DNA of 64,000 nucleotides. Source: an uncultured Lachnospiraceae bacterium (GTDB lineage: Bacteria > Bacillota > Clostridia > Lachnospirales > Lachnospiraceae). This document shows, one piece after another, positions 1-64,000 of this stretch. Every line of letters starts with the position of its first letter. The stretch's first letter is position 1. The notes beneath the pieces were generated by a model that did no database searches, had not been told where the DNA came from, and saw only the letters and a list, made by a program, of their open reading frames with translations. The stretch covers positions 1 through 64,000 of the forward strand of contig CANQMR010000014.1 of NCBI GenBank assembly GCA_947625015.1, in the 5' to 3' direction. Both the position numbers and the translations under genes were made by a program.

Positions 1-304
1 AATATCTGCATTTTTCAAGGTTCATCGGAGCCTGTTTTTTTTCGGCTCAGTTTTTCATAGGTCACTTGACACTACCACTAAAATTTTATTTAAATATTTT
101 ACTTGTAAATGCACAGACTAATTACATTCTAAAAACTTACATCACTTGTCAAAGACTACATAGTTTTTTCTCATAAAATAACAGTTTTCTAACTCTTAAT
201 TGCTATTGTAGCAAATTTACTTCCGAAAGTCAACTTTAAGTCTACTTGTCAACCCAAAATATACTATTGCAGTATATAAATATATTTAATAGGAGTGAAA
301 ATCT
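1..304. other. AT-rich leading intergenic region
   Basis: No convincing gene is visible. A weak stem (GAGCC at 28-32 with GGCTC at 44-48) followed by five T could end a gene lying left of the window. The motif ACTTGTCAA occurs twice, near 145 and 244. An inverted repeat lies just before the first gene and is listed separately. The stretch is much richer in A+T than the genes from 666 onward. Confidence 0.5.
260..276. promoter_or_regulatory. Inverted repeat, possible XRE operator
   Basis: TATACT, five bases, AGTATA: perfect 6-bp arms, 28 bp before the XRE gene start and in the place where its promoter should be. XRE repressors commonly bind such short palindromes, so self-repression is a reasonable inference. 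No -35/-10 pair with good spacing could be fixed. Confidence 0.4.
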
Positions 305-631
305 ATGCAGTATTTCGGTGAAAAAATTCGTGCCCTACGATTAGAAAAAGGACTAACACAAGCACAATTAGCTGATATGATTGGTGTAGTTAAAGGGTCT
401 ATATCTGCTTATGAGCAAGGAAAAAAACATCCATCTGTTGAAGTTCTTATTAAATTATGCTCGGTTTTTGATGTATCTTCAGATTATTTAATTGGATTGT
501 CGGATACAATGAATTTAATGAAATCAGATTTAACCGATGAACAAATGGCTATGATACGCAGTTTAATTCAAGAACTAGAAAAGTATAATATTCTTAAAGC
601 AGCACATTCACAAAACAACAATGACATATGA
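305..631 (+). CDS. XRE-family helix-turn-helix regulator
   Basis: A 108-residue protein with a Cro/CI-type helix-turn-helix at about residues 7-62; the LTQAQLADMIGV segment and the following SISAYEQGKKHPS recognition region are typical. The C-terminal ~40 residues are charged and may serve in dimerisation. The ATG follows a TAGGAGTGAAAA ribosome site. It lies directly before a response regulator gene, which starts 34 bp after its stop. The gene is clearly richer in A+T than the following two-component/ABC genes, so the association may be recent. It probably controls itself and possibly the downstream genes; its ligand is unknown. Confidence 0.85.
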   Translation: MQYFGEKIRALRLEKGLTQAQLADMIGVVKGSISAYEQGKKHPSVEVLIKLCSVFDVSSDYLIGLSDTMNLMKSDLTDEQMAMIRSLIQELEKYNILKAAHSQNNNDI

Positions 632-665
632 TACAGAACTATATCTGATAAAAGGAGGCCTTAAT

Positions 666-1340
666 ATGTCACAGACAATACTAATCATAGAAGATGACAC
701 CGACATCAACCAGATGCTCTTTACCCTGTTTCAGCAAAACGGCTATACCTGCCTGAGGGCATGGTCCGGAACAGAAGGGCTGTTGGTTCACAATGAAAGC
801 GTCGACCTAATCCTGTTGGATTTAATGCTGCCGGGAAAAAGGGGAGAGGAAATCATACGGGAGTTAAAACAAAAAAGTCCGGTTCCCGTCATTGTGACCA
901 GCGCCATTCACGATGTCAGCAAAAAGGTGGATTTGTTTGCCTTAGGCGCCGACGACTATGTGACAAAGCCCTTCCATAATGACGAACTGTTAGCCCGGGT
1001 TGCCGCCAGACTGCGGACAAGCGCTGCCACATCTGATTTTGTTCCTCTGACCTATAAGGATATCCGTCTCAACAGAAAGGATTTTTCCGCTGTCTGTAAT
1101 GGAATTTCCTTAGAGCTTTCCAAGCATGAATTTGCTCTGCTTAGGCTTTTAATGGAGCATTCGAACCAGACCTGCACCAAAAGCCTGATTTACGATACCG
1201 TATGGGATGATGAAAATTCTGCGGACGACAATACTTTAAATGTCCATATCAGCAAACTGCGCAAGAAATTAAAAGGCTGCAATCCCGACGAGGACTATAT
1301 TGAAACGGTCTGGGGCATCGGCTACCGAATGAAAAAATAG
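666..1340 (+). CDS. OmpR-family response regulator
   Basis: A receiver domain (residues ~3-115) with the acidic pair Asp10/Asp11, phospho-acceptor Asp52 in LLLDLMLPG and the conserved Lys in TKPF, followed by a winged-helix DNA-binding domain (~130-224) ending in ETVWGIGYRM. The start at 666 is preferred because AAAGGAGG ends 6 bp before it; an in-frame ATG at 621 has no such site. The partner kinase is at 3305-4195, and the two ABC genes lie between them. This order is familiar from bacitracin or lantibiotic resistance loci. Tandem repeats just downstream (1342-1370) are a plausible binding site. Confidence 0.93.
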   Translation: MSQTILIIEDDTDINQMLFTLFQQNGYTCLRAWSGTEGLLVHNESVDLILLDLMLPGKRGEEIIRELKQKSPVPVIVTSAIHDVSKKVDLFALGADDYVTKPFHNDELLARVAARLRTSAATSDFVPLTYKDIRLNRKDFSAVCNGISLELSKHEFALLRLLMEHSNQTCTKSLIYDTVWDDENSADDNTLNVHISKLRKKLKGCNPDEDYIETVWGIGYRMKK

Positions 1341-1341
1341 C

Positions 1342-1394
1342 GTTAAGACTTTTTTAAGGGTTTTGTTAAGTGTTTTTTTATCATTCTCTGATAA
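1342..1394 (+). promoter_or_regulatory. Candidate response-regulator operator and promoter region
   Basis: Three copies of (G/T)TTAAG start at 1342, 1353 and 1365, spaced 11 and 12 bp. OmpR/PhoB-type regulators bind head-to-tail half-sites spaced about one helical turn. A second element, TTATCA-N5-TGATAA, follows at 1378-1394. Both sit in the 99-bp gap between the regulator gene and the ABC ATPase gene. That this is the regulator's own target is inference. Confidence 0.45.
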
Positions 1395-1439
1395 GCTGAA
1401 ATCTGAACATAATTCTAATTTCAAAAAGGAGGATGCACT

Positions 1440-2357
1440 ATGCGAGAAATTGTGCTGCAAACGAGACAGCTTACCAAACGCTATCAGAATTTCACCGCCC
1501 TTGACCATGCGGATATGACGGTATACCGCGGGGATATCTATGGTCTGATTGGGCGGAACGGCGCAGGCAAAACCACAATTATGAAAATTGTTACCGGACT
1601 GACGGAGGCCTCCGGCGGCGAATTTGAAATCTTTGGCAAAAAAGGAGCCGCTGCGGAAAAGGAAAAAAGGCGCATTGGCTGCCTGGTGGAAAATCCGGCA
1701 TTTTTCGGCAACTTATCCGCTTACCAGAACCTTCGTTACTACTGTTACCAGAAAGGGATTACCGATTTAAGCCAGATTGATACGGTATTAGAGCTGGTAA
1801 ATCTGAATGAAGTCCGCAACAAGAAATTCCACAAATTTTCCCTGGGTATGAAACAACGGCTTGGCATAGCCTTTGCCGTCTTAGACAACCCTGATCTGAT
1901 TATCTTAGACGAGCCGATTAACGGCCTTGATCCTATCGGCATCAGCGAACTTCGGGACACCTTTCAGCGGTTGAACCGGGAGAGAGGAATTACCTTTATT
2001 ATCTCCAGCCATATCCTGTCAGAATTATATGCAGTGGCAGAGCGTTTCCTTTTCATTGATAAGGGAAATGTACTTAAGGAGCTGACCAGACAGGAGCTTG
2101 ACGCAGAATGCAGCCGCTGCCTTATCCTTAAGACCAGCCAGGTCAAAGAGGCCGCTGTCCTTTTGGAAAGCGTTCTTCACCTGTCCGACTATAAGGTGAT
2201 TGACGAGGGGGAAATCCGCATCTATGATAAGGATGCCAAACCGGAGGACATCAATAAAATCCTTATCAAGAACAATATCACTATTTCCGGCATCTATGAA
2301 TCCGGCATTTCCCTTGAGGACTATTTTAAATCACTGGTAAAGGAGGCAGCACTATGA
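1440..2357 (+). CDS. ABC exporter ATP-binding protein, BcrA-like
   Basis: A 305-residue cytoplasmic ATPase of the ABC-2 exporter class. Walker A is GRNGAGKT at residues 38-45, the signature SLGMKQR is at 134-140, and Walker B with the catalytic glutamate is LIILDEP near 152-158. The last ~90 residues form the C-terminal extension common in BcrA, NatA and lantibiotic-immunity ATPases. AAAGGAGG precedes the ATG. Its stop overlaps the start of the permease gene by 4 bp, so the two are translationally coupled and form one exporter. Bacitracin- or lantibiotic-type self-protection is the likeliest role, from family and context only. Confidence 0.9.
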   Translation: MREIVLQTRQLTKRYQNFTALDHADMTVYRGDIYGLIGRNGAGKTTIMKIVTGLTEASGGEFEIFGKKGAAAEKEKRRIGCLVENPAFFGNLSAYQNLRYYCYQKGITDLSQIDTVLELVNLNEVRNKKFHKFSLGMKQRLGIAFAVLDNPDLIILDEPINGLDPIGISELRDTFQRLNRERGITFIISSHILSELYAVAERFLFIDKGNVLKELTRQELDAECSRCLILKTSQVKEAAVLLESVLHLSDYKVIDEGEIRIYDKDAKPEDINKILIKNNITISGIYESGISLEDYFKSLVKEAAL

Positions 2358-3220
2358 TTAATATGATAAAAGCAGATTTTTACAGAATCTTTAAATCCAA
2401 GGCATTTTATATTGGAATATTTTTTATGTTACTAATGGTAGGCGTCAGCATTTACCTGATAGAGCCGGGATATATTGGAATGTCGGTCGGTTTGGTTGAA
2501 ACAAATGCAACCCCGGAGGAAAACCTTGCCGCTTCACAATCAGATGAATTGTCTCTTACCGCGGAAGACCTTACCGGTATGTCCATAAAAGAAATGAGGG
2601 CAGCCAAACGGAAACTTAAACACTATAAACTGGATAGGGATATCATCTCAGCAAACATGAACCTGTACTACATATTTATTTTTATTACGGCTCTTGCCGT
2701 TGCGGCAGACTTTTCCGGAAGCTGTATAAAGAACACTCTTTCCTCCGCTATCAGCAGGAAACAATATTTCCTGTCTAAGGTGGTATTTATCAATCTATGC
2801 TGTATCGGATTGCTGTTCTTAAACACATACATCACTTACTTTTCCAATATCCTGTTTAACGGTAAAAATCTGGCGTCCGGCTTCGGTGAAGTGACAAAAG
2901 CGACTTTGCAGCAGCTCCCTGCCATTCTTGCCTTAGTTGCCGTCGAGACCGGACTTGCCTTTATGCTGAAAAAGACAGCCCTCTTTAACACAGTAACGAT
3001 TCCGCTGGCTATGATTTTCCAGATGCTATTATCCCTTGCCGTAGCACTGTTTAAAATAAAGGAAAGCTATCTAAGCTATGAACCGCAGGCTATGCTGGCA
3101 AAGCTCTCCGGTAATCCTTCCGGCAGCTATCTTGCGCACAGTTATCTGTTATGCGGGGCCGTTATCATTGTATTCTACTGCCTTGGCTATATGTGCTTTC
3201 GGAAAGCGGAAATCAAATAA
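2354..3220 (+). CDS. ABC-2 exporter permease
   Basis: A 288-residue membrane protein: TM1 at ~16-36, an extracellular loop of ~80 residues, then about five hydrophobic segments from residue ~105 to the C-terminus. This is the layout of BcrB/ABC2_membrane-type permeases. It overlaps the ATPase gene by 4 bp (ATGA). The gene is 85 bp from the histidine kinase gene. Function follows from the partner; substrate is unknown, with peptide antibiotics as the usual substrates of such loci. Confidence 0.85.
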   Translation: MINMIKADFYRIFKSKAFYIGIFFMLLMVGVSIYLIEPGYIGMSVGLVETNATPEENLAASQSDELSLTAEDLTGMSIKEMRAAKRKLKHYKLDRDIISANMNLYYIFIFITALAVAADFSGSCIKNTLSSAISRKQYFLSKVVFINLCCIGLLFLNTYITYFSNILFNGKNLASGFGEVTKATLQQLPAILALVAVETGLAFMLKKTALFNTVTIPLAMIFQMLLSLAVALFKIKESYLSYEPQAMLAKLSGNPSGSYLAHSYLLCGAVIIVFYCLGYMCFRKAEIK

Positions 3221-3304
3221 TATGACCGCTGTTGCCGCTTCCTTCAGGGAAACCATATAGACAGCGTTTTACTGCACCAAACATATTAGAAGGGGGATTG
3301 GATT

Positions 3305-4195
3305 ATGACAATATTGCTGGTGATTCTTGGCGTTACAGACGTTATTCTGCTTTTTTTGCTGGTTATGCAAAAGCGGGAAATGCGGCATATTGCCCGGCAG
3401 CTTCAGGAAATAAAAAACCAGAACACCAATTTCCTCCTCCATTCCCTGACCGGCATGAAAGACAGCCAGCCGCTAATCAATGAAATCAATGCTTTTTTGA
3501 AGGAAACCCGGCAGATACAGGTGGATTACCGCATCAAAAGCCACGATTTGGAGCAAATGCTGACGAACATTTCGCATGACCTGCGGACGCCCCTTACTTC
3601 GGCTCTGGGGTATATCGGCATTTTGCAGCAGAAAGCTCCCGGGCAAGAAGAAAAACGGGAGCTTGAAATCGTAGAAAAGCGCCTTCTTCGGCTGGAGGAA
3701 CTGATTGATTCCTTTTTTGAATTTTCTAAAATCATTTCAAAGGGGGAACCGCCGGCAACATCCGCGCTGAATCTGGTATCCGTATTGGAGGAAGCCATGG
3801 TACACTACTATGATGATTACTGCGCAGCCCGCCGGGAAATCATTTTCCAATGCCAGCAGCATAAACTGATGGTTCAATCCAACCAGAATATGCTGCTGCG
3901 AATTTTTGATAACCTGATTGGAAACGCCCTAAAGCATGGAACCGGCAATCTTACCATTTCTGTCGAAACGGACAGTGCCGTAAAAATCTGCTTTTCCAAC
4001 CAACTGTCAAACGCCGACATGGATACCGGACGAGTCTTTGATGAATTCTATACTACGGATATATCCCGCACCAAAGGAAACACCGGCCTGGGCCTTGCCA
4101 TCGCCAAGCAGTTTACCCATATGCTTGGCGGCAATATCCGGGCGGATTATGACGGAGAAACCTTCCGGGTAACGGTAGAATTTCATCCGGACTAA
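3305..4195 (+). CDS. Sensor histidine kinase with one N-terminal TM segment
   Basis: A 296-residue kinase. A hydrophobic segment covers residues 2-21, followed by a short linker helix, then a HisKA domain with the phosphorylated His91 in SHDLRTP. The HATPase domain has the N box with Asn203/Asn207 (DNLIGNALKHG) and the G box GNTGLGLAIAKQ near 258-268. There is no room for an extracellular sensor domain, so it probably reads the state of the membrane or of the adjacent transporter. ATG is preceded by GAAGGGGG. It should phosphorylate the regulator at 666-1340. Confidence 0.9.
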   Translation: MTILLVILGVTDVILLFLLVMQKREMRHIARQLQEIKNQNTNFLLHSLTGMKDSQPLINEINAFLKETRQIQVDYRIKSHDLEQMLTNISHDLRTPLTSALGYIGILQQKAPGQEEKRELEIVEKRLLRLEELIDSFFEFSKIISKGEPPATSALNLVSVLEEAMVHYYDDYCAARREIIFQCQQHKLMVQSNQNMLLRIFDNLIGNALKHGTGNLTISVETDSAVKICFSNQLSNADMDTGRVFDEFYTTDISRTKGNTGLGLAIAKQFTHMLGGNIRADYDGETFRVTVEFHPD

Positions 4196-4220
4196 ATACC
4201 GCCATATTCCCGTCAGCTAT

Positions 4221-4676
4221 TTACAGTCCGAATATCTCTTTCACTTTATCTGCCGTCAGGTCATTGCCGTTGACTGCGGTATTCACCGTTGCGCCTTTTG
4301 CGCTGGCTGCAATGTCTGCCTGGCTGTTCCCTACGCCGCCACCGCCGTTGGTTACAATCACATCAATCGTCTTTCCCGACAAATCGTACTTCTCCACAAA
4401 AGATAGAATAATCATGGGACAGGTGCTGCACCAGTTCGGAAATACCAATGCAATGCGGTCATAAGCGGACACCTCCGCGTCTGCTCCCGCTATTGCCGGA
4501 CGGGCGTTGTCTGCCTTCTCCTTCCTTGCCTCGTCAACGCACTTCTGATAATCTGCATCATAAGGCACAGCAGGAACAATCTCATAGGTATCTGCGCCGA
4601 TTGTGTCAGCCACAAGACCGGCTGCCTTTTTTGCGTTTCCTGAATAAGAAAAATAAGCGACTAAAGTTTTTGACAT
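4221..4676 (-). CDS. Flavodoxin
   Basis: A 151-residue flavodoxin-fold protein. The N-terminal strand is followed by a phosphate-binding loop (FSYSGNAKK, residues 9-17), and the FPNWCSTCP and TNGGGGVGNS regions fit the isoalloxazine-binding loops of the flavodoxin_4 type. It probably carries electrons as an FMN protein in anaerobic metabolism. AAGGAGGT lies 8 bp before the ATG. It runs opposite to the kinase gene, with 25 bp between their stops, and stands alone. Partner enzymes cannot be inferred. Confidence 0.85.
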   Translation of the reverse strand: MSKTLVAYFSYSGNAKKAAGLVADTIGADTYEIVPAVPYDADYQKCVDEARKEKADNARPAIAGADAEVSAYDRIALVFPNWCSTCPMIILSFVEKYDLSGKTIDVIVTNGGGGVGNSQADIAASAKGATVNTAVNGNDLTADKVKEIFGL

Positions 4677-4819
4677 GGTATATACCTCCTTAAATAATAT
4701 ATTATTATTGATTCCATTTACAGAATGAATATGTTTTCATTCCGCTTCCTCTTCATTCTAATACCAGATTCCACTTTTGAAAAGCCCCTTTACCGCTTAT
4801 GCATTTTCTGCGGTTCGGA

Positions 4820-5821
4820 CTACTTTGTCTGCTCCTCATATATCTCCCGCTGCTTGGAAAGCTCCTCTTTCATCTGTTCCACAACCGCCTCGGGCTCCAC
4901 GATCCGGACTCCGCCGCCTAAGGCAAAAACCCAGCCGAAAAAGCGGCTGCTGACCGCCACCTCCACATTTACCTCAAAATGCTCTCCGTCTGCTTTCCGC
5001 ATATTCACATCTTTTCCGAAACGGTCAATAATGACGCCTGCATAGGCATTTTCACATCTAAGCTTTACCGTCTGCTCGCTGCCGCCAAACATGCCAAAAC
5101 GCCGCTGGGAATAAGACGCCATATCCATTTTTTCAAAAACAGAACGGCCCTCCCGCATTTCCTCCAAAAGGCGGATATTCAGCATTTTATCCACCCTGAA
5201 GTGCTTCATCATACCGGCCTGTCCGTCATAGCCCATGAGATAATATTTTTCATCGGCCCAAATTAGCTCCCATGGAGAAATCTGATAAAATGCGCCCTCC
5301 CGCCTGAACTCCATTTTCTTATCCACATTCCACTGAAAATATTGGAACTGAATCTGCACATTATCGCCAATGGCCTGGTGCAGCTTGTCCACATTATAAT
5401 AAATGCTCTCGTTCATGGTCTTTACCCGTCCCTGAACGCGAACCTGACGGTGCAGCCCTTTTCCCTCATAGCTGCTGACAAAGCCCTCCAGCTTCCGGAT
5501 AAGCTCTCTTGATTTTTTCTCTGTGATAAATCTGGAGGACTGCACTGCATCCACCAGAAGCTTCAGCTCCGCCACCTCAAAATCCCTGGCGCCAATATAG
5601 TAACATACCGAACGGCCCCTCTTTTCGCAGATAATGTCAAGGCCATATACCCGCAGCGCCTCAAAATCGGCATAGAGACTTTTCCGCTCCGCCGCAATGC
5701 CATACCCGGCAAGCTCTTCCGCAATCTGCTTAAGCGTCATGGGATGCGCCTCGTCTGTCTTTTCCAGTAAAATCTTCATCAGATAGATTAGTTTTAATTT
5801 GTGGTTTGCCCCTCTCGGCAT
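4820..5821 (-). CDS. WYL-domain transcriptional regulator
   Basis: A 333-residue protein with an N-terminal helix-turn-helix (residues ~5-60; LKQIAEELAGYGIAAERKSLYADFEAL) and a WYL domain at ~140-220 (the SPWELIWADEKYYLMGYD segment is typical), followed by a WCX-like C-terminus. ATG at 5821 is chosen because AGGAGG stands 7 bp before it; an ATG 24 bp further upstream has no site. WYL regulators bind small ligands or nucleic acids. The gene faces away from the flavodoxin gene's promoter and its targets are unknown. A second such regulator lies at 39946-40962. Confidence 0.88.
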   Translation of the reverse strand: MPRGANHKLKLIYLMKILLEKTDEAHPMTLKQIAEELAGYGIAAERKSLYADFEALRVYGLDIICEKRGRSVCYYIGARDFEVAELKLLVDAVQSSRFITEKKSRELIRKLEGFVSSYEGKGLHRQVRVQGRVKTMNESIYYNVDKLHQAIGDNVQIQFQYFQWNVDKKMEFRREGAFYQISPWELIWADEKYYLMGYDGQAGMMKHFRVDKMLNIRLLEEMREGRSVFEKMDMASYSQRRFGMFGGSEQTVKLRCENAYAGVIIDRFGKDVNMRKADGEHFEVNVEVAVSSRFFGWVFALGGGVRIVEPEAVVEQMKEELSKQREIYEEQTK

Positions 5822-5863
5822 GCCGCCACCTCCTGCGCCCTGCAAATCCAGTTTCCGGAAATA

Positions 5864-6634
5864 TTACTGTCTCTCTGCCCTGCAAAGGTCTTTTATGACC
5901 TCTCCTGCAATAATTAAGCCGGCCACCGAAGGCACAAAAGCTGCGCTTCCCGGCACATGCTTTCCGGCTGCGGCGCTCTCTTTCCCGCCCTCTTTCTCCG
6001 GCAGCCCTTCACTGGCATTGTCCTCCATGGCTATATCGACAGTGGCGCCAACCGGCGTCTCCTCCGAATACACAACCTTCAGCGATTCCACGCCCCGTTT
6101 CTTTAACTCCCGCCGCATGACCTTCGCTAAAGGACATACCCTTGTCTGATAAATGTCGGCAACCTGAAACCGACTGCCGTCTAACTTATTTCCCGCGCCC
6201 ATGCTGCTGATAATTGGAACGCCCTTTTCTTTCGCCTTCATGACCAGCCCAATCTTAGCCGTAACCGTATCTACCGCATCTACAATATAGTCATACTCCC
6301 CAAAGGGAAATTCATCTGCATGTTCCGGCAGAAAAAACCGCTTGTAAACCGTAACCTCCGCCTCCGGATTAATGTCGAGAATCCGCTCCCTCATCACTTC
6401 CACCTTATCCCGCCCCAGTGTCTTGTGGGTGGCAATAATCTGCCGGTTCAAATTGGTGAGGCTGACCTGGTCGTTATCAATCAATTCAAAATATCCGACG
6501 CCGCTACGGGCAAGCGCCTCGCACACATAGCCCCCTACGCCGCCGACTCCAAAGACCGCCACCTTAGAATGGGATAATTTCTCCATTGCCGCTTTGCCTA
6601 ACAATAATTCTGTTCTTGAAAACTGTGTCAACAT
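5864..6634 (-). CDS. tcdA: tRNA threonylcarbamoyladenosine dehydratase
   Basis: A 256-residue E1-like (ThiF/MoeB/HesA) enzyme. The nucleotide loop GVGGVGG is at residues 29-35, and the downstream ARSGVG, DNDQVSLTNLNRQ and DAVDTV segments are those of TcdA. It converts t6A37 of tRNAs to the cyclic form in an ATP-dependent reaction in the cytoplasm. A CPLAKVMRRELKKRG segment is also typical of TcdA. A purine-rich site (GGAGGAAGG) lies 13 bp before the ATG, a little far. The WYL gene is 42 bp downstream on the same strand, so they may be co-transcribed. Confidence 0.92.
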   Translation of the reverse strand: MLTQFSRTELLLGKAAMEKLSHSKVAVFGVGGVGGYVCEALARSGVGYFELIDNDQVSLTNLNRQIIATHKTLGRDKVEVMRERILDINPEAEVTVYKRFFLPEHADEFPFGEYDYIVDAVDTVTAKIGLVMKAKEKGVPIISSMGAGNKLDGSRFQVADIYQTRVCPLAKVMRRELKKRGVESLKVVYSEETPVGATVDIAMEDNASEGLPEKEGGKESAAAGKHVPGSAAFVPSVAGLIIAGEVIKDLCRAERQ

Positions 6635-6744
6635 GGCTAACGCTATTCCTTCCTCCGATTGACCGGCATACTGATCTGCAACTTATCTTATTTGTCCAAT
6701 ATAGTATCACATAACTGGTTACTTTTCCATAAAATCTTAGCATA

Positions 6745-6772
6745 ATAAAAGCAGGTATCATAGTACCTGCTT
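6745..6772 (-). terminator. Rho-independent terminator
   Basis: On the minus strand a 9-bp perfect stem (AAGCAGGTA / TACCTGCTT, 6749-6757 with 6764-6772) is followed by TTTTATTATG. It lies 3 bp after the stop of the 84-residue gene and separates it from tcdA. Confidence 0.8.
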
Positions 6773-6775
6773 AAT

Positions 6776-7030
6776 CTACAGCTCCGCAATCTTTTCCTGA
6801 CATTTCTCTATAATCTCCTGTGTTGCGCTCGCTATCTCCTCCGGCGTATGCTCGCGGCAGTAGGACGGCGGAAAAAACCCCGGCTGTTCCATTGCCCACC
6901 ACCAGTCATCTTCATATTCCAACCGCTTCAACATTCTTCGTTCCGCCCTCTGCACCTGCCGGTCTGCAATCCAATCCTGTATGCGGATATACATATATTT
7001 GACATTTCTCATTTCATTTTCAATCTTCAT
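6776..7030 (-). CDS. Small hypothetical protein, Trp-rich centre
   Basis: An 84-residue protein of unknown function. Its middle carries a cluster of tryptophans and aromatics (DDWWWAMEQPGFFPPSY, about residues 41-57), flanked by charged helices (RRMLKRLEYE before; EEIASATQEIIEKCQEKIAEL after). There is no signal or membrane segment. AAGGAAAA stands ~6 bp before the ATG and a strong terminator follows directly, so it appears to be a real single-gene unit. It resembles no family I can name. Confidence 0.65.
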   Translation of the reverse strand: MKIENEMRNVKYMYIRIQDWIADRQVQRAERRMLKRLEYEDDWWWAMEQPGFFPPSYCREHTPEEIASATQEIIEKCQEKIAEL

Positions 7031-7109
7031 CCAATTTTCCTTATGTTCTAAAATTCCCAGCGCTGCCTATCCATTACATCTGTATAGTTACATCGTTAAC
7101 ATTAAGTTC

Positions 7110-7129
7110 ATGGTGCGTATACGCACCAT
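7110..7129. promoter_or_regulatory. Perfect 20-bp palindrome, candidate operator
   Basis: ATGGTGCGTATACGCACCAT is its own reverse complement. It lies 60 bp before the small XRE gene at 7189, touching a TATTAT that could be its -10 box. Position and perfection suggest binding by a dimeric regulator, perhaps the encoded XRE protein itself; that is inference. Confidence 0.5.
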
Positions 7130-7188
7130 ATTATTATAGGGCATTCCATTTTACAATACAAGCAGAAAACAAAGGAAGGCTCATATTT

Positions 7189-7413
7189 ATGATAACTTAT
7201 GACAAATTATGGCAGACATTGCGGAACAAAGGAATCAGTCAATATAAACTCATCTACACCTACGGCATTGATAAAGCCCAGCTGCACCGTCTGCGCAAAA
7301 ATATGGTAGTTAAAACAATGATCCTCAACCGATTATGTAATATCCTGCAATGTGATATCTCCGATATCATGGAATTTATCCCGGATGATACAGATTCCTC
7401 CGCTATACAGTAA
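7189..7413 (+). CDS. Small XRE/YozG-like helix-turn-helix protein
   Basis: A 74-residue protein that is almost entirely a Cro/C1-type helix-turn-helix: DKLWQTLRNKGISQYKL, then a recognition region around DKAQLHRLRKN and the ILNRLCNILQCDISDIMEF ending typical of small YozG-like regulators. GGAAGG precedes the ATG by about 11 bp. It stands alone on the plus strand, with a perfect palindrome upstream. It may be a self-controlling repressor; targets are unknown. Confidence 0.8.
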   Translation: MITYDKLWQTLRNKGISQYKLIYTYGIDKAQLHRLRKNMVVKTMILNRLCNILQCDISDIMEFIPDDTDSSAIQ

Positions 7414-7510
7414 TCGTACACCTTCTTTCTTGCGATTATTGTCGATTCCTGATGTGCATACAGACATCATCCGTTACCATTAACGGACTTCTGAATCTCC
7501 AACCGTTCTT

Positions 7511-7560
7511 CCAATAAAAAATCCTCTTATTATTGTATGTCTCCACACCATAATAAGAGG
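7511..7560 (-). terminator. Terminator of the aquaporin gene
   Basis: On the minus strand an 11-bp stem (CCTCTTATTAT with ATAATAAGAGG, 7550-7560 and 7523-7533) is followed by ATTTTTTATTGG. It lies about 50 bp after the aquaporin stop codon. Confidence 0.8.
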
Positions 7561-7615
7561 ATAATGTATTTTATTCATTTTGTCATTGGACAAATAGTCC
7601 AATCAATCTATTCTG
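7551..7615. repeat. ~60-bp duplicated element, copy 1
   Basis: This copy spans the terminator end and the aquaporin stop codon. It matches 8792-8855 over ~60 bp with few differences; the core is TGTCATTGGACAAATAGTCC followed by AATCAATCTAT. The core contains an inverted repeat, TTGGAC(N5)GTCCAA, at about 7587-7602. Nothing similar was noticed elsewhere apart from a 12-base partial match near 6687. Confidence 0.6.
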
Positions 7616-8330
7616 CTTCTGCCTCTTTTGACGCCTGCTTTTCACTGGTCAACGCCTTATACGCCACTGCTGCCAGCGCAGCGCCAACAAAAGGACCTGC
7701 AATAAATACCCACAGACAGGCAATCGGATCTGTATTGCCATTTATCGCTGCCACTACTGCCGGGCCAAAACTTCTGGCCGGATTCACACTGGTGCCGGTA
7801 AGGCCAATTCCCAGAATATGTACCAATGTCAGCGTAAAGCCAATCACAAGTCCGGCAAAAGAACCATGCTTTGCTTTCTCATCTGTCACGCCCAGAATTG
7901 TGAGCACAAAGATAAAAGTCAGAACCATTTCAACAATCAGTCCGGCAGCCGCGCTTCCGCTTACTCCGTCCAGTCCGTTCGAACCAAATCCGCCGGTCAT
8001 ATCTTCCACGCTTCCGGTAGTAAAGATTGCAGCTAAGACACCGGCTCCTGCCAGAGCGCCAAGGCACTGGGCAATTACATATCCCACAAAATCCTTCATT
8101 GTCATCCGGCCGCTCACCAGCACGCCAAGGGATACTGCCGGATTAATATGGCATCCGGATACATTGCCAATGCTGTAGGCCATTCCCACAATAACCAGAC
8201 CAAAAGCCAGAGCCGTCAGGATATATCCTCCGCCCATCTCTGCATCGCAGCCTACAAGCATGGCAGTACCACAGCCCATGATAACCAGAACGGCAGTACC
8301 AATTAATTCTGCAACATACTTTTTCATCAT
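7608..8330 (-). CDS. Aquaporin (MIP family, AqpZ-like)
   Basis: A 240-residue, six-TM channel with both NPA half-helix motifs: HINPAVSLG (about residue 64) and SVNPARSFGP (about 188). Length fits the water-selective AqpZ group better than glycerol facilitators, which carry insertions, but selectivity cannot be settled by eye. The start at 8330 follows GGGAGGT at 6 bp; a longer frame to 8429 has no such site. It lies downstream of a small HTH gene, yet has its own promoter at 8395-8423. The C-terminus is a short charged tail (SKEAEAE). Confidence 0.9.
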   Translation of the reverse strand: MMKKYVAELIGTAVLVIMGCGTAMLVGCDAEMGGGYILTALAFGLVIVGMAYSIGNVSGCHINPAVSLGVLVSGRMTMKDFVGYVIAQCLGALAGAGVLAAIFTTGSVEDMTGGFGSNGLDGVSGSAAAGLIVEMVLTFIFVLTILGVTDEKAKHGSFAGLVIGFTLTLVHILGIGLTGTSVNPARSFGPAVVAAINGNTDPIACLWVFIAGPFVGAALAAVAYKALTSEKQASKEAEAE

Positions 8331-8394
8331 TATATTACCTCCCACATAATGGTTATTCGTCCGGCGCATGTTTATCTGCATCGAACATTCCATT

Positions 8395-8423
8395 ATTATA
8401 GTAAAAAAGGTCGAAAAGGGCAA
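8395..8423 (-). promoter_or_regulatory. Promoter of the aquaporin gene
   Basis: Minus-strand TTGCCC (8418-8423), 17-bp spacer, TATAAT (8395-8400), 65 bp before the aquaporin ATG and just after the stop of the HTH gene. Confidence 0.65.
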
Positions 8424-8435
8424 GAGCAATAAATA

Positions 8436-8756
8436 TCATACCTTGATGACCCGCTGCATATATTTTCCATAAGGTAATATCCGCTGTATCTCCGGCGGAC
8501 CCCATAATGCAAGAATATTCAGTACAACAAGTTCTCCCCGCAGAACCAACAGGTCCTCCATGTGGGTATCTAACAGATTGCTCAATGCATACAGATGTTC
8601 CAGCGATGGAAGCGCTTTTCCCTTAAACCATCTGTATATCGACTGAGGACAGGAAAAATGCAGATATTCCTGTATGTATTTCACATCATAACCCGCTGTT
8701 CTTAACATAATCTTTAATTTAAGTCCTGTTTTTACCTGATCGATTGGCAAATACAT
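8436..8756 (-). CDS. Helix-turn-helix protein
   Basis: A 106-residue protein. Residues ~8-65 form an HTH of XRE type (VKTGLKLKIMLRTAGYDVKYIQEYL, then SIYRWFKGKALPS as recognition region and LEHLYALSNLLD). The last 40 residues are hydrophobic and basic. Start at 8756 is fixed by AAAGGAGG 5 bp upstream; a longer frame to 8795 lacks a site. It lies upstream of the aquaporin gene, and copy 2 of a duplicated palindromic element stands at its promoter, so it could regulate itself and that gene. The latter is inference. Confidence 0.75.
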   Translation of the reverse strand: MYLPIDQVKTGLKLKIMLRTAGYDVKYIQEYLHFSCPQSIYRWFKGKALPSLEHLYALSNLLDTHMEDLLVLRGELVVLNILALWGPPEIQRILPYGKYMQRVIKV

Positions 8757-8791
8757 AAAAGCCTCCTTTACTGACGGATTCTCTGGGTATA

Positions 8792-8855
8792 ACAAAAGGA
8801 TAATTCCCTATATTTCATTTGTCATTGGACAGATAGTCCAAATCAATCTATCCCG
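8792..8855. repeat. ~60-bp duplicated element, copy 2
   Basis: It matches 7551-7615: both contain TGTCATTGGACA(A/G)ATAGTCCAA and AATCAATCTAT, with the same inverted repeat TTGGAC(N5)GTCCAA (8826-8841). It lies directly upstream of the HTH gene on the minus strand, where a promoter and operator would be expected. Confidence 0.6.
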
Positions 8856-8912
8856 GATGTCTTCAGTAACATCTTTTTTAATTTTTTTATTTTTTCCAAT
8901 AAAAATTATACA

Positions 8913-10304
8913 CTAACACTGTATAATTTCTTTGTATTCAACCAAGCTCACATTACCCATCTCATCAGCCTTATCCATACATCCTTTTGTAAATCCGGAT
9001 TTAGAGAACAGATAGTAATGCTTTGTTTTATAATGAAATAGTTCGCTGCGTTTCACAAGAGTTTCCAATACGCTAAGTTCAACCTTTTCGTTTGTCCATT
9101 TGCACTCTGCGAAGAGGGCTGTGTTTTTGTCCTGTTCGCCCATAATATCAATCTCAGCCTGGGCTTTTTCCTGAGGATTATTGCCCCACCAACGGCCGAG
9201 AGCGTTAAACTCTACCGGGCATCTACCTAAAAGGAGCTGTTTCCAAAGGTACTGTTTACAGATTTCCTCAAAAACCTTTCCCATATAGTCTGAAAGTTGA
9301 GGTTCAATGCGTTTGTAAGCCAGATCAGCAGCGCCGCGGGCAATGATTGAATTGTTATCGAGCACAAAACGATACCAGAACCTGAACATATTATCTTGTA
9401 TGGAGTAGATTGCCTTTCGGGAAACCTTTTCGCCGTAAGGCGTTTCTTTCTGCACGATTCCAAGACTTATAAGATTTTTAATATAGTTTGCGCAAACATT
9501 TGTATCTTCGCCCACTTTACTTGAAATTTCGGACATTCTCGACGAACCCGTTGCAATGGCTGTAATAATAGCCATATAGATTGCAGGTTCACGAACTTCC
9601 TGCTTTAAAAGGTTAGTCGGTTCCTCGTAAAGAAATGACATTGGATTGAGATATGTGTTTTTTATATTATCCTCTATGCTTAACTTGTCATTCATCTGTA
9701 AAAGATACTGCGGCGTACCGCCTGCAACGCCGTAAATAATTGCTTTGTCTTCATCAGAAAAGTTTTTGAAACAGGAACAGGTTTCTTCAAAGTCGAAAGG
9801 TAACAGCTTAATTTGAGCTGTTCTTCTGCCGTAGAGAGGCGCTTTATACGCAAGCACATGATCTTCCATATAGGACATGGACGAACCGCAGAGAATCAGC
9901 ATTAGTTTTGATTTGTCTTTGTATCTGTCTATCAGGAGCTGCAATGTGGAGGCAAGGCTTTTTGATGAACGTGCCACATAAGGGTATTCGTCAATCGCAA
10001 GTATAATTCTTTCTTTTTCAGCAAGCTTAAACACATATTCAAGCGCAGCCTGAAAGGACAGAAAAGATGATTCGCTTTCAAGGCCGCTTGCAAACTCCAT
10101 AATACTTTTTGAAAGGTTTTCAAGATTCTGCTTCGCGTTGCTTTCAACGCCCATGAAATATATGGCTCTTTTATCGCAGATAAACTGATTTATAAGCGCA
10201 GTTTTACCTACGCGTCGTCTGCCATAGATAACCGCAAATTCAAATTTATTCGATTGATATAAATTGTTAAGCGTATTAAGCTCGCGCTCTCTGCCTATAA
10301 ACAT
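8913..10304 (-). CDS. ATPase with DUF234-type C-terminus
   Basis: A 463-residue P-loop ATPase of the archaeal-type AAA class often labelled 'ATP-binding protein (DUF234)'. Walker A is GRRRVGKT at residues 28-35, Walker B is ILAIDEYPY near 100, and a sensor-like LILCGSSMSYM follows. A winged-helix region (~240-290) leads to a C-terminal region with a PD-(D/E)XK-like pattern (EIDIMGEQ then LFAECKWTNEKV, ~385-410), as in this family. The biological role of these proteins is not established. It has its own strong promoter overlapped by an inverted repeat, and is a stand-alone gene in an AT-rich stretch, which fits an acquired element. Confidence 0.85.
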   Translation of the reverse strand: MFIGRERELNTLNNLYQSNKFEFAVIYGRRRVGKTALINQFICDKRAIYFMGVESNAKQNLENLSKSIMEFASGLESESSFLSFQAALEYVFKLAEKERIILAIDEYPYVARSSKSLASTLQLLIDRYKDKSKLMLILCGSSMSYMEDHVLAYKAPLYGRRTAQIKLLPFDFEETCSCFKNFSDEDKAIIYGVAGGTPQYLLQMNDKLSIEDNIKNTYLNPMSFLYEEPTNLLKQEVREPAIYMAIITAIATGSSRMSEISSKVGEDTNVCANYIKNLISLGIVQKETPYGEKVSRKAIYSIQDNMFRFWYRFVLDNNSIIARGAADLAYKRIEPQLSDYMGKVFEEICKQYLWKQLLLGRCPVEFNALGRWWGNNPQEKAQAEIDIMGEQDKNTALFAECKWTNEKVELSVLETLVKRSELFHYKTKHYYLFSKSGFTKGCMDKADEMGNVSLVEYKEIIQC

Positions 10305-10332
10305 TTACACACCTCCGTTTTAGGTTGTTTAT

Positions 10333-10360
10333 ATTATAGTACAAAAAATAAATTAGTCAA
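10333..10360 (-). promoter_or_regulatory. Promoter of the DUF234 ATPase gene
   Basis: Minus-strand TTGACT (10355-10360), 16-bp spacer, perfect TATAAT (10333-10338), followed by GGAGGTG and the ATG at 10304. The -35 box lies inside one arm of the inverted repeat at 10354-10388. Confidence 0.8.
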
Positions 10361-10388
10361 GTATAAATGAGTAATTTATACTTGACTA
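10354..10388. repeat. 15-bp-arm inverted repeat over the promoter
   Basis: TAGTCAAGTATAAAT at 10354-10368 and its exact complement at 10374-10388, separated by GAGTA. The arms cover the -35 box of the ATPase promoter, so it may be an operator. No T-run follows on either side, so it is not a terminator. Each arm contains TTGACT. Confidence 0.75.
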
Positions 10389-10420
10389 AATAGGAAATAA
10401 CGGATATTTATCCTATAAAG

Positions 10421-12526
10421 TTAAAATATATTCCCAAGCAGCAACGGATTAAATAAGATATACTGCGAATTTGGAACACCGAAAGCTGCAAGAGCGAGTG
10501 GTATTATGAATATCACTATACATGAAATAATCACAGAAATACTGTTTTCAAAATATCTGAATGACACAAAAATGACCTTAGTAACAATCAGACCGCCGAT
10601 AAACCTCATTGCCATCACAATCAAAATATACTGAAAGACTGATATATTCTGCGGGACTCGTGACAAATGCTCCATACTTGCAGCAGGCGCAGCAAACCCG
10701 CATATACCGTATGCCATAAGCACATTCAACATACGTACAATATATACCAGTACAAATGCAATCAGCGTACATAGAACGCCCAATACCCCTTTGATATTTT
10801 TGAGATTTTTTCTGCCATGATAAGTTGTCCTTAAAATCCTCATTTCTGAATTAGCAAAATCAACGCCGTAAATGCCGCATGTTATGGCAACAATTATCAT
10901 AAGATATGCAAATGCCTGTGAAATATCCCGATTTTTTAAATGATGATTGTCCGTAAGAATATCATATCCTTTTTCATAAAATAACCATCCGCCCTTTTGG
11001 GATTCAAGATATGCAATATGTTCCGTAAGCATGTTAAATGCATCTTGCCTGCATAACTCATCTTTATATTTTATGCTGATATAATTTTCACTCTTTCCCT
11101 GCTCAATATCAGCGGATATGTTCGCAGACATCTGATTATATTTTTCCCTTTCTTCATTTAACAGCTCATCATTTTTAGCATCTAAAGGCCCATAAAATTT
11201 ATCCATATATTCTTTGTAGTAGACCTCATCAATTGTATCAAACTGAATCCTCTCTTTTGGATTCCACCCTATCACAAAAAGGCATGAAAATATCAATACA
11301 AGAAAGCCCCGGCCGGGAACAAGCATCTTGTAACATTCATGCAGAAAAAGAGAAGTATGACCTTCAAGACCTTTAAGGCAATCCAATCGCCGTAAAGAAA
11401 TAATCCTTTTTTCGTGCGATGCTTCAAGATAATTGATGACGGCAAAGGAAAAAACAACTGTGAATACCAGCCAGAATATCCCATGCAAAATGCATGTATT
11501 AACCGGATATCCTATCACATTCAAATTCACATAATCGGAAAACATACCGCCGGTTTTGACGCCGGAGAAGATATTTAAGTATTTTAGAAATGCAAGAAAA
11601 TGCGTTCCGGAAATCTTAGTATAACAAATTATTTCAACAAGAACTGTCAAAGCCGAAGCAGTAAAGACAAAAATGATATGGTTAAATATAACGCATATCC
11701 ACATAAACAAAATTCCAAGGAGAATACAGCTTAAAATTTTAACAAGAAAATAACCCCGCAGAAATTCTCCTATCGTTAAGCCGAACGGACTGTTCCGGTA
11801 TAAATTCACACTTTGGAGCGGGCTTTCAAAATCTATAGGATGATAAAAACATCTGCTTATTACAGCATTCATTCCATATAAAGACATGGTGATAAACAAA
11901 ACAAATAAAAGCATCGCAAGGACTTTGGACGCCATCAGCTTTCTTCTTCCATTTGATGTTGTTCTGAGAAAATATAATTGATTTTCATTTTTTTCGTAAA
12001 AAATAAGGTTTATGGCAATAACGAATATCATTATTATCGCTATGTAATCCGTAAGTTCATTGTCAGTGATATTAAGCATACCCATAGAGTCTTCCACTTT
12101 AAGCTCTGTTCCTTTCAGTTTCCGGTACACCTTGTTTGTCTTTTGAGCATTTCTTACCGCATATCCGCCATTACCGGCGAAACGGTCCATAAGGGCAATC
12201 TCTTCGGCCTTTTCATTGACAGAATCAAGATATTCCTCATATGTAATACACGCTTTTACTTCCTTGTAAACCCTGGAATAAAGGTTTGCTTCACCGAACG
12301 TATCAGCCTTTATTTTTCCCTCTTCGATTGCAGGCAGAAGATTCTCCCGACTATAAGCGCTAATTTCATGATATAACCGGCTGTAATCCTTAGGCGAATA
12401 TCCATCTTCATTGGGCGTATGGATAATATACAGTTGCAGCAAAGGATTGATGGCAATCAAAACCAAAAGAATTGACACTGTCCTTTTCGTCAGTAATTTG
12501 CATATTTCATTTTTTAATAGTTCCAT
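10421..12526 (-). CDS. Large fused ABC-2 type permease
   Basis: A 701-residue membrane protein that reads as two permease halves joined. Each half starts with a cytoplasmic stretch and one TM (residues ~14-32 and ~405-425), then a charged external region of ~110-130 residues with Tyr/Glu-rich helices, then five or so TM segments (~160-375 and ~530-700). This would give a complete transmembrane unit in one chain. The ATPase gene ends 2 bp upstream. The locus also holds an anchored binding protein and a LytTR system. Substrate is unknown; a peptide or lipid-linked toxin is likely by analogy. Confidence 0.8.
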   Translation of the reverse strand: MELLKNEICKLLTKRTVSILLVLIAINPLLQLYIIHTPNEDGYSPKDYSRLYHEISAYSRENLLPAIEEGKIKADTFGEANLYSRVYKEVKACITYEEYLDSVNEKAEEIALMDRFAGNGGYAVRNAQKTNKVYRKLKGTELKVEDSMGMLNITDNELTDYIAIIMIFVIAINLIFYEKNENQLYFLRTTSNGRRKLMASKVLAMLLFVLFITMSLYGMNAVISRCFYHPIDFESPLQSVNLYRNSPFGLTIGEFLRGYFLVKILSCILLGILFMWICVIFNHIIFVFTASALTVLVEIICYTKISGTHFLAFLKYLNIFSGVKTGGMFSDYVNLNVIGYPVNTCILHGIFWLVFTVVFSFAVINYLEASHEKRIISLRRLDCLKGLEGHTSLFLHECYKMLVPGRGFLVLIFSCLFVIGWNPKERIQFDTIDEVYYKEYMDKFYGPLDAKNDELLNEEREKYNQMSANISADIEQGKSENYISIKYKDELCRQDAFNMLTEHIAYLESQKGGWLFYEKGYDILTDNHHLKNRDISQAFAYLMIIVAITCGIYGVDFANSEMRILRTTYHGRKNLKNIKGVLGVLCTLIAFVLVYIVRMLNVLMAYGICGFAAPAASMEHLSRVPQNISVFQYILIVMAMRFIGGLIVTKVIFVSFRYFENSISVIISCIVIFIIPLALAAFGVPNSQYILFNPLLLGNIF

Positions 12527-12528
12527 TT

Positions 12529-13392
12529 TTAATCCCCATTAAGATACAAGTACAAATCTTCAAGATTCGGCCTTACCGCTTCTTTTTTCCATCGGCCCTC
12601 ATAGGAATCAGCAACAATCCGGGCAACGACTCCCTCCGTATCCCTCGAAATGTTACTTACTTTGTATTTGGCATTTATTTCTGCTATCTCTTCATCAGAT
12701 AAAAAGATGTTCCATACTTTTCCGTCTAATTCATTAAGCAAGGCAGAAGGAGAACCGCTCCGTATGATATTCCCGTTATTCAGCAGGATTATTTCTTTTA
12801 CAATAAATTCTATGTCCGTAACCACATGCGTCGCAATGATAACAATCTTATCGCTTGCGACCTCCGATATCAGGTTACGGATTCTGATTCTCTCCTTCGG
12901 ATCAAGTCCCGCAGTAGGTTCATCTAAAATCAGTATGCCTGGATTCCCGATAAGCGTCTGCGCTATTAAAGCTCTTTGTTTCATTCCGCCTGAAAAAGTG
13001 CCGAGCTTCTTTCCGAGTACATCTTCAAGTTTTACCATCTTCACATAACGGTTTATATCTTTTTCAGCCTCACTCTTTTTTAAACCCTTAAGCGCTGCCA
13101 TAAAATACAAAAACCGCCGGAGGCTAAGCTCCGGATATATATTCTGCTGCTGCGGCATATAACCTAAAAGTTTTCTGTACTCCTTTCCCATTTCATCTAT
13201 GCTTTTTTCATCAAGCAGCACACGTCCCCGGGTGGGTTTTAAATTATCCGCAATAAGATTCATCAGGGTGGATTTACCCGCGCCGTTCGGCCCCAAAAGA
13301 CCATAGATTCCGGGAGTAAATGAAAACGTTACACAGCCCAATGCTGCTTTCTCTTTATAATTTTTAGCAAGCCCCTCCAGTTTAAGCGTCAT
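12529..13392 (-). CDS. ABC exporter ATP-binding protein
   Basis: A 287-residue ABC ATPase: Walker A GPNGAGKST at residues 34-42, signature FSGGMKQR near 133-140, Walker B LILDEPTAGLDP near 154-165. It is closely related to the ATPase at 19831-20709, including the IYGLLG, TFSGGMKQR, PTAGLDPKERI and (L)EDLYxY stretches. The start at 13392 is used: GGGAGGAG lies 8 bp before it and the ATG overlaps the preceding stop (ATGA), giving coupling to the binding-protein gene. It powers the fused permease encoded 2 bp downstream. Confidence 0.9.
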   Translation of the reverse strand: MTLKLEGLAKNYKEKAALGCVTFSFTPGIYGLLGPNGAGKSTLMNLIADNLKPTRGRVLLDEKSIDEMGKEYRKLLGYMPQQQNIYPELSLRRFLYFMAALKGLKKSEAEKDINRYVKMVKLEDVLGKKLGTFSGGMKQRALIAQTLIGNPGILILDEPTAGLDPKERIRIRNLISEVASDKIVIIATHVVTDIEFIVKEIILLNNGNIIRSGSPSALLNELDGKVWNIFLSDEEIAEINAKYKVSNISRDTEGVVARIVADSYEGRWKKEAVRPNLEDLYLYLNGD

Positions 13393-14873
13393 TGCCGATA
13401 CTCCTCCCACTGACCTTTAACGCTGGTAAGATATTCATTAATCCCGTCGGATATAAGTCTATCCCTGGCGCCTTCGACAGCTTCATTCACAGTCTTATCC
13501 TTAAGACTATTCATAAATTCACCCATATCATTTAAAATATCATTTGAGGCGGCTGTATCCGGTTCAAAACCGATAAACGGGGATAATTCCATACTGTCAT
13601 AAAAAGAAAAAATTTCATTCTTACGATTGCTCATATAGTTCTCACCGCTGACGGGATATGTATTCACGAACAAATTCAAGCAGAGTTTATTTATATAGTC
13701 GTCCTCCAGAGCAGTGCCGTCTGCATTGCAGGCAATACCGTCTATAACCTTATAATCCGAATCCTCCTGCCCATACAGAAGAATATTGCCATACTTTCCC
13801 TCTCCATAAAAAAGTCCCAGAAAATCCACCACATCATCTGCATTATCTGTATTTTTTGATATGGCTACGGAACCGTTGATTCTTGATGAAAGGTATGGCT
13901 TTACTGCCTTAACAGTTATATTATCCTTTAGAAACACCTCATCCACTGCGCCGCATGATAAAGCCGCCAAGTAATTACCTGCTCCTATATTTCCCAGTGT
14001 CTCCGCGCTGTTTAGACCGGCGTTGCTAAGATATGATACAGAGTCATCCATATATCCGTCTTTCTTCATTTGATCCAGTACATTCAGATAACCTATAAAC
14101 TTCTCCGACTCCAAGGGGTTTTCAATCGATAGTGAACCATAATCAAAAATCAGGCCATATCTTATTTCACACCCTATCATATCCTCAAATGAATAATCAT
14201 TGATAAGATATTGAAAGCGGGGCGCGTTGCTGTCATTCCACTCGACATTTTTAATCATTTCATAAATCCCCTGTATACTTCCATCCCAATCATCTATATC
14301 AGCATCCGCAATATAATCTCTGTTAAATGCAGCATATATGCCCCGGTCATCAACAAGCGCCGAGGGTATCGAATAAATATGCCTGTCGCATTTTACCGAC
14401 TCCCAGAGATTTTGCGGGAAAGCGGCATAAAGCGCTGCGCCCGATTCCTGCGACAATATCCCGTCAAGATTAAGAAGCAGACCGGAATGAATGAGCGTAT
14501 ATATATTATTGGTTCCGCCTACATCGCCTAACCCTAAGAAGGAAATATCGGTATCTCCGGTTTTTAGTTCCTCCTCAAGCAACTCAGCATATTTATCATA
14601 TTCCAAGTATTTTATCCTGAGCATATAATCATGGCCGTCCTTAATGAGCTCATCATTAAAATGCTGAAGATTATCATCATCTATCTTACAAATATCGGGA
14701 ACGGTAAATGTTATGATTGTTACGTCCGTTTCCTTTCCCGCAACTGAACCGACCTTGGCAGCCGTTTCCTTTCTGCCGGTTGTATCCCCCTTTTTTATCA
14801 AAATTACCGTTACAGACGCGGCGATTAAAACCAGCATACTAATCGCCAGCCAAATACTCTTATTCTTCATCAT
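13389..14873 (-). CDS. Membrane-anchored solute-binding-like protein
   Basis: A 494-residue protein with an N-terminal hydrophobic segment (residues ~8-26) without a lipobox cysteine, so it is probably held by an uncleaved helix. The remainder resembles family-1 extracellular solute-binding proteins: an ITFTVPD start strand, the DISFLGLGDVG region, IYSIPSALVDDRGIYAAFNRDY hinge region, and an end with long helices. Such proteins normally serve importers; here the partner is an ABC-2 exporter, which is unusual. It overlaps the upstream gene by 14 bp and the downstream ATPase gene by 4 bp. It may sense or deliver the exported compound. Confidence 0.7.
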   Translation of the reverse strand: MMKNKSIWLAISMLVLIAASVTVILIKKGDTTGRKETAAKVGSVAGKETDVTIITFTVPDICKIDDDNLQHFNDELIKDGHDYMLRIKYLEYDKYAELLEEELKTGDTDISFLGLGDVGGTNNIYTLIHSGLLLNLDGILSQESGAALYAAFPQNLWESVKCDRHIYSIPSALVDDRGIYAAFNRDYIADADIDDWDGSIQGIYEMIKNVEWNDSNAPRFQYLINDYSFEDMIGCEIRYGLIFDYGSLSIENPLESEKFIGYLNVLDQMKKDGYMDDSVSYLSNAGLNSAETLGNIGAGNYLAALSCGAVDEVFLKDNITVKAVKPYLSSRINGSVAISKNTDNADDVVDFLGLFYGEGKYGNILLYGQEDSDYKVIDGIACNADGTALEDDYINKLCLNLFVNTYPVSGENYMSNRKNEIFSFYDSMELSPFIGFEPDTAASNDILNDMGEFMNSLKDKTVNEAVEGARDRLISDGINEYLTSVKGQWEEYRQ

Positions 14874-16092
14874 AACACCTCAGTTTTCTCGCTTTAAATT
14901 TCCCCTGATTAAGCTCATCAATGCTTAATACGCCCAGACAAAATCGTCCTTTATCATCAGTATAATTAACATACACAGACTGACCGCATATATTTACGAT
15001 CCCAAAAGAATCCTCAGACAGCATTTTCATCAGTTCATCACTTTTACCATTTTCCATGCGATAATATGTAACTTCATTACTGTCGCTGTCAAAAAGGGTG
15101 TAATATAAAGCATCTTCATGCTTTGCAAATCCGCCCCATAATGTCTTATCCCCTTTGTCGATTGGTAATTCTTTGGTTTCCCCGCTTTTTTTATCAAACA
15201 CAAAACATCCTTCTTGGGATACATAGTAAGCATTGCCCTCTAACAGTTGAAGGCTATTTATATGGTCAAATGTCTTTAAGCGTGTAGTATTTCCACTCGC
15301 AATATCATATCGATATATTTCATACAGCATATTGTCGTAATCAAAAAGCGGAACATTATCTTCTGCCGCCTGCTCTAACATAAGCTCGGTAACATCATCA
15401 CCAAAATGTATAATCGAATAATATACAGCCCCCTCTTCATAATATATCCCTGTAATATTTGCCTGTTCGCCCGTTACCTTATCTCCCATATACACTTTAT
15501 CATTATCAAGGTCGATGACAAATATGCCGGCCTCCGGCTTATTGTCGTTGATAATCTGCCCCTCGCCATTTATCTCGCTCCTGTTGCAATAAGCGCCTAT
15601 GACATACTGCTCCTTGTATAGCACATATCTGATATTCTGAACTCCTTCTAACGTGGCAGCCTTTTTACGATTTTCACCATCGGAGTCCATTTCATAGAGA
15701 TACTGCGTCAGGAATACATCCTCATTCGACATATTACCAATAAAATAAAGACGCCCGTTATAAAGCACCGGTCCACTCCTGCTTAGTCCGGAAAAAGCCG
15801 CAGGACATGACGGCTTCTCATTATGATTCGAAAAGCCTTCATGGGTACAGTTCGGTCTGTCACAATATACGATATCTTTACCTGAACTTGTTTCGATAAG
15901 GTGCAGTATCCCCGAAGCGTCAAGATAAAGTACGGTATGCTCAGAATAGTTGCATTGGGAATCTGTACTATCATAAATGTAGTTCTCGCCGCTAAAGCCA
16001 TGCCTGCTTTGCCTTAACATAAACAAGACAATCATGGAACAAACGGCAAATATGCAGGGAATAATGATAAACAAATATTTCTTCTTCATCAC
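14860..16092 (-). CDS. Membrane-anchored propeller-like protein with Cys/His motif
   Basis: A 410-residue protein with an N-terminal TM segment (residues ~6-25) and an external region built of repeated short strands with VLYLD, GRLYFIGN, NAYYVSQEG and ALYYTLFD motifs, in the manner of DUF5050/six-bladed-propeller proteins. Near residue 77 it has C-x4-C-x-H, with a further Cys ~15 residues later (CDRPNCTH...SCPAAF). I know similar motifs from clostridial surface proteins but not their role. It is the first gene of the exporter operon and lies behind a candidate LytTR operator. No enzyme activity can be assigned. Confidence 0.65.
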   Translation of the reverse strand: MMKKKYLFIIIPCIFAVCSMIVLFMLRQSRHGFSGENYIYDSTDSQCNYSEHTVLYLDASGILHLIETSSGKDIVYCDRPNCTHEGFSNHNEKPSCPAAFSGLSRSGPVLYNGRLYFIGNMSNEDVFLTQYLYEMDSDGENRKKAATLEGVQNIRYVLYKEQYVIGAYCNRSEINGEGQIINDNKPEAGIFVIDLDNDKVYMGDKVTGEQANITGIYYEEGAVYYSIIHFGDDVTELMLEQAAEDNVPLFDYDNMLYEIYRYDIASGNTTRLKTFDHINSLQLLEGNAYYVSQEGCFVFDKKSGETKELPIDKGDKTLWGGFAKHEDALYYTLFDSDSNEVTYYRMENGKSDELMKMLSEDSFGIVNICGQSVYVNYTDDKGRFCLGVLSIDELNQGKFKARKLRCYDEE

Positions 16093-16121
16093 GAACGGCT
16101 CTTCCTTTTTGGGTTTAAGCC

Positions 16122-16127
16122 ATTATA
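16122..16127 (-). promoter_or_regulatory. -10 box of the exporter operon
   Basis: TATAAT on the minus strand, 30 bp before the ATG at 16092, with no good -35 box 16-18 bp upstream. Absence of a -35 box fits a promoter that needs an activator; see the direct repeat at 16161-16193. Confidence 0.5.
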
Positions 16128-16130
16128 CAT

Positions 16131-16158
16131 AAACAAACCGCCCTGAACCTCAGGACGG
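16131..16158 (-). terminator. Possible terminator after the kinase gene
   Basis: Minus-strand stem of 9 bp with one G-T pair (CCGTCCTGA, loop GGT, TCAGGGCGG) followed by TTTGTTTATG. It lies ~75 bp after the kinase stop, between a direct repeat and the next -10 box, so it would insulate the exporter operon from the regulator operon. Confidence 0.5.
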
Positions 16159-16160
16159 CA

Positions 16161-16193
16161 AAATTAGTACTTATCAGGGTGAAATTCGTACTT
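16161..16193 (-). promoter_or_regulatory. Direct repeat, candidate LytTR binding site
   Basis: AAGTAC(G/T)AATTT occurs twice on the minus strand (16182-16193 and 16161-16172), 21 bp apart. LytTR-family regulators (AgrA, ComE) bind paired direct repeats of about 9 bp spaced by two helical turns. The pair lies 34 bp upstream of a -10 box for the exporter operon and right behind the LytTR regulator/kinase genes. Confidence 0.6.
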
Positions 16194-16231
16194 TTCTCTA
16201 TAAAATTGTTCTCTATATAATGGCGCACCCT

Positions 16232-17488
16232 CTACAGAATTTTCATCAGTATCCGCACTGTAAACCGGTCTTCTGAACAATCAAAATCCAGCGTATTCGT
16301 ATATTTATCAAGCACCTTTCTTACATTTCTGATCCCATAGCCATGTTCGCTTGCCGGGCGTTTCGTGGTAACAGGCAGCCCTTCCCTAAATCTGACCTTA
16401 TGTGAATATGTGTTGCTAAGCTCTATGAGCAGGGAATCCATTGAATAGCTTATTACCAAATCTATTCTGGGGGCATTGACCTCTTTTTGCGCCTCTATCG
16501 CATTTTCGATAATATTTCCGAGAATGATATTCATATCATATGCCGACAGTTCAAGCTCCTCAGGAACCGCAACCCTTACATTTACAGGAATGTCTTTGTC
16601 TGCCGCGCGCTGTAGCATATAGTTTAAGACGGTATCAAGTCCGGTGTTGCCTGAATCAACAAGCATCGCAGATTCGTTAAGATTATCACTCATATCTGAC
16701 ACATATTTTTTAATCTGCTCCATGTCGCCGGCTGAAGCCAAAGCCGAAATTTCCAAAAAATGATGTTTCATATCATGCTTAAATGACCGCAGAATTTCCA
16801 CCTTTTCATTCTGGAGAATAATTTCTCTTTCATATGCTCTCATCTGATCCCGGAGCGCCTGATTTTCCAGAGCATCTTTGGAGGAATCAATAAGGTCGTC
16901 AATAAGGTAGGAAATAATAATATTCACAAGCAGAAAAGCACAGCACACAATGAAAAGAGACTGCGGCGAAATAGTCCTGTCCGTAAAGACAAACAGAGAA
17001 GTGATAATGCATACCGACAGGGCCGCAATATAGAACAACCAGTGACGTTTGTTAGGTTCTGCATTTATATTTTCTCCAAACAGCCGCTTGGTAATCACTT
17101 GTGCCGCAAGCAGCAGCAACAGTGACAATACACTCGCATAAGCCGAATAATTATTGTAATCGAGGGTTTTTGCCAGCACAGCGTATACCGCTAAATCTAT
17201 TAAACAGCTTATTGCAAGGACATAAAAAACAAACATGCATTTTCGTTTCACTGTTCCGCTGTACGAAAACCCTATTGCCAATAGTCCCAGAAAAGTACTT
17301 AAAAGATTAAGCGCAGGTTTATTGAAAAGCGCGTAAAAGAATGTCGTTATCAGAATCGAAAATAAATAAGCCAATCCCCTGCGCATCCGGTTTTCATCAG
17401 CCTTGAGGAGTATCGTGGTAAATCTTTCGGTAATAATAACGCGGATAACTTCTGTAAATAAGATAAATATCGTTCTTCTATAAATCAT
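16232..17488 (-). CDS. AgrC-like sensor histidine kinase (GHKL)
   Basis: A 418-residue kinase. About six hydrophobic segments fill residues ~8-200, with no large external domain, followed by a coiled linker and the kinase core. The phosphorylation motif FKHDMKHHF (about residue 237) is the AgrC/YesM-like type; the N box is GNIIENAIEA and the G box HGYGIRNVRKV. It overlaps the regulator gene by 4 bp, so the two are co-expressed. Kinases of this kind sense peptides; no peptide precursor gene was recognised nearby. Confidence 0.9.
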   Translation of the reverse strand: MIYRRTIFILFTEVIRVIITERFTTILLKADENRMRRGLAYLFSILITTFFYALFNKPALNLLSTFLGLLAIGFSYSGTVKRKCMFVFYVLAISCLIDLAVYAVLAKTLDYNNYSAYASVLSLLLLLAAQVITKRLFGENINAEPNKRHWLFYIAALSVCIITSLFVFTDRTISPQSLFIVCCAFLLVNIIISYLIDDLIDSSKDALENQALRDQMRAYEREIILQNEKVEILRSFKHDMKHHFLEISALASAGDMEQIKKYVSDMSDNLNESAMLVDSGNTGLDTVLNYMLQRAADKDIPVNVRVAVPEELELSAYDMNIILGNIIENAIEAQKEVNAPRIDLVISYSMDSLLIELSNTYSHKVRFREGLPVTTKRPASEHGYGIRNVRKVLDKYTNTLDFDCSEDRFTVRILMKIL

Positions 17489-18213
17489 GGTCTGTCTTTA
17501 CCCCTGCCCCTTCCGTAATTGTAAATTGCTTTCTTAAAATCTGCCCTTTTAGACTGCGCTATACTTATTTCTACGTCATTTTCAAGGATAACAAGGTCGC
17601 TTTTCCATGATTTAATGTACTTGATATTGACTATGTACGACTTACTTACACATACAAACTGAAACGGAAGCTCCGGAACAATATCGCCAAGCTTTCCGTA
17701 ATAGAATGCGCTCTCCCCATTAATCTTGTGAATGGTGATCGTTTTATTCCTGCTGGAGAAATATAGGATTTCACCATACGGGATAGCGTAACCCGTCTTG
17801 TTAAATGTATACCGAAACTCTTTTTTTTGCACATCCTCAAGCTGTAGTATCTTGGTAAGTGTGTCATATAGAAGCTTAACCTCTACCGGCTTTATGAGAA
17901 AATCATACGGATGAATTTGAAAAAGCTCCAGCGCATAACTTGTCTTATGAGAAATAAATACGATGTTCATCCTGTCATTTCCAAGCGTTTCCCGTATGTA
18001 TTTCCCGACATAGACTCCATTGTTCTCAGGCAGTTCAATGTCCAGAAAAAGAATCTCCGGATTGTATTCCTTTATTTCTCTGCACAGAGACTCGGAATCA
18101 TACCATACCTCGACCTCGCAGGTTTCAGCACGTTCTTCAAAAAAGCGGATTATTTCTTTTTCAAGTTCAGCGCACTGATTTATTTCATCATCGCATATTG
18201 CCACTTTATACAT
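17485..18213 (-). CDS. LytTR-family response regulator
   Basis: A 242-residue AgrA/LytR-type regulator. The receiver has Asp8/Asp9, phospho-acceptor Asp58 in ILFLDIELP, and the KPV loop (FLIKPVEV). The LytTR DNA-binding domain follows (about residues 140-236: NKTGYAIPYGEILYFSS, CVSKSYIVNIKYI). Start at 18213 is preferred to an upstream ATG at 18234 because GGAAGGAAG precedes it. It pairs with the kinase overlapping its 3' end and probably drives the exporter operon from the 16161-16193 repeat. Confidence 0.9.
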   Translation of the reverse strand: MYKVAICDDEINQCAELEKEIIRFFEERAETCEVEVWYDSESLCREIKEYNPEILFLDIELPENNGVYVGKYIRETLGNDRMNIVFISHKTSYALELFQIHPYDFLIKPVEVKLLYDTLTKILQLEDVQKKEFRYTFNKTGYAIPYGEILYFSSRNKTITIHKINGESAFYYGKLGDIVPELPFQFVCVSKSYIVNIKYIKSWKSDLVILENDVEISIAQSKRADFKKAIYNYGRGRGKDRP

Positions 18214-18343
18214 CACTTGCTTCCTTCCTGTCATACTTTCCTGTATTTTTTCCGAATTTCCTTTTCTGTTTAAGCTTTTGTCTACTATTGTAATGAAATT
18301 TATATAAAATTACAAGAAATCAATTTCTACTCTTTGCAAAATC

Positions 18344-18565
18344 CTATCCACAGCCATCAATAGCTTTTCTCCACCATTGCTTTTTTGCAAAAACATTCCT
18401 TAGCTTTTTAAAAACCATGGGTAGCAATAATCCATAAGGAATAAACATTCCAATATTGAGGGCAAGCTGCCGGATCATCTTTTTAATCCCCATATCATAA
18501 ACCTCACTAAGCCAAATAAAAGGTTTTAAATTAAGGAATCGGTATTCAGGATGAAAAGTAATCAC
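18344..18565 (-). pseudogene. Truncated VanZ-like protein
   Basis: A 73-residue frame resembling only the middle of VanZ proteins: LNLKPFIWL, then RQLALNIGMFIPYGLLLPMVFKKL. Normal VanZ proteins have about 150-200 residues and four or more TM segments; both the N-terminal helix and the C-terminal helices are absent here. It would begin with GTG, has no clear ribosome site, and starts 2 bp after the permease stop. I read it as a remnant at the end of the ECF/ABC operon. A short functional peptide cannot be excluded. Confidence 0.55.
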
Positions 18566-18567
18566 AT

Positions 18568-19827
18568 TTAGAGTACTTGATGCCTTTTAAAAATTTTTAC
18601 TGTAAATGGAAGTAGAATCACTGCCAGAATAATGTACAATAACACTCTTACCTGCATAACATCCATGACCATATTCCCAAGCGGGTAGGAAAAGTATGCA
18701 AAATAATCATCTCTAATTCCTGTTGATAGTGCATTGTACGGCAAAAGCAGCAATATATGGTTCCAGATACCATTTGTTTCACTTATTGATAAAAAAACAG
18801 GTACAAATATAATCAGTATATCCACAATCAATGTGGAAAAGGTAGTGCCAAGTTTCGTAGATAACAGCAGGGTTAAACTGATCATTCCAAGTAAAACCAT
18901 ATAGGCTGTAATGATTAATACTACACAAGCAGACATCATGGTTAGTTTGTATGGACAGATCACATTTATTATTTGTATCGGTAACCCGGCACCATCTGTT
19001 CCTGCAATTGCCAACGGCAGTGCCAACGCAAGTATTGCATGTATGAAAAATGCTATACTTCCAAATAAAAAGGCTGCCAGTATCTTAGCTATAATCACCT
19101 TGGATTTTCCATATTTTGCTGTCAATATAAGACTATCCATATGTGTCTGATATTCTCCTGCAAATACCGGGGCAATGCAGATACAGATTGCCAAAATCAC
19201 GACCATAAGCAGCTCTCCGCATTTCAAAAACATATCCCACCCCCAACAGTAACCATATTCATACGGTAACTGTATCTTTTCGGTTTTCCCAAGCCAGAAA
19301 TTTTTCTCTGCCGGAGAAAAATTCCAATCCTCGTATTCCTGATTCAGCATCTTAGATATTTTTATTGACCTGGCATTATAATAGTTGGCTCCATTATCAA
19401 TATCTAATTTTTGCATGGTCTTAAATGTCATATCTACAGTACTTGGCAAAATATAGGCTTCATTAATGAGCTTATAATATGAATAATATGGCTGCACATA
19501 TTTCAAATTAGCATCCTCTTTTAGCGCAATTTCACCATCACTGCTTATCTCTACATTATCTGGATTCTTAAACAGTTTTTGAAATTCTCTAATGGATTCG
19601 GTAGCTTTTTCATCTGTCAGGGGACCTGCCATTTCATTGGCATACTGTTTTTCCAATTCTAATGCCTGTCTCCCCATATATTGTTTTCCATTTTTATCCA
19701 CCGCAATTTCACTCAAAGGCGGTGATGCATATAAAAAGCTGGTAATCAATAAACTAGCCAGCATGACAAAAAATGTCAGCTTACTGGAATATATTTTTTT
19801 TAATTCGAGTCCCAAAAGTTCTTTCAA
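18568..19827 (-). CDS. ABC-2 exporter permease
   Basis: A 419-residue membrane protein: TM1 at residues ~17-35, an external region of ~165 residues with long charged helices (ending near NFWLGKTEKIQLPYEYGY), then five to six TM segments from ~205 to ~410 and a basic C-terminal end. It corresponds to one half of the fused permease at 10421-12526. The ATPase gene ends 3 bp upstream on the same strand. Together they form an exporter of unknown substrate under an ECF sigma factor. Confidence 0.82.
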   Translation of the reverse strand: MKELLGLELKKIYSSKLTFFVMLASLLITSFLYASPPLSEIAVDKNGKQYMGRQALELEKQYANEMAGPLTDEKATESIREFQKLFKNPDNVEISSDGEIALKEDANLKYVQPYYSYYKLINEAYILPSTVDMTFKTMQKLDIDNGANYYNARSIKISKMLNQEYEDWNFSPAEKNFWLGKTEKIQLPYEYGYCWGWDMFLKCGELLMVVILAICICIAPVFAGEYQTHMDSLILTAKYGKSKVIIAKILAAFLFGSIAFFIHAILALALPLAIAGTDGAGLPIQIINVICPYKLTMMSACVVLIITAYMVLLGMISLTLLLSTKLGTTFSTLIVDILIIFVPVFLSISETNGIWNHILLLLPYNALSTGIRDDYFAYFSYPLGNMVMDVMQVRVLLYIILAVILLPFTVKIFKRHQVL

Positions 19828-19830
19828 GAT

Positions 19831-20709
19831 TTACATCCTCCCCTCATTTTCATGAAAATAATACATATACAAATCCTCCAGGGTGGGAGCAACCACTTTT
19901 TTATTTTTTATGTCCGGTTCATCATCCCCAACCACCCGGATTATCATCTGGTTGTTCTGTATATGCTGGTTGACAATACTATATTTATTAGAAAACTGTT
20001 CCAGTTCGCTATTATCGATTACACATTCCCATACCTTGCCCCGTACCCGGTCTGTTAGTTCCATAACCGTTCCCTGTGTCAACAAATTTCCTTTTTTCAA
20101 TATCAATATTTGGTCAGCAATCTGTTCCACATCTGACACAATATGTGTGGACAAAATTATGATTTTATCTTCTGCAAAACTTGAAATCAGTTTTCTAAAA
20201 TGGATTCTTTCTTTTGGATCAAGTCCGGCTGTCGGCTCATCCAAAATTAAAACCTTGGGATCATTCAAAACGGCTTGTGCAATTCCAAGGCGTTGTTTCA
20301 TACCACCGGAAAATGTCCCTACTTTTTTGTTCGCCACCTCTGATAAACCTACTATTTGTAATAGTTCCTCCGTTCTCATTTTTGCATAATTGCTTTCCAA
20401 GCCCTTCAAGGATGCCATATACAACATAAACTCTTTTGCCTTAAAAGAGGGATAGTATCCGAAATCCTGGGGCAGATATCCTAAAATATCACGATAATCC
20501 TCTCCCATTTCTATGTTATTTGTTCCATTTAATTTTACTTCGCCAGCAGTGGGATTTAATATTCCACAAATAATACGCATCAAGGTGGTTTTGCCTGCTC
20601 CATTAGCACCTAACAGACCGTAGATTCCCTCCTGTAATTCAAGCGATATGCCATCCAGCGCTATTTTATTTCCATATTGTTTACTTATCCTGTCAAGTTC
20701 CAATTTCAT
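19831..20709 (-). CDS. ABC exporter ATP-binding protein
   Basis: A 292-residue ABC ATPase with Walker A GANGAGKTT (residues 34-42), signature FSGGMKQR (~133-140), Walker B VLILDEPTAGLDP (~153-165) and a C-terminal extension ending in LEDLYMYYF. It is a clear paralogue of the ATPase at 12529-13392. Its start overlaps the membrane-protein gene by 17 bp, and the permease gene follows 3 bp after its stop, so sigma factor, membrane protein, ATPase and permease make one operon. Confidence 0.9.
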   Translation of the reverse strand: MKLELDRISKQYGNKIALDGISLELQEGIYGLLGANGAGKTTLMRIICGILNPTAGEVKLNGTNNIEMGEDYRDILGYLPQDFGYYPSFKAKEFMLYMASLKGLESNYAKMRTEELLQIVGLSEVANKKVGTFSGGMKQRLGIAQAVLNDPKVLILDEPTAGLDPKERIHFRKLISSFAEDKIIILSTHIVSDVEQIADQILILKKGNLLTQGTVMELTDRVRGKVWECVIDNSELEQFSNKYSIVNQHIQNNQMIIRVVGDDEPDIKNKKVVAPTLEDLYMYYFHENEGRM

Positions 20710-21469
20710 TATGTATCAGCACTCCTTTCAGTCTCCATTGCCTTACCAGATTATTAAATTCAATTCCCATCATTACGATTCCCACCAGACAGGCAATCTT
20801 CCAAATAAAAATATTGTTTTCATCAAATGCCGCTGTTTGGGAATATATATTATATAAAAACGGGATTCCTCCTATAATGAAACAATATACAAAACATATA
20901 TAGTTGAGTATATTTCCGCTGACATATCTCATTATGATCAGTATTCCGATACAGGAAACCTCAAATGGCACCAGAATATAAAGCATGGTGCTTACGATTT
21001 CCCTTTGGCACAGATTTTTCAGATATGTTCCGCATACAAATAATAGCAATATGTCTACACTTACCATAAATGACATCCGCACCAGAAGAATTACTTTTAA
21101 CGGATACTTAGTGGTTTGTTGTAATTCACATAAACTGCCGTTGTAAACACGTGAAATTTCATCCATGCCGATAATCATCAAGACGGGCGCGATTGCAGTC
21201 AAAAATGGATATATATCAAATGCAGTTATCTTTTGTCTGATATAAAATCCGACATACAAACAACAAAGTATTACTGCGATAAATTGGCATAGCCATGTTC
21301 TCTTCCTGATAAATGCAAATTGGGATTTGATAAACTTTAAAAGAGTCATTCTGTAATAATATGCAGCAGAACCGTTTATTTTTTTAATCAGTTCTTCCAT
21401 CTCACCACTAGACAAAGGGGGCGCTTCATATTCTTTAAGCCACTCTTTTATCTCTTTTTCACTTCGCAT
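20693..21469 (-). CDS. Membrane protein, possible anti-sigma factor
   Basis: A 258-residue protein: a cytoplasmic N-terminal ~58 residues (MRSEKEIKEWLKEYEAPPL start, Glu/Lys rich), then about six hydrophobic segments from ~62 to ~240. It overlaps the ECF sigma gene by 11 bp at its start and the ATPase gene by 17 bp at its end. Position and layout (soluble N-terminus, membrane C-terminus) suit an anti-sigma factor, but no zinc-type HxxxCxxC motif is present. It could equally be a membrane component of the exporter. Confidence 0.6.
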   Translation of the reverse strand: MRSEKEIKEWLKEYEAPPLSSGEMEELIKKINGSAAYYYRMTLLKFIKSQFAFIRKRTWLCQFIAVILCCLYVGFYIRQKITAFDIYPFLTAIAPVLMIIGMDEISRVYNGSLCELQQTTKYPLKVILLVRMSFMVSVDILLLFVCGTYLKNLCQREIVSTMLYILVPFEVSCIGILIIMRYVSGNILNYICFVYCFIIGGIPFLYNIYSQTAAFDENNIFIWKIACLVGIVMMGIEFNNLVRQWRLKGVLIHNEIGT

Positions 21470-21986
21470 TGCTATCTCCTTCCATATATTTTTTTAATTT
21501 CTTTATTGCAATTCTTATGTAATACTCCACATTAGGTATACTTAGACCTGTAATCTTCGCAATATCTCTGTATCTTAGGTCTTGGTAAAATCGTAAAATC
21601 ACAATTTCATATTCCTGCTTAGACAATGTTAAAAGAGCTTGTTTGACCATAATTTTATTTTCTGTCTGGTAAATGTCCTCGCAAGTACCAATTTCAGAAA
21701 CTTCTTCCAAAGAACAAGTCTTCTTTTTTTGATAGTGATTTTTACACAGATTGCATGCAATAACATACAGATAATTTTTAAATTTTCCCCTATCTGTATA
21801 ACGGCTGATATTTTCATAAACTTTTATAAATACTTCCTGCGTTATATCCAGCGCTGTTTCTTTATGATGCACATGATAATAGCAGTACTGATATATTTTC
21901 TTATAATATTTTTTAACCAGCTCATCAAAAAGAAAAGTATTTCCTTTTTGTATTTGCCGGATCATAGCTTCATCTTTCAAAACCAT
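21459..21986 (-). CDS. ECF-type RNA polymerase sigma factor
   Basis: A 175-residue sigma-70 family protein with region 2 (about residues 20-90: FDELVKKYYKKIYQYCYYH, DITQEVFIKVYENI) and region 4 (about 115-168: LTLSKQEYEIVILRFYQDL, YRDIAKITGLSIPNVEYYI). No region 1 or 3 is present. It is the first gene of the operon holding a membrane protein and an ABC exporter, and probably recognises its own promoter in the AT-rich stretch upstream. AAGAGGAA lies immediately before the first ATG; an internal ATG at 21965 is an alternative start. Confidence 0.9.
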   Translation of the reverse strand: MVLKDEAMIRQIQKGNTFLFDELVKKYYKKIYQYCYYHVHHKETALDITQEVFIKVYENISRYTDRGKFKNYLYVIACNLCKNHYQKKKTCSLEEVSEIGTCEDIYQTENKIMVKQALLTLSKQEYEIVILRFYQDLRYRDIAKITGLSIPNVEYYIRIAIKKLKKYMEGDSNAK

Positions 21987-22294
21987 TTCCTCTTAAATCG
22001 TATATTTATATATAAACAAATAATTTTTATAAACATAATCTTTCATCAATTTATATTTACATATATATTAACAAATCAAAATATATTTTTTATAAATTTT
22101 TTTTTATTTTTTTACCATAACTATTACGCAAGCAAAAAGGACATTTCTCTAAAATTTTTAGAAAAATGTCCTTACAGTGCAATATTTAAAATTCTGGAGC
22201 AAGCCATATTATCACGTATTATGCTGTATGATACGCTATAAATTTGCTGTACTCTCACCTTGGTAAGTGCTTCCAACCCTTGATTTTCCTGGCT
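21987..22294. other. AT-rich intergenic region
   Basis: It holds the unread promoter of the sigma-factor operon in a very AT-rich stretch (roughly 21990-22120) and the terminator at 22132-22173. No gene was seen; short frames here are low-complexity Ile/Phe translations of AT-rich DNA. Confidence 0.6.
22132..22173 (-). terminator. Terminator downstream of lysS
   Basis: Minus-strand stem beginning AAGGACATTT and closing AAATGTCCTT, extended by TCTAAAA/TTTTAGA, followed by TTTTTG. It lies ~120 bp after the lysS stop, with no gene between. Confidence 0.75.
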
Positions 22295-23794
22295 TTATTT
22301 ATCAAGACTCTTCATTGTCGGGAACAATAATACATCCCTGATTGCCGCCGAATCCGTCAGCAGCATACACATCCGGTCGATACCGAATCCGATTCCGCCT
22401 GTCGGCGGCATACCAATCTCTAAAGCGTTCAGGAAATCTTCGTCGGTAGTGTTCGCTTCCTCATCACCCTGGGCTAACAGTTCCTCCTGGGCCTTAAAAC
22501 GCTCCCGCTGGTCGATTGGATCATTTAACTCGGAATAGGCGTTGGCCATCTCCCAGCCGTTCATAAAGAACTCAAAACGCTCCACATACTCCGGATTGTC
22601 CGGCTTCTTCTTGGTAAGCGGGGAAATTTCAATAGGGTGATCCATCACAAAAGTGGGCTGGATTAAATGCTCCTCCACAAATTCCTCGAAGAACAGGTTA
22701 AGGATATCTCCCTTCTTGTGCCGCTCCTCATACTCAATCCCCTTGTCTTTCGCCGCCTGCCTTGCCTCCTCTAAGGTATGAATCTCGTTAAAGTCCACAT
22801 CCGCATATTTCTTAACGGCATCCACCATGGTAATCCGCTCAAACGGCTTGCCTAAATCCATTTCAATGCCGTTGTAAGTAATCTTGGTAGTGCCAAGCAC
22901 TTCCTCCGCCACATAGCGGTACATATTCTCGGTTAAATCCATCATGCCATTGTAATCCGTATACGCCTGGTATAGCTCCATCAGCGTAAATTCCGGATTA
23001 TGCCTTGTGTCTAAGCCCTCATTCCGGAACACCCGGCCAATCTCATAGACGCGCTCCATGCCGCCCACAATCAGCCGCTTTAAATATAATTCCAGGGAAA
23101 TCCGAAGTTTAAAATCCTCATCCAATGCATTAAAATGCGTTTCAAAAGGTCTTGCGGCAGCGCCTCCGGCATTTGCTACCAGCATCGGCGTCTCTACCTC
23201 CATAAAACCCTGTGCGTCCAGATATTTCCGTATGGTACTGATAATCTTAGAACGCTTTACAAAGGTATCCTTTACTTCCGGATTCATAATCAAATCCACA
23301 TACCGCTGGCGGTAACGGATATCCGTATTTGTGAGTCCGTGGAACTTCTCCGGAAGAACCTGTAAGCTCTTTGACAACAGCGTTACCTTGCTGGCATGAA
23401 TGGATTTTTCCCCCTTCTGGGTTAAAAATACCGTTCCCTCCACGCCGACAATATCTCCGATGTCCATTCTCTTGAACAGCTTATAGGGTTCCTCCCCCAA
23501 AGCGTCCCTTGACACATAAATCTGGATATTTCCGGACAAATCCTGCACGTTGCCAAAAGATGCCTTTCCCATGACGCGTTTTTGCATCATACGTCCGGCA
23601 ATGCTTACCTCCATGCCCTCATAAGTCTCAAACTGACTCTTAATCTCACCGGCCTTTGCCGTCACCTCATATTTCGTAATCTGAAACGGATCCTGTCCAT
23701 TGTCCTGCAATTCCTTAAGCTTTTCCCTGCGGACCTTTAACAACTGGTTAATATCCTGTGTCCCTTTTTGCTGATTCTGATTATTCTCTGCCAT
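22295..23794 (-). CDS. lysS: Lysyl-tRNA synthetase, class II
   Basis: A 499-residue synthetase. An N-terminal OB-fold anticodon-binding domain (~60-150, with VSIAGRMMQKR) is followed by the class II catalytic core: motif 1 region around FMEVETPML, motif 2 around RVFRNEGLDTRHNPEFT, and motif 3 in GFGIDRMCMLLT. It charges tRNA-Lys in the cytoplasm. It lies 31 bp after greA on the same strand, an association common in Firmicutes, and is probably co-transcribed with greA and the upstream foldase gene. Confidence 0.97.
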   Translation of the reverse strand: MAENNQNQQKGTQDINQLLKVRREKLKELQDNGQDPFQITKYEVTAKAGEIKSQFETYEGMEVSIAGRMMQKRVMGKASFGNVQDLSGNIQIYVSRDALGEEPYKLFKRMDIGDIVGVEGTVFLTQKGEKSIHASKVTLLSKSLQVLPEKFHGLTNTDIRYRQRYVDLIMNPEVKDTFVKRSKIISTIRKYLDAQGFMEVETPMLVANAGGAAARPFETHFNALDEDFKLRISLELYLKRLIVGGMERVYEIGRVFRNEGLDTRHNPEFTLMELYQAYTDYNGMMDLTENMYRYVAEEVLGTTKITYNGIEMDLGKPFERITMVDAVKKYADVDFNEIHTLEEARQAAKDKGIEYEERHKKGDILNLFFEEFVEEHLIQPTFVMDHPIEISPLTKKKPDNPEYVERFEFFMNGWEMANAYSELNDPIDQRERFKAQEELLAQGDEEANTTDEDFLNALEIGMPPTGGIGFGIDRMCMLLTDSAAIRDVLLFPTMKSLDK

Positions 23795-23825
23795 GTTTTT
23801 TCTCTCATTCCCTCTTTATTCTGAA

Positions 23826-24311
23826 TTATTCCTCATCCAGATTAATCTCTAAAATTTCAAACTGGAAAGAACCATTCGGCGCATCCACAGTAACAATCTC
23901 ACCGGCTTTTGCGCCAATTAACGCAGCCCCCACCGGTGACTCGTTCGAAATTTTATTATTCAACACATCTGTTTCTGTAGAACCCACCAGCTTGAACTCC
24001 TGTACATTGCCATTGGAAAGTTCCTTGACTGTCACTTTACAGCCTACATTGACCGTATCCCTGTCAACCTCATCCGTATATACAACTTCTACATTCTTAA
24101 GAATTGCTTCTAATTCCTCAATTCTTGCCTGTATATCCTTCTGCTCATCTTTTGCAGCATCATACTCAGCATTCTCGGATAAGTCTCCCTGCTCTCTAGC
24201 TTCTTTCAGCTTTTGCGCTACTTCTTTTCGCTTTACAACACGCAGTTCCTGTAACTCTTCCTCTAACTTTTTAAGACCTTTGTCTGTCAACAGATTCTTC
24301 TTCTCAGCCAT
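23826..24311 (-). CDS. greA: Transcription elongation factor GreA
   Basis: A 161-residue protein: N-terminal coiled coil (about residues 8-75, with the acidic tip segment LSENAEYDAAKDEQ) and a C-terminal FKBP-like domain (NEILEINLDEE end; SPVGAALIGAKAGEIVTV). It rescues backtracked RNA polymerase by stimulating transcript cleavage. It sits between the exported foldase gene (33 bp upstream) and lysS (31 bp downstream). Confidence 0.97.
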   Translation of the reverse strand: MAEKKNLLTDKGLKKLEEELQELRVVKRKEVAQKLKEAREQGDLSENAEYDAAKDEQKDIQARIEELEAILKNVEVVYTDEVDRDTVNVGCKVTVKELSNGNVQEFKLVGSTETDVLNNKISNESPVGAALIGAKAGEIVTVDAPNGSFQFEILEINLDEE

Positions 24312-24344
24312 TCAACTCACCCTTCCTTTAATATTTTCATTTAA

Positions 24345-25568
24345 TTAATTTTTATTTTCACTGGTGTCATCCGTCTCTGTTTTGCTTTCTGCCTCGCTGG
24401 TATCTTTCTCCTCTGTCTTCTCTGTCTCTTCTGTCTCGCTGTCTTTCTCCGTATCCGCTTCGCTGGCGTCTTCTTTCTTTTCTGTGCTGTCTGCTTTACT
24501 ATCCGCTTCCGTACTATCTACTAAAACTGCGTTTTTCTTTAAAAATTCCATTACCTTTTCAGACAGAACCCTGACCTCAAAATAATCGTCGCCAAGATAA
24601 TCATACACTTCTTCCTTGGTCTCTACCTGATACATGTCCATATATTCCTGTACCAATTTATCTGTCTCTTCACTGGTTACTGTAATTCCTTCTTTATCCG
24701 CAATACAGTAAAGCACCATTTTCTGATTCAGGTATTCTTTCACATAGGAGGTAATGCCCTCTTTCAGTTCGTCTTCTGTCTCAAAACCATTGGCTTTCAG
24801 AACGTCCTCATAAGAATAACCGTAATTTTTATAACTCTCCGCCATCTGCTTAAAGCTGTTAAACTCGTCGTCCACGCACTTCTTAACCTCAGCCTCGTCA
24901 TAGCCGGTAATCTTACAGTTGGCGACTACCTTATTAAAGATATCGCTCTGAGCCTGCTGCTCTGCGCTCTCCTCATTAGAAGTCTTCATCTCTTCCCGGA
25001 TGGAGTCCTTGTAAGCGTCAATCGTATCATAATCCGTATTCTCTTTTACCAGCGCATCGGTAAGTTTCGGCGTATTCTTAACGGAAATCGAATTAATGGT
25101 TACTTTGAAATTCACATCCTTGCCGGCTTTTTCCGGATCATTTTCATACGGATCCGGGAACTTCAAATCCAGGGAAACTTCCTCTCCGATGTTATGCCCG
25201 ATAAGACCAGACTCAAAGCCATCAATAAACTGTCCAGAGCCAATAGTCAGTTCCTGACCCGTTGCGGAACCGCCGTCAAATTCTTCTCCATCCATAGTCC
25301 CGACAAAATCAATATTCACAATATCCTCATCCTGTACGGCTCTGTCGCTAATCTCCTCGGTCTCTGACAGGCCCTCCACAAAAGAATCCAGACGGCTCTG
25401 CACGTCTTCTTCTGTAACCTCCGCCACAGTCTTGGTATACTCAATTCCCTTATACTGTCCAAGCTCTACATACTTGCTGTAGGACTTTGCCTTATTATTG
25501 CCACAACCGGTCAATCCCAGTAACATTGCGCCGGCTAATATAAATGCTGCTGTTCTTTGTTTCTTCAT
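24345..25568 (-). CDS. Trigger-factor-like lipoprotein (peptidyl-prolyl isomerase)
   Basis: A 407-residue protein with a lipoprotein signal (lipobox LTGC, Cys22) instead of the ribosome-binding domain of trigger factor. An FKBP-type domain covers ~75-165 (TGQELTIGSGQFIDGFE, IGEEVSLDLKFPDPY), followed by the helical trigger-factor C-terminal domain (~175-340) and a Ser/Thr/Glu/Asp-rich tail of ~55 residues. It most likely folds secreted proteins outside the membrane. The first 20 or so codons of the mature chain are a spacer. It is first in the operon with greA and lysS. AAAGGAAA precedes the ATG. Confidence 0.88.
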   Translation of the reverse strand: MKKQRTAAFILAGAMLLGLTGCGNNKAKSYSKYVELGQYKGIEYTKTVAEVTEEDVQSRLDSFVEGLSETEEISDRAVQDEDIVNIDFVGTMDGEEFDGGSATGQELTIGSGQFIDGFESGLIGHNIGEEVSLDLKFPDPYENDPEKAGKDVNFKVTINSISVKNTPKLTDALVKENTDYDTIDAYKDSIREEMKTSNEESAEQQAQSDIFNKVVANCKITGYDEAEVKKCVDDEFNSFKQMAESYKNYGYSYEDVLKANGFETEDELKEGITSYVKEYLNQKMVLYCIADKEGITVTSEETDKLVQEYMDMYQVETKEEVYDYLGDDYFEVRVLSEKVMEFLKKNAVLVDSTEADSKADSTEKKEDASEADTEKDSETEETEKTEEKDTSEAESKTETDDTSENKN

Positions 25569-25750
25569 TCTTTTTTTCCTTTCATTAATTCTTCCTTATA
25601 TTCATATCAGGGCATAAAAAACCCTTACGCAACCGCATACTACATATTTATATCACATATGCAGATAAAAATAAAGTAAAAATAGGAAAATTCACAGAAA
25701 TACCATTATTTTTTCCGGACAAGTCCTTAGTTTCCGCCATTTTCCGGCTT

Positions 25751-25780
25751 GTACAATATTGTATACACGATATTGTATGT
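25751..25780 (+). promoter_or_regulatory. Paired near-palindromes upstream of nrdD
   Basis: GTACAATATTGTATAC (25751-25766) is followed at once by ACACGATATTGTATGT (25765-25780), sharing an ATATTGTAT core. They lie 8 bp before the -35 box of nrdD. NrdR boxes are paired AT-rich 16-bp palindromes at such places, but NrdR pairs are normally about three helical turns apart and these are ~15 bp apart, so NrdR is only one candidate. Confidence 0.4.
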
Positions 25781-25787
25781 TTTCTCA

Positions 25788-25816
25788 TTTACAAACCCAA
25801 CATAGAGTGTTATAAT
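25788..25816 (+). promoter_or_regulatory. Promoter of nrdDG
   Basis: TTTACA (25788-25793), 17-bp spacer, TATAAT (25811-25816), 75 bp before the nrdD ATG at 25891, which is preceded by AAAAGGAG. Confidence 0.75.
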
Positions 25817-25890
25817 AAATGTGTTTGCAGTCCGATTGTGTCCATTTTGCGGACATTTTTGGCGTTTGAAAGAGGAAAAGGAGTAGAGAT

Positions 25891-28017
25891 ATGAAAGTAA
25901 TCAAAAGAGACGGAACTACGGTTTCTTATGACCGGAACAAGATAAAAATCGCCATTCAGAAGGCTAATGCGGAGGTGGAGCCTGCGGAGAAGGTTACGGA
26001 TGATACCATTGAGTATATCATCAACTGTATTGAGACCAAGAACCGCTCCAGAATGTTAGTCGAGGACATTCAGGATATCATCGAGCAAAAGCTGATGGAC
26101 GAGAAGAAGTTTGTTCTTGCCAAGACTTATATCATATACCGCTATTCCAGAGAACTGGTACGGCGCGCAAACACTACAGATGATTCGATTTTGAGCCTGA
26201 TACAGAACCGCAACAAAGATGTTATGGAAGAAAATTCCAACAAGAACGCCACTGTGGCGTCCACCCAAAGGGACCTGATTGCCGGCGAGGTATCCAAGGA
26301 TTTAACCAAGCGAATCTTACTGCCGGAGAAGATTTCCAAGGCGCATGAGGAGGGCGTGCTGCATTTCCATGACGCAGATTATTTTTTACAGCCCATTTTC
26401 AACTGCTGCCTGATTAATATAGGGGATATGTTAGATAACGGAACGGTTATGAACGGCAAGTTGATTGAGAGCCCCAAGAGCTTTCAGGTTGCCTGTACGG
26501 TTATGACGCAGGTCATTGCAGCCGTTGCCAGCAGCCAGTACGGCGGACAGTCTGTTGATGTGCGCCACTTGGGCAAATACCTGCGCAAGTCCTACAACAA
26601 ATTTAAGACAAAGATGACTGCCGAATTTGGCGACCGGGTGTCCGAGGACGTCATTGAAGAATTGGTTCAAGAACGCTTACGGGATGAACTCCGCTCCGGC
26701 GTCCAGACCATTCAGTACCAGATTAACACGCTGATGACTACCAACGGCCAGTCCCCCTTTGTCACCCTGTTCCTGAATCTGGATAAGGACGACGAATATA
26801 TCAAAGAGAACGCCATGATTATCGAGGAGATTCTCCGCCAGCGGTTAGAGGGAATCAAGAATGAAAAGGGCGTGTATGTAACTCCGGCGTTCCCGAAGTT
26901 AATCTATGTTCTTGACGAGCATAACTGCTTAAAGGGCGGCGAATACGACTACATTACGGAGCTTGCTGTGAAATGCTCCGCAAAGCGCCTGTATCCGGAC
27001 TATATCTCCGCCAAGAAAATGCGTGAGAACTATGAAGGCAATGTATTCTCCTGCATGGGCTGCCGGAGCTTTTTAACCCCATGGAAGGACGAGAACGGCA
27101 ACTACAAATTTGAGGGGCGTTTCAACCAGGGCGTGGTAAGCCTGAACCTGCCGCAGATTGGTATTCTTGCCGCAGGAGACGAGGAGAAATTCTGGAATTT
27201 GTTGGAGGAGCGTTTAGACCTCTGCTACGAGGCGCTGATGTGCCGCCACAATGCACTGATGGGAACCACCTCTGACGTCAGTCCCGTACACTGGCAGTAC
27301 GGTGCGATTGCAAGACTGGAAAAGGGCGAGCCGATTGACAAGTTACTGCTTGACGGCTATTCTACCATTTCCTTAGGATATATCGGTCTTTACGAAGTTA
27401 CCAAGCTGATGAAGGGATGCAGCCATACGGAGCCCAACGGTCAGGATTTCGCCCTTCGGGTAATGAACCGTCTGCGGGCGGCAACCGACAAATGGAAGGC
27501 GGAGACCGGAATCGGATTCGGCCTTTACGGAAGTCCGGCGGAGTCCCTGTGCTACCGTTTTGCGCGAATTGACTTAGAGCGGTTCGGCAGTATTCCTGAT
27601 GTTACGGATAAGGGATATTACACCAACTCCTACCATGTGGACGTCCGGGAAAGCATTGACGCTTTCAGCAAATTCCGTTTTGAGAGCCAGTTCCAGAAGA
27701 TTTCTTCCGGCGGCGCCATCTCCTATGTGGAGATTCCAAATATGCGGAATAACTTAGACGCACTGGCAGAGGTTGTCCGGTTCATCTATGACAATATCCA
27801 GTATGCAGAGTTTAACACCAAGTCCGATTACTGCCATGTCTGCGGATATGACGGAGAGATTATGATTAATGACGACAACGAATGGGAATGTCCACAATGC
27901 GGCAACAAGGACCACGCCAAGATGAATGTGACCAGACGGACCTGTGGATATCTCGGGGAGAACTTCTGGAATGTGGGCAAGACCAAAGAGATTAAAGCAA
28001 GGGTTCTGCACCTGTAA
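25891..28017 (+). CDS. nrdD: Anaerobic ribonucleoside-triphosphate reductase
   Basis: A 708-residue class III reductase that makes dNTPs from NTPs using a glycyl radical. An N-terminal ATP-cone regulatory domain (about residues 1-90, KRDGTTVSYDRNKI) precedes the glycyl-radical barrel. Near the C-terminus is the zinc site CHVCGYDG...CPQCG, then the glycyl-radical loop RTCGYLG with Gly686. Works strictly without oxygen. The activase gene nrdG follows after 16 bp and dut after it, all concerned with deoxynucleotide supply. Confidence 0.97.
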   Translation: MKVIKRDGTTVSYDRNKIKIAIQKANAEVEPAEKVTDDTIEYIINCIETKNRSRMLVEDIQDIIEQKLMDEKKFVLAKTYIIYRYSRELVRRANTTDDSILSLIQNRNKDVMEENSNKNATVASTQRDLIAGEVSKDLTKRILLPEKISKAHEEGVLHFHDADYFLQPIFNCCLINIGDMLDNGTVMNGKLIESPKSFQVACTVMTQVIAAVASSQYGGQSVDVRHLGKYLRKSYNKFKTKMTAEFGDRVSEDVIEELVQERLRDELRSGVQTIQYQINTLMTTNGQSPFVTLFLNLDKDDEYIKENAMIIEEILRQRLEGIKNEKGVYVTPAFPKLIYVLDEHNCLKGGEYDYITELAVKCSAKRLYPDYISAKKMRENYEGNVFSCMGCRSFLTPWKDENGNYKFEGRFNQGVVSLNLPQIGILAAGDEEKFWNLLEERLDLCYEALMCRHNALMGTTSDVSPVHWQYGAIARLEKGEPIDKLLLDGYSTISLGYIGLYEVTKLMKGCSHTEPNGQDFALRVMNRLRAATDKWKAETGIGFGLYGSPAESLCYRFARIDLERFGSIPDVTDKGYYTNSYHVDVRESIDAFSKFRFESQFQKISSGGAISYVEIPNMRNNLDALAEVVRFIYDNIQYAEFNTKSDYCHVCGYDGEIMINDDNEWECPQCGNKDHAKMNVTRRTCGYLGENFWNVGKTKEIKARVLHL

Positions 28018-28033
28018 AGGATAGGAGTAATAT

Positions 28034-28576
28034 ATGAACTACAGCGCAATTAAGAAACACGATATTGCCAACGGTCCCGGCGTCCGGGTCAGCCTGTTTG
28101 TCAGCGGCTGCACCCACCACTGTCCCGGCTGCTTTAATCCGGAGACATGGGACTTCAACAGCGGAAAGCCCTTTGACAGCGACGTCATCAATGAGATTTT
28201 AGAGGCGTTACAGCCTTCCTATATCCATGGCTTTTCCCTGTTGGGCGGAGAGCCTTTTGAATACAAGAACCAGTTAGGTCTGTTGCCCCTGTTGCAGGAG
28301 ATTAAGCAGCAGTTTCCCACCAAGGATATCTGGTGCTATTCCGGTTACGATTATGAGAAGGATATTTTGGGAGACATGGCCAAAAAATGGCCGGAGACCT
28401 ATGAGATGATTTCCTTAATTGATGTTCTGGTGGACGGGGAATTTATTGAGGCCAAAAAAGACCTTTCCCTGCGGTTTAGGGGCTCCTCTAACCAGCGCAT
28501 TATCAAAGTGCCGGATTCCCTTAAGGAGAACAAAGTTATCCTCTGGGATGATACCCATGATTTTTCCATCTACTAA
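28034..28576 (+). CDS. nrdG: Anaerobic RNR activating enzyme
   Basis: A 180-residue radical-SAM enzyme. The 4Fe-4S cluster motif CxxxCxxC is CTHHCPGC (Cys26, Cys30, Cys33), and the GGEP-type SAM motif is LLGGEPF. It uses S-adenosylmethionine to form the glycyl radical on NrdD. AGGAGTAA precedes the ATG. It directly follows nrdD, in the usual order. Confidence 0.96.
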   Translation: MNYSAIKKHDIANGPGVRVSLFVSGCTHHCPGCFNPETWDFNSGKPFDSDVINEILEALQPSYIHGFSLLGGEPFEYKNQLGLLPLLQEIKQQFPTKDIWCYSGYDYEKDILGDMAKKWPETYEMISLIDVLVDGEFIEAKKDLSLRFRGSSNQRIIKVPDSLKENKVILWDDTHDFSIY

Positions 28577-28656
28577 TGTACATGTGATATGAATCAGGCA
28601 TTGCAAGATGTTCCATCACCTATATTATGCCTGCATATAGAGAAAGAGGTAAACCA

Positions 28657-29100
28657 ATGATAAATGCCAAGATAGCAGTCAAGAAACTTCATAGCAACGC
28701 AGTCCTTCCCACCTACGGCTCCGAATATGCCGCCGGCGCAGATTTATACGCCTGCATCGAACAGGAAGAGACCTTTGCGCCGGGAGAGACTAAGTTAATC
28801 CCTACCGGTCTTGCCATGGAAATCCCTGCCGGATATGCAGGGCTTATCTATGCCCGAAGCGGTCTGGCCTCCAAGAAAGGGCTTGCTCCCGCCAATAAGG
28901 TCGGGGTAGTGGATGCAGACTACCGGGGTGAAATTATGGTGGCCTTGCATAACCACAGCAACGCCCCTGTTTCCATTGAACCCAAGGAACGGATTGCGCA
29001 GCTTGTCATCACGCCATATCTGACTGCACATTTTGAAGAGACGGAACAATTAAGCGATACGGTCCGGGGCGAAGGGGGATTTGGTTCTACGGGAGCATAG
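28657..29100 (+). CDS. dut: Deoxyuridine 5'-triphosphate nucleotidohydrolase
   Basis: A 147-residue trimeric dUTPase: motif 1 AAGADLYA, motif 2 ARSGLA, motif 3 GVVDADYRGEI, motif 4 KERIAQLVI and motif 5 RGEGGFGSTG are all present. It hydrolyses dUTP to dUMP, keeping uracil out of DNA and supplying dTMP synthesis. The start at 28657 follows AAAGAGGT at 6 bp; an ATG at 28627 has no good site. It lies 80 bp after nrdG and may be in the same transcript. A 7-bp stem (CGGGAGC/GCTCCCG) covers its stop codon, with few T after it. Confidence 0.95.
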   Translation: MINAKIAVKKLHSNAVLPTYGSEYAAGADLYACIEQEETFAPGETKLIPTGLAMEIPAGYAGLIYARSGLASKKGLAPANKVGVVDADYRGEIMVALHNHSNAPVSIEPKERIAQLVITPYLTAHFEETEQLSDTVRGEGGFGSTGA

Positions 29101-29171
29101 TCAGCTCCCGCTTTGCAACATTTATCTGTGTTGTTTAAAATATTTATGATCCGCTTAGTATAACTATATTT

Positions 29172-29918
29172 TTATCCCTCTTCATCTGAGACAATTTTAA
29201 AATTTTCACAGGAATCTATTAATAAATCTGTCAACTGCTTATCCGACATATCTGCTATCTGTTCTGCCTTTACTTTCTGCCACTTCCATTTCATTTGCAT
29301 TTTTGTCAAACCCTGATACCGCTGTTTTGCTATGGTTTCAAATTCCTGTTTCGTCAGTTTTTTTCCCTGAACATTTTTATATGTAATTACACTGTTTCCT
29401 TCTTCGCTTTCCCTGCAAATTTTATTTGCCAGAGTTTCCTCTTCTACTTTATTATTTTCCAGCCAAATACTTACAATACTGTTCACAAAGGTGGCAGGGT
29501 CATCTCTATATCCGGTTCCCTGAATAGAATAATACACATTTTTATCCTCATCAAAATATACAGGAACGGATACCAGACCTTCTTTTGACTCATAATATGA
29601 ACTCAAATACGCACCAAATTTATCATCCTTATCCAATTTTATTACCGTTTTCGGTTTATCAATAATAAAGTAATCGTTATTTGCAAATTTTCCGGTGCCC
29701 TGTATAGAATCCACAATTAATTCCCATTTTCCATCCTGATTAATATCTGCTACCGTCAGGAAATATTCATTATACATATCACTCCACTCGTGTTTATTTT
29801 GCACAAACGACTCTATCTGTCTGCTTGCATCTAATGTATCATTTTTTTCATGATTTCGAAAACACACAATGCCACATATAAAAAAGGCCAAAACAATAAC
29901 AATCAATATTTTTTTCAT
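29172..29918 (-). CDS. Exported or anchored hypothetical protein
   Basis: A 248-residue protein with a basic start and hydrophobic segment (about residues 4-20); no clear lipobox. A DINQDGKWELIVDS segment at ~58-71 resembles the calcium-binding loops of FG-GAP/VCBS-type repeats and dockerins. The rest is rich in Lys, Asp and Gln. AGGAGCGGGT precedes the ATG. It lies 96 bp after the NlpC/P60 gene's stop, beyond that gene's terminator, so it has its own promoter. Its function is unknown. Confidence 0.6.
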   Translation of the reverse strand: MKKILIVIVLAFFICGIVCFRNHEKNDTLDASRQIESFVQNKHEWSDMYNEYFLTVADINQDGKWELIVDSIQGTGKFANNDYFIIDKPKTVIKLDKDDKFGAYLSSYYESKEGLVSVPVYFDEDKNVYYSIQGTGYRDDPATFVNSIVSIWLENNKVEEETLANKICRESEEGNSVITYKNVQGKKLTKQEFETIAKQRYQGLTKMQMKWKWQKVKAEQIADMSDKQLTDLLIDSCENFKIVSDEEG

Positions 29919-29960
29919 ACCCGCTCCTATTCATATTTAAATAGTTTTTTAATACAAAGT

Positions 29961-29990
29961 AAAAAAGGGGCACGCGCAAAACGATGCCCC
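29961..29990 (-). terminator. Terminator of the NlpC/P60 gene
   Basis: Minus-strand GGGGCA (29985-29990) pairs with TGCCCC (29967-29972), followed by TTTTTT at 29961-29966. It lies 25 bp after the gene's stop. Confidence 0.8.
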
Positions 29991-30014
29991 TCTGAATCCA
30001 TGCCTGTTACAAAA

Positions 30015-31115
30015 TCAATCCCAGATAATTCTTGCCGCCGCACATGGCGTACGATAACCAATATTGGAAACAATAATTCCCGTTGTCGAACTGCTGGCGT
30101 GAACCACCTGTCCGCCGCCAATGTACATAGTCACATGGCCGATAGAACCGCCGTTGCCCTTATAGAACAACAAATCTCCCGGCTGGATAGAATCCAGACT
30201 TACATTCGTTAATCCCTGCTGCTGGGCCGCTGCCGTTCTCGGAATACCGTAACCAAAATGCGCATATACGCTCATGGTAAATCCTGAACAATCGGTTCCG
30301 TTAGTCAAGCTGGTTCCGCCGTATACATAGGGATTACCCACAAACTGCAAAGCGTAGTTTACAACCTGCTGCCGCTTGGTACTGGTCATCTCCGCTAATC
30401 TTGCCTGCTCCGCTTCCTCTTCCCGCTTGCGAATCTCCTCTTCCTCTGCCACAGAGATTGCGTGGGAAAATCCATAGGATATATCTACATAATCAGAGGA
30501 TACATAACCCTCAATATCAGAATCCACTTTAATATATGTCCAGCCCTCTACATCATCATCTCTTGGGATTACTTCGTATGACTCCCCTTCCGGAATCATG
30601 GTCAGACAATCTGAACTCTCGTCCTGACCGGCGCGGACATACAGGGTAGTGGTATTGACCTTTGCCACCTTAGGGCATGTCTCCTCCGCATAAGCCCCCG
30701 CTGCATCACCAAACAGTAAAAAATCATTCCTTACATAACCCATGGTAATGCCTGACTCAATCTTAGTCCAGGTGTCGCCCTTCTCCACTACCAGCGCAAT
30801 ACCATGAACCGGCAGACTGCCCACACGCTCTGACTCTTCATCCGGCTCCTTCCGGACATTTACCGCCTCCTCCACATAGGCAAGGCATTTACCCTCAAAC
30901 TCAGGATATTTGCAGGTAGGCGCTTCCTCCTCCGGAACCACATCTTCTTCTTTAATCTCTTCTATCTGTAGGCTGTCCACATATGCGTCTAATGCATAAG
31001 TAATTCCAACCGTAGAATCATCCAAAATCTCCGCCTGACTGTCAAAACCCGGTATCATCATACCAACCGCTCCCACAGCCGCCAGTGCCAAACCGAATAT
31101 TACATTCTTTTTCAC
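30015..31115 (-). CDS. NlpC/P60 cell-wall hydrolase with two SH3 domains
   Basis: A 366-residue secreted protein. A signal peptide (~1-28) is followed by an acidic stretch, two bacterial SH3 domains (about residues 60-120 and 130-200; VNVRKEPDEESERVGSL and TLYVRAGQDES starts), a coiled Glu/Arg linker and a C-terminal NlpC/P60 domain with catalytic Cys276 (DCSGF), His327 (GHV) and His339 (VHA). It should cleave peptide stems of peptidoglycan (typically gamma-D-Glu-diamino acid bonds). It has its own terminator. Confidence 0.93.
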   Translation of the reverse strand: MKKNVIFGLALAAVGAVGMMIPGFDSQAEILDDSTVGITYALDAYVDSLQIEEIKEEDVVPEEEAPTCKYPEFEGKCLAYVEEAVNVRKEPDEESERVGSLPVHGIALVVEKGDTWTKIESGITMGYVRNDFLLFGDAAGAYAEETCPKVAKVNTTTLYVRAGQDESSDCLTMIPEGESYEVIPRDDDVEGWTYIKVDSDIEGYVSSDYVDISYGFSHAISVAEEEEIRKREEEAEQARLAEMTSTKRQQVVNYALQFVGNPYVYGGTSLTNGTDCSGFTMSVYAHFGYGIPRTAAAQQQGLTNVSLDSIQPGDLLFYKGNGGSIGHVTMYIGGGQVVHASSSTTGIIVSNIGYRTPCAAARIIWD

Positions 31116-31226
31116 GATATACCTCCTATTCTTAATCCATACCTATCCTGTATCATAAGATATAACATCCTCGATATTCTGTCAGTACTCAAAGTATACA
31201 AATTATAACAAAGGTAAAAATGCTTG

Positions 31227-31877
31227 TCAACCAAACACTTTTTCGTAATCCTCTTTGAATTTCTTAATCCCCGCTTCCGTCAGCGGATGCTTCACCATCT
31301 GCACTAACACCTTATAGGGTACCGTAGCGATATGGGCGCCGGCAAGCGCACAGTCCATGACATGCATGGTATTACGGACAGAAGCGGCAATAATCTCTGT
31401 CTCAATGCCATAATTGTTAAAAATCTGCACCGTATCCCGGATTAAATCAATGCCTGGCTGATTAATGTCGTCTAACCGTCCTAAAAAAGGGGAGACATAA
31501 GAGGCTCCTGCTCTGGCTGCCAGCAAAGCCTGGTTTGCGGAAAAAATCAAGGTCACATTGGTCCGGATTCCTTCACCAGACAGCACCTTTACCGCCTTCA
31601 ATCCCTCTATCGTCATCGGAATCTTTACCACCATATTCTTATGTAAGGCAGCAATCTCCCTGCCCTCCTTAATCATGCCCTCCGCATCCTCGGTCGAAGC
31701 CTTAATCTCGCCGCTTATGGGTCCGTCTACAATGGAGGCAATCTCCTTGAGCACCTCGTTCACATTCCGCCCCTCTTTGGCAATCAGCGAAGGATTCGTG
31801 GTAACGCCGCAGATTACTCCCATCTCGTTGGCTCTGCGGATATCCTCTACATTGGCTGTATCAATAAAAAATTTCAT
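31227..31877 (-). CDS. Transaldolase / fructose-6-phosphate aldolase family
   Basis: A 216-residue class I aldolase of the small transaldolase (FSA/TalC) type. The Schiff-base lysine is Lys85 in VVKIPMT, the same number as in FsaA. Other conserved parts are [17 protein letters not shown] and SPFLGRLDD. Whether it acts as transaldolase or as fructose-6-phosphate aldolase depends on a few residues and cannot be settled by eye. GAAAGGGG precedes the ATG. It lies 63 bp after a YjfB-like gene with a terminator between them. Confidence 0.92.
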
Positions 31878-31903
31878 ATTCCAGTACCCCTTTCTGGCGC
31901 AAG

Positions 31904-31933
31904 AAAAAACACATCAGGAGCAATCCTGATGTG
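31904..31933 (-). terminator. Terminator of the YjfB-like gene
   Basis: Minus-strand 10-bp stem CACATCAGGA/TCCTGATGTG (31924-31933 with 31910-31919) followed by TTTTTT. It lies 8 bp after the YjfB-like stop. Confidence 0.85.
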
Positions 31934-31940
31934 TTCATTC

Positions 31941-32129
31941 TTAAACGCGGATGTCAATATTCTGTCCTACCATTGGATTAACTGAACGCTCCAGCATACT
32001 TGCTAACATCTGTCCATTTGCCTGATCTGCGTCCAATGCCTTGTTCATCATCATCAGACCAATTCCGCCAGACTGCAAATTCGCATTGGCAAGTACAGTG
32101 GAAGACATGCTCATTCCCTGAATCTCCAT
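31941..32129 (-). CDS. YjfB-like small protein (putative motility protein)
   Basis: A 62-residue protein similar to the YjfB family, found in motile and non-motile Firmicutes and described only as 'putative motility protein'. The pattern is a short amphipathic helix (MSSTVLANANLQ), a Met/Leu segment, then a Gln/Met-rich helix and a NIDIRV end. The start at 32129 is preferred since AAGGAG lies 9 bp before it; an upstream ATG at 32138 would be too close and 32147 has no site. It stands alone with its own terminator. No flagellar genes are near. Confidence 0.7.
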   Translation of the reverse strand: MEIQGMSMSSTVLANANLQSGGIGLMMMNKALDADQANGQMLASMLERSVNPMVGQNIDIRV

Positions 32130-32179
32130 CTCGTCCATCTCCTTCACAGAATTTTCTACTAGCTGATTCTTATTATAAA

Positions 32180-33121
32180 TTAATTCCCCTCAAAATGCAA
32201 GATATAATCCTGAAAAAATCCATCCATTTCATCAAATACCCGCTTCCGCAAAACCTCATTGTGAATCTCATGGCGCATCCCCGGAAAGCGGATTGCCGTA
32301 GTCTGTTCATAGCCTATGGCGTGCATACGCTCAATTGCCTGCCGCCACTTTTTTTCATTAATATAACAGGGATCGTCTTCCCCGGACACAAAAAGAATCG
32401 GCAAATCAGGATTTTTCACCTGATATCCGCCGGATTGGTAAACCATCACGCTTAAATCCATAAGCGTCAGCAGCCCGTTTAATGTATAGGTAAAATTACA
32501 CCTTATATCTTTTATAAATTCTTCTTCCACCTCCGGGTCCGCCGCAATCCAGGGATACTGCCGTCCTTCTTTCCGAAACCGCCAGCCAAAGGCATTTAAG
32601 CCGACGCCCTGCAAAAACGGAGAACGATACCGGTCTCCCTTCCATTTTATCAACAGCCTAAGGAGACGCCTGGCAAGCGGCGTCACTCCGTAATAGCCCG
32701 GATTGCCGGAAATCACCAGTCCGTCAATCATATCGTCATGTCTTGCCAAAAATGCCCGGACGCCCAGGGAACCCATGCTGTGTCCATAGAGAATCAGCGG
32801 CAGGCCGGGAAACTGCCGGCGGATGCGCTCCGCCACAAAATAAATGTCCGCCACAAATCCTTTCGCCCCCGCAGGATAACTATATCCGATATCCCATTGA
32901 CTGGCCACGCTTTTTCCATGCCCGCGGTTGTCATGCATCAAAGCGACATAGCCCCGTCCGGCCATGTCGCGCATAAAATTATGATACCGCTCCTCATGCT
33001 CGCACATGCCATGAACCATCTGTAAAATGCCGACCGGATGCTCCGGTATCATGCAGGTTCCATGGACAGGCACCCGGTCATATGCAGAGACAAAGGAAAA
33101 TTTCTTTATCTGTATTGCCAT
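32180..33121 (-). CDS. Alpha/beta hydrolase, monoacylglycerol-lipase type
   Basis: A 313-residue serine hydrolase. The nucleophile elbow is GHSMG with Ser115; the acid is probably in SGEDDPC (~253) and the base in MRHEIHNE (~287). MVHGMCEHEERY and DNRGHGKS are typical of lysophospholipase/monoglyceride lipases (Hydrolase_4). There is no signal peptide. It starts 16 bp after a TetR-type gene on the same strand, so the two likely form an operon and the regulator may control it. Confidence 0.9.
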   Translation of the reverse strand: MAIQIKKFSFVSAYDRVPVHGTCMIPEHPVGILQMVHGMCEHEERYHNFMRDMAGRGYVALMHDNRGHGKSVASQWDIGYSYPAGAKGFVADIYFVAERIRRQFPGLPLILYGHSMGSLGVRAFLARHDDMIDGLVISGNPGYYGVTPLARRLLRLLIKWKGDRYRSPFLQGVGLNAFGWRFRKEGRQYPWIAADPEVEEEFIKDIRCNFTYTLNGLLTLMDLSVMVYQSGGYQVKNPDLPILFVSGEDDPCYINEKKWRQAIERMHAIGYEQTTAIRFPGMRHEIHNEVLRKRVFDEMDGFFQDYILHFEGN

Positions 33122-33137
33122 CGCCGTTCCCCTTATC

Positions 33138-33701
33138 CTACAGCTCCACCATGAATCCGGTACTAATCCGCTTAGAAACCTCCATCATAGCGGCTTCCAT
33201 CTCCGAAACATCAAACTCCCGCAGCACGCCCACATAGCCATTAATGATAAAGGTCGTGTTTAAATGGTGCTGGAAATAATCTTCAGAATCCTCCTTAAGA
33301 CCCGCGTCCACAAACTTCTTCATAATCAGGTCAATCACAGCCCGTTCAAACTCCTGCACCATGGACTGCATTCCCTGTCTGCGCATCAGCACCCCTAAAT
33401 CATTGGAATTTTTAAAATGGGCGTCCGCTACCCGCTTCCAGATCTCCGGCGCCCTGGTAATGGTTTCGTTATACGGATATTCGTCAATGATTGCGCACAC
33501 ATCCTGAATCAGCATCCCCTGAATGGAAGCGGCAAGGTCATAGATATCCCGGTAATGGAGATAAAATGTACTTTTGTTGATATCCGCTTTGGCGCATAAC
33601 TCTTTAATGGTAATCTCATTTAGCTTCTTCTCTTTGGTAAGTTCACAAAACACATCCTGAATTGCCTTTTTGGTCTTGCGCACTCTTCTGTCTTCTGCCA
33701 T
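33138..33701 (-). CDS. TetR/AcrR-family regulator
   Basis: A 187-residue regulator with an N-terminal TetR-type helix-turn-helix (about residues 8-55: AIQDVFCELTKEKKLNEITIKEL, INKSTFYLHYRDIYDLA) and an all-helical C-terminal domain resembling TetR_C_7/33. It lies directly before the hydrolase gene and probably represses that operon. Its ligand is unknown. No clear palindrome was read in the region upstream. Confidence 0.9.
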   Translation of the reverse strand: MAEDRRVRKTKKAIQDVFCELTKEKKLNEITIKELCAKADINKSTFYLHYRDIYDLAASIQGMLIQDVCAIIDEYPYNETITRAPEIWKRVADAHFKNSNDLGVLMRRQGMQSMVQEFERAVIDLIMKKFVDAGLKEDSEDYFQHHLNTTFIINGYVGVLREFDVSEMEAAMMEVSKRISTGFMVEL

Positions 33702-33796
33702 CTGTCAGCCCCCTATAGTTTATTTTACATCATTTTAATCCATATTAGCAGAATAATAGACCATTGTCCAGCTAATGTGTGAATAAAATGTGAAAA

Positions 33797-33823
33797 TTAG
33801 CACTCACCTCTTGACAGTGCTAA
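33797..33823 (+). promoter_or_regulatory. CIRCE element (HrcA operator)
   Basis: TTAGCACTC, nine bases, CAGTGCTAA: the CIRCE consensus (TTAGCACTC-N9-GAGTGCTAA) with one mismatch. It overlaps the -35 box of the hsp20 promoter. HrcA binds CIRCE and represses heat-shock genes, so this predicts HrcA control of hsp20; hrcA itself is not in the window. Confidence 0.92.
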
Positions 33824-33839
33824 CAATCGGTGTTATAAC
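33811..33839 (+). promoter_or_regulatory. Promoter of hsp20
   Basis: Perfect TTGACA (33811-33816), 17-bp spacer, TATAAC (33834-33839). The -35 box lies in the second half of the CIRCE element. The transcript would have a leader of about 90 bases before the ATG at 33939. Confidence 0.85.
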
Positions 33840-33938
33840 AAAGTCACAGGTTGGGAAACAAGCAGCCTGGAGAATAATATTTAACCAAAGCCTACAGACT
33901 ATATCTATAGACTCATTTTAAAAAAGGAGGAATTTATT

Positions 33939-34376
33939 ATGTTAGTACCAAGTATTTTTTCAAACGATGTGTTCGATAACTTTTTCAACGACACATTCAG
34001 ACCTGCCGAGAGTTTCATCCACTCTGCGAATGCAAGGAACATGATGAACACAGACATCAAAGAATTTGAAGACAAATATGAATTAGGCATTGAGCTTCCC
34101 GGCTATAACAAGGAAGATGTAAGCGCCAGCCTGAAGGACGGTTACTTAACCATCGAGGCGGAGCGCAAGGCCGACAACGAGATCAAAGACAAGAACGGCA
34201 AATATGTCCGCAAGGAATGCTTTACCGGCAAATGCCAGAGAAGTTTTTATGTCGGCGAGCAGGTGACGCAAAATGACATTCACGCTTCCTTTGAGAACGG
34301 AATCCTGACGATTGCCGTTCCAAAGATTAAGGAACAGCCAAAGGTAGAGGAAAACCACTACATTGCCATCGAGTAA
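33939..34376 (+). CDS. Small heat-shock protein Hsp20
   Basis: A 145-residue alpha-crystallin-type chaperone. The ACD runs from about residue 38 to 132: ELPGYNKEDVSASLKDGYLTIEAER at its start and ENGILTIAVPK near its end. The N-terminal part is Phe-rich (NDVFDNFFNDTFR), as usual. It holds unfolding proteins in the cytoplasm under stress. AAGGAGG lies 8 bp before the ATG. A CIRCE operator, promoter and terminator make it a complete single-gene heat-shock unit. Confidence 0.96.
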   Translation: MLVPSIFSNDVFDNFFNDTFRPAESFIHSANARNMMNTDIKEFEDKYELGIELPGYNKEDVSASLKDGYLTIEAERKADNEIKDKNGKYVRKECFTGKCQRSFYVGEQVTQNDIHASFENGILTIAVPKIKEQPKVEENHYIAIE

Positions 34377-34404
34377 GCAAGACAGCTTTCCCACACCCCC
34401 ATAG

Positions 34405-34446
34405 AAAGTCCGGGCGGTATCTTGACGATATCCCCGGACTTTTTTT
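34405..34446 (+). terminator. Terminator of hsp20
   Basis: AAAGTCCGGG (34405-34414) pairs with CCCGGACTTT (34433-34442), with an extra GATATC-type pairing in the loop, followed by a run of T. It may also end the convergent ABC operon, whose stop is at 34450. Confidence 0.85.
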
Positions 34447-34449
34447 CTT

Positions 34450-36477
34450 TTATTCCATATTTTTATCCGTTTCTTTCTTTTTTTCCTTTAGCAGCGATAA
34501 TCCCACCGGCAGAAATACCAAAGTAAGCACAGCTAAGACCGCCATAACCTTCCCGGTATAGGCTTCGTCGTTGAGGATGGCAATGTCGCTGCCGTAATAA
34601 AGCGTCCATACGGAAAAGGCATTGTTCAGAAAATGAATGATGGAAGAGGACAGCAGGCTTTCCGACCGGTACACAGCATAGGCTAACACCGCCCCCAACA
34701 GCGCCGTCGGCAGGAAGCGGATCAGGCTCATATGACTGATACCGAACAGAATGGACACAAACAGAATGGATTTCCCCACACTCATTTTCTGGCGAAAGGC
34801 GGTAAACATATATCCCCGGAACAACAGCTCCTCACAGAGAGCCGGCGCAAGCGCAATCAGCAAGATTGCCGCCCAAAAAGGCACTCCCTCCAATATGGTT
34901 AAAAATTCCTCATTGACATTCTGCCCGCTTTCCGGAAACAACATTCCCAACAGACTGCTGACAATCAGGGCCAGACTTGATGCGCCAACGAACAGACACA
35001 GGGAAGCGGTCACATGCCTTCCCTTTGGCAGCTTAAGTTTAAATATCTCTTTCCCGTTGCCCTTGATGTAAATGCAGGCCAGCACAGGCAGCACCCCGAT
35101 GAAAAACTGGGGAACCACTACGCCCATAACCGGCGCTTTCAGGCTCATCAGGCCGCCCGCATAGACCATTAAGAGCAACGCTACAATCAGAATCAGCAGG
35201 CTTTCCTGTATGGTGGGGAGGCTCCCCTTCTTGATGTTCTTCCGGCGTTCAAAAAGCCTTATGCCCGCAGCCGACTCCCCGAACAGAATCGTCTCGCTGT
35301 CATAAATCCGCCCTAAGAACCACACAGCGATAAAAGCATAGATGACATTGCTTAACAGCACCAGCAAAATCAAAGTGAAGTCATATTTAAAGACCAGCAG
35401 ATTCTTCATCAACAGGCAGATATTGGCCACCGGCACCAAGGATGTCCCAAAACTTAATTCTATGTTCGGAATAAAGCCGATATATCCGGTTAAGATTACC
35501 ACCAAAGTTACCGGCGTCACATAATTATTGGCTTCCTTAAAACTTTTGGCAAAGGCGCAGACGCACATGACCAGAGCGCTCATAAACAGTGCAAAGGCAA
35601 TGATGCACACAATGGAGATAAGGATTGCCGGCAGAAAACTTGCCAGATGAAAGTCATCCGCCGCCGCAGAAAATGCCTTCATCGTCGCATACAGGTAAGC
35701 GGCAATCCCACTCATGGAAAGCACATTGATAAACACCGACACAACCGAAATCGTTGCCACAGAGAAAAATTTACTCATAATCAGTTCCATATTTCCTATC
35801 GGCAGGGTAAGCAGGGTTTCGAGCGTTCCCCGCTCCTTTTCTCCGGCAGTCGCGTCAATGGCAGGATACATGGAGCCCATTAAAATACTGGTAATCATGA
35901 GGAAGGGAATAATGCTCCCTAAGATACTGCCCATGGTGCTTTCGTTGCTGGAACGGTCCGTAAGTTTCGCCGTTACCGGGTAGAGCACCCGGTTGATATC
36001 AAGTCCGTCCGCCTTCGCATTTTTTTCCGCCTGCTTCTTCGCTAACGCGTCAATCTCTTCCTTAAGCATATCCGATGCGGTAGAGGAATTGGTAACCGCA
36101 GACAGATAGTGAATCTCATAGATAATCTGTCCCGCTGCCTTCGAAACGGTAATATAAGCGTCTATCGTCTCATCCTTTAAATCCGCCTCCGGATGATCGG
36201 ACTCCACTTCCTTTAGGCTGTAGTCCAGCTTATCCTCTTTCCCCTGAATCCAGTTATTCAAAGACTGCCTGTCTTCCTCCGCCACATTTTCATAGGCGAT
36301 GTAATAGGTCTGCTCCTGCTGCGTAGTGGCAATCATAGCAACCACCTGCATGACTACCAAAAAGAGTACCGGATATAAAATCACCGGCAGCACCACCATG
36401 GTGAGAATTGTTTTTTTATCCCGGATTACATCCATAATCTCCTTCTTGTAGAGGAGCTTTAACTGTCTATAATTCAT
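34450..36477 (-). CDS. NatB-like ABC permease fused to a CPBP protease domain
   Basis: A 675-residue protein of two parts. Residues ~1-400 are an ABC-2/NatB-type permease: TM1 at ~22-46, an external region of ~140 residues, then five or more TM segments. Residues ~430-660 are a CPBP (CAAX/bacteriocin-processing) intramembrane metalloprotease with EELLFRG (Glu549/Glu550, Arg554), ISH (His582) and HFLNN (His615, Asn619). All motif residues are intact. The fusion suggests export coupled to proteolysis in the membrane. It overlaps the ATPase gene by 11 bp. Confidence 0.88.
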   Translation of the reverse strand: MNYRQLKLLYKKEIMDVIRDKKTILTMVVLPVILYPVLFLVVMQVVAMIATTQQEQTYYIAYENVAEEDRQSLNNWIQGKEDKLDYSLKEVESDHPEADLKDETIDAYITVSKAAGQIIYEIHYLSAVTNSSTASDMLKEEIDALAKKQAEKNAKADGLDINRVLYPVTAKLTDRSSNESTMGSILGSIIPFLMITSILMGSMYPAIDATAGEKERGTLETLLTLPIGNMELIMSKFFSVATISVVSVFINVLSMSGIAAYLYATMKAFSAAADDFHLASFLPAILISIVCIIAFALFMSALVMCVCAFAKSFKEANNYVTPVTLVVILTGYIGFIPNIELSFGTSLVPVANICLLMKNLLVFKYDFTLILLVLLSNVIYAFIAVWFLGRIYDSETILFGESAAGIRLFERRKNIKKGSLPTIQESLLILIVALLLMVYAGGLMSLKAPVMGVVVPQFFIGVLPVLACIYIKGNGKEIFKLKLPKGRHVTASLCLFVGASSLALIVSSLLGMLFPESGQNVNEEFLTILEGVPFWAAILLIALAPALCEELLFRGYMFTAFRQKMSVGKSILFVSILFGISHMSLIRFLPTALLGAVLAYAVYRSESLLSSSIIHFLNNAFSVWTLYYGSDIAILNDEAYTGKVMAVLAVLTLVFLPVGLSLLKEKKKETDKNME

Positions 36478-37237
36478 TTTCCGCTCCTCCTTCCATATAG
36501 GCGAAAAAGGTATCCCGAAGATTCCCTGTACCGGTAGCCGCCTTTAACTCGGACGGCGTGCCGGAGGCAATCACCTTTCCCTTGTCAATCATCAAAATCC
36601 GGTCGCAGAGAAATTCCGCCTCCTCCATATAATGGGTAGAATAAAGCACCGTTTTCCCCTGTGTCTTTTCCTGCTTCATAAAATCAATAATGGCTTTGGA
36701 ACTTATGATGTCAAGGCCTAAGGTGGGCTCATCAAAAATATAGATATCCGGATTATGGATCAGGCACCTTGCAATGGATGTCCGCTGTTTCTGTCCGGTG
36801 GAAAGTTTTTCAATGCGGTTGTCGATGAACTCCTCCATGTGCAAAAGGGCGTTGGTCTTTTCCACCTGCTCCTGCATTTCCTCCTTGGTAAAGCCATAAA
36901 GCTCCCCAAACAAAGACAGCAGTTCCCGGACTGTAAACCGCCCGTAAAGCTTGGTATTTTCAGAAAGATACCCGATATGTTTTTTCAGCTCCGGCTTGCT
37001 TGTGACGGGCTCCTCCCGGTTTCGGATTACCACCTGTCCTTCCGTTGGCTCCATCAGGGAACCCAACATGCGCAAAAGCGTGGTCTTTCCCGCGCCATTC
37101 GGGCCTAAGATTCCGAGAATCTCACCTTGAACGGCCTGAAAGCTCACATGGTCCACAGCATAAAATTCTTCCTTCTTTCCTTTTTTCAATGAGCGGACAA
37201 ACTGTTTTGTCAAATTCCTTGCCTCTATCAACCTCAT
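36467..37237 (-). CDS. ABC ATPase, NatA-like
   Basis: A 256-residue ATP-binding protein of the NatA/ABC-2 exporter group. Walker A is GPNGAGKTT (residues 45-53), the signature is LSTGQKQR, and Walker B is IYIFDEPTLGLD. Its 3' end overlaps the permease/protease gene by 11 bp. NatAB pairs export Na+ in Bacillus; that function is only one possibility here. A CPBP-protease gene lies 6 bp upstream on the same strand. Confidence 0.92.
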   Translation of the reverse strand: MRLIEARNLTKQFVRSLKKGKKEEFYAVDHVSFQAVQGEILGILGPNGAGKTTLLRMLGSLMEPTEGQVVIRNREEPVTSKPELKKHIGYLSENTKLYGRFTVRELLSLFGELYGFTKEEMQEQVEKTNALLHMEEFIDNRIEKLSTGQKQRTSIARCLIHNPDIYIFDEPTLGLDIISSKAIIDFMKQEKTQGKTVLYSTHYMEEAEFLCDRILMIDKGKVIASGTPSELKAATGTGNLRDTFFAYMEGGAENEL

Positions 37238-37243
37238 CCCTCC

Positions 37244-38314
37244 TTATTCCGCCAATGCGTTCAGCGCGGCCGTTACCAGACAGAAAAGCCACCCTAAAAT
37301 TAAGCAGACCGTCACCGGCTTTACCGCTTTTCTTTGCTGCCTGTCGCCAACGATATAGTTCCATGTAAACGGCCTGCCATTTATACCTGCAATGGCCTTT
37401 AGGAGAAGCACTACCAATACAAGCCCGCCAACGGCGAAAGGAGTAACCGCGATAAAGGCGGGCAGAATATCCGCTATCGTCTGCGTCTGGTTAAACAGCT
37501 CCTCCATTTCCATATTGGCATACTCCGGCGAGGCAATGCTTGCCAGCCTGTACAGAACAGGCAGCAGATACACATACAGCGTGTTCACCGCATTAAAAAG
37601 CATGTGCAGGATCATGGTGGACACAAGGGAACCCGTTGCCTCCACCAGCAGAGAAAATATTACCCCCAAATATACGGCATACAGCATCTGGTTAAAATTC
37701 AGGTGCATCAGTCCAAAGCACAGAGAACTTACGACGATTCCCGTAAGCACAGAGCGTTTGCGAAAGACAGAAAAGAAAATGCCCCGGTAAATCGTCTCCT
37801 CCACAAAGCCCGGAAGACAGCCTATCACCAAAATTCCCATCCACACCGGAATACTTTCTGTCACTGTAAAAATAGCCCGGCTTGTACTGTTGCTAACAAA
37901 AAACTGGCTGAACAGATTCAGCCATGTGGCCATGGGACTGGCGCAGATTAACAGCACTAAAGACAGGAAAAAAGTAGACGGCTTATATCTTCTGACACTT
38001 AAATCCTCTCTCCACTTCAGCCTGTTAAGAAGAATATAGACAACTGCCGCTAAAAAAAGATAACTCTGCGTCGACAAAATGGAAATCAATACAGCGTATT
38101 TTTCAGGCGCCCTCTCCTGTAGCATGATAATCAGGACAGACAGGGGAATTTCCAAAAGCATCAAAAGGAAAAAAAAGATTCCCGCTCTTTTTTCCCCTTT
38201 CCGTATCTGTTGTATTTCCATGGCCTTTGCCATATCCCCATTGCCCTCTGCAATTCCTCCACTTTCATATTGGCTATCATTCAGCTTTCCGTCGTTCAGA
38301 CTTTTTTCTTCCAT
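37244..38314 (-). CDS. CPBP-family intramembrane metalloprotease
   Basis: A 356-residue membrane protein with about eight TM segments after a 45-residue cytoplasmic start. The Rce1/CPBP motifs are EETIYRG (motif 1), FGLMHLNFNQ (motif 2) and HMLFNAVN (motif 3). Such proteases process prenylated proteins in eukaryotes and bacteriocins or immunity proteins in bacteria. It lies 6 bp before the ABC ATPase gene whose partner permease carries a second CPBP domain, so the three products probably work together. Confidence 0.88.
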   Translation of the reverse strand: MEEKSLNDGKLNDSQYESGGIAEGNGDMAKAMEIQQIRKGEKRAGIFFFLLMLLEIPLSVLIIMLQERAPEKYAVLISILSTQSYLFLAAVVYILLNRLKWREDLSVRRYKPSTFFLSLVLLICASPMATWLNLFSQFFVSNSTSRAIFTVTESIPVWMGILVIGCLPGFVEETIYRGIFFSVFRKRSVLTGIVVSSLCFGLMHLNFNQMLYAVYLGVIFSLLVEATGSLVSTMILHMLFNAVNTLYVYLLPVLYRLASIASPEYANMEMEELFNQTQTIADILPAFIAVTPFAVGGLVLVVLLLKAIAGINGRPFTWNYIVGDRQQRKAVKPVTVCLILGWLFCLVTAALNALAE

Positions 38315-38339
38315 ATCGTAATGTTTCCTTTCCCGTAAA

Positions 38340-38366
38340 CCAAAAGCAGCCCGAATCCGGGCTGCG
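38340..38366 (-). terminator. Terminator of ridA
   Basis: Minus-strand GCAGCCCG/CGGGCTGC stem (38346-38353 with 38358-38365) followed by TTTTGGTTT. It lies 6 bp after the ridA stop and separates it from the CPBP/ABC operon. Confidence 0.8.
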
Positions 38367-38371
38367 AAATG

Positions 38372-38752
38372 TTATTTTTTCAGGGCAACAGCCTCCATCT
38401 CAATCAGCACATCCTTAGGCAGCCTTGCCACCTCCACACAGGAGCGGGCAGGATAATCCCCGGTGAAGTAATTGGCATAGATCTCATTTAATGCCGCAAA
38501 ATCATTCATATCCTTGATGAATACTGTGGTCTTAACCACATCCTCACAGCTTGAACCGGCCGCCTCTAAAAGCGCTTTCATACTGTCAAAGACTCTGGTC
38601 GCCTGCACCTTAATATCTCCCTCCACCACATTGCCGGTAGCCGGATCGATGGGTACTACACCGGAGGTGTAAACCATACCGTTTACCTCGATGGCCTGTG
38701 AATACGGACCGATTGCCTGTGGCGCTTTGTCTGTCTTGATTACTTTTTTCAT
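38372..38752 (-). CDS. ridA: RidA-type enamine/imine deaminase
   Basis: A 126-residue YjgF/YER057c/UK114 protein. Conserved parts are APQAIGPYSQAI, TSGVVPIDPATG, and ARSCVEVARLPKDVLIEME with the substrate-binding arginine. RidA hydrolyses reactive 2-aminoacrylate-type enamines produced by PLP enzymes. AGGAGGA precedes the ATG. It is a single-gene unit with its own terminator. Confidence 0.94.
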   Translation of the reverse strand: MKKVIKTDKAPQAIGPYSQAIEVNGMVYTSGVVPIDPATGNVVEGDIKVQATRVFDSMKALLEAAGSSCEDVVKTTVFIKDMNDFAALNEIYANYFTGDYPARSCVEVARLPKDVLIEMEAVALKK

Positions 38753-38848
38753 GATTGTGTCCTCCTATATATTCTTTGCAAAACAGTTACTTTGGTGACG
38801 CTGCATATTAACCGCATCATGTAATAAAATAACTGCTTTGTAATATCA

Positions 38849-39682
38849 TCAAACCGCTTTAATGCCTGTTTCCTGAATCTCTATCTTTCCTTCCTTAAGC
38901 AGCCTTCCCACCGCCCGCTTGAAGGCGTTTTTGCTAAGCCCTAATTCCCGCTTAATCAGCTCCGGGTCTGCTTTATCCGTAAAGGGCAGCATGCCGTCAT
39001 AGGAAAGAATCATATCATAGACCATCCGGCTGTCCTCCTCCATCTGCTGGTACGCCAGCTGGTTCATGGAAAGAATCAGCTTCCCGTCCTCCCTTACCCC
39101 GGAAACTCTCAGCTTCATGGCGTCTCCCACCTGAATCCGTCTGGTAAGTTCCTGCTTGGGAATCATTCCCTGATACCGGTCTTCTACAGCCACAAAGGCG
39201 CCTAACTTTTCATTGAGCTGGTAAATATAGCCTTCCACATAATCTCCCTTTTCATAGGGGGAACTGCTCTCTAAATAATCATAAATTTTCATGGTCACGC
39301 AGGGACGGCTGCTCTTATCCAAATACATATACACCAGATATGCCTTATCCTTTTTTACCTTACCCTCCATCTCCTTAAAGGGCAGCAGAATATCTTTTTC
39401 CAGTCCCCAATCCATAAAAGCGCCTATATTACCCACGCTGGCAACCTTAAGCCTCGCCAGCTTTCCCAAGGTAATCAAAGGCTGATGTACCGTTGCAATG
39501 GGACGGTCCGAGGAATCGAGATAGACAAACACTTTAAGTTCCCCGCCAGCCTTTAAGCCCTCCGGCACCTGCTTTCTGGGAAGCAGAACCGCATCCTTAT
39601 CCCCCTGCTTTTGGGCCAGATATATTCCAAAATCTTTGCTTCTCACTACCTTCAGCGTCTGCCATTTTCCCAGTTCGATCAT
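38849..39682 (-). CDS. S1-like RNA-binding protein, CvfB family
   Basis: A 277-residue CvfB/YitL-type protein with three S1-like OB domains (about residues 1-60, 65-135, 145-210; ASVGNIGAFMDWGLEKDILLP and KLGAFVAVEDRYQGMIP are typical) and a C-terminal winged helix (~215-277, ELGLSKNAFKRAVGRLLKEGKI). In staphylococci CvfB affects virulence gene expression through RNA binding; its role here is not known. It lies upstream of no obvious operon partner. GATGAGGAA precedes the ATG. Confidence 0.9.
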   Translation of the reverse strand: MIELGKWQTLKVVRSKDFGIYLAQKQGDKDAVLLPRKQVPEGLKAGGELKVFVYLDSSDRPIATVHQPLITLGKLARLKVASVGNIGAFMDWGLEKDILLPFKEMEGKVKKDKAYLVYMYLDKSSRPCVTMKIYDYLESSSPYEKGDYVEGYIYQLNEKLGAFVAVEDRYQGMIPKQELTRRIQVGDAMKLRVSGVREDGKLILSMNQLAYQQMEEDSRMVYDMILSYDGMLPFTDKADPELIKRELGLSKNAFKRAVGRLLKEGKIEIQETGIKAV

Positions 39683-39774
39683 AAATTCCTCATCCTTATC
39701 TGTGTTTCATTTGCATATACCGCATAGATTATAATACATTTTCCCGGAAAATGAAATCTTTTTTTATTTTCCCC

Positions 39775-39802
39775 TTGATTTTTAAAAGGAAATGTGTATA
39801 AT
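39775..39802 (+). promoter_or_regulatory. Promoter of tRNA-Gln
   Basis: TTGATT (39775-39780), 16-bp spacer, TATAAT (39797-39802), 30 bp before the tRNA 5' end. Confidence 0.75.
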
Positions 39803-39831
39803 ATTGTTTTGTGAGCGGCAAGACTGCTTAT

Positions 39832-39903
39832 TGGGGTATCGCCAAATGGTAAGGCAACGGACTCTGACTCCGTCATTTCAAGGTTCGAATCCTTGTACCC
39901 CAG
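39832..39903 (+). tRNA. tRNA-Gln (anticodon CUG)
   Basis: The acceptor stem TGGGGTA pairs with TACCCCA. The D arm (GCC AAATGGTAA GGC), the anticodon stem ACGGA/TCCGT with loop CTCTGAC, and the T arm CAAGG TTCGAAT CCTTG are all complete. The discriminator is G, as for glutamine tRNAs. CCA is not encoded. It has its own promoter and terminator. Confidence 0.95.
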
Positions 39904-39906
39904 CTA

Positions 39907-39935
39907 AGAGTAATCCTTTCGGATTGCTCTTTTTT
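39907..39935 (+). terminator. Terminator after tRNA-Gln
   Basis: AGAGTAATCC, loop TTTC, GGATTGCTCT (one G-T pair), then TTTTTT. It starts four bases after the tRNA end. Confidence 0.9.
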
Positions 39936-39945
39936 ATTGCGGTTT

Positions 39946-40962
39946 TCACACTGCCTGTTCCGCTTGTTTCAGTCGTATTCTGGCTTCCTCCAGCAATTGC
40001 TCCCTAAGCCACTCCGGCTTGACCACAGTCACCTCTGTGCCAAAGCCGCGTATCCAGCGAACCACATCCGGCGCTACTGCCGTCGTCTGGCAAAACAGCA
40101 GGCCCTCCGGCGTATCGGTAAGTTTCCTCGCCCTGTCCGCTTCGTACTCCTTCACATAGCGGATGCTTTCTCCGGTAAACAACAGTTCCATTTCCTCTTC
40201 TGTTCCACCGTTTAACTTTAAGAAATTTTTCCCCGCGCTCTCCGCTTCCCCTTCCGGCATTGTAAACCGGTCGTCTAACATCTGAGCCTTCCGGATTCGG
40301 GAAATCCGGAATCTCCTGACCTCTTTGCGCAGCTCGCAATAGCCCTCCACGCAGAGATATGCGTCTATCATCAGCATCCGGTACGGATGGATTATCCTCT
40401 TTGTCTTCTCGTCGCTGGTAAAGCTATAGTATTCAATCTCCACCTTGCGCCGGCTGTCTATAGCGTTTTGCAGCGTCCGTTCCAGCCCGGCGTCCACCAC
40501 ATCCCGGCTTCCGCTTTTCCTACCCGCCTGCCTGAAATGCCCGCACAGGTTTTCAAACTGTAGCTTATTAAGGGAGGCCGATCCCTCCACCATCTTGTCA
40601 ATCAACCCCACTGCATGTCTTCCCATATCCAAATGGGAATATTCCATCAGCATTTCTTTCGCAAAGGCTAACGCCGCCAGGTCCCCGATGGTTAAGTCCA
40701 CATTTTTCAGCGTATACTTATCCGCATAAAAATAAGTCTTTCCACTGCGTTCTTCCTCGCCAATCCCGTAATTTAAGGAAAGCTCGTCAATATCCCGCAG
40801 TACGGTGCGCCGGCTGACGGCAATATCCCAACTTCTTAACCTCTCCCTGATTTCATCCGCCTGATAGCCGTTCGGATTTTCCGACAGCAGCGACAAAATA
40901 TAGATCTGGCGCTGTGCAACCGATATATCTTTACTCTGATATTCTTTCTGTGTGTCTGGCAT
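39946..40962 (-). CDS. WYL-domain regulator, YafY type
   Basis: A 338-residue regulator. The N-terminal HTH_11-type winged helix (about residues 15-75: [34 protein letters not shown]) is followed by a WYL domain at ~165-245 ([18 protein letters not shown]) and a C-terminal WCX-like part. It lies 16 bp after the GH3 hydrolase gene on the same strand, at the end of the transglutaminase/DUF58/MoxR operon, and may regulate it. Ligand unknown. Confidence 0.88.
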
Positions 40963-40978
40963 TTCGCTGTTCCTCCCT

Positions 40979-42184
40979 CTATTCCTCCGGGGCCGTAAGC
41001 AGCCCTAAATTCATCTTCATTCTTAAAATGCGCGTTACCGATGCGTCAATCGCTTCCTCGGAAAGCCTTCCCTCCCTGACCGCTTGTTGCGCCCCTTTCA
41101 TCGTCGCATTAAAATCCGCGGAAAATATCATATCATTTCCTGCAATAAAAGCCCTGGCTGCGGCCTCTTCTAAGGACATCTGGCTTAAAATTGCCTGCAT
41201 ATTCAAATCGTCCGCCATAATGACTCCCTGAAAGCCCAGTTCCTCCCGCAGCAGACGATGCACTGCCGGCGACAGGGAGGACGGCGTATTCTCATCTACC
41301 GCTTTCATCACAATGTGGGACACCATAACCATGTCTGCGCCCGCCGCAATCCCCCGCTGAAACGAAGGAAAATATTTTTTCCGATAAGCAGACAGTTTTT
41401 TGTTGTCTGTTACATATTCCTGATGCGTATTCGCATTTTCGCCATATCCGGGAAAATGTTTGAGACAGCTTCCCACATGATAGTCTTTCATTGTATTAAT
41501 TACCGTTTCAACATATGCTGATGCCGTCTCCGGCTCCCCACCGGCAGACCGCTCATACATATAAGAAGTTTTTTTCCCTACCACATCCGCCACCGGCGCA
41601 AAATTCAGATTAATATCCATCGCGGTAAGGATTTCCAATTTCTTTTTGGTATCCTCACCGACGGCTTCCGTCCCGCCGTTCTCATACAGCGTTCTGGCTC
41701 CCGGAAATACCGGCATATCTTCTTCATTCAGACCGGCAATCCTTGTGACCTGCCCGCCCTCTTCGTCCACACCCACAAAAAGAGGGATTTTCATCACCGC
41801 CTGCATTTCTGCTATCTGCTGTTTTACCTGTTGTATCGTTTTCCCCGTAAAATCATCAGAAAATAAAATGATTCCCGCGGGCTGGTTTACGCTTAATTTT
41901 GACTCTGCAATATCCTCATGGTTAGTCAGAATCATCATTTGCGCCAGTTTCTGCTCCAGGGTCATTTGGGAAACCATATCGGAAATGTAGTTCTGCTCCT
42001 GATTGTGTTTTTCAGCCGACACAGCAATATTATCCATATCCCAGCCGCCGTTTATATTGCAGAACGCATAGACTGCCGAATGTTTAAAAAATTTCTGCTC
42101 CCCGAAAACCGGAAACTTTATGGTGTATAAAAATACAAAGATAAAAATAAAAACTGCCGATATTAATAACAACCACTTTTTCAT
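40979..42184 (-). CDS. Glycoside hydrolase family 3, NagZ-like
   Basis: A 401-residue enzyme with an N-terminal membrane segment (~3-22) and a GH3 barrel. Conserved parts are VDEEGGQVTRI, the KHFPGYG loop, and GVIMADDLN with the nucleophile at Asp325 or Asp326. It should release beta-N-acetylglucosamine from cell-wall fragments. In the acid/base loop the usual Asp-Thr/Ser-His reads Asn-Thr-His (GENANTHQE), so the Asp of the Asp-His dyad is replaced; activity may be altered. It is encoded 17 bp after the transglutaminase-like gene. Confidence 0.88.
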   Translation of the reverse strand: MKKWLLLISAVFIFIFVFLYTIKFPVFGEQKFFKHSAVYAFCNINGGWDMDNIAVSAEKHNQEQNYISDMVSQMTLEQKLAQMMILTNHEDIAESKLSVNQPAGIILFSDDFTGKTIQQVKQQIAEMQAVMKIPLFVGVDEEGGQVTRIAGLNEEDMPVFPGARTLYENGGTEAVGEDTKKKLEILTAMDINLNFAPVADVVGKKTSYMYERSAGGEPETASAYVETVINTMKDYHVGSCLKHFPGYGENANTHQEYVTDNKKLSAYRKKYFPSFQRGIAAGADMVMVSHIVMKAVDENTPSSLSPAVHRLLREELGFQGVIMADDLNMQAILSQMSLEEAAARAFIAGNDMIFSADFNATMKGAQQAVREGRLSEEAIDASVTRILRMKMNLGLLTAPEE

Positions 42185-42201
42185 ATTTTATATCTGCTCC
42201 T

Positions 42202-44640
42202 CTATCTTTTACAAAGCCGCAGCCTGTTTCTGATTTTTTCCTTTTTCCAGATCGCCTTCCTTACCTTTTTAATCATTGCAGACAAGGAATCCAGAACGTT
42301 CCCGGCGGCCTCCGCCTGACTAAAACTTATCTGCTCCAGATCTTCACACAGCTTATCCCGGTTTTCAATGTTACAATAATGCGCTGACATATATAACATC
42401 TGTTCTTTATGACTTCTACAGCTATTAAATCTCTGATCGCAGAGTCTTATCATGTCACATATATCTGCATAACTGGCAATAACCGCTTCCCTCTGGTTTT
42501 TCTGGTTACAGCGCAGTATGCGGACTGTCTTTCGGATTAATAGTTTCAGCAGATAAACCAAAACGAACAGGAAAAGTACCGCCAACACCACATTAACCAG
42601 CCATCTATATTGGGAAAGGCTTAGCTGACCCGATGAATTGCTTTGGGTATCATCATCATTTGCGCCATTTAAAAACTCAGTAAACGCCGACCAGAAATCA
42701 TCCTCATCTGTGGTTTCCGCACTGCCCGGCGTTACCTCTACCGTCTTCCAGCCAAATCCTTCCACATAGATTTCCACCCAGGCATGCGCCATAGCATCTG
42801 TAACTTCCACATCCAACACAGTAGACCGCCCAATGGATGAATATCCCTGATAGTAATTATCATATTTTTTTGTCGTATTTTCATCCGAAGCAAGCGCTGT
42901 TTCCAATGAAAACGCATACCCTTCGATGTAACGGGCAGGTATCCCCATATTCCGAAACAGCAGTGTGGCAGCAGATGCAAAATGGGCGCAATAGCCCTTT
43001 CGGTTTCTGGTCAGAAAATAATTGACAAAATCCTCGTTTCTTGGCGTACTGCCCGGCTTTAACGTATAAGGAATATTGTCCGCAAAATACGTTCTGACGC
43101 TTTCCACTATTTCATTTTCCGTCATTTGTGCAGTAAGGCCAATCCGTTCGCATTCCTTTTCTATTACCTTTTTATTTTTCTCCGGCACTTCCAGATACAC
43201 CTCTTCAACCCGGCTGGTATCAATCTGGTCAGGGCGCACTTCTCCGAGGGCATCCTCCCAGACCACTTTGGGATAATAAAGGTAATTGTTTTCCTCCTGG
43301 TATCCCAAGCCCTGAACAGAGGACATCATACTGTGATTGTGATAAACGGAATAATCTTCAAAAATCGTATAATAAGGATAATACAAATAGGCCGTATCCG
43401 CTCCCACATTGCGCACATCCATCACGCCGCAGGCACTGTATTTCTGCTGGGCATCAAATAATCTTTGGAGTTGCAGTCCCTCTTTTTTAAGGCTCTCCTC
43501 CTCAAATACGGCTACATCATCCGCTTTATCAGCCGCCGTTTCCGGATATATACTCTCCCAGCAGTTATCGCCATACGCCCCGCCGGTATATCCTTTCAGG
43601 TAAATAGCTTCATTGGAATAAGGCGTATAAGAAACAATCAGGTCCGGCTGATAATCCGGCCTCACATTGGATATACCGCCTAATCGTCCGCCGCTCATCC
43701 CCCCTGTAGATTGATACCGGTTAAACATTCCGGCAAAGCCCAGCAGTAAAAAATTAGAAACAGCGTCAGCAGTGCTTTCCCGCAGGCGGTCATTTTTAAA
43801 TTTGCCATCAAAGGCGGAAGCAGGAAAAACGGTTTCCATTATAATGACCATACAAAAAAACAGAATAAGGAGAGATGTCAGAATCTGCCGGAAAATCCCT
43901 GCATCCTGGGTGTATGTTATCCGGTTCTTTTTCAGGCCCCGCACATGAAAGGGCGCATCCCAGGCAAAGGCAAGATAATGCCCGTTGGCCTTAAATACAA
44001 TTACTGACAGATACCCTATACTCAAAGCAATAATATAAATTGAATCCATATTCAGTTTCAAATATAAGGGAAGAAACTGCAAAGGAAAGGTCAGAAACAA
44101 AGTCCACACGAGACTCATACTGGAATAAATCCAGATATTTAAAATAATAATCATGACCATTCCCACAAACACAGCCATGATGGCAACAGTAAGATAATCG
44201 TTGTTAATCTGTACCTCATAATCCCGGACGCCTTCCAGATTGAAAAAAGCCTGCGCCCGGGCAAGCACAGTATTAATAACCACATAAAATCCTGAATTGG
44301 CATAGATTCTAAACACATAAATCGCGCCCAGAAAAAGAGAAAAAAACAGAATATATCCCAAATCTCTGTACACGAATTTAGGGGTGGCATATAAAAAAGA
44401 AAAATACATGGACAACAGAAAATACATGACCAGAACAAGTAAATAATGATAAGAAATATTAAAGGCAGATAAAAATCCCCCAATGGAGCCAAATACCAGC
44501 AGAAACACGATCAGCGAACGCAGGAAACAATTCAGCACCAGATGTCCGTTATCCATAACCGGTGGTCTTAGATAAATTCCCTGAGCCAGCAGCACATCAC
44601 CCTTATGCGGTTCTTCTTTTTTCTTTCTCCCAAACAGCAT
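42202..44640 (-). CDS. Membrane protein with transglutaminase-like domain
   Basis: An 812-residue protein: about eight TM segments in residues ~35-275, an external region with a transglutaminase-like core (about 510-640), a TM segment near 685-705 and a cytoplasmic C-terminal domain (~710-812). The catalytic Cys551 (KGYCAHFA) and His619 (AHAWVEIY) are present; the third position is Glu635 (VEVTPG) where many members have Asp. This is the TgpA/YebA-type component found beside DUF58 and MoxR genes. It may act on surface proteins or peptidoglycan peptides; substrates are unknown. Confidence 0.9.
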   Translation of the reverse strand: MLFGRKKKEEPHKGDVLLAQGIYLRPPVMDNGHLVLNCFLRSLIVFLLVFGSIGGFLSAFNISYHYLLVLVMYFLLSMYFSFLYATPKFVYRDLGYILFFSLFLGAIYVFRIYANSGFYVVINTVLARAQAFFNLEGVRDYEVQINNDYLTVAIMAVFVGMVMIIILNIWIYSSMSLVWTLFLTFPLQFLPLYLKLNMDSIYIIALSIGYLSVIVFKANGHYLAFAWDAPFHVRGLKKNRITYTQDAGIFRQILTSLLILFFCMVIIMETVFPASAFDGKFKNDRLRESTADAVSNFLLLGFAGMFNRYQSTGGMSGGRLGGISNVRPDYQPDLIVSYTPYSNEAIYLKGYTGGAYGDNCWESIYPETAADKADDVAVFEEESLKKEGLQLQRLFDAQQKYSACGVMDVRNVGADTAYLYYPYYTIFEDYSVYHNHSMMSSVQGLGYQEENNYLYYPKVVWEDALGEVRPDQIDTSRVEEVYLEVPEKNKKVIEKECERIGLTAQMTENEIVESVRTYFADNIPYTLKPGSTPRNEDFVNYFLTRNRKGYCAHFASAATLLFRNMGIPARYIEGYAFSLETALASDENTTKKYDNYYQGYSSIGRSTVLDVEVTDAMAHAWVEIYVEGFGWKTVEVTPGSAETTDEDDFWSAFTEFLNGANDDDTQSNSSGQLSLSQYRWLVNVVLAVLFLFVLVYLLKLLIRKTVRILRCNQKNQREAVIASYADICDMIRLCDQRFNSCRSHKEQMLYMSAHYCNIENRDKLCEDLEQISFSQAEAAGNVLDSLSAMIKKVRKAIWKKEKIRNRLRLCKR

Positions 44641-44654
44641 ATTCTCACTCCCGA

Positions 44655-45722
44655 CTAATAACTGCGCAGCTGTGCAGCTGCTCCCATGTCCCCGAATATT
44701 GTATTTTCTGCATCTTCATTTCCCAGACCTGCCCCAATATAAAGGTATGTGCCCCCGGAAGGATTTTGCTGCAAAAACAGCTCCTCCACCCGGCCTTCTC
44801 CCATATAGCACCGGTCATACAAGAGCATCTCCATCCACTGAACACGCTCAATCTCATTGCCAATGTAGCAATCCCGTAAGTTTCCCTGGTTCACACTGTA
44901 ATAAAATACCGTAAAGGGCAGATTCTGGCTGACAAAAGCCTTCGTCACGCTGTCTGCCAGTTCCAAAACCGACTCTAAACGCATCTGGTCATCATTGCAA
45001 AGCTCCACCAGCACATTCAACTGCATGGCCGACACACTAATCCGTTCTTTCACCATCAGTTCATCTTTCTTTACCGACAGTTTCCAGTGGATATTCTGCA
45101 ATTTGTCCCCCGGAATATATTCCCGGATACCGCTGACCTCAGAAAAATCATACCCCTTTTCCCTGCTTTCCATAGCCTCTGTAACGCCCCGGCGGTACAT
45201 CTGCCCTGCCTCCTGTCCCCGCTCGCTGCCAAGGGGAAAGACCAGACATTCCCGCTCTGCCTCTATAGGAACTACTTTCTCATATATGCCCAGCAAATCC
45301 GTTAAGCGGATATTGCGCACCTTTATTTCAAACCGGCCGCAATGTTCCATCACCACAGGATAAAAAACCCTGGTATCCTTTCTGGCCCGCAGGGGAAGAT
45401 TCAGAAAATGAGCGCCTTCCAAGCCATAAAACCCATTTTTAATCTCCAGGGATAATGTCACATTGACCAGCGGAAATACCGTCGGATTGTGAAGAAGAAA
45501 ACGTACCTGAAACTCCTCTCCTTTTCCCATCGGCTCCTCCGGTACAAGCACATCAATCTTTACCTCCTGGCTGACCTTATGAAGCCCATAGACGGAATAA
45601 AAGGGAAACAGGAGCAGACACGCCAGCAGCAGAAGGTTGATATAGCTGTGAAATACATACATGATAAAGACATCCAGTATTACAATCACCACATAGCGTA
45701 TGATATTGCGAATCCGTTTCAT
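44655..45722 (-). CDS. DUF58 protein
   Basis: A 355-residue protein with two N-terminal TM segments (~8-45) and a cytoplasmic or surface region holding the DUF58 motif (GDKLQNIHWKLSVKKDELMVKE, about residues 205-226, given here as its start GDKLQNIHWK and end ELMVKE). DUF58 proteins resemble von Willebrand A domains and regularly occur with MoxR ATPases. It lies 14 bp before the transglutaminase gene and 105 bp after moxR. Its exact role is not known. Confidence 0.88.
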   Translation of the reverse strand: MKRIRNIIRYVVIVILDVFIMYVFHSYINLLLLACLLLFPFYSVYGLHKVSQEVKIDVLVPEEPMGKGEEFQVRFLLHNPTVFPLVNVTLSLEIKNGFYGLEGAHFLNLPLRARKDTRVFYPVVMEHCGRFEIKVRNIRLTDLLGIYEKVVPIEAERECLVFPLGSERGQEAGQMYRRGVTEAMESREKGYDFSEVSGIREYIPGDKLQNIHWKLSVKKDELMVKERISVSAMQLNVLVELCNDDQMRLESVLELADSVTKAFVSQNLPFTVFYYSVNQGNLRDCYIGNEIERVQWMEMLLYDRCYMGEGRVEELFLQQNPSGGTYLYIGAGLGNEDAENTIFGDMGAAAQLRSY

Positions 45723-45827
45723 GTCCTTTCCTCCATCGTTTCTTTTGCCCTTCCCGCCATCATTTTTATTTTTCCGCCGTCAACTTCCGACCTATATGAA
45801 GCGCCCTTTCTGGAATACTGCCGTCTT

Positions 45828-46754
45828 CTATGTACGGGGAACCTTTACCCCGTTAAACAGTTCATTAAGCGCGGCAGGAATATCCTTGCCCTCCGCCCTG
45901 GCCTTGGTGCTTAGCTTTACCCTGTGGCCTAACACATCCACAAACACATTCCGGATATCCTCCGGCGTCACATAGTCCCTTCCGTCTAACACTGCCATAG
46001 CCTTTGTCATCCGCAAGAGGGCAATGCTTCCCCTTGGACTTGCCCCCATGGAAAACAGCGGGTCCGTTCTGGTCTTTTCCACCAGCGTCACAATATACTC
46101 ATATATGGAATCGTGCACATACATATCATTCGTCTGTTTCCGAAGCTCCATAAATTCCTCTACCTGAATCACTTCCTGCAAAAGGGATAACGGTTTCTTG
46201 GCGTTGTCCTTCAAAATGTCAATCGCCGCATCATGCCCCGGATAGCCAATGGATAAGCATACCATGAACCGGTCTAACTGGGACTCCGGAAGCATCTGGG
46301 TTCCGGAGGAGCCTAACGGATTCTCTGTCGCAATAACGGTAAAGGGTTCCGGCAGCGACCGGGTAACGCCGTCTACCGTCACATTACCTTCCTCCATAAC
46401 CTCCAGCAGCGCCGACTGGGTTTTGGGGGAGGTACGGTTAATCTCGTCCGCGAGGAACAGGTTACAATACACCGCCCCCTGCTGGTATACAAATTCTTTG
46501 GTATTCTGGTCATACATGGAAAATCCCACGATATCACTGGGCAGTACATCCGGCGTAAACTGAACGCGCTTGTAGCTTAGCGCCATGGAACGGGCAATGG
46601 CCATGGCAAGAGTCGTCTTTCCCACGCCCGGAATGTCTTCTAACAAAATATGTCCGCCGGCTAACATGGTGGCAAGAACCTTCTCCACCACATGGTCCTT
46701 CCCCTTAACCGCTTTTTTAATCTCATCTTTTACCTGTAGCATTTTATTTCCCAT
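45828..46754 (-). CDS. MoxR-family AAA+ ATPase
   Basis: A 308-residue AAA+ protein. Walker A is GVGKTTLA (about residues 42-49), Walker B is LFLADEINR, and the sensor and Arg-finger regions (ENPLGSSGTQMLPESQLDRF) are typical of MoxR/RavA. MoxR ATPases are thought to act as chaperones for assembly or activation of partner complexes, here the DUF58 and transglutaminase-like proteins. GGAAGGAAG precedes the ATG. The ClC gene lies 18 bp upstream on the same strand. Confidence 0.93.
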   Translation of the reverse strand: MGNKMLQVKDEIKKAVKGKDHVVEKVLATMLAGGHILLEDIPGVGKTTLAMAIARSMALSYKRVQFTPDVLPSDIVGFSMYDQNTKEFVYQQGAVYCNLFLADEINRTSPKTQSALLEVMEEGNVTVDGVTRSLPEPFTVIATENPLGSSGTQMLPESQLDRFMVCLSIGYPGHDAAIDILKDNAKKPLSLLQEVIQVEEFMELRKQTNDMYVHDSIYEYIVTLVEKTRTDPLFSMGASPRGSIALLRMTKAMAVLDGRDYVTPEDIRNVFVDVLGHRVKLSTKARAEGKDIPAALNELFNGVKVPRT

Positions 46755-46772
46755 GAGTTTTCTTCCTTTCCG

Positions 46773-48056
46773 TTATGAAGTATGCCTGTTCACATATTTT
46801 GCCTTATATTTGGAATATACAATGGTCTGATCCTTATAGAGACTGTAATAGCCTGATACCGCATAGCTGATGGATACGGCAATCAGGTAATAGGCAACTC
46901 CCTCAAACCCAAAGAGTTCAAAGGCAATTAAAATTGAGGTAATGGGGCAGTTCGTCACTCCGCAGAACACTGCCGCCATACCCGCCGCAGCGCACAGAGA
47001 CGGGGATAATCCGATTACGCTGCCAAGAACACAGCCAAGGGAAGCCCCGATGCAAAAAGCGGGAACAATCTCGCCGCCCCTAAACCCGGCCCGCATAGTA
47101 AGAACCGTCAGCAGCAGTTTCCAGAAAAACGCCAGGGGAGCCGCCTGTCCCTCGTCCACCGCCCGGACGATTACCTCAACGCCGGCGCCCATATAATCTG
47201 TTGTCTGCAAACAAAGGGTAATGATTATCACTACCAGACTGACTACAATAACGCGGATATATTTGTTGTCCAGCTTCTTATCGAAAAATATTCCTGTCTG
47301 TTTTAACGCGATACAAAATAATGCGCTGACCAGGGCGCACGCAAGAGCAATTCCACCCATCTTCACCGCATTGAGCCATGTCATATCCGGTATGCCGGAC
47401 ACATGAAACACTTCGGGGTGGATTCCCAGCCCCGTAGCCAGATTAGAGGCAACCAATGCCGCGAGCACGCAGGGCATCAAAGCGGTATAATACATCACGC
47501 CCACGCTGACCACCTCTAAGGCGAAGATTGCCGCCGCCATAGGGGTTCCAAACAAAGCCGAAAAAGCGGCGCTCATGCCGCACATCACCATGACATGCTT
47601 ATCCTGCTCGTCCATCTTAAACCACCGTCCAAGCTGGTTCCCGATACTGCCGCCCAACTGAATGGCAGCGCCCTCCCGGCCCGCAGAGCCTCCTGCTAAA
47701 TGGGTAATCGCTGTAGTGATAAAGATTAAGGGAGCGGAGCGGAATGGAACCTCGTCCTGGGACCTGACTGTGCAAAGCACCTGATTGGTTCCCCCATCCT
47801 TTTGTCCGAAGGCGTTGTATAAAAATACAATCAACACCCCGGCTAAGGGCAGACATAAAAACACCCACAAATTCTCTTTCCGGAATGCAGTCACAAAAGC
47901 CAGCGCATGAGAAAACAGGCTGCTGGCGCCGCCTACCACAATCCCGGTAAGAAGCGCCAAAACCAGCCATTTTATAAAACTGCTTATATTATGTACAAAT
48001 CTTTTTGTATAAAAAGTGAAAAAACCTTCATCTTCCCGGTATTCCTTCGGTTCCAT
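46773..48056 (-). CDS. ClC-family chloride channel or antiporter
   Basis: A 427-residue membrane protein with about ten TM segments. The three anion-site motifs are visible: GGSAGREGA with the gating Glu128 (the usual Pro after Gly is Ala), GFRGGEIVPAF (in place of GxFxP-type GGxFxP) and a preceding GSxGP-like region. Voltage-gated ClC proteins move Cl- (or F- in CLC-F), and this form lacks C-terminal CBS domains. It lies between a tautomerase gene and moxR with short gaps, but has no known link to them. Confidence 0.9.
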   Translation of the reverse strand: MEPKEYREDEGFFTFYTKRFVHNISSFIKWLVLALLTGIVVGGASSLFSHALAFVTAFRKENLWVFLCLPLAGVLIVFLYNAFGQKDGGTNQVLCTVRSQDEVPFRSAPLIFITTAITHLAGGSAGREGAAIQLGGSIGNQLGRWFKMDEQDKHVMVMCGMSAAFSALFGTPMAAAIFALEVVSVGVMYYTALMPCVLAALVASNLATGLGIHPEVFHVSGIPDMTWLNAVKMGGIALACALVSALFCIALKQTGIFFDKKLDNKYIRVIVVSLVVIIITLCLQTTDYMGAGVEVIVRAVDEGQAAPLAFFWKLLLTVLTMRAGFRGGEIVPAFCIGASLGCVLGSVIGLSPSLCAAAGMAAVFCGVTNCPITSILIAFELFGFEGVAYYLIAVSISYAVSGYYSLYKDQTIVYSKYKAKYVNRHTS

Positions 48057-48086
48057 CCCTCTTTATCCTCCCCGTCTTATCCTGCT

Positions 48087-48431
48087 TTAGAAATTACCGC
48101 CGTTCCAGCCCCAGTTGGCAACGGCTTCATACTTGATATAAATGTGATCCGGCGCAATGCCTAACACCTCATTAAAAATCTTCATTATCTCCACAGTCAG
48201 AGACGCAAAGGCAGAAGAATCCTCCCTGCCGTATACCTTTACCTCAATAAACGCCATGGGCTGGCTGTTATCTCCCCGGAAATATAAATGATAATTGTCC
48301 TCAAAACCGGTCATCAGCCAGGATTCGCTTTTACCGGGGATCAGCGAAATTGCCTGTCCCAATCTGGTCTTAAGCTCGGTTTCCTGCTCTTTGCTGATCG
48401 CAACGCTGACCTTCGAATCAATAAATGGCAT
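48087..48431 (-). CDS. MIF/tautomerase-family protein
   Basis: A 114-residue protein similar to macrophage migration inhibitory factor and D-dopachrome tautomerase. Pro2 directly follows the Met (MPFIDSKVS), which on removal of Met gives the catalytic N-terminal proline. PGKSESWLMTGF and AFIEVKVYGRED are family segments. The start at 48431 is fixed by this and by GGAGG 7 bp before it. Substrate in bacteria is unknown. It is 30 bp before the ClC gene and 39 bp after the alcohol dehydrogenase gene. Confidence 0.9.
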   Translation of the reverse strand: MPFIDSKVSVAISKEQETELKTRLGQAISLIPGKSESWLMTGFEDNYHLYFRGDNSQPMAFIEVKVYGREDSSAFASLTVEIMKIFNEVLGIAPDHIYIKYEAVANWGWNGGNF

Positions 48432-48470
48432 AATCTGTCCTCCTCTTTCCTCGCACATGCTTATGGTTTA

Positions 48471-49619
48471 TTACAATAAAGACTTGTATAACTCAGTAAT
48501 CTCCTCCACACTGGTCTCTCTCGGATTGCCCGGACGGCATGCGTCATCATATGCAGACTGGGCTAAGAACGGAATATCCTCTTCCTTGACAATCTCCTTC
48601 AAATCGGCAGGAATCCCTACATCCTGAGAAAGCTGTTTCACTGCCGCAATAGCCGCTTTTCTGGCGTCTTCTAACGACATGGCGTCTACGCCCTCCACGC
48701 CCATTGCCTTTGCAATATCCCGGTATTTCTCGCCGGTAGCCGGCGCATTGTATTCCATAACCGTTGGCAGAATAATCGCATTGGCCACGCCATGAGGCGT
48801 ATCATACAATGCCCCTAAAGGATGCGCCATGGAATGCACAATGCCAAGTCCTACATTGGAAAATCCCATTCCGGCTATGTACTGTCCCAAAGCCATTCCC
48901 TCTCTGCCCTCCGGCGTATTGTCTACTGCGCCGCGAAGGTTCTTCGCAATGATCTCAATCGCCTTTAAGTGGAACATATCGGACATCGCCCATGCGCCCT
49001 GCGTAATATATCCCTCAATCGCATGGGTAAGGGCGTCCATACCGGTTGCGGCAGTCAGTCCTTTCGGCATGGAGCTCATCATATCCGGATCGACCACAGC
49101 CACTACCGGAATATCGTGTACATCCACGCACACCATCTTACGGTTTTTCTCCGTATCTGTAATAACATAGTTAATCGTAACCTCTGCCGCGGTACCCGCT
49201 GTTGTAGGCACTGCGATAATCGGAACACATTTGTTCTTTGTGGGCGCCACGCCCTCTAAACTTACCACATCTGCGAACTCCGGATTCTTAATGATAATGC
49301 CGATTGCCTTTGCCGTATCCATGGAGGAACCCCCGCCGATTGCCACAATACAGTCTGCTCCGGACGCCTTAAATGCCTCCACGCCGGTCTGCACATTCTC
49401 AATGGTCGGATTGGGTTTGATATTGGAATACATCTCATAGGCAATCCCCGCCTTGTCTAACACATCCGTCACCTTCGCTGTCACCCCAAACTTAACCAAA
49501 TCCGGATCGGAACACACAAATGCTTTCTTAAAACCACGTCCCGTAATCTCGTCTGCTACTGCGCTTACCGCGCCTGCCCCATGATAGCTTGTCTCATTCA
49601 GCACAAATCTGTTTGCCAT
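48471..49619 (-). CDS. Iron-containing alcohol dehydrogenase, FucO-like
   Basis: A 382-residue group III dehydrogenase. The NAD-binding loop is GGGSSMDTAKA and the metal-binding region includes IVHSMAHPLGALYDTPHG with the conserved histidines. The closest known type is lactaldehyde reductase (1,2-propanediol oxidoreductase). No fucose or rhamnose genes are in view, so the substrate remains open. AACGGAGG precedes the ATG. It is expressed alone or with the tautomerase gene downstream. Confidence 0.92.
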   Translation of the reverse strand: MANRFVLNETSYHGAGAVSAVADEITGRGFKKAFVCSDPDLVKFGVTAKVTDVLDKAGIAYEMYSNIKPNPTIENVQTGVEAFKASGADCIVAIGGGSSMDTAKAIGIIIKNPEFADVVSLEGVAPTKNKCVPIIAVPTTAGTAAEVTINYVITDTEKNRKMVCVDVHDIPVVAVVDPDMMSSMPKGLTAATGMDALTHAIEGYITQGAWAMSDMFHLKAIEIIAKNLRGAVDNTPEGREGMALGQYIAGMGFSNVGLGIVHSMAHPLGALYDTPHGVANAIILPTVMEYNAPATGEKYRDIAKAMGVEGVDAMSLEDARKAAIAAVKQLSQDVGIPADLKEIVKEEDIPFLAQSAYDDACRPGNPRETSVEEITELYKSLL

Positions 49620-49741
49620 AAAAAATACCTCCGTTTAAATAAAATTCAGGTTAAAACCCTCTTTCATTTTACCAAAATATAGTAAGATAATCTATAGATT
49701 TTATCTGACAGTTTATGAACATTTTGTTAAACTTTCAGCGG

Positions 49742-50347
49742 TCAACGGTCCCGCATGGAGGCATCAATATAGGCAATCAATGTCTCTAAGGTCTTGTCGA
49801 TGCCGAGGGTGGAACTGTTGACGCACAGGTCATAACAGCGGGAATCTCCCCATTTGCCGTCAGCATAAAAGTTGTGGTAGGTCTTCCGCATTTTGTCCGC
49901 CTTTTTCATCTTGTTAAGCGCGCCCTTCTCATCTAAATTATATTTCTCCATGACACGCTTTACCTTCGCTTCCCTGTCTCCTAAAATAAACAGGCTGATC
50001 ATGTTGGGATTGTCCTGCAAAATATACTCTGCGCACCGTCCCACAATCACAAAGGACTGTTTTTCCGTATCCCCCTTCGTGCGGATGAAATCAAAAATAT
50101 GGTTTGCCACCGTCTGCTCTAAAGGCAGGTAAACCCCGTCCATCGACATGGGGTAAAACATGGCACCCACCGGCTTCTCGTCAAAATACTTAGCCACATC
50201 GGCGCTGATTGAGCCCTTTTCCTCCACATGCTCAAAAATCTCCTTGTCATACAGGGGAATGTTATAGTGCTTTGCCAGCCGCTCTGCAATCTCATGACCG
50301 CCGCTGCCAAATTCCCTGCCAATGGAAATAATAATCTGCTTACCCAT
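49742..50347 (-). CDS. Cytidylate-kinase-like protein
   Basis: A 201-residue P-loop protein of the cytidylate_kin2 family. The phosphate loop is SIGREFGSGGHEIAERL (about residues 8-24), followed by LYDKEIFEHVEEKG. The family resembles CMP kinase but lacks proof of that activity in most members; it is common in Lachnospiraceae. AGGAGGTGCGTGT precedes the ATG. It is 37 bp downstream of the DUF1015 gene on the same strand. Confidence 0.88.
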   Translation of the reverse strand: MGKQIIISIGREFGSGGHEIAERLAKHYNIPLYDKEIFEHVEEKGSISADVAKYFDEKPVGAMFYPMSMDGVYLPLEQTVANHIFDFIRTKGDTEKQSFVIVGRCAEYILQDNPNMISLFILGDREAKVKRVMEKYNLDEKGALNKMKKADKMRKTYHNFYADGKWGDSRCYDLCVNSSTLGIDKTLETLIAYIDASMRDR

Positions 50348-50384
50348 AATACACGCACCTCCTTCTTAGTCCCATTATAACATT

Positions 50385-51713
50385 TTATTCCTTATTCGGA
50401 CAGTTGTTTCTTCCGCTGTCTGTGATTTTTTTACACTCCATATAATAGCGTTTTTCCCGGGCCTCTCCCATGGAAAATGTCTTTCTTGGCAGCACGCCGT
50501 CCCTGATTACGCCGATGAATAAATCCTCTTTCTTAATCTCCGGCAAAAGGAAGCACAAATTGCCCTCCTTTTTTCCCAGCTGCTCCGCCACATCCGCGCC
50601 ATGGATGTAGTCGATCCGGCACTCCGGATGCTTTGCTAAAAATTCATCCAAAAACGCCTGTATGGTTGCCGCCCCGATTCCCCAGACGGGATTTTTTACC
50701 GACAATGTCCTTCTTCCATTGGAACTATCTATGATAAACCGGTGAAACTCTCCCCCGTCGGGTTCTCCCAATCGCATCTGGCAGCCCTTCCCGCTATAAA
50801 ATGTCTCCGCCTCCGCTAAGAGCTGCTCTTCATTTACCTGAAACAGCACCCTGTGTATCGGCTCCACCTCCAGACTTTTATCGTGGACATTGACCAGTTC
50901 ACAAAGGCAGAACCTTGCCGGATGATTTTCCTGCTCCTCCTTGGAAAGCCCCTGTTTTATCTCCTCCCACGCCGCTTTCGCCGTCGCCATGGAGTGATTG
51001 CCGTCGCCCACCGCCAGATTTAAGAGGGGATATTCCTTTTCCAGATTATATTTCTCTGCAAATGTCTCCGGCGCCGCCAGATCTTCCACCTTTTTCATAA
51101 TCCGCTCTGTATCCCCGCCCTCCGGAACCAGCCAGCCGGAGATATGCCCTCCCTGCTGCATTAAGTCCGTATCATACATCTGCTGAAACGCCTGTCTCTT
51201 TGCTGCCAGAGGTTCTATGATACTGCACTCCGGATCGTCGAGCAGCAGCATAATGTGCGGCAGTTCCAGCGCAGCCGAACGCCTGACACGCAGCCGGGGC
51301 GGAATCCGCTCCTCCACTGTCATCTCCGTAGGCCGGATTAGGCTGTGCGTTCCCTTCTTGTACTCATAGGTTTCCAAATCCACCTCTGCCACAAGTCCCC
51401 ACCTGGAGTACGCCTTGCCAAAACTTCTCTCCACTAACATAAATCCCTTAGGCAGTTTCTGCAAAATGCCATCCTCCAGATACCGCTCCATGGCAGAATG
51501 GATATTGCCTATGCGCTCCGCCTCGTCCTCCGCTCCCAAATACACCTCCGGCAGAATCAGATTCAAAGTGGACGCCTGCCCTTTTACGATTCTTTTTGTC
51601 TCCTCCCAGTAATCCGGCTGGGATGTATACTGGTCACAGGCGACCACAGCCCATTGATACAAATCGACGCCCTTCCCCGGCAGCATTATCTCCGGTACTC
51701 TCAAACAATTCAT
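50385..51713 (-). CDS. DUF1015 family protein
   Basis: A 442-residue cytoplasmic protein of the DUF1015 family, found across many bacteria. Segments such as VACDQYTSQPDYWEE, ERIPPRLRVRRSAALELPH, VGDGNHSMATAKAAWEE and the RIDYIHG end are typical. The VGDGNHS loop suggests a catalytic or binding site, but the function is not established. AAAGGAG precedes the ATG. It lies between a mismatch glycosylase gene and a cytidylate-kinase-like gene. Confidence 0.88.
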   Translation of the reverse strand: MNCLRVPEIMLPGKGVDLYQWAVVACDQYTSQPDYWEETKRIVKGQASTLNLILPEVYLGAEDEAERIGNIHSAMERYLEDGILQKLPKGFMLVERSFGKAYSRWGLVAEVDLETYEYKKGTHSLIRPTEMTVEERIPPRLRVRRSAALELPHIMLLLDDPECSIIEPLAAKRQAFQQMYDTDLMQQGGHISGWLVPEGGDTERIMKKVEDLAAPETFAEKYNLEKEYPLLNLAVGDGNHSMATAKAAWEEIKQGLSKEEQENHPARFCLCELVNVHDKSLEVEPIHRVLFQVNEEQLLAEAETFYSGKGCQMRLGEPDGGEFHRFIIDSSNGRRTLSVKNPVWGIGAATIQAFLDEFLAKHPECRIDYIHGADVAEQLGKKEGNLCFLLPEIKKEDLFIGVIRDGVLPRKTFSMGEAREKRYYMECKKITDSGRNNCPNKE

Positions 51714-51748
51714 TCGTTCTCTCCTTTACTTCATTGTATTTTGTACTT

Positions 51749-52249
51749 TTATAAGATTTTCCCGATAGCAGCAGACCAAATTTCAACGAGACGCTCTAAG
51801 GAAAACGCCGCATTGGCCGGACTGGTGGAGGGCAGTTCCTCCATAGGCAGAGCAATATTGCCCGCATGATATTGGCGGTATAGTTTCCCGGCCAGCCGTC
51901 CATTGGTGAGCACCATTTGTATCGCTGACTGTTCTATGAGCGCAGTCAAATCCGCCGGTACTGCATTCCGTATGCTGCTGTCGCTGGAGCCTATAATGTC
52001 ACAGCTTTCAATCACATCATAGAGGGCAATGTGACGCTTAAGCAGCATTGCCTTCTTCTCCTCAATCGAACAAGGCGTATCTTCCCCCAGAATCACTGAC
52101 AGCATATGCCAGAACCGGTTCTTCGGATGCCCGTAATAAAATCCCTGCTCCCTGGATTTTACGGAGGGAAAGCTCCCCAATATCAGAATTTGCGATTGGT
52201 TATCCCAGACCGGCGCAAAGGGCTGGGTAACATGCTGGTACTGTGCCAT
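51749..52249 (-). CDS. DNA-deoxyinosine/mismatch glycosylase, UDG superfamily
   Basis: A 166-residue uracil-DNA-glycosylase-fold enzyme: ILILGSFPSVKSREQGFYYG at the active-site loop, then HPKNRFW and LTNGRLAGKLYRQ near the end. The family removes deaminated bases (hypoxanthine or uracil in mismatches) from DNA. The frame stays open to 52462 through a tRNA gene, but the start at 52249 is chosen for its AGGGGAA site and its match to the family length. It is adjacent to dut-type nucleotide hygiene only in a loose sense; no operon partner is clear. Confidence 0.9.
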   Translation of the reverse strand: MAQYQHVTQPFAPVWDNQSQILILGSFPSVKSREQGFYYGHPKNRFWHMLSVILGEDTPCSIEEKKAMLLKRHIALYDVIESCDIIGSSDSSIRNAVPADLTALIEQSAIQMVLTNGRLAGKLYRQYHAGNIALPMEELPSTSPANAAFSLERLVEIWSAAIGKIL

Positions 52250-52294
52250 AATTTCCCCTTCTGTATCTTTTTTGGCTGATGTTGCATTTTTTTC

Positions 52295-52323
52295 TTGCAA
52301 ATTGCCCTTAAAAAACTTATAAT
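52295..52323 (+). promoter_or_regulatory. Promoter of tRNA-Gly
   Basis: TTGCAA (52295-52300), 17-bp spacer, TATAAT (52318-52323), 13 bp before the tRNA 5' end. Confidence 0.75.
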
Positions 52324-52336
52324 AGATGTGTTGTAT

Positions 52337-52407
52337 GCAGATATGGTTCATCGGTAGAACGCTAGCTTCCCAAGCTGGAAAGGCGGGTTCGACTCCCGTT
52401 ATCTGCT
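52337..52407 (+). tRNA. tRNA-Gly (anticodon CCC)
   Basis: Length 71. Acceptor stem GCAGATA/TATCTGC, D arm GTTC ATCGGTA GAAC, anticodon stem CTAGC/GCTGG with loop TTCCCAA, T arm GCGGG TTCGACT CCCGT, discriminator T. CCA is not encoded. A run of T follows directly. Confidence 0.94.
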
Positions 52408-52442
52408 TTTTTATATTCCATAAAATTATACTATTTGTGCAT

Positions 52443-52480
52443 AAAAAAGGCAAGCTGCCCATCAGGTGCAGCCTGCCTTT
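52443..52480 (-). terminator. Terminator of the repeat-protein gene
   Basis: Stem AAAGGCA-GCTGC with its complement (52446-52458 with 52468-52480, one mismatch), followed on the minus strand by TTTTTTAT. It lies 38 bp after the gene's stop; on the plus strand it could also end tRNA-Gly transcripts. Confidence 0.7.
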
Positions 52481-52518
52481 AATTTGTAAACTATGTAATT
52501 CACTAATATAATAATACT

Positions 52519-53088
52519 CTACGATATTCTCTGCTTTAATTCCCTTACATCAGATTCCAGCTTATTGACTTTAACAGACAACACTTCTACCTCGCTGCTC
52601 GGTTTCTTAGCCTCCAGCAGATTCCTTGCCAAATCGCTGTGCCCTTCTGCAATACGCTGGATGTTAACCCGAATCTCGTTTTCGATAATTAATTCAATCT
52701 TACTTGTTCTTTGCTTGACTTCTTTCATATCGATTTCCAGATTGGATACTTTGTCGCACAATCCGTCAATCTTTCCTACTTTGTCGTAGATCTCGTCAAT
52801 CTTGCCTGCTTTGTCATAGACCTCATCGATCTTGTCTAGCCTATCGTAAATCTCATCGATCTTGTCTAGCCTATCGTAGACCTCATCGATCTTGTCTAGC
52901 CTATCGTAGATCTCATCGATCTTGCCTATCCTGTCATAGACTTCATCGATCTTTCCTACTTTTTCATAAATCTCATCGATCTTGCCTATCCTGTCGTAGA
53001 CTTCATCGATCTTTCCTACTTTGTCGTAGACTTCTTCCAGTCTTTCTACTTTGTTTAAAATAATATCCAGCTTTTCGCTGTCCGTCAT
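52519..53088 (-). CDS. Coiled-coil protein of ten-residue repeats
   Basis: A 189-residue protein. Residues ~20-120 are about ten tandem copies of a 10-residue unit, (V/I)YD(K/R)(V/I/L)(G/D)KIDE, encoded by 30-bp repeats; a non-repetitive coiled helix follows (EVKQRTSKIELII, KVNKLESDVRELKQRIS). It has no signal or TM segment. It may be a cytoplasmic fibrous or scaffolding protein. The ATG at 53088 has GGAG 10 bp upstream; the frame could begin at a GTG at 53097. Copy number probably varies between strains. Confidence 0.8.
   Translation of the reverse strand: MTDSEKLDIILNKVERLEEVYDKVGKIDEVYDRIGKIDEIYEKVGKIDEVYDRIGKIDEIYDRLDKIDEVYDRLDKIDEIYDRLDKIDEVYDKAGKIDEIYDKVGKIDGLCDKVSNLEIDMKEVKQRTSKIELIIENEIRVNIQRIAEGHSDLARNLLEAKKPSSEVEVLSVKVNKLESDVRELKQRIS
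52765..53050. repeat. 30-bp tandem repeat array
   Basis: About nine to ten units of 30 bp inside the coiled-coil gene; a typical unit on the plus strand is CTCATCGATCTTGTCTAGCC followed by TATCGTAGAC. Two sequence classes, with TTGTCTAGCC or with TTGCCTATCC/TTTCCTACTT, are interleaved, as expected of unequal crossing-over. All units keep the reading frame. Confidence 0.85.
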
Positions 53089-53134
53089 ACATATCACACT
53101 CCTTTTTCATAATTGCTATACATAAGAATGTGTA

Positions 53135-53164
53135 TTATGGTTTATCTCTGTTATGCTCTGGCAT
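53135..53164 (-). CDS. Nine-residue leader peptide frame
   Basis: In the leader of the repeat-protein gene, AAAGGAGG stands 4 bp before an ATG that opens MPEHNRDKP and a stop. It is 47 bp before the main ATG. It may be a translated upstream frame or simply a remnant ribosome site. Confidence 0.3.
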   Translation of the reverse strand: MPEHNRDKP

Positions 53165-53203
53165 TCATCCTCCTTTCTTTCTCAAAATGCGAACATTGAG
53201 TAT

Positions 53204-53232
53204 ATTGTACACGATAAGAGAATGAATTTCAA
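53204..53232 (-). promoter_or_regulatory. Promoter of the repeat-protein gene
   Basis: Minus-strand TTGAAA (53227-53232), 17-bp spacer, TACAAT (53204-53209), giving a leader of about 110 bases. Confidence 0.7.
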
Positions 53233-53256
53233 GATATAAATAAAATTTTTTGATTT

Positions 53257-54090
53257 TTAAAAAGCCACGATAATTCCTCCGTCATTCGCATACAGGGAGC
53301 TGATTCCCTTTGTATCAATCACAAGGGTATCCTTAAAATGATATCTGGCCTTCAGCTGTTCCTCCACACGCTTCGCCCGCTCATAACAGTTGCAGTGGGC
53401 TACATAGGCCACCCGCTCCGACAAATTCTCTCCCACCTCACCGATATAATCAATCATTTTATCCAAGGCTTTTCTCATGCCCCTGGCCTGCCCCGCCTGG
53501 GCAATTACCCCGTCGATGGCCTTCATATACGGTTTGATATTGAGCGCGCAGGCCACCATGGCCTTCACCCCCGTAAGCCGCCCATTCTTGCGGAGGGTTT
53601 CTAAGGATTCCAACACAAAGGTGGTCTGCATACCGTTTAAAAATGCAGTCACCCGGGTGACAATTTCTGAAAAAGGCAGCCCTTTTAGGGCATATTCTTC
53701 GATTAAATGAGCAATCAAAAGCTGGCCGCAGGAAGCGGATTTAGAATCGAAAACATGGATTTTTACCTCCGGGTGTTCCTCCTGATACATTTTCTTTGCC
53801 AGCTCCGCACTGTTGCAGGAACCGCTCAGATGGGAGGACAGTGTCACTACATAAACCTCCTCTGCGCCATCGTAGCTTTTCATATAGGTTTCAGGCGCCG
53901 GACAGGCTGATTTGGGACATCCCTGAAAAGCCGCCACCCGCATGAGAAAATCCGCCTGGTCAAAAGTAGCGTCGTCCACAATCTCATGGCCGTCGACATC
54001 AATGGTCAACGGCACAGACACAAAGTATTCCTTCCGCAAATCCGCAGGGGTAAAATCCGTACAACTGTCGCCAACTATCTTAAACTTCAT
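53257..54090 (-). CDS. DegV family fatty-acid-binding protein
   Basis: A 277-residue DegV protein. The two-domain pattern shows DSCTDFTPAD at the start, SSHLSGSCNSAELA in the middle and DTKGISSLYANDGGI at the end. In staphylococci the homologues (FakB) bind fatty acids for the kinase FakA; no FakA gene is in view. The start at 54090 is fixed by GAGGTG 8 bp upstream. It is a single gene. Confidence 0.92.
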   Translation of the reverse strand: MKFKIVGDSCTDFTPADLRKEYFVSVPLTIDVDGHEIVDDATFDQADFLMRVAAFQGCPKSACPAPETYMKSYDGAEEVYVVTLSSHLSGSCNSAELAKKMYQEEHPEVKIHVFDSKSASCGQLLIAHLIEEYALKGLPFSEIVTRVTAFLNGMQTTFVLESLETLRKNGRLTGVKAMVACALNIKPYMKAIDGVIAQAGQARGMRKALDKMIDYIGEVGENLSERVAYVAHCNCYERAKRVEEQLKARYHFKDTLVIDTKGISSLYANDGGIIVAF

Positions 54091-54291
54091 AATATACACA
54101 CCTCACAATTCCTAATGCAGTCCATACTCTTTTCAAGGCTATAACACATAGTTTATTATACTACATATACTAGCATGAAATACATCTTTTGTGAAGTTCC
54201 ATTTGTATCGTTTATCGATGAAGTATCTTTTGCAGAATCGCTCTATCCAAAGTATAACTAAAATTCGTTCCTTTTAAACCATACTCCGGTC

Positions 54292-55611
54292 TTATTCTTC
54301 CTTCTTCCATTTGAGAATTTCCTGTAAACGCTCGCCGACCTGCCGCTCCTTCCCCTCGGTTCCCGGCACATAATATCTCCTGTCTGCAAGGGAATCCGGA
54401 AGGCACTGCATCCTTGTTAATTTCTCCTCTGTGTCATGGGCATACTGATACCCTTTTCCATAATCTAACTCTTTCATCAGCCCGGTAGGGGCGTTGCAGA
54501 TATGCAGGGGAACCGGCTCTGCCGGAAGCTCTTTTATATCCGCCTTTACCGCCTCGCAGGCCCGGTAAAGGGAGTTGGATTTCGGGGCCATGGACAGATA
54601 CACCACAGCATGGGTTAAATGGACGTCACATTCCGGCATCCCCAGAAAATGACAGGCCTGATAAGCGGCTACCGCCACAGACAGGGCATTGGAATCCGCC
54701 ATGCCGATATCCTCGCTGGCAAACCGGATCAGACGCCTTGCAATGTACAAAGGCTCCTCCCCGCCGTCCAACATCCGGCACATCCAGTAAACCGCCGCAT
54801 CCGGATCACTGTTGCGCATAGATTTGTGCAGTGCGGAAATCAGGTTGTAATGCTCCTCTCCATTTTTATCATAGAGCAGGGAGCGGCGGTTCATGCACTG
54901 GGACAAAATCTCCTCATCCACATGCAACACTGCCTGCTCGTCCATTCTGCCGTTAAATACAGCCATCTCCAAAGTATTGAGCGCCGTCCGCGCATCACCG
55001 TTGGCAAACCGGGCAATAGCGGATAAATGGGCGTCCTCAATGGATATATCCATATTGCCAAGACCTTTCGGGCTTTTCAGGGCATGCTTTAAAAGTTCTG
55101 TCAAATCCTCCTCAGACAAAGCCTTTAAGATAAAGACCTTGCACCGGGACAGCAGCGCGGAATTAATCTCAAAGGAGGGGTTCTCGGTGGTCGCACCCAC
55201 CAGAATAATACTGCCCTTTTCCACAAAGGGTAAAAAGGCGTCCTGCTGTGCCTTGTTAAACCGGTGTATCTCGTCGGTAAACAAAAGCGTCCGAATCCCC
55301 ATGCGGCGGTTCGCTTCCGCCTGATTCATCACCTCTTTTACCTCCTTGATTCCACTGGTCACCGCGCTAAATTCCACAAACTCCGCCTTGGTCTGGGTGG
55401 CAATAATCCGGGCAAGCGTGGTCTTCCCCACTCCCGGCGGTCCCCAGAAAATCATGGAGGATACCTGGTCCTCTTCAATCAGGCGGCGCAGCAGCTTTCC
55501 TTTCCCGACTAAATGCTTCTGTCCCACATATTCATCTAAGTTGTCCGGCCTTAACCGACTTGCCAGAGGAGCTGTCCGTTCCCTGTCGTCAAACAGGTTG
55601 AGCTGTTCCAT
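54292..55611 (-). CDS. rarA: Replication-associated recombination protein RarA
   Basis: A 439-residue AAA+ ATPase (MgsA/RarA/WRNIP1 group). Walker A is GPPGVGKTT (~57-65), Walker B is LLFTDEIHRFN, and the C-terminal MgsA domain (HLTHAVVYLSMAPKSNSLY, YGKGYQYAHD) is complete. It acts at stalled replication forks. The start at 55611 follows GGAGGTG at 6 bp; a longer frame to 55683 has no ribosome site. It shows no operon partner. Confidence 0.94.
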   Translation of the reverse strand: MEQLNLFDDRERTAPLASRLRPDNLDEYVGQKHLVGKGKLLRRLIEEDQVSSMIFWGPPGVGKTTLARIIATQTKAEFVEFSAVTSGIKEVKEVMNQAEANRRMGIRTLLFTDEIHRFNKAQQDAFLPFVEKGSIILVGATTENPSFEINSALLSRCKVFILKALSEEDLTELLKHALKSPKGLGNMDISIEDAHLSAIARFANGDARTALNTLEMAVFNGRMDEQAVLHVDEEILSQCMNRRSLLYDKNGEEHYNLISALHKSMRNSDPDAAVYWMCRMLDGGEEPLYIARRLIRFASEDIGMADSNALSVAVAAYQACHFLGMPECDVHLTHAVVYLSMAPKSNSLYRACEAVKADIKELPAEPVPLHICNAPTGLMKELDYGKGYQYAHDTEEKLTRMQCLPDSLADRRYYVPGTEGKERQVGERLQEILKWKKEE

Positions 55612-55782
55612 TCCTGTCACCTCCGTAAATTCATTCCGCACTCTGCAAGAGCCGTTTGCAGGAACGGAACCACCTGCAAACATTATAGCATTTTTGGCTT
55701 TGTAATCAATACTTTTTCGTGGGACAGATAGTCACTAACCTAAAACGGCTGGCTTGATGATATTCAGGTTTACTGTAAATAC

Positions 55783-55819
55783 GACAAATCCCCTGCCGGT
55801 TGTTAGCCGACAGGGGATT
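55783..55819 (-). terminator. Stem-loop after the Rpn-like gene
   Basis: Minus-strand stem of AATCCCCTG and CAGGGGATT (55811-55819 with 55787-55795) extended by CGG/CCG across one mismatch, followed by TGTCGTATTTAC. The T-run is poor, so termination is likely but not sure. It lies ~70 bp after the stop at 55890. Confidence 0.55.
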
Positions 55820-55889
55820 CGTAAAATAATCATTGTTGTAATTGTTTGGCTTCGTTGTATTCACTTTTTATCACTTAAGCCAATTTCTT

Positions 55890-56963
55890 TCATTCGGTTT
55901 CGCTCTCCGGATACAACTCCTCGTAAATCCTGTCGGCATCATAATCCGGTGCATATTTTGCCGCCACCTCACAGATGTGTTGAATGTACTCAATGTCATC
56001 TTCTTCTAATTCTTCCGCAATTATCCCGGCGGATTTATTCTTTGCCAGCTTGCGGCAGATTTGGAATATGATTTTCCGGTTAGCGCCCTCAATGCTGCCT
56101 ACCGATTTTCCTTCATCCTCCGCTTTCTTAAGCTGCCTGCGGTATTCCGTTTCCCATGCATACTCTAAAACCTGTCCACCCATAAATTCGTCCACCCTTC
56201 CTTTCATTGTCGTGCTTTTGACGAATGCCTGACTGCTTACGTCCCACATTAACTGCAACAGCAGTACTTTGTCATATTCCCTTATCATATGCTCCTTCAC
56301 CCGGCGGTTTAGTTCCTTCTCAATTGCCTCCAAATCCCCGCCAAGCAGTTCTTTCATGCGGTCTTCCGCCTCTGCCTTTTCTTTCTCATTTTCTATGCTG
56401 TCTTCTGCTGTTCCCGTTTTTGGCTCATATTTTAGTATATAATAAGGCAGCATCATATACAACTGTTTTTCAAAAATTTCCTTCAGGGAATAATCCGGAT
56501 TTTTTATAATCGGAACCTGATATACCGCCTCTTCCCCGCCCGGCAGAACCAGCTTATAGGTAAACTGCTCCGGAGTATTTTCGTTGCTCCGCAGGTAAAG
56601 CAGGGCGGAATTTTGCACCCGCACCACATAGCTTCCTGCCTCTTCCCGCTCCACAAAGTTTACCGCATCCATCCAGTCGTACTCAAAAAGGCGAATGGCA
56701 ATGTCCCCGTTCGGGTTGCTCTCGCACTCCAGATGATACCGCCTGTCCCCTACCTTAAACTTAGAATCCGGAAGGCGGTCCTTAATCCGAAAGCTGTTGA
56801 ATACGCTGGTCTCTATGTTGTACAAGTATTCCACTTCGTCTTCCATGCTGTAATGGGTTCCAAAGAACTCACTTACCATGGGAATATTCCATTTCGGAAC
56901 CCGGATGGTCATGGTCTTAAAGACATTGTCATAAACATGCGGGTTGCCCTCTACGGGTCCCAT
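55890..56963 (-). CDS. Rpn-like PD-(D/E)XK protein
   Basis: A 357-residue protein of the Rpn/transposase-associated nuclease type common in Lachnospiraceae. The likely nuclease core is in residues ~25-125, with the HLECESNPN and RLFEYDW stretches giving the acidic pair; a Glu/Lys-rich helical region and a C-terminal helical domain follow. No ribosome site stands before the first ATG, and the reading frame is open for ~17 codons upstream (giving KKERLRERFKI) without another start, so the 5' end may be damaged. It probably cuts DNA if active. Confidence 0.6.
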   Translation of the reverse strand: MGPVEGNPHVYDNVFKTMTIRVPKWNIPMVSEFFGTHYSMEDEVEYLYNIETSVFNSFRIKDRLPDSKFKVGDRRYHLECESNPNGDIAIRLFEYDWMDAVNFVEREEAGSYVVRVQNSALLYLRSNENTPEQFTYKLVLPGGEEAVYQVPIIKNPDYSLKEIFEKQLYMMLPYYILKYEPKTGTAEDSIENEKEKAEAEDRMKELLGGDLEAIEKELNRRVKEHMIREYDKVLLLQLMWDVSSQAFVKSTTMKGRVDEFMGGQVLEYAWETEYRRQLKKAEDEGKSVGSIEGANRKIIFQICRKLAKNKSAGIIAEELEEDDIEYIQHICEVAAKYAPDYDADRIYEELYPESETE

Positions 56964-57180
56964 GATTTTAAAGCGTTCCCTCAGCCGTTCTTTCTTCCCT
57001 ACCCATTTATGTTAGAAATACTACAGCTTCTTAATCCTACTACTAAAACAAACTTCATAAATTTCTCCAAATCAACGAAATCTACAATAAAAACTCTACT
57101 ATCTTCTTTTATCACATATGTGTTTGAGTCCATGCATGCCCAGATAAACTAATGGACAATAATTCCATTTTGCCCTATCG
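56964..57180. other. Intergenic region at the glycan-cluster boundary
   Basis: It holds ~50 bp of degraded-looking coding sequence before the Rpn-like gene, then AT-rich DNA. No terminator with a proper T-run for the DltA-like gene was found. Base composition changes here from the balanced core to the AT-rich cluster. Confidence 0.5.
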
Positions 57181-58728
57181 TCAGCATTGGGCAGCATCTC
57201 CACTTTCTATGTATTCTGCTGACAGCTTTTTCCTGTCGATCTTCCCATTGTCATTGAACGGGAATGTTTTAAGGCGATAATAAATAGTGGGTACCATATA
57301 TTTCGGAATTACCGAAAGAAGATAATTCTTCATCTCATCTTCCGTCACATCCCCCTGATAAAACAGGACGATCTGCTTCTTTTCATGGTGGTATGAGGCG
57401 CATACATTCGTAATACCTTCTTTCCCCATTGCCACGCTCTCAATCTCACCCAATTCGATCCGGTAGCCAGAATGCTTGATCTGGAAATCCTTCCTTCCCG
57501 CAAAAACTAACTCTCCGCGTTCATTGTAAAACACTAAATCGCCAGTCCGGTACATTCGCTCATAATAATGATCAGAACAAGGGTTCTTAACATACTTCTC
57601 ATTGGTTTTTTCTTCATCCTCCCAGTATCCAACTGAAAGGGAACTCCCATATACACACAGTTCGCCCTGAATACCTGACTTGTCCTTTTCGACCACTCGG
57701 CCATCGGCATCAAGGACAATCAACCCTGTGTTCTCGCAAGCCTTTCCTAATGGCAGAGTCTCATCATCTTTAAACTCTCGATCAACAATATAATACGTAC
57801 AGTTCACAGTTGCCTCTGTTGGACCGTAGACATTTGCAATCATCTTCAGATTGGGAAGGTTTTTCTTCCAGTAATTCATCTGTTTTACCGGCATAACCTC
57901 ACCGCCAAACATAATAAGTGTGACCTCATCTAAGATAACTGATTCCAAGAGCTTAAAATTAGCAATTGAGACAAACGCAGATGGAACCCAGTATAGAAAG
58001 TTGATGTGCCTTTCCTTTATAAAACGCAATACCATGACTGGAAAGGCAAAGTACTTCACCGGGATAATGCCCAGTGTCGCCCCAGTCTTCAAGGTTGTAT
58101 AAATATCCTGAGTGGAAATGTCAAAATAAAATGGAGACTGATTTCCCATGACCGTATGTTCATTGATTTGGAATGCGTTTACTGCCCAGTCCGTATAATC
58201 AATTACATTATGGTTGTTGATAATTACCCCCTTGGGTGTCCCCGTAGAACCAGAAGTGAAAAATGTATACACCGGATCTACATCCAGAATGTCCCCCGTT
58301 AGGACAGATGAATCTCCATATGCCCCAGTTTTTTTCACTTCATCAAGATTGATTAGCCGAAGTTCGCTGTCCGGAACGAAATCCAGGAACTTTTCCTGCG
58401 TTTTCCCATTAACGATCACTGCGGCTGGATGAAGAGTCTCAATTACGCTGACCACCTTCTCAGCAGGAAAACGGGTATCTGTGGGCGTGTAAAAATTTCC
58501 GCTATATAAGATTCCCATAAACGCCACGATGCTATCTATTGTTTTCGGCAAATAGACTAAGATCGGATTTCTTTTCCCTTTCAAGTATCCTCTAATATGA
58601 TATCCGAGATCTATCGCACGTTTTCTAAGCTCTGCAAAAGTAATGCTGTCTTGCTCATCAAAAAAAGCGACTTTGTCTGCATATTTTACCGCACTCTCTT
58701 CCAAATAGGATAAAACGGTTCTCCTCAT
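57181..58728 (-). CDS. DltA-like acyl/aminoacyl-adenylating enzyme
   Basis: A 515-residue ANL-superfamily enzyme of the D-alanine-poly(phosphoribitol) ligase type. Motif A3 is FTSGSTGTPKG (157-167), A5 is NVYGPTEATV, A7 YRTGDLV, and A10 NDNGKIDRKKL with the catalytic lysine. It should activate a carboxylic acid as adenylate and load it on the carrier protein encoded 16 bp upstream. The start at 58728 follows GGAAGGAG. No dltB or dltD gene is in the window, so classical teichoic-acid D-alanylation is not supported; the acid and the acceptor are unknown. Confidence 0.88.
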   Translation of the reverse strand: MRRTVLSYLEESAVKYADKVAFFDEQDSITFAELRKRAIDLGYHIRGYLKGKRNPILVYLPKTIDSIVAFMGILYSGNFYTPTDTRFPAEKVVSVIETLHPAAVIVNGKTQEKFLDFVPDSELRLINLDEVKKTGAYGDSSVLTGDILDVDPVYTFFTSGSTGTPKGVIINNHNVIDYTDWAVNAFQINEHTVMGNQSPFYFDISTQDIYTTLKTGATLGIIPVKYFAFPVMVLRFIKERHINFLYWVPSAFVSIANFKLLESVILDEVTLIMFGGEVMPVKQMNYWKKNLPNLKMIANVYGPTEATVNCTYYIVDREFKDDETLPLGKACENTGLIVLDADGRVVEKDKSGIQGELCVYGSSLSVGYWEDEEKTNEKYVKNPCSDHYYERMYRTGDLVFYNERGELVFAGRKDFQIKHSGYRIELGEIESVAMGKEGITNVCASYHHEKKQIVLFYQGDVTEDEMKNYLLSVIPKYMVPTIYYRLKTFPFNDNGKIDRKKLSAEYIESGDAAQC

Positions 58729-58744
58729 ATTTTTTCTCCTTCCA

Positions 58745-58975
58745 TTACACATTTGCACCATTTTTCTTTAATAAATCTTTTATGGCAGACGCAGTACAAA
58801 AATTATCTGGTATGATATCCATCCCATCGATCTGAATATGATATTTTTCTTCCAACCTCGAAATGAGCGTTATGATATCGAATGAATCAAGGAACCCATC
58901 CTCCACATAATCCTCACTTTCCTTAAAGTTATACTCCGGCCTCACTTCTTTCAACATTGCGTAAATCTCTTCCAT
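58745..58975 (-). CDS. Acyl carrier protein, DltC-like
   Basis: A 76-residue four-helix carrier protein. The phosphopantetheine site is Ser31 in GFLDSFDI, resembling the LDSF site of DltC rather than the DSLD of fatty-acid ACPs. It is placed between the formyltransferase and the adenylating enzyme genes with gaps of 13 and 16 bp. It probably carries the acid activated by the DltA-like enzyme. Confidence 0.9.
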   Translation of the reverse strand: MEEIYAMLKEVRPEYNFKESEDYVEDGFLDSFDIITLISRLEEKYHIQIDGMDIIPDNFCTASAIKDLLKKNGANV

Positions 58976-58988
58976 TTTCTTAATCTCC

Positions 58989-59873
58989 TTATCTTTTTTC
59001 TATTTCCATCGGAACAATTCCGATAGTGATTTTCATGCCATTGTCACTTAAAATAATGCTGTTTGCTTCATGTATCTTTGTCCTCTTGTCTCCGGCTTCC
59101 ATTTCTTGCGTAATAGAATATCTTTCAACACTGTATTCCGTTCCGTCAAGAATCAGCCTCAATTTCGGCATCAGATCCATGCCGCGATAATCATATGCCC
59201 GTAACAGCCTACTGATATGCAGGATAGGTTTGTCCAAATCAAGGCATCCTTTATCTGGTAGTTCTCTAGCTTTATAGACTCTTTCAACTTTCGGATAGGA
59301 AACCTCCCGTCCTTGAATTTCTCTTTCCAGCAGTTCCTCATAAAAGGATTCAAATGCCTCCCGCCCCAACTGCATCCCTTTCCTTGTTATGTCAAAAGCT
59401 GTTGTGGTATCTTCAATTATTATGGTACGCTGGGCAATAATACTACCATGATCTATTTCCTTTGTCACATAATGCCAAGTTATCCCCGTTTCTGTTTCTC
59501 CATTACAAATCACCCATGTCGGGATATTCATCCCTCTGTATGCCGGAAGCAAAGCATAATGAAAATTAATGATTTCTACATTGGGTTGACTAATCAGTTC
59601 TTCCCTGAAAATATACCGGTTGTTTGCACTGATAATCAGTACATTCCGACTTCTTGCATATTTCATCAGGTATTCCGTTATCTGTCCTTTGTCTATGATG
59701 TTTACATATTCCAACCCATATTTATGGGCAAGTTTGGACAACATAGAAACTGTTGGCAGCGCAGTTTCCAATACTGAAAGCATAGTAGTTTCCACTTTTT
59801 TTGCAAGGAGCGCCACACAGTCGCATGCGATTTTATTAGCCCCCATCACTAGCACACTCTCAAATCGCATCAT
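58989..59873 (-). CDS. Formyltransferase-like protein (sugar N-formyltransferase candidate)
   Basis: A 294-residue enzyme of the formyl-transferase superfamily (Fmt, PurN, sugar N-formyltransferases). The catalytic triad is intact: Asn103 and His105 in NFHYALLPAYRG, and Asp141 in KEIDHGSI. It is shorter and more divergent than Fmt and lacks the tRNA-binding C-terminal domain, fitting enzymes that formylate an amino-sugar or aminoacyl group using N10-formyl-THF. Its place among glycan genes supports this. Overlaps the GNAT gene by 4 bp. Confidence 0.8.
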   Translation of the reverse strand: MMRFESVLVMGANKIACDCVALLAKKVETTMLSVLETALPTVSMLSKLAHKYGLEYVNIIDKGQITEYLMKYARSRNVLIISANNRYIFREELISQPNVEIINFHYALLPAYRGMNIPTWVICNGETETGITWHYVTKEIDHGSIIAQRTIIIEDTTTAFDITRKGMQLGREAFESFYEELLEREIQGREVSYPKVERVYKARELPDKGCLDLDKPILHISRLLRAYDYRGMDLMPKLRLILDGTEYSVERYSITQEMEAGDKRTKIHEANSIILSDNGMKITIGIVPMEIEKR

Positions 59874-60685
59874 GCCGCCCCCTGTTCTATTGTTATTTCA
59901 GCATATGAAGATATAGTTATGGAGGTCTTCATTGTGATACCCCCCCAATTCGTATATAACTTCAATGCTGGGTCATTTGTTGTCTTACACCATAGAGTAA
60001 ATCCTTTGAAATTCTTGTGCATATAAAAATAAGCAAGCATAAGTTTTTTTCCTATCTCCTTACTTCTGTATTTTTTATTAACACATAAGTTTCTTATATA
60101 AGATGTTTTGCCTTTATCCTCAAAGATAATATAACCCATTATATTTCTTTCATCCCTAAGGCAGATCACCAATCTATTCTGGATATATGCTCTTAGTTCA
60201 GCATCGGAAGGAATATAATCACCAATAGCGGAAAAGTTAGTTTCTAGCATGTAGCGAATAGCCGGGATATCCATCTCTGTACAATACTCTGCGTCTTCCT
60301 CCGGCAGTTTATTAGGCTCTGAAAAACCTTTTCTTCGAAATCTTGTATACTGAAGAACATCCTTACATTCCATCTTTTTACTGATGTCATATTCCCCCAA
60401 TCCACCCTTGGTTACAATCTCAATCACCACTGTCTCTGTTTCTGTCACTTGGAAATCATTTATCCAACAGAAGTCATCCCCGACAAAATATAATTTTTTG
60501 TATCCGCACTCCTGTTGCCAAATAAGCAAACTCCCTTTTCTCATTTCCGTCCAGAACTGTTTTTCTGAACATTGTTCTCGGAGTTCTTCTATTGTGAAAT
60601 AACAGTTTGTATACTTCTTCTTTTTCCGAATAAATTCAGCATATATTTCATTAACCTGCACATTTATTCCCCCTAACTCTTTCAT
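59870..60685 (-). CDS. GNAT acetyltransferase-like protein
   Basis: A 271-residue protein. The N-terminal ~125 residues have no recognised fold by eye; the C-terminal half is a GNAT domain: motif A at IRNLCVNKKYRSKEIGKKLM (residues ~193-212) and the ending PALKLYTNWGG. It would transfer an acyl group from CoA or, given the next genes, from the carrier protein to an amine. Overlaps the formyltransferase gene by 4 bp; GGGGGAG precedes the ATG. Confidence 0.78.
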   Translation of the reverse strand: MKELGGINVQVNEIYAEFIRKKKKYTNCYFTIEELREQCSEKQFWTEMRKGSLLIWQQECGYKKLYFVGDDFCWINDFQVTETETVVIEIVTKGGLGEYDISKKMECKDVLQYTRFRRKGFSEPNKLPEEDAEYCTEMDIPAIRYMLETNFSAIGDYIPSDAELRAYIQNRLVICLRDERNIMGYIIFEDKGKTSYIRNLCVNKKYRSKEIGKKLMLAYFYMHKNFKGFTLWCKTTNDPALKLYTNWGGITMKTSITISSYAEITIEQGAA

Positions 60686-60784
60686 AATTCTCCCCCACTC
60701 TTTTTAATCAAGTATTTCCTATATTTCGATCATATTTTATCTTCTCTCTAAATTAATTTGTTTTTTCACTGTTTTGCCCAAAAT

Positions 60785-61708
60785 TTAATCATTCAGTTCA
60801 TGCGGAGGTATTAAAATACTTTGTTCGGAATACAAGAGACCATATGGAAACATTTGCTCATCATCCTTAAAGTTCTTTTCTAACCGTACTCTCTTTCTCT
60901 TAAAATATGGTAATTTATAATTTATTTGTTCTCCACCAAGGAAACGACTGTCTGCCTCTAATAAAGCCTTTTCTCTCTTTTCAATGGACCAGACAATATC
61001 TCTAGCATACTTTCCACACAAATCTGGATCTGATGAATAAAGAACACGTATGCATCGATATTTACCAATTCCGAATTTCATTACCATAACACGATAAAAA
61101 AGATAGCATATTGTTCCCTCAGCAGAAATGCAAGCGCATCTGACCCCATATACTTTATGGTCTTCATAGACCCTCTGAAGGTCTTTTTGACTGATCTGAC
61201 TACTATCAGTGATAATTTCTATTTTCACTTTTTTACTTCTTATCAAAGGAATTGGAAGAAATTTATATCCAACTTTATCAACTCTTTTGTATTTGAATAA
61301 ACTTTCTTCAATCTTTTGATTTACCTCAATTGGTGAATAGCTACTTACTATATCACATACTTCATGTGCAAGACTAAACATAGAATACACTTGTATTCTA
61401 TATTTAGGATCTATCGCTGTTGTGCTGAGATTTCCGCATATATACTCTTTTCCATTGATAACTTGCTTTGATATAATCAAACCATTGAAACCTACCACAT
61501 TATCTTCTTTATCAATTAAGACCATTCCTCTGGAATAAGCAATCTTTTGATTTGTAATATCGCTAAATTCCCACCTATAATTAATTATAGGATTTAGCCA
61601 TTTGTTGATGGTAGCATCACTATAAGTTCTCATCCATGGAAAATTTCGTTTTAATAAGTCAATTACTCCTATTAAATATTCATCCTTATATTCCTCTATT
61701 CTAATCAT
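60785..61708 (-). CDS. GNAT-like protein of unknown function
   Basis: A 307-residue protein. The first ~130 residues resemble a GNAT N-terminal half (KDEYLIGVIDLLKRNFPWM, VIDKEDNVVGFNGLI, CGNLSTTAIDPKYR). The C-terminal part is basic and less conserved. It has no membrane segment. Located between a deacetylase gene (40 bp upstream) and the GNAT gene (99 bp downstream), on the same strand. It may modify a sugar, but no catalytic residue can be pointed out. Confidence 0.55.
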   Translation of the reverse strand: MIRIEEYKDEYLIGVIDLLKRNFPWMRTYSDATINKWLNPIINYRWEFSDITNQKIAYSRGMVLIDKEDNVVGFNGLIISKQVINGKEYICGNLSTTAIDPKYRIQVYSMFSLAHEVCDIVSSYSPIEVNQKIEESLFKYKRVDKVGYKFLPIPLIRSKKVKIEIITDSSQISQKDLQRVYEDHKVYGVRCACISAEGTICYLFYRVMVMKFGIGKYRCIRVLYSSDPDLCGKYARDIVWSIEKREKALLEADSRFLGGEQINYKLPYFKRKRVRLEKNFKDDEQMFPYGLLYSEQSILIPPHELND

Positions 61709-61748
61709 TGTTCTCCCTCAAAATAATGTACAACATTTTTAAATTAGT

Positions 61749-62987
61749 TTAATTACTAATCAGTTTAAAACGTTCTCGATTTTGCTTTAATTTAATTTCA
61801 AATATAATTTTATCGTTATAGTTTGTTCCTTCAATATCTGTTCCTATTTCAGACCTCAACAAATATTTTCCTTTTTTGCTCTCCTTTTTATTTGACCAAC
61901 GCAGTGCAATCCAAATGGATTTACCAACCAATTCAGTTTTTTCTACAGCAACAACTACCCAATTACCATCCAGCAATACTGTAGTATTCTGATATGTCTT
62001 CCAATACTCTGCAATTTCATGTCCTGTAGCATACCAAAGGTCATAGCGTTTCAAATATCTAAGAATATACCGAATATTGGAAATATCATCTACCACATTA
62101 GGAGACTGGTGCTTTTCGTCCTCCCTAATAGGCGAAGAGTGCTCTTGAATATTGACCACCATACCGTTTTGCACCAAACGATCCAAAATACGCTCAATAG
62201 TAAGTCCATACTTAAATAAATAGTAGATTGCCCTTAAATAATTTCGACTAATAAATTTTTGAATATTCAGTAATGAAAGCAACCCTCCATCAACTGTCGA
62301 AGGAATATCAACACACCCACTAAATTCTTCTATGTTCAAATTCTCTACACCGGCGCTACGATGAATATAGATATTTCCATCCCAATGTCTGCACCACCAT
62401 TCAAAACCTGATTTGGAAATGGATGCATCTGAAAATTCGTTAAATTCATATCCGCAATATTTTCCGCCATAAAATTTCTTTCCTGTCACACGATGATAAA
62501 GTTTCTTGGATTTTTCTATGGTTTGACAGGCTTCTTCCAACGAAGTAAATGTAATCCATTCTTGAGTCAGATAATCTTCCTGCAATTTACCATGCGTATA
62601 TCCGTGATAAGCCACTTCAAATCGTTCGTCTTCAGTAATTTCCCTAAGAAAATCAGCAAATTCAGGGGTTTCATCAATTCGCCTTGAAACTGATGGTTTC
62701 CCATTTGCTATAAATGCTTCTCGTCTTCCTACTACAAGGAACAATGTCATTTTTACATATGGAAAATCTGAAAATATCTTTTTCTGCAGAAACTCATACA
62801 AAGAATGGGGTTGCCTACATCTTCCTCCCCAATCAGCACCGACATAGTCTCCATCTAACTTATCTGCCATGTATTTGTTTGCAAAATCATCAATCATAAA
62901 CATGACTGGGGCCTGTTTACCATATTTCCATTTACATTTTTCAACTTCCATCTTTACACAAGATACTGCAGTGCCTACAGTTTTCAT
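61749..62987 (-). CDS. NodB-like polysaccharide deacetylase
   Basis: A 412-residue protein of the carbohydrate esterase 4 / DUF2334 type. The metal ligands appear as Asp33-Asp34 (MFMIDDF) and the His pair His128/His132 (YHGYTHG), as in NodB folds. The C-terminal ~85 residues are an extra beta-rich domain. There is no clear signal peptide, so it may act in the cytoplasm on a lipid-linked intermediate or nucleotide sugar. It precedes the MurJ-like gene's 3' end by 52 bp. Confidence 0.78.
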   Translation of the reverse strand: MKTVGTAVSCVKMEVEKCKWKYGKQAPVMFMIDDFANKYMADKLDGDYVGADWGGRCRQPHSLYEFLQKKIFSDFPYVKMTLFLVVGRREAFIANGKPSVSRRIDETPEFADFLREITEDERFEVAYHGYTHGKLQEDYLTQEWITFTSLEEACQTIEKSKKLYHRVTGKKFYGGKYCGYEFNEFSDASISKSGFEWWCRHWDGNIYIHRSAGVENLNIEEFSGCVDIPSTVDGGLLSLLNIQKFISRNYLRAIYYLFKYGLTIERILDRLVQNGMVVNIQEHSSPIREDEKHQSPNVVDDISNIRYILRYLKRYDLWYATGHEIAEYWKTYQNTTVLLDGNWVVVAVEKTELVGKSIWIALRWSNKKESKKGKYLLRSEIGTDIEGTNYNDKIIFEIKLKQNRERFKLISN

Positions 62988-63039
62988 ATATAATATTTCC
63001 CTCCCGTACTATCAAAAATCAAACTCTCAGTCGCTACAG

Positions 63040-64000
63040 TTATTTAGAGTGAATTTTTTTAATAATACCATTTAATGCTACATATACAGCTTCATTTTTG
63101 AACGCAATCTGTACACATAGATATACTACGATATAAATGACTGCAATTACGCAACATTCTATTATCTTGGAAATAGTTCCTCCTATACGAAAAACAATTC
63201 GCTTCTCCATTGCAAATATTAAAAAGGATGCTGTCAATCCAGATAAAAATGTTTTAATAAATGAACCCTGAATATCTTTAATATTAATATAACCGTCATG
63301 CGATAGGGATATAAAAAGTAATATGGCACCAATTATCGCTGTAATTGCAGTGGCAAACGCCGCTCCCTTATATTGCATAACCCTGATCAATATCAAGTCT
63401 AAAATGATATTCCCTCCTGTACACAAGAGCCCATTTATCATAGGCGTTCTGGTGTTTTGCTTACAATAGTACATTCGAACTTGAATATCCCGAAGTCCCA
63501 TAGCTGGCAAACCAATTGCATAAAAAGCCAAAGAAGCCGATGTTTTTCTTACAGATTCCGAGTCAAAAATACCGCGTTCAAATAAAATACTTACTATACT
63601 ATTTCTCAAAAAAATAATCAGCAACGAAATAGGAACAATATATGCAACTACCGATTTTACAGTATTTGTACATACTATTATAAATTTTTTTTCATCTTCA
63701 TTTGCACTTACAGCCATTTCAGGATATACAATATTAATAAAAGAAGCAACTACCACTCCAATAACCAACCCAATCACTTTATATGCATAATTCAGTGCCG
63801 ACACACTGCCAGTTTCCAAACCCGACACAAGAGTCTTATCAATCATAGAGTTAATTTCCGTTGCGGCAGTTCCTATCAATACTGGAATTAATAAAGGAAG
63901 CCATTCCTTCAAATAATGATCTGATGTTATCCCTTTCCAATTACCTTTAAACAAACCACACTCTGCGACTTTAGGCAAATAAAAAAGGACCTGTGCCATA
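63040..64000 (-). CDS. MurJ/MviN-like flippase, 5' end beyond window
   Basis: The visible 320 residues are the C-terminal two thirds of a MurJ/MviN-type transporter (full length about 500): repeated TM helices with EINSMIDKTLVSGLETGSVSALNYA near residue 50 and a GLRDIQVRMYYCKQNTRTP loop near 165. The frame runs off the right edge without an upstream start, so the gene is cut. In gut Firmicutes such flippases can serve lipid II or exopolysaccharide repeat units; the neighbours favour the second. Confidence 0.85.
   Translation of the reverse strand, partial: MAQVLFYLPKVAECGLFKGNWKGITSDHYLKEWLPLLIPVLIGTAATEINSMIDKTLVSGLETGSVSALNYAYKVIGLVIGVVVASFINIVYPEMAVSANEDEKKFIIVCTNTVKSVVAYIVPISLLIIFLRNSIVSILFERGIFDSESVRKTSASLAFYAIGLPAMGLRDIQVRMYYCKQNTRTPMINGLLCTGGNIILDLILIRVMQYKGAAFATAITAIIGAILLFISLSHDGYINIKDIQGSFIKTFLSGLTASFLIFAMEKRIVFRIGGTISKIIECCVIAVIYIVVYLCVQIAFKNEAVYVALNGIIKKIHSK

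Follow-up and report, generated by a model that had tools for sequence, protein, structure and literature searches.

What reaction would bring a formyltransferase, a small carrier protein and an adenylating enzyme together at the end of a surface-glycan operon? This question is raised by the last part of the window, i.e., the whole 64,000-nucleotide stretch of DNA that was analysed, where an earlier note had described seven closely running minus-strand genes and proposed a glycan pathway that activates an acyl group on a carrier, includes a formylation step and ends with flipping. Each of the seven ORFs (57181 to >64000) was confirmed, with an intergenic spacing of −17 to +99 bases, and the genes of the locus bear out that pathway in outline. 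The comparison presented here suggests that the formyltransferase (FT), the carrier (ACP) and the adenylating enzyme (AL) probably constitute a free-standing, split formylation-adenylation-carrier (F-A-T) start module for the decoration of surface glycans.

Genes of the locus

AL (57181..58761, on the minus strand like the other six genes) is a free-standing adenylating enzyme of the NRPS A-domain/DltA-like type with the pocket DIQYIFVVN. It matches Pfam AMP-binding with 196.6 bits, and A domains of LgrA, the linear gramicidin synthetase, are among its top PDB matches; with the DltA equivalog model it reached 290.6 bits against a cut-off of 559.85. The 76-aa ACP (58745..58975) does possess the expected LDSF site, with the serine in GFLDSFD, and gave no match to Pfam and only low scores with the DltC-like model NF003464 (27.6 bits, cut-off 68) and with dltC TIGR01688 (20.3 bits, cut-off 52.35). 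These sub-cut-off scores, together with the lack of any DltA above the curated cut-off in the whole genome, rule out a canonical dlt operon.

FT (58989..59873) is a 10-formyltetrahydrofolate-type formyltransferase (Formyl_trans_N, 71.8 bits) with a C-terminal domain and, as had been noticed, intact catalytic residues, namely Asn103, His105 and Asp141. Its fold and the Asn-His-Asp set match sugar N-formyltransferases, and its nearest solved sequences and folds are those of sugar enzymes (WbkC, FdtF, ArnA) and Fmt; in sequence comparison, WbkC scored 75 bits and LgrA 38 bits, and LgrA was absent from the 50 fold matches listed. These relatives speak for another explanation, in which FT would be a typical sugar formyltransferase whose substrate is a nucleotide- or lipid-linked amino sugar, while AL, ACP and GNAT would modify the same glycan with an acyl group of their own; the deacetylase-like gene of the operon could supply the amine. 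However, in the tree, FT falls in a clade set apart from Fmt and the sugar formyltransferases, including the PseJ-like ones, with support of 100/96 (the broken FT of locus L035 was dropped from the tree and kept in the locus counts).

GNAT1 (59870..60685), a tandem-GNAT-like protein and a candidate acyl-transfer or capping enzyme, matched Acetyltransf_1 with 38 bits (cut-off 20.7), and its predicted structure had a pLDDT of 70. The second of the two GNATs proposed earlier, GNAT2 (60785..61708), is a weakly GNAT-like orphan: no match was obtained in Pfam and NCBIfam, no relatives were found in 249 other genomes of the bacterial family, and its one weak PDB match is a glucosamine-phosphate N-acetyltransferase (E 0.008). 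The protein previously called a NodB-like deacetylase (61749..62987) is deacetylase-like, with the motifs DD (residue 33) and HxxxH (residue 128). DUF2334 was matched below the cut-off (23.8 against 26 bits), and the NodB-like label itself is weakly supported. The MurJ-like flippase matches TIGR01695 (319.2 bits, cut-off 235.55); its 3′ part occupies 63040..64000, and the full protein of 517 aa starts at contig position 64593, past the window.

The seven genes are the 3′ end of a minus-strand run of 16 genes under a LoaP-like antiterminator (112.6 bits against a cut-off of 125). To the right of 64000 the contig continues as a Wzy-type surface-polysaccharide locus, in which LoaP, a WecG/TagA-type transferase, a Wzy-like protein, the flippase and nucleotide-sugar enzymes were matched, and the window trio belongs to this LoaP-headed locus. 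The absence of dltB and dltD from the window extends to the whole operon, including this right-hand region, and no DltB-type MBOAT or DltD-type partner was found in the window end or in L002.

Recurrence of the trio

A survey covered 20 distinct loci whose FT belongs to this clade and eight outgroup FT loci. It indicates that FT, ACP and AL do not occur together by chance: AL and ACP lay near FT in 17/20 of the former, whereas none of the eight outgroup loci had AL or ACP (Fisher test, p 5e-5, a rough value as the loci are related by descent). In L036, one of the other three, a gene resembling amino acid--[ACP] ligases takes their place; another locus was cut by the contig end and the third had neither. 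The Treponema locus L047, a 6.9-kb contig with a 50-bit FT match and no AL or ACP, was left uncounted. FT sits between AL and ACP in L063–L068 and L072, and FT-ACP-AL is contiguous in the window. At the same time, many AL/ACP sets occur without FT, as in L079, whose AL is 74% identical, has an identical pocket and is accompanied by KASIII; in L083 and L084 a GNAT occupies the slot of FT between AL and ACP.

This distribution bears on the sugar-formyltransferase explanation. A sugar formyltransferase is expected in pseudaminic-acid-type clusters, which made up three of the eight outgroup loci, and L034 and L035 of the FT clade are pseudaminic-acid clusters as well. Nevertheless, the clade appears to follow AL/ACP more than aminotransferases: a DegT aminotransferase was present in 3/20 loci (L034, L035 and L072) and in none of the eight MBOAT-type loci L063–L070 within the region read, and PF01041 had no match on the contig of the window, the matches of this genome lying on other contigs. 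We retain this explanation as a rather unlikely rival and did not adopt it as the main reading.

The trio might also make a small secreted metabolite and form the last part of a polysaccharide operon by coincidence. L036 resembles a metabolite cluster, with KASIII, carriers, ABC transporter-like genes and, beside ACP-like genes, the ligase-like gene just mentioned (157 bits, cut-off 357), which would offer an alternative way to aminoacyl-ACP; polyketide-like sets of KASIII, reductase, FabD and carboxyltransferase occur in some other loci. Against this, the window trio ends a tightly spaced glycan operon, the second copy (the C2 set) is found among glycan genes in a further locus headed by LoaP, both L034 and L035 are loci for glycans, and MBOAT is present in 10/20 of the FT-clade loci, so that a purely metabolic role appears improbable.

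In the closest relative, L038, the same GNAT1-FT-ACP-AL block is surrounded by genes for KASIII, an AAC(3)-like protein, a reductase and an MBOAT. Their absence from the window copy, like the orphan GNAT2, could mean that this copy is a remnant without product, the working pathway being the C2 set or one that requires KASIII/MBOAT in trans. Yet AL, ACP, FT and GNAT1 are full length and 76–85% identical to those of L038 (blastp), the FT and ACP motifs are intact and the spacing is tight, which makes a remnant very improbable.

Proposed loading, capping and transfer

In the split start module that we favour, the F, A and T functions are provided by three adjacent genes and not by one protein. 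The AL pocket contains a conserved Asp, which we take to be the site that binds the free alpha-amine of the substrate; it is kept in all 20 AL proteins that were read from the 17 loci with AL and ACP, and is missing from the two AL-like proteins of L036. Because of this conservation, loading by AL should precede formylation. AL would adenylate an alpha-amino acid and load it onto the phosphopantetheine arm of ACP, and FT, with 10-formyl-tetrahydrofolate, would cap the amino group on ACP to yield N-formyl-aminoacyl-S-ACP. The separate formylation of a glycan amine, as proposed initially, is probably wrong, the comparison favouring a carrier-bound amino acid. The identity of this amino acid is not nameable from the pocket, since several pocket types share Phe at the 301 position, which was present in every AL read at the AL/ACP loci.

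An acyltransferase would then move the N-formyl-aminoacyl group to the glycan. In this copy the candidates are one of the GNATs (GNAT1 or GNAT2), whose acceptor would be an amine that the deacetylase-like protein may have exposed, or an AT3 protein; the MurJ-like flippase would export the unit after GNAT transfer. For the window copy this transfer step is a guess, because no MBOAT or KASIII was seen there. In the relatives, the sink could be a DltB-like MBOAT serving a polymer outside, and/or a KASIII/reductase set by which the chain could be extended.

A DltB-like MBOAT, mostly accompanied by an SGNH-type protein, occurs with the trio in seven relatives and with FT alone in an eighth (L063–L070), the latter being L069, with no AL/ACP nearby. 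Among the 10 MBOATs, two His are invariant and the C-terminal motif is FxYxxF in eight and FxYxxY in two, an ending that the available part of PMC12148441 describes as an acyl-shuttle motif. The MBOAT of L065 gave 142 bits with TIGR04091 (cut-off 375). A Dlt-like export branch thus appears to exist among the relatives of the trio, though not in the window copy. As for KASIII, the Cys, His and Asn, presumably its catalytic residues, were all kept in the aligned proteins (eight KASc and four KASd); condensation is therefore possible, and a role as a pure acyltransferase was rejected.

Relation to known systems

Dlt D-alanylation has in common with the trio an adenylating enzyme and a small carrier, to which the relatives add DltB-like MBOAT and SGNH-type proteins. 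It differs in that the trio includes FT, the window copy has neither MBOAT nor SGNH, and AL and ACP score far under the DltA/DltC cut-offs; moreover, the MBOAT of the relatives bears the shuttle motif at its own C-terminus, as PatA does, whereas Dlt carries it in DltX. LgrA shares formyltransferase, adenylation and carrier functions, which are here three separate proteins in a glycan locus; the window operon is without a condensation domain, and FT, with its C-terminal domain, is closer to the sugar formyltransferases than to the LgrA F domain. According to the available part of PMC8949500, the order in F domains is loading on T first and formylation second. The sugar N-formyltransferases ArnA, WbkC, FdtF and PseJ have the same fold and Asn-His-Asp, but FT forms a separate clade tied to AL/ACP.

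An N-formyl-L-alanyl group, the kind of product predicted for the trio, is reported on the Vibrio anguillarum O2 glycan in the accessible text of PMC10059132, citing Sadovskaya et al. 1996. Flagellin glycosylation islands resemble the trio in that glycan loci contain fmt together with genes for ACP and for an acyl ligase or reductase; the portions consulted of PMC4875605 and PMC5109656 interpret these genes as serving sugar formylation and lipoylation. The open-licence literature searched, as judged mostly from search listings, contained no matching description of the gene set and no biosynthesis of an N-formyl-aminoacyl glycan group, in line with the earlier remark that no described system of this exact composition was known to its author.

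As a tentative generalization, Dlt-like decoration of the envelope may have a general, modular branch in which amino acids are N-capped while bound to the carrier; the cap would be added by FT (formyl) or by a GNAT in the slot between AL and ACP, as in L083 and L084, giving neutral N-acyl-aminoacyl groups on polymers in place of charged ones; with KASIII and reductase, the capped amino acid might be extended into an N-formyl gamma-amino beta-hydroxy acyl group, in effect a mini-polyketide for sugars. The trio provides a concrete, testable route to an N-formyl-aminoacyl group on a glycan and would link NRPS start-module chemistry with Dlt-type decoration; glycan islands that contain formyltransferase and “fatty acid” genes could be read differently in its light.

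The operon and its gene products

The seven minus-strand genes described in the earlier note are all present at their coordinates, and by family score they encode an AMP-binding enzyme (AL, 57181–58761), a DltC-like carrier (ACP, 58745–58975), a formyltransferase (FT, 58989–59873), a GNAT protein (GNAT1, 59870–60685), an orphan (GNAT2, 60785–61708), a DUF2334-like protein (61749–62987) and MurJ (63040–64000). The intact Asn-His-Asp triad attributed to FT was borne out, with Asn103, His105 and Asp141 invariant across 17 aligned members, as was the LDSF site of the carrier, whose GFLDSFD segment aligns with the serine of the D-alanyl carrier protein. Two descriptions held in part: the “NodB-like” deacetylase has the DD/HxxxH motifs, with a weak, below-cut-off DUF2334 match, and of the two GNAT-like proteins GNAT1 scores as such, the call for GNAT2 being one weak PDB match. 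The GNAT1 model, of moderate confidence (pLDDT 70), is matched by tandem GNATs, and its weaker matches include aminoacyl-transferring MprF/A-PGS domains. The FT structure was predicted with high confidence (pLDDT 93.3) and matches sugar formyltransferases, Fmt and ArnA; these matches of a modeled fold neither prove nor exclude aminoacyl-S-ACP as a substrate.

The 5′ part of the operon, which had been placed outside the window, was found past 64000 on the contig, which ends at 75994. In the same direction lie the rest of MurJ and genes for a GT4 glycosyltransferase, an AT3 acyltransferase, a Wzy/O-antigen-ligase-like protein and a PaaK-like AMP ligase, further on a heparinase II/III-family protein, a hexapeptide acetyltransferase and a nucleotide-sugar dehydrogenase (nearest to UDP-ManNAc dehydrogenase), and last a WecG/TagA transferase, WecB and a LoaP-like antiterminator. 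The look to the right proposed in the earlier note thus found the GT4 and WecG/TagA enzymes, with no dltB, dltD or ketosynthase-like KASIII gene among these upstream genes. From wecB to AL, 16 genes are spaced by −35 to +99 bases, and LoaP is placed 284 bases upstream of this run. The DltA model gave six matches in the whole genome, none over the cut-off, and none of the four membrane-bound O-acyltransferases (MBOATs) or ten PF01041 matches in the genome is on this contig. The MurJ gene (on to contig position 64593) is the only one of the genome's seven MurJ-model matches over the cut-off, and it sits inside a polysaccharide operon. The window also carries a gene (52519–53097) whose repetitive, coiled-coil-like product contains many KIDE(V/I)YDR-type repeats.

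A second contig of the same genome (locus L033) encodes ACP, AL, a second ACP, a reductase, KASIII, FT, GNAT1, an MBOAT and a 389-aa protein without a family match, among glycan-type genes and with an upstream LoaP gene over its cut-off; identity to the window is 69% for AL and 46% for FT.

Formyltransferase loci and their partners

The FT search covered 144 relatives and 397 family, 391 class and 398 phylum genomes, and one scan of genome contigs gave ten loci. Matches at E ≤ 1e-25 occurred in 12 of the 397 family genomes; 11 belong to the FT clade and L071 does not. In a tree of 36 rows (L035 left out), the 19 FT-clade rows, with L036 and L069 nested among them, were split at 100/96 from 17 Fmt, PseJ-like and other rows. 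After duplicates were dropped (L040 = L034, L044 = L035, L062 = L039), 20 FT-clade loci were retained (window, L033–L036, L038, L039, L041–L043, L045, L063–L070, L072). AL and ACP lie within the region read in 17 of the 20, by profiles that were built from these loci, so that member scores are high by construction, and that left out the outgroups. L036 carries ACP-like genes and one resembling an amino acid--[ACP] ligase (157 bits, below the cut-off of 357); the L043 contig begins within FT; in L069, MBOAT, SGNH-type and WbuX-like genes are present but AL and ACP are not, although ALs lie on another contig of its genome. Neither AL nor ACP was found in the eight outgroup loci (L037, L046, L071, L073–L077), of which L073, L076 and L077 are pseudaminic-acid-type clusters.

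MBOAT was found in 10/20 FT-clade loci, KASIII of the KASc kind in 9/20 and the sugar aminotransferase DegT in three (L034, L035, L072). Cys, His and Asn are all retained in the KASIII proteins. Each of the ten MBOATs has two conserved His and a C-terminal FxYxxF (eight) or FxYxxY (two), the acyl-shuttle motif described for DltX and PatA (PMC12148441). GxS and an invariant His are common to the six SGNH-type proteins aligned, and in five the His belongs to a DxxH; a Pfam search with three gave no convincing match. WbuX-like amidotransferase genes, in three of eight MBOAT-type loci (L064:11824–12861, 165 bits, below 203; L067:5837–6850; L069:13508–14521), adjoin AL or sit near FT and MBOAT, and their products might convert a formamide to an amidine.

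Other loci differ in content. In Helicobacter labetoulli (L045) the set comes with three AL genes, each of a different pocket type, a hint of transfer across phyla among gut bacteria. L036 (278–11048) is a distant cluster in which FT accompanies KASIII-like, AL-like, ACP-like, ABC transporter-like and aminoacyl-ACP ligase-like genes; it may encode a small-molecule pathway. In L035, a pseudaminic-acid locus, FT (7446–8305) is broken up into two ORFs.

Adenylating enzymes with and without formyltransferase

At pocket positions that we take to be those of the GrsA code, the AL of the window, L033, L035 and L038 reads DIQYIFVVN, and others read DNLFIFLVD, DIFFVFLLD, DVAYIFIVA, DVKIIFLCN and similar. 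At the 17 AL/ACP loci, every one of the 20 AL proteins examined (two from L072, one a fragment) retains the Asp, which is absent from both AL-like proteins of L036.

At a threshold of E ≤ 1e-85, AL relatives were found in 160 of 394 family genomes, so this FT is missing from most AL sets. Twelve of these AL regions were read, chosen from among the higher-ranking matches, one of them in an FT-bearing genome: ACP was present in 12/12, MBOAT and SGNH-type matches in 8/12 and FT in none, and Ser replaces the pocket Asp in 3 of their 13 ALs. Two FT-less MBOAT/SGNH loci have a GNAT gene between AL and ACP (L083:7691–8554, L084:10852–11673), the slot occupied by FT in L063–L068 and L072. L079 combines the window's pocket type with KASIII and GNAT, without FT; it also encodes a large, presumably LuxE-like protein (6363–8864). 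Formylation is thus, judging by gene content, an optional cap in AL/ACP sets, to which GNAT may be an alternative. In L039, L042 and L045 the proteins that fit the GNAT1 profile lack any Pfam match, so the GNAT1 family is loose.

A proposed split formylating module

Aminoacyl-S-ACP would be the simplest option for the FT substrate, because folate-dependent formyl transfer takes place in the cytoplasm, the acyl group is exported by MBOAT partners, and AL retains the Asp that we take to be the residue for a free alpha-amine. F domains, known from three peptides, are reported to formylate once T has been loaded, and the stand-alone formyltransferases found in siderophore clusters to work on different monomers (PMC8949500). 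The Vibrio anguillarum O2 glycan is reported to bear N-formyl-L-alanyl (PMC10059132). Among the open-licence matches listed, mostly judged by listing, no paper linked FT to an AL/carrier pair in glycan decoration. The window trio differs from the F-A-T start module of linear gramicidin synthetase (LgrA) in being split into separate proteins and in lying in a glycan locus. It joins already known kinds in a new combination and, from sequence, is probably a split F-A-T module that would supply N-formyl-aminoacyl groups to decorate a surface polysaccharide.
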